From: an uncultured Bacilli bacterium
GTDB lineage: Bacteria; Bacillota_I; Bacilli_A; RF39; UBA660
NCBI GenBank assembly: GCA_947589725.1
Contig: CANQCQ010000034.1
Location: 1 to 9,003 of the forward strand
Length of the DNA: 9,003 nucleotides
Direction: 5' to 3'
This document shows, one piece after another, positions 1 to 9,003 of this stretch. Position 1 is the stretch's first letter; each line of letters starts with the position of its first letter. Both the position numbers and the translations under genes were made by a program. The notes below the pieces were generated by a model. That model did not search any database. It was not told the origin of the DNA and worked only from the letters and a program-made list of their open reading frames with translations.

Positions 1-726
1 ATCCTCTATTTTAGTTTTAAATCTTGGAGCACGATAAAAATAGTCATCTTCTTTATAAAATTCGATAGCTTCTTCATCAGGATTATCAAATTCAGTTTGA
101 TTTTGAATAACAGGTAATTTTTTAGTAAAGCAAGTCTCATCATATGATATATAATTTCCTATGTTATTTATAATTATAGAGTTGTTCATTATGATAATTC
201 TTAATCCCATTATAAAAATGATATCTCCATACTCTAAGGTTTGACTGGAAACTGCCACACCATTAACATAAGTACCATATTTACTACTTAAATCAGTAAT
301 TTTCCATACCCCATTATATAAACTAAGTTTTGCATGTTGGGTAGAAACTAAAGGATTAAGATAACTAATACTTGCTCTTGTATCATTTCCTATTAAAAAA
401 TCTCTATCAGCTTTGGCAGATAACGTAATCATTGATTTATCTGCATCTGGAGAACAATATAAAATTACATATTCATTATCGGTATTAATTCTTAAAAAAA
501 AGATACTATAATCACTTAAATAAGCAGAATCTATTTCTTTTGGACCAGACATTATTTTTGTTTCAAAGTCACTTTTTATTTTCCATTTTCCATTTACTTC
601 TTCAACATTTATAAGATTTCGTGTATTTCCCAAATAATCTGTATCAGTGATCCAATAATTACCAGCTACTGTTACAGGTAAATAAAAATTAGTTATTTTA
701 CTTTTTTTAATTAGCCTAACTATCAT
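1..726 (-). CDS. essC: Type VII secretion ATPase EssC, N-terminal part (cut by window edge)
   Basis: The first 242 residues are visible; the gene continues past the left edge. Residues about 108-157 form a recognisable FHA domain: LIGND near 111-115, VSTQHA at 127-132 (the S..H motif) and the KYGTYVNG turn at 149-156. Residues 1-95 look like the more divergent first FHA domain that EssC proteins carry. Near the end, YFYRAPRF (229-236) resembles the FHRSPRI segment that precedes the membrane helices in Staphylococcus EssC. EssC/YukB is the membrane-bound FtsK/SpoIIIE-type motor of the Bacillota type VII secretion system; its helices and ATPase domains would lie outside this window. The start ATG at 726-724 is chosen because GGGGTGA lies about six bases upstream, and a well-formed promoter precedes it. 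No EsxA, EssB or EsaA gene is visible here. The FHA call is firm; EssC identity rests on N-terminal architecture only. Confidence 0.8.
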   Translation of the reverse strand, partial: MIVRLIKKSKITNFYLPVTVAGNYWITDTDYLGNTRNLINVEEVNGKWKIKSDFETKIMSGPKEIDSAYLSDYSIFFLRINTDNEYVILYCSPDADKSMITLSAKADRDFLIGNDTRASISYLNPLVSTQHAKLSLYNGVWKITDLSSKYGTYVNGVAVSSQTLEYGDIIFIMGLRIIIMNNSIIINNIGNYISYDETCFTKKLPVIQNQTEFDNPDEEAIEFYKEDDYFYRAPRFKTKIED

Positions 727-761
727 TATTGTTCACCCCAATATTATCCTATTCTAAGGTA

Positions 762-790
762 ATTATATCTTTTTTTATGTCTTTTTACAA
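762..790 (-). promoter_or_regulatory. Sigma-A-type promoter of essC
   Basis: On the minus strand there is TTGTAA (790-785), a 17-base spacer and a perfect TATAAT (767-762). Transcription would start near 755, giving a leader of about 30 bases before the essC ATG at 726. This is the best-formed promoter in the left part of the window and suggests essC is not dependent on read-through from the gene upstream. Confidence 0.7.
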
Positions 791-835
791 TATGTTTAGA
801 TAACTTGAATGAACAAATTTCTTATAAAATAACAT

Positions 836-1120
836 TTATTTTCTAATGTCTGAATGTGATGTTAGTTTACCTTCTAATGTTTTATATAAAGTATCTGCTC
901 CTACAAAAGCAAATAATCCTACCCATAGGCAACTAGGTAATCTAATTGAGGTAAATGAATAACAAAAAATAATACTAAATAATAAATTAACTACTAAAGA
1001 ATATATTATTAAATATTTGTTTGTTTTAAAAAGACTTTTAGTTTTTTGAATAAAAGCACATGATATTGTACTGAGAATTACTGATATAAATAACATTTGT
1101 TGTATTGGATCTAACTCCAT
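836..1120 (-). CDS. Small three-helix membrane protein, holin-like
   Basis: A 94-residue, strongly hydrophobic protein. Likely membrane segments are residues 9-24 (MLFISVILSTISCAFI), 36-55 and a weaker one at 65-79 (LWVGLFAFVGADTLY), followed by a short charged tail. Size, three-helix topology and the C-terminal GADTLYKTLEGK segment resemble small phage-holin-type proteins, but I recognise no diagnostic catalytic or binding motif, so this is a resemblance and not a family assignment. The start has a strong Shine-Dalgarno (AAAGGAGG). It lies immediately upstream of essC on the same strand, separated by about 110 bases containing the essC promoter, and downstream of the rpsI terminator. A role linked to type VII secretion or cell-envelope passage is possible from position alone. 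It could equally be a domesticated phage gene. Confidence 0.75.
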   Translation of the reverse strand: MELDPIQQMLFISVILSTISCAFIQKTKSLFKTNKYLIIYSLVVNLLFSIIFCYSFTSIRLPSCLWVGLFAFVGADTLYKTLEGKLTSHSDIRK

Positions 1121-1140
1121 ATTAAAACCTCCTTTTTATA

Positions 1141-1169
1141 AGTATATTATTTAGGAATAGAAAAAAAGT
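1141..1169 (-). promoter_or_regulatory. Weak candidate promoter for the holin-like gene
   Basis: TATACT at 1146-1141 could serve as a -10 about 20 bases before the ATG at 1120, with ACTTTT at 1169-1164 in the -35 position after a 17-base spacer. The -35 match is poor and falls in the 3' arm of the hairpin just upstream. It is listed because the gene lies behind two terminator-like hairpins and needs a start of its own. Confidence 0.3.
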
Positions 1170-1188
1170 ACTGATTTTCAATACTTTT
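1161..1188 (-). terminator. Second hairpin with U-tract downstream of rpsI
   Basis: Minus-strand stem of about 10-11 pairs (AAAGTATTGA with TCAGTACTTT, one G-U pair), a three-base AAA loop and a run of seven T. It lies about 45 bases beyond the rpsI terminator and about 40 bases before the holin-like gene. It could be a backup terminator or an attenuator for a transcript starting between the two hairpins. Confidence 0.65.
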
Positions 1189-1233
1189 ATTTATCTTTTT
1201 AAATTTAGTTGTCGTAAATTATTTCTTATAAGT

Positions 1234-1266
1234 AAAAAAAACTTCATAGGATAAATCCCATGAAGT
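1234..1266 (-). terminator. Rho-independent terminator of rplM-rpsI
   Basis: Minus-strand hairpin ACTTCAT...ATGAAGT (7 pairs), one mismatch, then a further GGA/TCC pairing around a small A/T loop, followed directly by eight T. It begins about 16 bases after the rpsI stop codon. Confidence 0.9.
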
Positions 1267-1282
1267 ATAAGTAAACTGTATA

Positions 1283-1705
1283 TTAACGTTTTGAGAATTG
1301 TGGTGCACGACGTGCTTTCTTCAATCCTGGTTTTTTACGTTCTTTCTTACGTGAATCTCTTGTTATAAATCCAGCAGATTTTAAAACTTTTCTAAAACTA
1401 TTTTCAGAATCAACTGGAGTAGTACTATCATAAGCTAATAAAGCTCTAGTTATTCCTAATCTAATAGCACCAGTTTGTCCTTGAAATCCTCCACCAGAAA
1501 CTTTTGCATCTACATCAAACATTTCTAAAGTGTTAGTAATAACAAGAGGTTGAGTTAAATCCATAACACAAATTTCAGAAGGGAAATATTCTCTAACATC
1601 TCTTCCATTTACAGTAATTTTTCCAGTTCCAGGAGTTAGTGTAATTCTAGCAACACTTGTCTTTCTGTGTCCAGTTCCTGTGTATTTTTTAGTTTCTTTT
1701 GCCAT
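1283..1705 (-). CDS. rpsI: 30S ribosomal protein S9
   Basis: This 140-residue protein matches S9 (uS9) along its length: [12 protein letters not shown] near residue 10, the INVNGRD-type turn ([13 protein letters not shown]), [17 protein letters not shown] in the middle and the basic tail [14 protein letters not shown]. The C-terminal SKR reaches the P-site tRNA in the ribosome. It is about ten residues longer than the Bacillus protein, mainly in a short N-terminal extension. The start has AGGAGGG eight bases upstream; the rplM stop codon abuts that Shine-Dalgarno, so the two genes are tightly linked and probably co-translated. Arg codons are often CGT, typical of a highly expressed gene here. 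A strong terminator follows. Confidence 0.98.
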
Positions 1706-1718
1706 GACTTAAACCCTC

Positions 1719-2150
1719 CTACTTAACTTCAAGCACAATTGGTTTTTGTGCTTGGTGCTTATGCTCACTACCAGCATAAACAAATAGTTTCTTACTCATT
1801 TGTCTTCCTAATCTATTATGTGGAAGCATACCTTTTACTGCTCTTTCCATCATTTCAACTGGAAATTCATCTCTCATTGTTCTTGCATTTCTTTCACGTA
1901 ATCCACCAGTATATTGAGAGTGATTATAATACATTTTATCATCTAACTTATTACCAGTTAAATTAACCTTTTCTGCATTGATAATAATAATGTTATCTCC
2001 ACAATCGATGTGTGGTGTATAAGTTGGTTTGTTTTTTCCACGTAAGTATGTAGCTGCTAAAGAAGCAACACGACCTAATGATTTTTCAGAAGCATCAATA
2101 ACATACCATTTACGTTCTACAGTTTCTTTCTTTTGCATATAACTTTTCAT
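1719..2150 (-). CDS. rplM: 50S ribosomal protein L13
   Basis: The 143-residue product matches L13 (uL13): [19 protein letters not shown] near the N-terminus, [38 protein letters not shown] and [12 protein letters not shown]13 is an early-assembly 23S rRNA binder of the large subunit. The ATG at 2150 is chosen because AAGGAG (2163-2158) lies seven bases upstream and the resulting length fits the family (about 142-145). A longer reading from GTG at 2189 would run through the structured leader and adds 13 residues with no L13 similarity. It is followed by rpsI after 13 bases. It has its own promoter and a leader that may mediate autoregulation. Confidence 0.97.
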
Positions 2151-2163
2151 ATTTTTTCTCCTT

Positions 2164-2222
2164 GATCCTATTAAATCGTCCTTTCCCACGGGATGATTTA
2201 TGTGGGGATATCGAATGTACCG
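2164..2222 (-). promoter_or_regulatory. Structured rplM mRNA leader (L13-leader-like)
   Basis: The untranslated leader carries two interleaved pairings. CCCAC (2206-2202) can pair with GUGGG (2189-2185). UAAAUC (2200-2195) can pair with GAUUUA (2177-2172), extended by UCC (2193-2191) with GGA (2181-2179). Because the arms alternate, they form an H-type pseudoknot or two exclusive states. The 3' arm ends about nine bases before the rplM Shine-Dalgarno. Low-GC Gram-positive rplM-rpsI operons are known to carry an L13 leader element thought to be autoregulatory; position and base-pairing fit, but I could not run a covariance search. Confidence 0.6.
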
Positions 2223-2228
2223 ATTTAC

Positions 2229-2257
2229 ATTATACTAAACTATAATATAAAAATCAA
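2229..2257 (-). promoter_or_regulatory. Promoter of rplM-rpsI
   Basis: TTGATT (2257-2252), a 17-base spacer and TATAAT (2234-2229) on the minus strand; the start would be near 2222. The -35 hexamer is also the 3' arm of the terminator of the preceding gene. Confidence 0.75.
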
Positions 2258-2275
2258 TACTTTTTGTTGATTTTT
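2249..2275 (-). terminator. Terminator of the unknown two-gene operon
   Basis: Perfect nine-pair minus-strand stem AAAAATCAA/TTGATTTTT with a nine-base loop, ending in T-rich sequence, eight bases after the stop codon at 2283. The stem is A/T-rich, so efficiency is uncertain. It overlaps the -35 of the rplM promoter. Confidence 0.65.
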
Positions 2276-2282
2276 CAGTATT

Positions 2283-2627
2283 TTAAAGCTTTTTAATTAG
2301 TTGCTTTTCACTTTTAGTTAGTTCTTCATTTATGTTTTCACAATTTATGCTTTTATCTTCAATCTTATCACTTAATAAAGCAAGTTCTTCATCGTTTAAT
2401 GATTCGATATATGTACTAGCATTTCTATATATTGTTTGTAGAGTTACAGAATAAGCTGTAGCAGCAGTTGTTGTTGCACCTGTAGCTAAAGATGTCAATC
2501 CTAATCTTTTAGCTTTTCCACTTTTGATTTTTCCATCAACTATAGTGCTTTTACCTATATTTAATGCAGTATATGCACTACCTACTAAACTAGTTGAACT
2601 AAATAATGAGTCTCCACTTATAATCAT
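2283..2627 (-). CDS. Hypothetical protein, Ala/Thr-rich, second gene of a two-gene operon
   Basis: I do not recognise this 114-residue protein. The first 30 residues are Ser/Gly/Thr-rich. Residues about 40-66 are small and mildly hydrophobic (LATGATTTAATAYSVTLQ), perhaps one membrane-associated helix. The last 45 residues are charged and helical (ESLNDEELALLSDKIED, ending in a Lys/Glu-rich tail). There is no clear signal peptide. Its ATG overlaps the stop of the preceding gene as ATGA, and a perfect GGAGGT (2641-2636) eight bases upstream lies inside the end of that gene, so the two are translationally coupled and likely act together. A terminator follows directly. Function unknown. Confidence 0.75.
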   Translation of the reverse strand: MIISGDSLFSSTSLVGSAYTALNIGKSTIVDGKIKSGKAKRLGLTSLATGATTTAATAYSVTLQTIYRNASTYIESLNDEELALLSDKIEDKSINCENINEELTKSEKQLIKKL

Positions 2628-3373
2628 ATTTTTTTACCTCCAATATTATTAGTTTTAATATTTCTTTTATCTTTTTCAATTTTTATTAAAGCTTTTAATT
2701 GTTCTAGCTCTTCTTTACTATTTATATTACTAATAATCTCATCTATATTTACTATATCTTTCTTTTCTTCTATTTTTTTATTTATTAATAAATATGCATC
2801 TTTATATTTTTCCATTTGTTGATTTTCTTTTTTTTGTTCTTTTAACCTTAATTTTTCTTCTAATCTTTTGATACGATTAATATTATAATTTTGAATATTA
2901 ATACATTCAAAATTAGTAAATGTACTTAATGCCTCATAAAATGTAAATACTGTAGCAAGAGGAAAACTCTTAATCATACCAACTATACCAATTGGTAATA
3001 AAATTAAATTATAGATTAAATTTCTTTGATGTATAGCTTTATTCCAATTTAGTTCATTGATAAATTGTGTTGGTTGATCAATATTAATATGATAATTAAT
3101 ATTTTCATTTTTATTATATTCTTTTCTAAGTAACATTTTCTGCATAGTTGCATTTCTTTGTATTAAATCTATTTCATTTTTGTCTTTTAATTTTTTAATT
3201 TGTTTATTTTTATTTGAATCAATAATCTTATCAGCAATTTTTATGTAATTAGGAATAATTGCTTTAACAATCTTCCATTTTACTTTTTCTACTGAAAAAA
3301 CAAATTTTTGAAATTTTAATGCGCCCAGCTTTTTTGATAATTCTATTTTCTTATCATAAATATTATCTGGCAT
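2624..3373 (-). CDS. Hypothetical membrane-associated coiled-coil protein, first gene of a two-gene operon
   Basis: A 249-residue, very Lys/Asn/Ile-rich protein I cannot assign. Residues 1-85 are basic and probably helical. Residues 118-134 (LIYNLILLPIGIVGMI) and 137-158 form two adjacent hydrophobic stretches that could be a membrane hairpin. Residues 165-203 are a charged heptad-like helix (RLEEKLRLKEQKKE), likely a coiled coil, and about 208-235 is a second short helical segment. The ATG at 3373 is preferred: AGGGG lies nine bases upstream, whereas the in-frame TTG at 3382 directly abuts that site. It has its own promoter, ends in TGA overlapping the next ATG, and interrupts the usual truA-rplM junction. 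Arg codons are mostly AGA, unlike the ribosomal genes. Possibly acquired; function unknown. Confidence 0.8.
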   Translation of the reverse strand: MPDNIYDKKIELSKKLGALKFQKFVFSVEKVKWKIVKAIIPNYIKIADKIIDSNKNKQIKKLKDKNEIDLIQRNATMQKMLLRKEYNKNENINYHINIDQPTQFINELNWNKAIHQRNLIYNLILLPIGIVGMIKSFPLATVFTFYEALSTFTNFECINIQNYNINRIKRLEEKLRLKEQKKENQQMEKYKDAYLLINKKIEEKKDIVNIDEIISNINSKEELEQLKALIKIEKDKRNIKTNNIGGKKI

Positions 3374-3405
3374 TTTACCCAACCCCTACATATAAAACGC
3401 TTTAT

Positions 3406-3434
3406 ATTATAACATATTTAAAAAGAAAAAGCAA
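3406..3434 (-). promoter_or_regulatory. Promoter of the unknown two-gene operon
   Basis: TATAAT at 3411-3406 with TTGCTT at 3434-3429 after a 17-base spacer; the start would be near 3399. The -10 is perfect and the -35 is weak and lies in the 3' arm of the truA terminator hairpin. Confidence 0.6.
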
Positions 3435-3450
3435 TTCAAATGATTGCTTT
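3421..3450 (-). terminator. Rho-independent terminator of truA
   Basis: Perfect eight-pair minus-strand stem AAAGCAAT/ATTGCTTT, seven-base loop, then TTTTCTTTT-type tract. It starts about 24 bases after the truA stop and closes the operon that ends with truA. Confidence 0.9.
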
Positions 3451-3474
3451 CAAATAATTGTTAAGATAATTTAC

Positions 3475-4203
3475 TTAATAATTAACTTTATATAAGTAAA
3501 GACCACAAGCTGGAGCTGTTCTTCCAGACTTAGTTCTGTCCTTACTTTCTAATACATTTATTATATTAGATGGTTGTACTTTATTTTCTCCTATTTTAAT
3601 TAAATAACCTACCATATTTCTTACTTGATATCTTAAAAAACCATCTCCTATAAATGTTAATATTAGTTTTTCTCCTTCTTCCTCTACTTTTGTTTTAAAT
3701 ATCGTTCTTATGCAATTTTCTTTTTCCTTATTTTCTGTTACAAAAGCTCTAAAATCATGAGTACCTTCAAAATACTTTATTCCTTCTTTTATCGCGTCAA
3801 TATTCAAATTATAATTGTATTGGAAAACATAATTTCTTTCTAATGGATTATATTCTCCTAAATTAATAATGTACTTATATTCCTTACTTTTAATATCATA
3901 TCTAGCATGAAAATTATCTGGTACTTGTTTTGTTTGTATAACATGAATATCATTTGGTAAGTTACTATTTAAAGCTCTTTTTAGTTTGTATTCGTTTATT
4001 TCAACATCTATATCAGCATGTCCATATTGAGATAATGCATGAACACCTTTGTCTGTTCTTCCAGTAGATACAATCTTAGTAGGCTTATCATTAACTATGC
4101 TTAAAGCTTTTTCCATTTCTTCTTGAATAGTATGTAATCCTTTTTGGGTCTGAAAGCCAGAATAATTTGATCCATCATATGAAAATTTTATTAAATACTT
4201 CAT
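3475..4203 (-). CDS. truA: tRNA pseudouridine(38-40) synthase TruA
   Basis: TruA converts uridines 38-40 in the anticodon arm of many tRNAs to pseudouridine. The 242-residue product has the family features: N-terminal FSYDGSNYSGFQTQ, the catalytic motif GRTDKGVHA with Asp51, FHARYDIKSKEYKY, HDFRAF, and the C-terminal FLRYQVRNMVGYLIKIG and RTAPACGLYL. Length is normal. The ATG at 4203 is chosen because AGGAG lies seven bases upstream and MKYLIKFSYDG is the usual TruA beginning; an ATG six codons earlier has no such site. Ten bases separate it from the preceding ABC gene, whose TAG stop is part of the TruA Shine-Dalgarno, so it is probably co-translated with it. In relatives ecfT sits between; here it is absent. 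Confidence 0.97.
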   Translation of the reverse strand: MKYLIKFSYDGSNYSGFQTQKGLHTIQEEMEKALSIVNDKPTKIVSTGRTDKGVHALSQYGHADIDVEINEYKLKRALNSNLPNDIHVIQTKQVPDNFHARYDIKSKEYKYIINLGEYNPLERNYVFQYNYNLNIDAIKEGIKYFEGTHDFRAFVTENKEKENCIRTIFKTKVEEEGEKLILTFIGDGFLRYQVRNMVGYLIKIGENKVQPSNIINVLESKDRTKSGRTAPACGLYLYKVNY

Positions 4204-4213
4204 ATTTTCACTC

Positions 4214-5002
4214 CTATACATGTTTATAAATATCTTTAATAATATCTCTAATATCTTTATGATAGTCTATTTTAACTTCTTTATTTTTTCTGGCTAAATA
4301 TGTAAACATTGCTATTAGGGGAACATTAATTCTATTTCTTTTTAAAAAGTCAACTCTTGCGAATATGTCTTCAGTTTCTCCTTCAATTAAAACTTGATTA
4401 TTTTTTATAACTATTACTTCATCTGTATATTTATAAAGAATGTCAGGATTCTCACTTTTTATAATAATAGTTTTATTATATTGTTCTTTTAATTTTCTAA
4501 GTAACATAAATAAACGCTTTTCTTGTTTTAAATCCAAATATTTGAATGGTTCTTCTAATATTATTGTATCAGGATTTGATAATAGACCTATTGCTATTGT
4601 GATTAACTTTTTCTCTGATGATGATAAAGTAATTAAATCATGATGTATGTATTCATAATCTAATCCTATTATCTTTAATGAATCTTTAATTTTTTTTAAA
4701 GGATCTTTTAAATTTATATAAAATAATCTTAAATGATGATTCATTAAATCTTCTACTGTTTTTAAGTAGTTAGGAAATATTATACTATCTGATACTTGAG
4801 ATATTCTTTTTCTATTCATAAAAATATCATCTTTTGATATTTTTTCATTGTTTATTATAATAGATCCTTTGCCTATATTTTTTAGACTTAATAAATTATA
4901 TATACTATGATCTATATCATTCATTAATCCAGTAATTTTATTATGATGTACAACTAGATTTATATCTTCTTCTAATTTATAATTTGAAAAAACTAATTCC
5001 AT
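4214..5002 (-). CDS. Degenerate EcfA2-like ABC ATPase-family protein
   Basis: A 262-residue protein with the fold order and position of EcfA2, an ATPase of energy-coupling-factor vitamin transporters. Its nucleotide-binding motifs are largely gone. Where Walker A should be there is GLMNDIDHS (25-33), with no GK[ST]. The Q-loop Gln position is Asp72, the signature is LSSSE (126-130), Walker B is IILEEP (147-152, first Asp to Glu but the second Glu kept) and the switch His position is Glu184. The D-loop LD (156-157) remains. INVPLIAMFTYLARK (225-239) matches the EcfA C-terminal LdvPfvtkLa element, supporting descent from EcfA. It overlaps the preceding ABC gene by ten bases (coupled translation; weak own Shine-Dalgarno) and is followed by truA. 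The reading frame is intact, so it looks maintained, not decayed. Likely partners with the upstream protein; not expected to hydrolyse ATP alone. Confidence 0.75.
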   Translation of the reverse strand: MELVFSNYKLEEDINLVVHHNKITGLMNDIDHSIYNLLSLKNIGKGSIIINNEKISKDDIFMNRKRISQVSDSIIFPNYLKTVEDLMNHHLRLFYINLKDPLKKIKDSLKIIGLDYEYIHHDLITLSSSEKKLITIAIGLLSNPDTIILEEPFKYLDLKQEKRLFMLLRKLKEQYNKTIIIKSENPDILYKYTDEVIVIKNNQVLIEGETEDIFARVDFLKRNRINVPLIAMFTYLARKNKEVKIDYHKDIRDIIKDIYKHV

Positions 5003-5787
5003 AGCTTATCAATCATCCTATTTATATCTAGTTCTACTTCATTTATTAAGTTATAGTCTTTTAATTTTACGGATAAGTCAATCATAAATGGTACTCTAAT
5101 TCCAGATTTATTAAGTATATTGTCTTTTTGTAGTACTTCTAATGGAGCACCTGATAAAATAATTTTACTATCTGATAGTATAAACAATTTATCTGTTTGT
5201 AATATATCTTCCAGTCTTGTTGAAACTATCAATACCGTTAGATCATAGTTTTTTATTAAATATTTTAAATAATTTACAATATCTATTACTTCTTCACTTT
5301 TTAAATAATTAGTAAGATCATCAATTAAAATTATTTTAGGCATTGTTGCAATGACTAATGAAATTTGCAAAAATAATTTTTCATTACTTGCTAAGTCTTT
5401 AATCTGAGTTTTCTTTAGTTTACTTAAGTTTAAATTTTTATAAATGCTTTTTAATCTTTTATTTTTCTCCTCTTTACTTAAAAATAATTGATCTATATAA
5501 TAATTTAGCTCTTCTTCTACAGTGTTATGAATGAAGCAGATTTCATTTGGAATAATTGCTTTCACTAATTTATTATAATCAGTTAGTTTATATTCATCTA
5601 TTTTTTTATCTAATACTGTAATATCTTCTTGAGAATCAATTTGCTTTGCTAAAATTTTAAGAAGAGAAGTTTTTCCACAATTATTAGGTCCAGAAAGTGA
5701 AATTATTTTATTTTTTTCAATACAAAAAGATAAGCCTTTAATAACATTTAAATAATTTAGTTCTTTTATATTGATACTGTCAACCAT
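4993..5787 (-). CDS. Degenerate EcfA1-like ABC ATPase-family protein
   Basis: A 264-residue protein in the EcfA1 position. Walker A is intact (GPNNCGKTS, 33-41). Downstream motifs deviate: the Q-loop Gln position is Ile79, the signature is LASNE (132-136) instead of LSGGQ, Walker B ends ILIDD (153-157) with Asp in place of the catalytic Glu, and the switch His position is Thr190 (IVSTR). NTVEEEL (88-94) and GIRVPFMIDLSVKLK (229-243) match EcfA landmarks. It could bind ATP but probably hydrolyses it poorly. The ATG at 5787 is chosen because GGAGGTG (5799-5793) lies five bases upstream; an upstream in-frame extension of 18 residues is hydrophobic and unlike the family. The last ten bases overlap the next ABC gene. 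Normally an EcfT membrane protein and a substrate-binding S protein complete this transporter; neither is encoded here. Confidence 0.78.
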   Translation of the reverse strand: MVDSINIKELNYLNVIKGLSFCIEKNKIISLSGPNNCGKTSLLKILAKQIDSQEDITVLDKKIDEYKLTDYNKLVKAIIPNEICFIHNTVEEELNYYIDQLFLSKEEKNKRLKSIYKNLNLSKLKKTQIKDLASNEKLFLQISLVIATMPKIILIDDLTNYLKSEEVIDIVNYLKYLIKNYDLTVLIVSTRLEDILQTDKLFILSDSKIILSGAPLEVLQKDNILNKSGIRVPFMIDLSVKLKDYNLINEVELDINRMIDKLWN

Positions 5788-5811
5788 AACCCCACCTCCA
5801 GTAACAGTTAT

Positions 5812-5841
5812 ATTATATAATAATAAGAAAAAAAAAGCCAA
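5812..5841 (-). promoter_or_regulatory. Candidate promoter for the ABC pair and truA
   Basis: TATAAT at 5817-5812 with TTGGCT at 5841-5836 after an 18-base spacer on the minus strand, about 25 bases before the ABC start at 5787. The -35 lies in the 3' arm of a terminator-like hairpin after the SDR gene. Confidence 0.5.
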
Positions 5842-5858
5842 CTTTATTTATGTGACTT
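5828..5858 (-). terminator. Weak terminator-like hairpin after the SDR gene
   Basis: AAGTCA (5858-5853) can pair with TGGCTT (5840-5835), six pairs with one G-U and a 12-base loop, followed by nine T. The 5' arm lies inside the last SDR codons. The short stem and large loop suggest partial termination at most. Confidence 0.4.
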
Positions 5859-6599
5859 TCTTCTTTGAATATTGTATATAACTTTTAATAATAATTTATC
5901 AGATGCAAATCTTTGGAAAAATTTTGCAAGACGCATTTTTATTCCAGGAATAATTAGCATTTTTCCCTTAAACATATTATCTATCGCATATTTTGCGACA
6001 AAACTACTACTATATGGTTTTATTGCAAATTCTACATTCGCAACATTGTTAAAGTTTGTTTTTACTGGTCCAGGACATAGTACTGAAATTTTGACATTTG
6101 ATTTTTTCTTTTTCTGTTCATAATATAAAGCTTCTGTTAAATTATAAACATAAGATTTAGTACTATAATAAGTTGCCATTAAGGGGCCAGGCTGAAAAGC
6201 AGCACTTGATGATACATTTAAAATATACCCATAATTTTTCTTTTCCATATCGCGAAGAATAGATTTTGTTAAAATATGTACTGCCTTAATATTTACATCA
6301 ATCATTTCTAATTCTTTAGTTAAATCTGCTTGAGTAAAATCACCAAATAAACCAAAACCTGCATTATTTATTAAGATGTCTATATTTTCTTTTCTAATCA
6401 ATGCATAAAGTTCTTTAACTTTTTGTTCGTTTGCTAAATCGGCAACAATTATTGTAACCTTTGTTGGTAAGGATCTTTGGATTTCTTCTAGTTTTTCTTT
6501 ATTTCTTGATACTAAAATTAATTCACATTTTTTAGTAGCTAGGTATTTAGCCATATCAAGACCTATTCCTGAAGATGCTCCTGTTATAAGTGCTATCAA
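5844..6599 (-). CDS. Short-chain dehydrogenase/reductase (SDR), classical type
   Basis: An NAD(P)-dependent oxidoreductase of about 251 residues. Numbered from the TTG start, the cofactor motif TGASSGIG is at 6-13, NNAG at 78-81, the structural Asn in DVNI at 101-104, catalytic Ser131 in NVSSSA, Tyr144 and Lys148 in YYSTK, and PGPVKTNF at 176-183. All active-site residues are present. The substrate cannot be inferred; the overall look is that of the DltE/YqjQ-type SDRs. I chose TTG at 6599: AGAGGTGG (6612-6605) lies five bases upstream and overlaps the alternative GTG at 6608, which therefore cannot use it. The product then starts MIALITGASSGIG, normal for SDRs. It is inserted between rplQ and the EcfA-like pair, with its own extended -10 promoter. 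The C-terminus is basic (RRKSHK). Confidence 0.92.
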   Translation of the reverse strand: MIALITGASSGIGLDMAKYLATKKCELILVSRNKEKLEEIQRSLPTKVTIIVADLANEQKVKELYALIRKENIDILINNAGFGLFGDFTQADLTKELEMIDVNIKAVHILTKSILRDMEKKNYGYILNVSSSAAFQPGPLMATYYSTKSYVYNLTEALYYEQKKKKSNVKISVLCPGPVKTNFNNVANVEFAIKPYSSSFVAKYAIDNMFKGKMLIIPGIKMRLAKFFQRFASDKLLLKVIYNIQRRKSHK

Positions 6600-6604
6600 A
6601 CAAA

Positions 6605-6612
6605 CCACCTCT
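6605..6612 (-). promoter_or_regulatory. Ribosome binding site deciding a TTG start for the SDR gene
   Basis: AGAGGTGG on the minus strand, five bases before TTG at 6599. It includes the GTG at 6608-6606, arguing against initiation there. Confidence 0.65.
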
Positions 6613-6622
6613 TTATATTTCT

Positions 6623-6651
6623 ATTATATCAAATGTAAGAGTAAAAAAACA
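6623..6651 (-). promoter_or_regulatory. Extended -10 promoter of the SDR gene
   Basis: TGATATAAT (6631-6623) is a perfect extended -10 (TGn-TATAAT). The -35 position holds TGTTTT (6651-6646), a poor match lying in the rplQ terminator, as expected where the extended -10 compensates. Transcription would start near 6616. Confidence 0.65.
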
Positions 6652-6669
6652 GTCTAATAAAGACTGCTT
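6643..6669 (-). terminator. Rho-independent terminator of the rplQ operon
   Basis: Minus-strand stem AAGCAGTCT/AGACTGTTT (nine pairs with one G-U), five-base loop, followed by seven T (partly shared with the stem). It starts about ten bases after the rplQ stop codon and closes the long ribosomal-protein operon. Confidence 0.9.
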
Positions 6670-6679
6670 AAATTTTATA

Positions 6680-7033
6680 TTATTTTGATTCATCTACTAA
6701 TTTTAAAACAACCATTAAAGCGTCATCTCCACGTCTTTCAGTCATTTTTAAAATTTGAGTATATCCACCATTTCTATTTTCATAACGTTTAGCTAAATCA
6801 TTGAATATTTTATCAACAACTTCAGTATCGTTATGTAAGAATGCTAATGCTTTACGACGAGCAACTAAGTCACCTTTTTTTCCGTAAGTAATCATTTTTT
6901 CAACAAACTTACGTACTTCCTTGGCTCTAGTTTCAGTAGTTGTTATGCTTTCATTCATAACTACTTGTTTAGTCTGTGTCGCAAGCATACTTCTTCTATG
7001 TTTGTTATCTCTTCCTAATTTTCTATATGCCAT
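6680..7033 (-). CDS. rplQ: 50S ribosomal protein L17
   Basis: The 117-residue protein matches bacterial L17 (bL17): [18 protein letters not shown] at the start, [20 protein letters not shown] in the middle, and the C-terminal [26 protein letters not shown]17 sits near the peptide exit tunnel of the large subunit. The start has AAGGAGG eight bases upstream, directly after the rpoA stop, so rpoA and rplQ are coupled as in nearly all bacteria. It is the last gene of the operon: a strong terminator follows within ten bases. Length is normal. Confidence 0.98.
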
Positions 7034-7051
7034 TCTATATTCCTCCTTATC

Positions 7052-8002
7052 TTAGTCTTCGTCACGTAATACTAAGCCCATATCTCTAATTTTATCTAAT
7101 ACTTCTTTTAGAGATTTTTTACCTAAATTACGTATTTTCATCATGTCTGATTCGCTGTTATTAACAAGATCTTGTAAAGTATGGATTCCGGCTCTCTTTA
7201 AGCAATTATAAGCTCTTACAGAAAAATCTAAATCTTCAATAGAAGTTTCTAATGCTTTTACTTTTGGATCTTCCTTCTTTTCCATCATCATACCGCTAAC
7301 ATCGGCAATAGATGATAAGTCAGTAAGAATATTAAAGTGTTCAATTAAAATTCTTGAAGCTAAAGCAATTGCTTCTTCAGGCTTAATTGATCCATTTGTC
7401 CAAACATCTAAAATTAATTTATCATAACTTTCATCTTGTCCTACACGAGCGTTTCCAACTTCATATGATACTCTTTCAATAGGAGAATAAATAGAATCAA
7501 CTGCGATTACACCTTTTTTATTAATGTCATAAATTTTCTTATTGTCTTCACTTCTTACATATCCACGACCATTTGTAACTGTCATTTCCATATTTAGTGA
7601 AGCACCTTTAGATAATGTACATATTACTTTATCTTTATTAATTACTTCAATGTCAGAATCGCATTCAATATCTCCTGCTGTTACTTCTCCTTCTTTTGTA
7701 GTATTAATACGAACTGTTTTTGGTTCAGTTGAATAGTTCTTAAATACTACACCCTTTAAATTTAAAATAATAGTAGTTACATCTTCATAAACTCCATCAA
7801 TTGTTTGGAATTCATGTAGTACTCCATCGATTTTAACACTACTTATAGCACTTCCAGGAAGAGATGATAACATTACTCTTCTTAGTGCATTACCGATAGT
7901 AGTACCAAAACCTCTTTCTAATGGTTCTAATTCGAATCTTCCATAAAAATTATTTTCTATAGAATCCGTTATTTTATAAATTGGTTTTTCAAATTGTAAC
8001 AT
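7052..8002 (-). CDS. rpoA: DNA-directed RNA polymerase subunit alpha
   Basis: The 316-residue alpha subunit that dimerises to nucleate RNA polymerase assembly. The N-terminal domain (about 1-230) has ERGFGTTIGNALRRVMLSS at 29-47 and the KPEEAIALASRIL segment near 207-219. A linker of about 15-20 residues leads to the C-terminal domain (about 245-312), with SVRAYNCLKRAGI at 261-273 and RNLGKKSLKEV at 291-301. Arg263 and Asn266 correspond to the E. coli Arg265 and Asn268 that bind UP-element DNA, so upstream A/T-rich promoter contacts should work here. The start has GGGAGGT at normal spacing. It lies between rpsK and rplQ, the standard place. Length is normal for Bacillota (about 314). Confidence 0.99.
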   Translation of the reverse strand: MLQFEKPIYKITDSIENNFYGRFELEPLERGFGTTIGNALRRVMLSSLPGSAISSVKIDGVLHEFQTIDGVYEDVTTIILNLKGVVFKNYSTEPKTVRINTTKEGEVTAGDIECDSDIEVINKDKVICTLSKGASLNMEMTVTNGRGYVRSEDNKKIYDINKKGVIAVDSIYSPIERVSYEVGNARVGQDESYDKLILDVWTNGSIKPEEAIALASRILIEHFNILTDLSSIADVSGMMMEKKEDPKVKALETSIEDLDFSVRAYNCLKRAGIHTLQDLVNNSESDMMKIRNLGKKSLKEVLDKIRDMGLVLRDED

Positions 8003-8058
8003 GGAACTAACCTCCCTTTATTTTTTTCCACTATTGTTTATCCTTTTATATAACTAAA

Positions 8059-8442
8059 CTATCCACGAGGACGTTTAGGTGGACGACATCCATTGTGTGG
8101 GATTGGTGTAACATCTGTAATAGCTGTAACTTCTAATCCTGCAGTTTGTAATGAACGAATTGCAGTTTCACGTCCTGGTCCTAAACCTTTAACGCGTACT
8201 TCTAGCTTTCTCATTCCCATATCAAATGCAACTTTTCCAGCAGCTTCTGCAGCCATACCAGCAGCAAAAGGAGTAGATTTTTTACTTCCTTTGAAACCGA
8301 TTGCTCCAGATGATGCCCAACTAACTACATTACCTTCTGTATCAGTAATAGTTGTTATTGTATTATTAAATGTTGAATGAACATGAGCAATTCCCTCAGG
8401 TACATTCTTTTTAACTTTTTTCTTTCTAGTCTTATATGCCAT
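8059..8442 (-). CDS. rpsK: 30S ribosomal protein S11
   Basis: The 127-residue protein matches S11 (uS11): basic N-terminus [68 protein letters not shown] and the invariant C-terminus [15 protein letters not shown]11 lines the platform of the small subunit near the decoding-site mRNA path. The start follows AAAAGGAGG at normal spacing, 35 bases after rpsM. It sits in the usual rpsM-rpsK-rpoA order. Confidence 0.99.
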
Positions 8443-8477
8443 AAGTCTTACCTCCTTTTTTATAAACTAAATTTTAA

Positions 8478-8846
8478 CTAAACTTTCTTCTTATTTGCTA
8501 CTGTCTTACCTTTACCCTTACGAGTACGAGCATTACGATTAGTTCTTTGTCCTCTTACAGGTAATCCTCTTTTATGACGAATTCCTTGATATGAATTAAT
8601 TTCCATTTTAGTTTTAATATTCATACTAACTTCACGACGTAAATCTCCTTCAGTTAAATGCTTGTTAATTTCGTCACGAATTTTAACTAAGTCATCTTGA
8701 GATAAATCTCCAGTCTTAGTTGTTGGATCAATATTTACTTCTTTAAGAATAGATTTTGCTAAATTTCTACCAATTCCATAAATGTAAGTCAATGAAATAC
8801 AAATATGTTTGTCATTTGGAATATCTACACCTTTAATACGTGCCAT
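8478..8846 (-). CDS. rpsM: 30S ribosomal protein S13
   Basis: The 122-residue protein matches S13 (uS13): [26 protein letters not shown] with the GIGR helix-hairpin-like turn, the DLRREV segment, and [31 protein letters not shown] with a very basic tail. S13 sits in the head of the small subunit and contacts S19, the large subunit and P-site tRNA. The start has AGGAGGTG at good spacing and follows rpmJ by about 20 bases. Length is normal. Confidence 0.99.
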
Positions 8847-8867
8847 ATTATTACACCTCCTATTATT

Positions 8868-8981
8868 TTAACCTTGAACTTGTTTGTGTTTTGGATTTTC
8901 ACAAATTATTCTTATTTTTCCTTTACGTTTTACAACTTTGCATTTTTCGCAAATTGGTTTAACTGATGCTTTTACTTTCAT
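8868..8981 (-). CDS. rpmJ: 50S ribosomal protein L36, zinc-binding form
   Basis: A 37-residue gene, read directly from the minus strand: it begins [15 protein letters not shown] and ends [10 protein letters not shown], an L36 (bL36) of normal length. Cys11, Cys14, Cys27 and His32 form the C-x2-C...C-x4-H zinc ribbon, so this is the zinc-containing form and not the zinc-free paralog used under zinc starvation. The start ATG at 8981 has AGGAGGG (8993-8987) five bases upstream. It lies between infA and rpsM, the standard Bacillota order. Confidence 0.97.
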
Positions 8982-8994
8982 AATTTCCCTCCTA

Positions 8995-9003
8995 TTATTT
9001 ACG
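8995..9003 (-). CDS. infA: Last codons of infA (translation initiation factor IF-1), cut by window edge
   Basis: The right edge reads CGT AAA TAA on the minus strand, that is Arg-Lys-stop, just before the rpmJ Shine-Dalgarno. IF-1 usually ends in a basic dipeptide of this kind and infA almost always precedes rpmJ in this operon. Only two residues are visible, so the call rests on gene order. Confidence 0.5.

Follow-up and report, generated by a model that had tools for sequence, protein, structure and literature searches.

Genes and motifs between rplQ and truA

The window (the whole stretch of 9,003 nucleotides analysed here) carries on its minus strand, in this order, rpsM, rpsK, rpoA, rplQ, an SDR gene, two adjacent ABC genes called here A1 and A2, truA and two hypothetical genes, and continues with rplM, rpsI, a small membrane ORF and an FHA-domain ORF. 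The genes that we take to be rpsM, rpsK, rpoA, rplM and rpsI were named by recognition of their sequences. Both the A1 and the A2 frame are intact, with a 10-base overlap, and the start of truA lies ten bases past the A2 stop; the coordinates bear out the original prediction that ecfT is absent and that truA follows after ten bases. The features that concern the pair are the following:

6680..7033, minus strand: rplQ, the upstream anchor, assigned by sequence recognition and gene order, with no family search
5844..6602, minus strand: SDR oxidoreductase gene directly upstream of A1 (PF00106)
4993..5787, minus strand: A1, EcfA1-derived ABC ATPase by its best NCBIfam model, 264 aa from ATG; best Foldseek matches are ECF ATPases
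5668..5691, minus strand: A1 P-loop (Walker A) GPNNCGKT, residues 33-40, conserved and kept in 103/103 EcfT-less loci
5377..5394, minus strand: A1 signature remnant LASNEK, residues 132-137, degenerate in the motif tally
5317..5334, minus strand: A1 Walker B, residues 152-157, with D156 kept and D157 at the position of the catalytic Glu
4996..5148, minus strand: A1 C-terminal domain, residues 214-264, conserved in the alignment
4214..5002, minus strand: A2, EcfA2-derived ABC protein by its best NCBIfam model, 262 aa; best Foldseek matches are ECF ATPases
4907..4930, minus strand: site of the lost P-loop of A2, residues 25-32, from the alignment
4745..4747, minus strand: A2 L86, in the alignment column of a probable coupling-groove acid
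4610..4627, minus strand: A2 signature LSSSEK, residues 126-131, of which the form LSxSE is conserved in the motif tally
4217..4276, minus strand: A2 C-terminal tail, residues 243-262, VKIDYHKDIRDIIKDIYKHV, highly conserved among the close kin of the window
3475..4203, minus strand: truA, at the place where ecfT would start (PF01416)

At the downstream end, the FHA-domain ORF near rpsI (window 1-726, minus strand, identified by Pfam) is cut by the window end. Downstream of truA, the gene at 2624-3373 (minus strand) belongs to an uncharacterised family with one hydrophobic segment, in which NYH and C-x-N-x-Q residues are invariant across 23 aligned members; its protein has no Pfam match over cut-off.

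The pair had been predicted to have lost one Walker A, both Q-loop glutamines and both switch histidines, with non-canonical signatures, and all these losses were found. A1 carries the signature LASNE and has neither the Q-loop Gln nor the H-loop His, and A2 is devoid of P-loop, Q-loop Gln and H-loop His, with LSSSE as its signature and EEPF as its Walker B. The set of two P-loops, LSGGQ signatures, catalytic Glu and switch His that characterises EcfA proteins is thus incomplete in the window pair.

As importers, ECF motors are a textbook case, and they have a central place in Bacillota that are auxotrophic for vitamins. The best NCBIfam models of the two proteins are EcfA1 for A1 (TIGR04520, 111.5 bits against a cut-off of 315) and EcfA2 for A2 (TIGR04521, 91.1 bits against a cut-off of 330), so that neither is assigned as an equivalog. 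Structures predicted with AlphaFold2 (pLDDT of 86.5 for A1 and 92.2 for A2) display the ABC ATPase fold and the EcfA C-terminal domain in both proteins, and when the predicted folds were compared to the PDB with Foldseek, ECF ATPases ranked first for both, with a TM of about 0.8. By sequence profile, the best PDB match of A2 is EcfA2 4mki_B. In the corresponding search with A1, EcfA1 matches span residues 16-264 (8bmr_A, 107.5 bits) and are slightly outscored in total by two-domain ABCB4 chains (111-112 bits). TVEEEL and VPFMIDL are both found in A1, and Pfam detected in A1 and A2 no domain besides overlapping P-loop ATPase models. The place is that of the rplQ-ecfA1-ecfA2-ecfT-truA order, as relatives of the same order of bacteria have A1-A2-EcfT-truA, some of them with rplQ upstream. 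Same place and same fold indicate that A1 and A2 descend from EcfA1 and EcfA2. The pair had been described as EcfA-derived and sitting at the conserved place; best NCBIfam models, Foldseek and gene order in relatives all agree with this, and a placement outside the EcfA family was looked for in the NCBIfam and Foldseek results and not seen. Compared to the group II ECF module EcfA1-EcfA2-EcfT, the window pair shares the place before truA, the gene order, the overlapping ecfA genes and the fold, but it has no EcfT, only one P-loop, and neither catalytic Glu nor switch His at the site that is kept. Two features go beyond what had been predicted: the SDR gene between rplQ and A1 and the asymmetry of the motif loss, which leaves one composite ATP site. 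The existence of a shrunken EcfT in relatives could not be read from the window.

Loci with full, shrunken and no EcfT

Protein searches at E ≤ 0.001 returned 355 relatives of A1 and 667 of A2, of which the best 120 in each case were listed. A collection of genomes from 84,980 species was then scanned with A1-tail patterns, giving at least 80 loci. One of them, L080, was rejected as a locus of the pair, since its 42 bits to the A1 profile are noise. The titles of the 79 scan loci read Bacilli, Bacillales, Bacillota, Erysipelotrichaceae, Firmicutes, Tenericutes, Candidatus Faecimonas or unclassified bacteria, and 78 of these loci show A1-A2-truA without an ORF between A2 and truA, L055 being cut. 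Among 288 genomes drawn from the order of G001 (the genome of L001), 153 matched the A1 profile at E ≤ 1e-35 and 64 had an EcfT above the PF02361 cut-off. Two hundred loci entered the parse, made up of the 79 scan loci, 120 further loci from genomes of this order and the window. Nine (L055, L109, L123, L124, L126, L128, L160, L164 and L183) were dropped because A1-A2-truA could not be read in one piece, which left 191; L080 and the short L081-L101 stayed outside the parse, with longer cuts (L202-L221) standing in for L082-L101.

The 191 parsed loci comprise 103 with no ORF between A2 and truA, 32 with a shorter ORF and 56 with a full EcfT, the last class being defined by limits that we set (at least 235 aa and more than 100 bits to our own EcfT profile), just below which falls L120 (245 aa, 98 bits). 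The shorter ORFs are 189-230 aa long in 29 of 32 cases. Thirty of the 32 were compared as profiles in eight groups, six of which match the full-EcfT profile at 86.9-99.5% probability; the two weak groups, S198 and S208 (three loci), are called EcfT on their position alone. Taken singly, 26 of the 32 short ORFs match the EcfT profile at 50% or more, whereas 25 membrane ORFs, drawn at random as a control from the 51 others in these loci, all reached at most 0.8%. A profile of 16 short forms also finds EcfT, at the EcfT place, in 17 of 23 full-EcfT genomes. By these profile comparisons, the short ORFs between A2 and truA are in most cases EcfT homologues.

In the 103 EcfT-less loci the ecfT place itself was read through, and A2 to truA is uninterrupted. 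Elsewhere in the genome, none of the 34 related EcfT-less genomes searched, which correspond to 34 of the 79 scan loci, had an EcfT above the PF02361 cut-off. Because PF02361 misses most short EcfT forms, a short-form profile was added; it matched none of the 34 genomes, and since it also missed 7 of 17 genomes with a known shrunken EcfT, a very divergent remnant could escape it. A co-evolving EcfT encoded elsewhere, which would have spoken against the original prediction, was thus not found in these 34 genomes, within this sensitivity. A sub-threshold PF02361 match in G009 (L081) was rejected as EcfT, as no ORF above 150 aa is EcfT-like there, with hhalign giving at most 0.7%. The S-component model PF12822 gave one sub-threshold match in the 34 EcfT-less genomes, and matches in 6 of 23 full-EcfT and 0 of 23 shrunken-EcfT genomes. 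PF07155 and TIGR04518 had no match in 80 genomes, including 23 with a full EcfT, which makes these models weak in this order. The S components of the full-EcfT genomes of this order are divergent or absent, and standard models match few of them. At three loci (L186, L191 and L193) EcfT is missing, and PF02361 detected none in their genomes, but A1 and A2 each keep their P-loop and catalytic Glu; these are probably recent EcfT losses.

Two neighbours were followed across the loci. The SDR gene lies directly upstream of A1 in 85 of 101 EcfT-less, 16 of 30 shrunken and 8 of 55 full loci with this neighbour in view, and is possibly a lead to a functional partner of the pair; shared ancestry may account for the adjacency. 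The family of the gene at 2624-3373 occurs in 20 of 34 EcfT-less, 4 of 23 shrunken-EcfT and 0 of 23 full-EcfT genomes, and was rejected as a replacement partner, not being obligate in the EcfT-less genomes.

ATP sites, coupling residues and selection

Motif loss is asymmetric between the two proteins. The P-loop is present in A1 and A2 in 48 and 50 of the 56 full loci (L205, whose A1 row is faulty, with a masked stretch, and reads like A2, is counted among them), in 31 and 4 of the 32 shrunken loci, and in 103 and 9 of the 103 EcfT-less loci. The one shrunken locus without an A1 P-loop is L169, where A1 is cut at the contig end, so this is no real loss. Ninety-four of the 103 EcfT-less loci have a P-loop in A1 only and nine have both; the predicted motif losses and absence of ecfT do recur across a clade and are not a chance occurrence. 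The tail-pattern scan made no use of P-loop residues, and the A1 P-loop is also present in 25 of 25 EcfT-less loci found outside that scan (window included). A mirror image was seen in L111, L112, L113, L116, L119, L121 and L122, in which A1 has lost its P-loop and EcfT is 251-256 aa long; five of these seven loci retain the A2 P-loop. The A1 P-loop can thus be lost, and this is seen only where EcfT is full.

The catalytic residues of A1 follow another course. From full to shrunken to EcfT-less loci, the catalytic Glu is found in 40/56, 2/32 and 7/103 and the switch (H-loop) His in 33/56, 2/32 and 2/103, with Asp at the Glu position in 57 of the 103 EcfT-less loci; the Walker B Asp is found in 54/56, 32/32 and 103/103. 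In the EcfT-less loci, the A2 signature retains its Ser-2 (94/103) and Glu (100/103) and carries a Ser in position 4 (89/103), and the A1 signature scatters. One composite site is therefore kept, mostly without its catalytic Glu and His. The alignments indicate that the composite site formed by the A1 P-loop and the A2 signature is maintained by selection and that the other site is mostly gone. As judged from its residues, the kept site probably binds ATP but hardly hydrolyses it. Because the A1 P-loop is present in all EcfT-less loci, a purely structural, nucleotide-free role is disfavoured and we favour a nucleotide-binding heterodimer as the likely state of the pair.

The coupling residues of EcfT were tallied in the same classes, with a gap at L146 where a wrong ORF had been taken as EcfT. 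The coupling arginine for EcfA1 is present in 49/56 full vs 3/32 shrunken EcfT, and that for EcfA2 in 46/56 full (plus 7 Lys) vs 24/32 shrunken (plus 4 Lys). On the ATPase side, the groove-acid column of A2 holds Glu in 55/56 full, Glu or Asp in 28/32 shrunken and Glu in 7/103 EcfT-less loci, and that of A1 holds Glu in 91/103 EcfT-less loci; these columns are, by alignment, probable coupling-groove acids. The pattern suggests an order of events in the clade of the window in which EcfT came off A1 and the A2 ATP site was lost, then EcfT was lost, and then the docking acid of A2. Outside this clade EcfT can go first, as in L186, L191 and L193, which keep both P-loops and both Glu. In the 78 loci found by the tail patterns, the A2 tail has a pair identity of 0.82 vs 0.44 for the protein as a whole; the values are 0.49 vs 0.34 overall in the 25 other EcfT-less loci and 0.49 vs 0.43 in full-EcfT loci. 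For the A1 tail, identity is 0.45 vs 0.33 overall in the 25 EcfT-less loci outside the scan (window included), and we use A1 tail conservation as secondary evidence, as it is inflated by the use of tail patterns in the genome scan.

For 91 of the 191 loci, a tree was computed from ribosomal proteins together with RpoA and TruA (IQ-TREE quick mode, midpoint root), with the mirror-image loci left off; full modules were taken as ancestral because they are canonical in form. The window falls in a clade of 47 rows (SH-aLRT 100) in which 19 shrunken and 28 EcfT-less loci are intermixed and no full EcfT occurs. EcfT-less loci apart from this clade are L192, the group L184/L188/L195, L179, L201 and L191. 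Full EcfT against the rest requires at least 7 changes on the tree (6 when only starred branches are trusted), the A2 P-loop 7 changes, and the A1 P-loop a single one, which is the cut row L169; FastTree on 143 loci gave identical counts for all three characters. In 6 independent contrasts, A2 P-loop loss followed EcfT loss in 1.8 on average and A1 Glu loss in 3.7 with 0.2 in the opposite direction, neither being significant with so few contrasts. The association of EcfT loss with motif loss rests mostly on one clade.

The frames are open in all 191 parsed loci, with A2 short (207-214 aa) in L184, L195 and L201. Selection was estimated from 31 independent pairs of close loci. In EcfT-less loci, A1 (n=17) and A2 (n=16) both have a median dN/dS of 0.13, and in full-EcfT loci (n=10 each) the medians are 0.13 and 0.14, respectively; the median is 0.08 (EcfT-less) and 0.16 (full) for TruA, 0.03 for RpoA in EcfT-less loci and 0.19 (4 pairs) for shrunken EcfT. 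The pair is under purifying selection as strong as in full-EcfT relatives. Without EcfT it is less constrained than TruA (0.13 vs 0.08), with values of 0.13-0.14 vs 0.16 in full-EcfT loci. These intact ORFs and medians uphold the earlier view that the frames are intact and the pair maintained; relaxed selection and frame decay, which would have contradicted it, were looked for by dN/dS and not seen.

Possible roles of a pair without EcfT

We propose that a former ECF transporter motor may have been turned stepwise into a heterodimer that works without EcfT as a nucleotide-dependent switch or scaffold, a reading to which we give about an even chance of being right. Its more specific form, in which the pair would be a soluble, single-nucleotide heterodimeric sensor-switch that arose from a full EcfT via a shrunken one that had lost its EcfA1 anchor to none, is plausible and held more tentatively. 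As far as sequence tells, the pair would have no ECF-transporter function despite its descent from one. A1 and A2 would form an EcfA-type heterodimer holding one nucleotide at the interface of the A1 P-loop and the A2 signature. Hydrolysis would be slow or nil, the Asp in place of the catalytic Glu being possibly compatible with slow hydrolysis, and nucleotide binding would close the dimer as a switch and not drive a cycle. The conserved C-terminal helices could pass the output on to a partner that is cytosolic or peripheral.

Some heterodimeric ABC transporters, such as TM287/288 and TAP, have a degenerate ATP site, and in them the kept site is the catalytic one. The window pair resembles this class in its asymmetry, one composite site being kept and one lost, but differs from it in that its kept site is mostly without Glu and His and that it has no transmembrane domain. 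As reported in the accessible part of the source, an ECF module in which both catalytic Glu are changed to Gln (L. delbrueckii ECF 2EQ) binds Mg-ATP and closes without hydrolysis (PMC10368641). The window pair may behave alike, judging from its residues; 2EQ, in contrast, is engineered, has two nucleotides bound and retains EcfT. The plant ABCI10/ABCI11, as presented in the accessible part of PMC6828968, are likewise ECF-type ATPases in an unusual setting, and ABCI11 is without the full Q-helix motif, but in plants they are accompanied by the T subunit ABCI12. EcfA pairs that lack EcfT were not found described in the titles and abstract beginnings searched in the open-access literature, and the accessible parts of PMC4820897 and PMC4993169 hold nothing decisive on such a pair.

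The pair might instead still energise transport, together with a membrane partner unrelated to EcfT and encoded elsewhere in the genome. Such a partner could dock on A1, whose groove acid is kept without EcfT (Glu 91/103), and the A1 P-loop is present in 103/103 EcfT-less loci; but the probable groove acid of A2 was lost with EcfT (Glu 7/103), A1 is mostly without catalytic Glu and switch His, PF12822 gave a single sub-threshold match in 34 EcfT-less genomes (S-component models being weak in this order), and the only conserved downstream family tested, that of 2624-3373, is present in just 20/34 of them. We regard continued transport as unlikely, if worth keeping in mind. A slow ATPase with a mechanical role outside transport, like soluble ABC proteins that act on macromolecules, would account for the survival of P-loop, Walker B Asp and signature at one site, and the Asp at the Glu position in 57/103 loci may permit weak hydrolysis; against this, the H-loop His (2/103) and the Glu (7/103) are nearly absent, and Pfam finds no further domain in A1 and A2 of the window. 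This role seems to us quite improbable.

The loss of so many canonical motifs, in 34 genomes that are small (0.8-2.2 Mb), could also be read as the slow decay of pseudogenes. Frames that stay open in 191 loci, a median dN/dS of 0.13, on a par with intact relatives, P-loop and C-terminal residues that are invariant and the conserved gene order make this reading very hard to sustain. As for the loss of ecfT in metagenome assembly, the EcfT-less genomes do appear from their titles to be metagenome-assembled, yet A2 adjoins truA in 103 loci from many projects, with a gap of -23 to +40 bases in 98 of the 103; because the EcfT-less arrangement recurs in this way, we consider an artefact refuted.

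A single operon can be traced in its relatives from the full module to one with a shrunken EcfT and on to one without, its ATPases staying under purifying selection. This natural series can be used to ask about the role of every ATP site and coupling arginine in an ECF module, and it points to a function of the pair that is kept in small-genome gut bacteria, met here only as metagenome-type records. If our proposal is true, an ABC pair would read the nucleotide state instead of pumping in a large clade of small-genome gut Bacilli.
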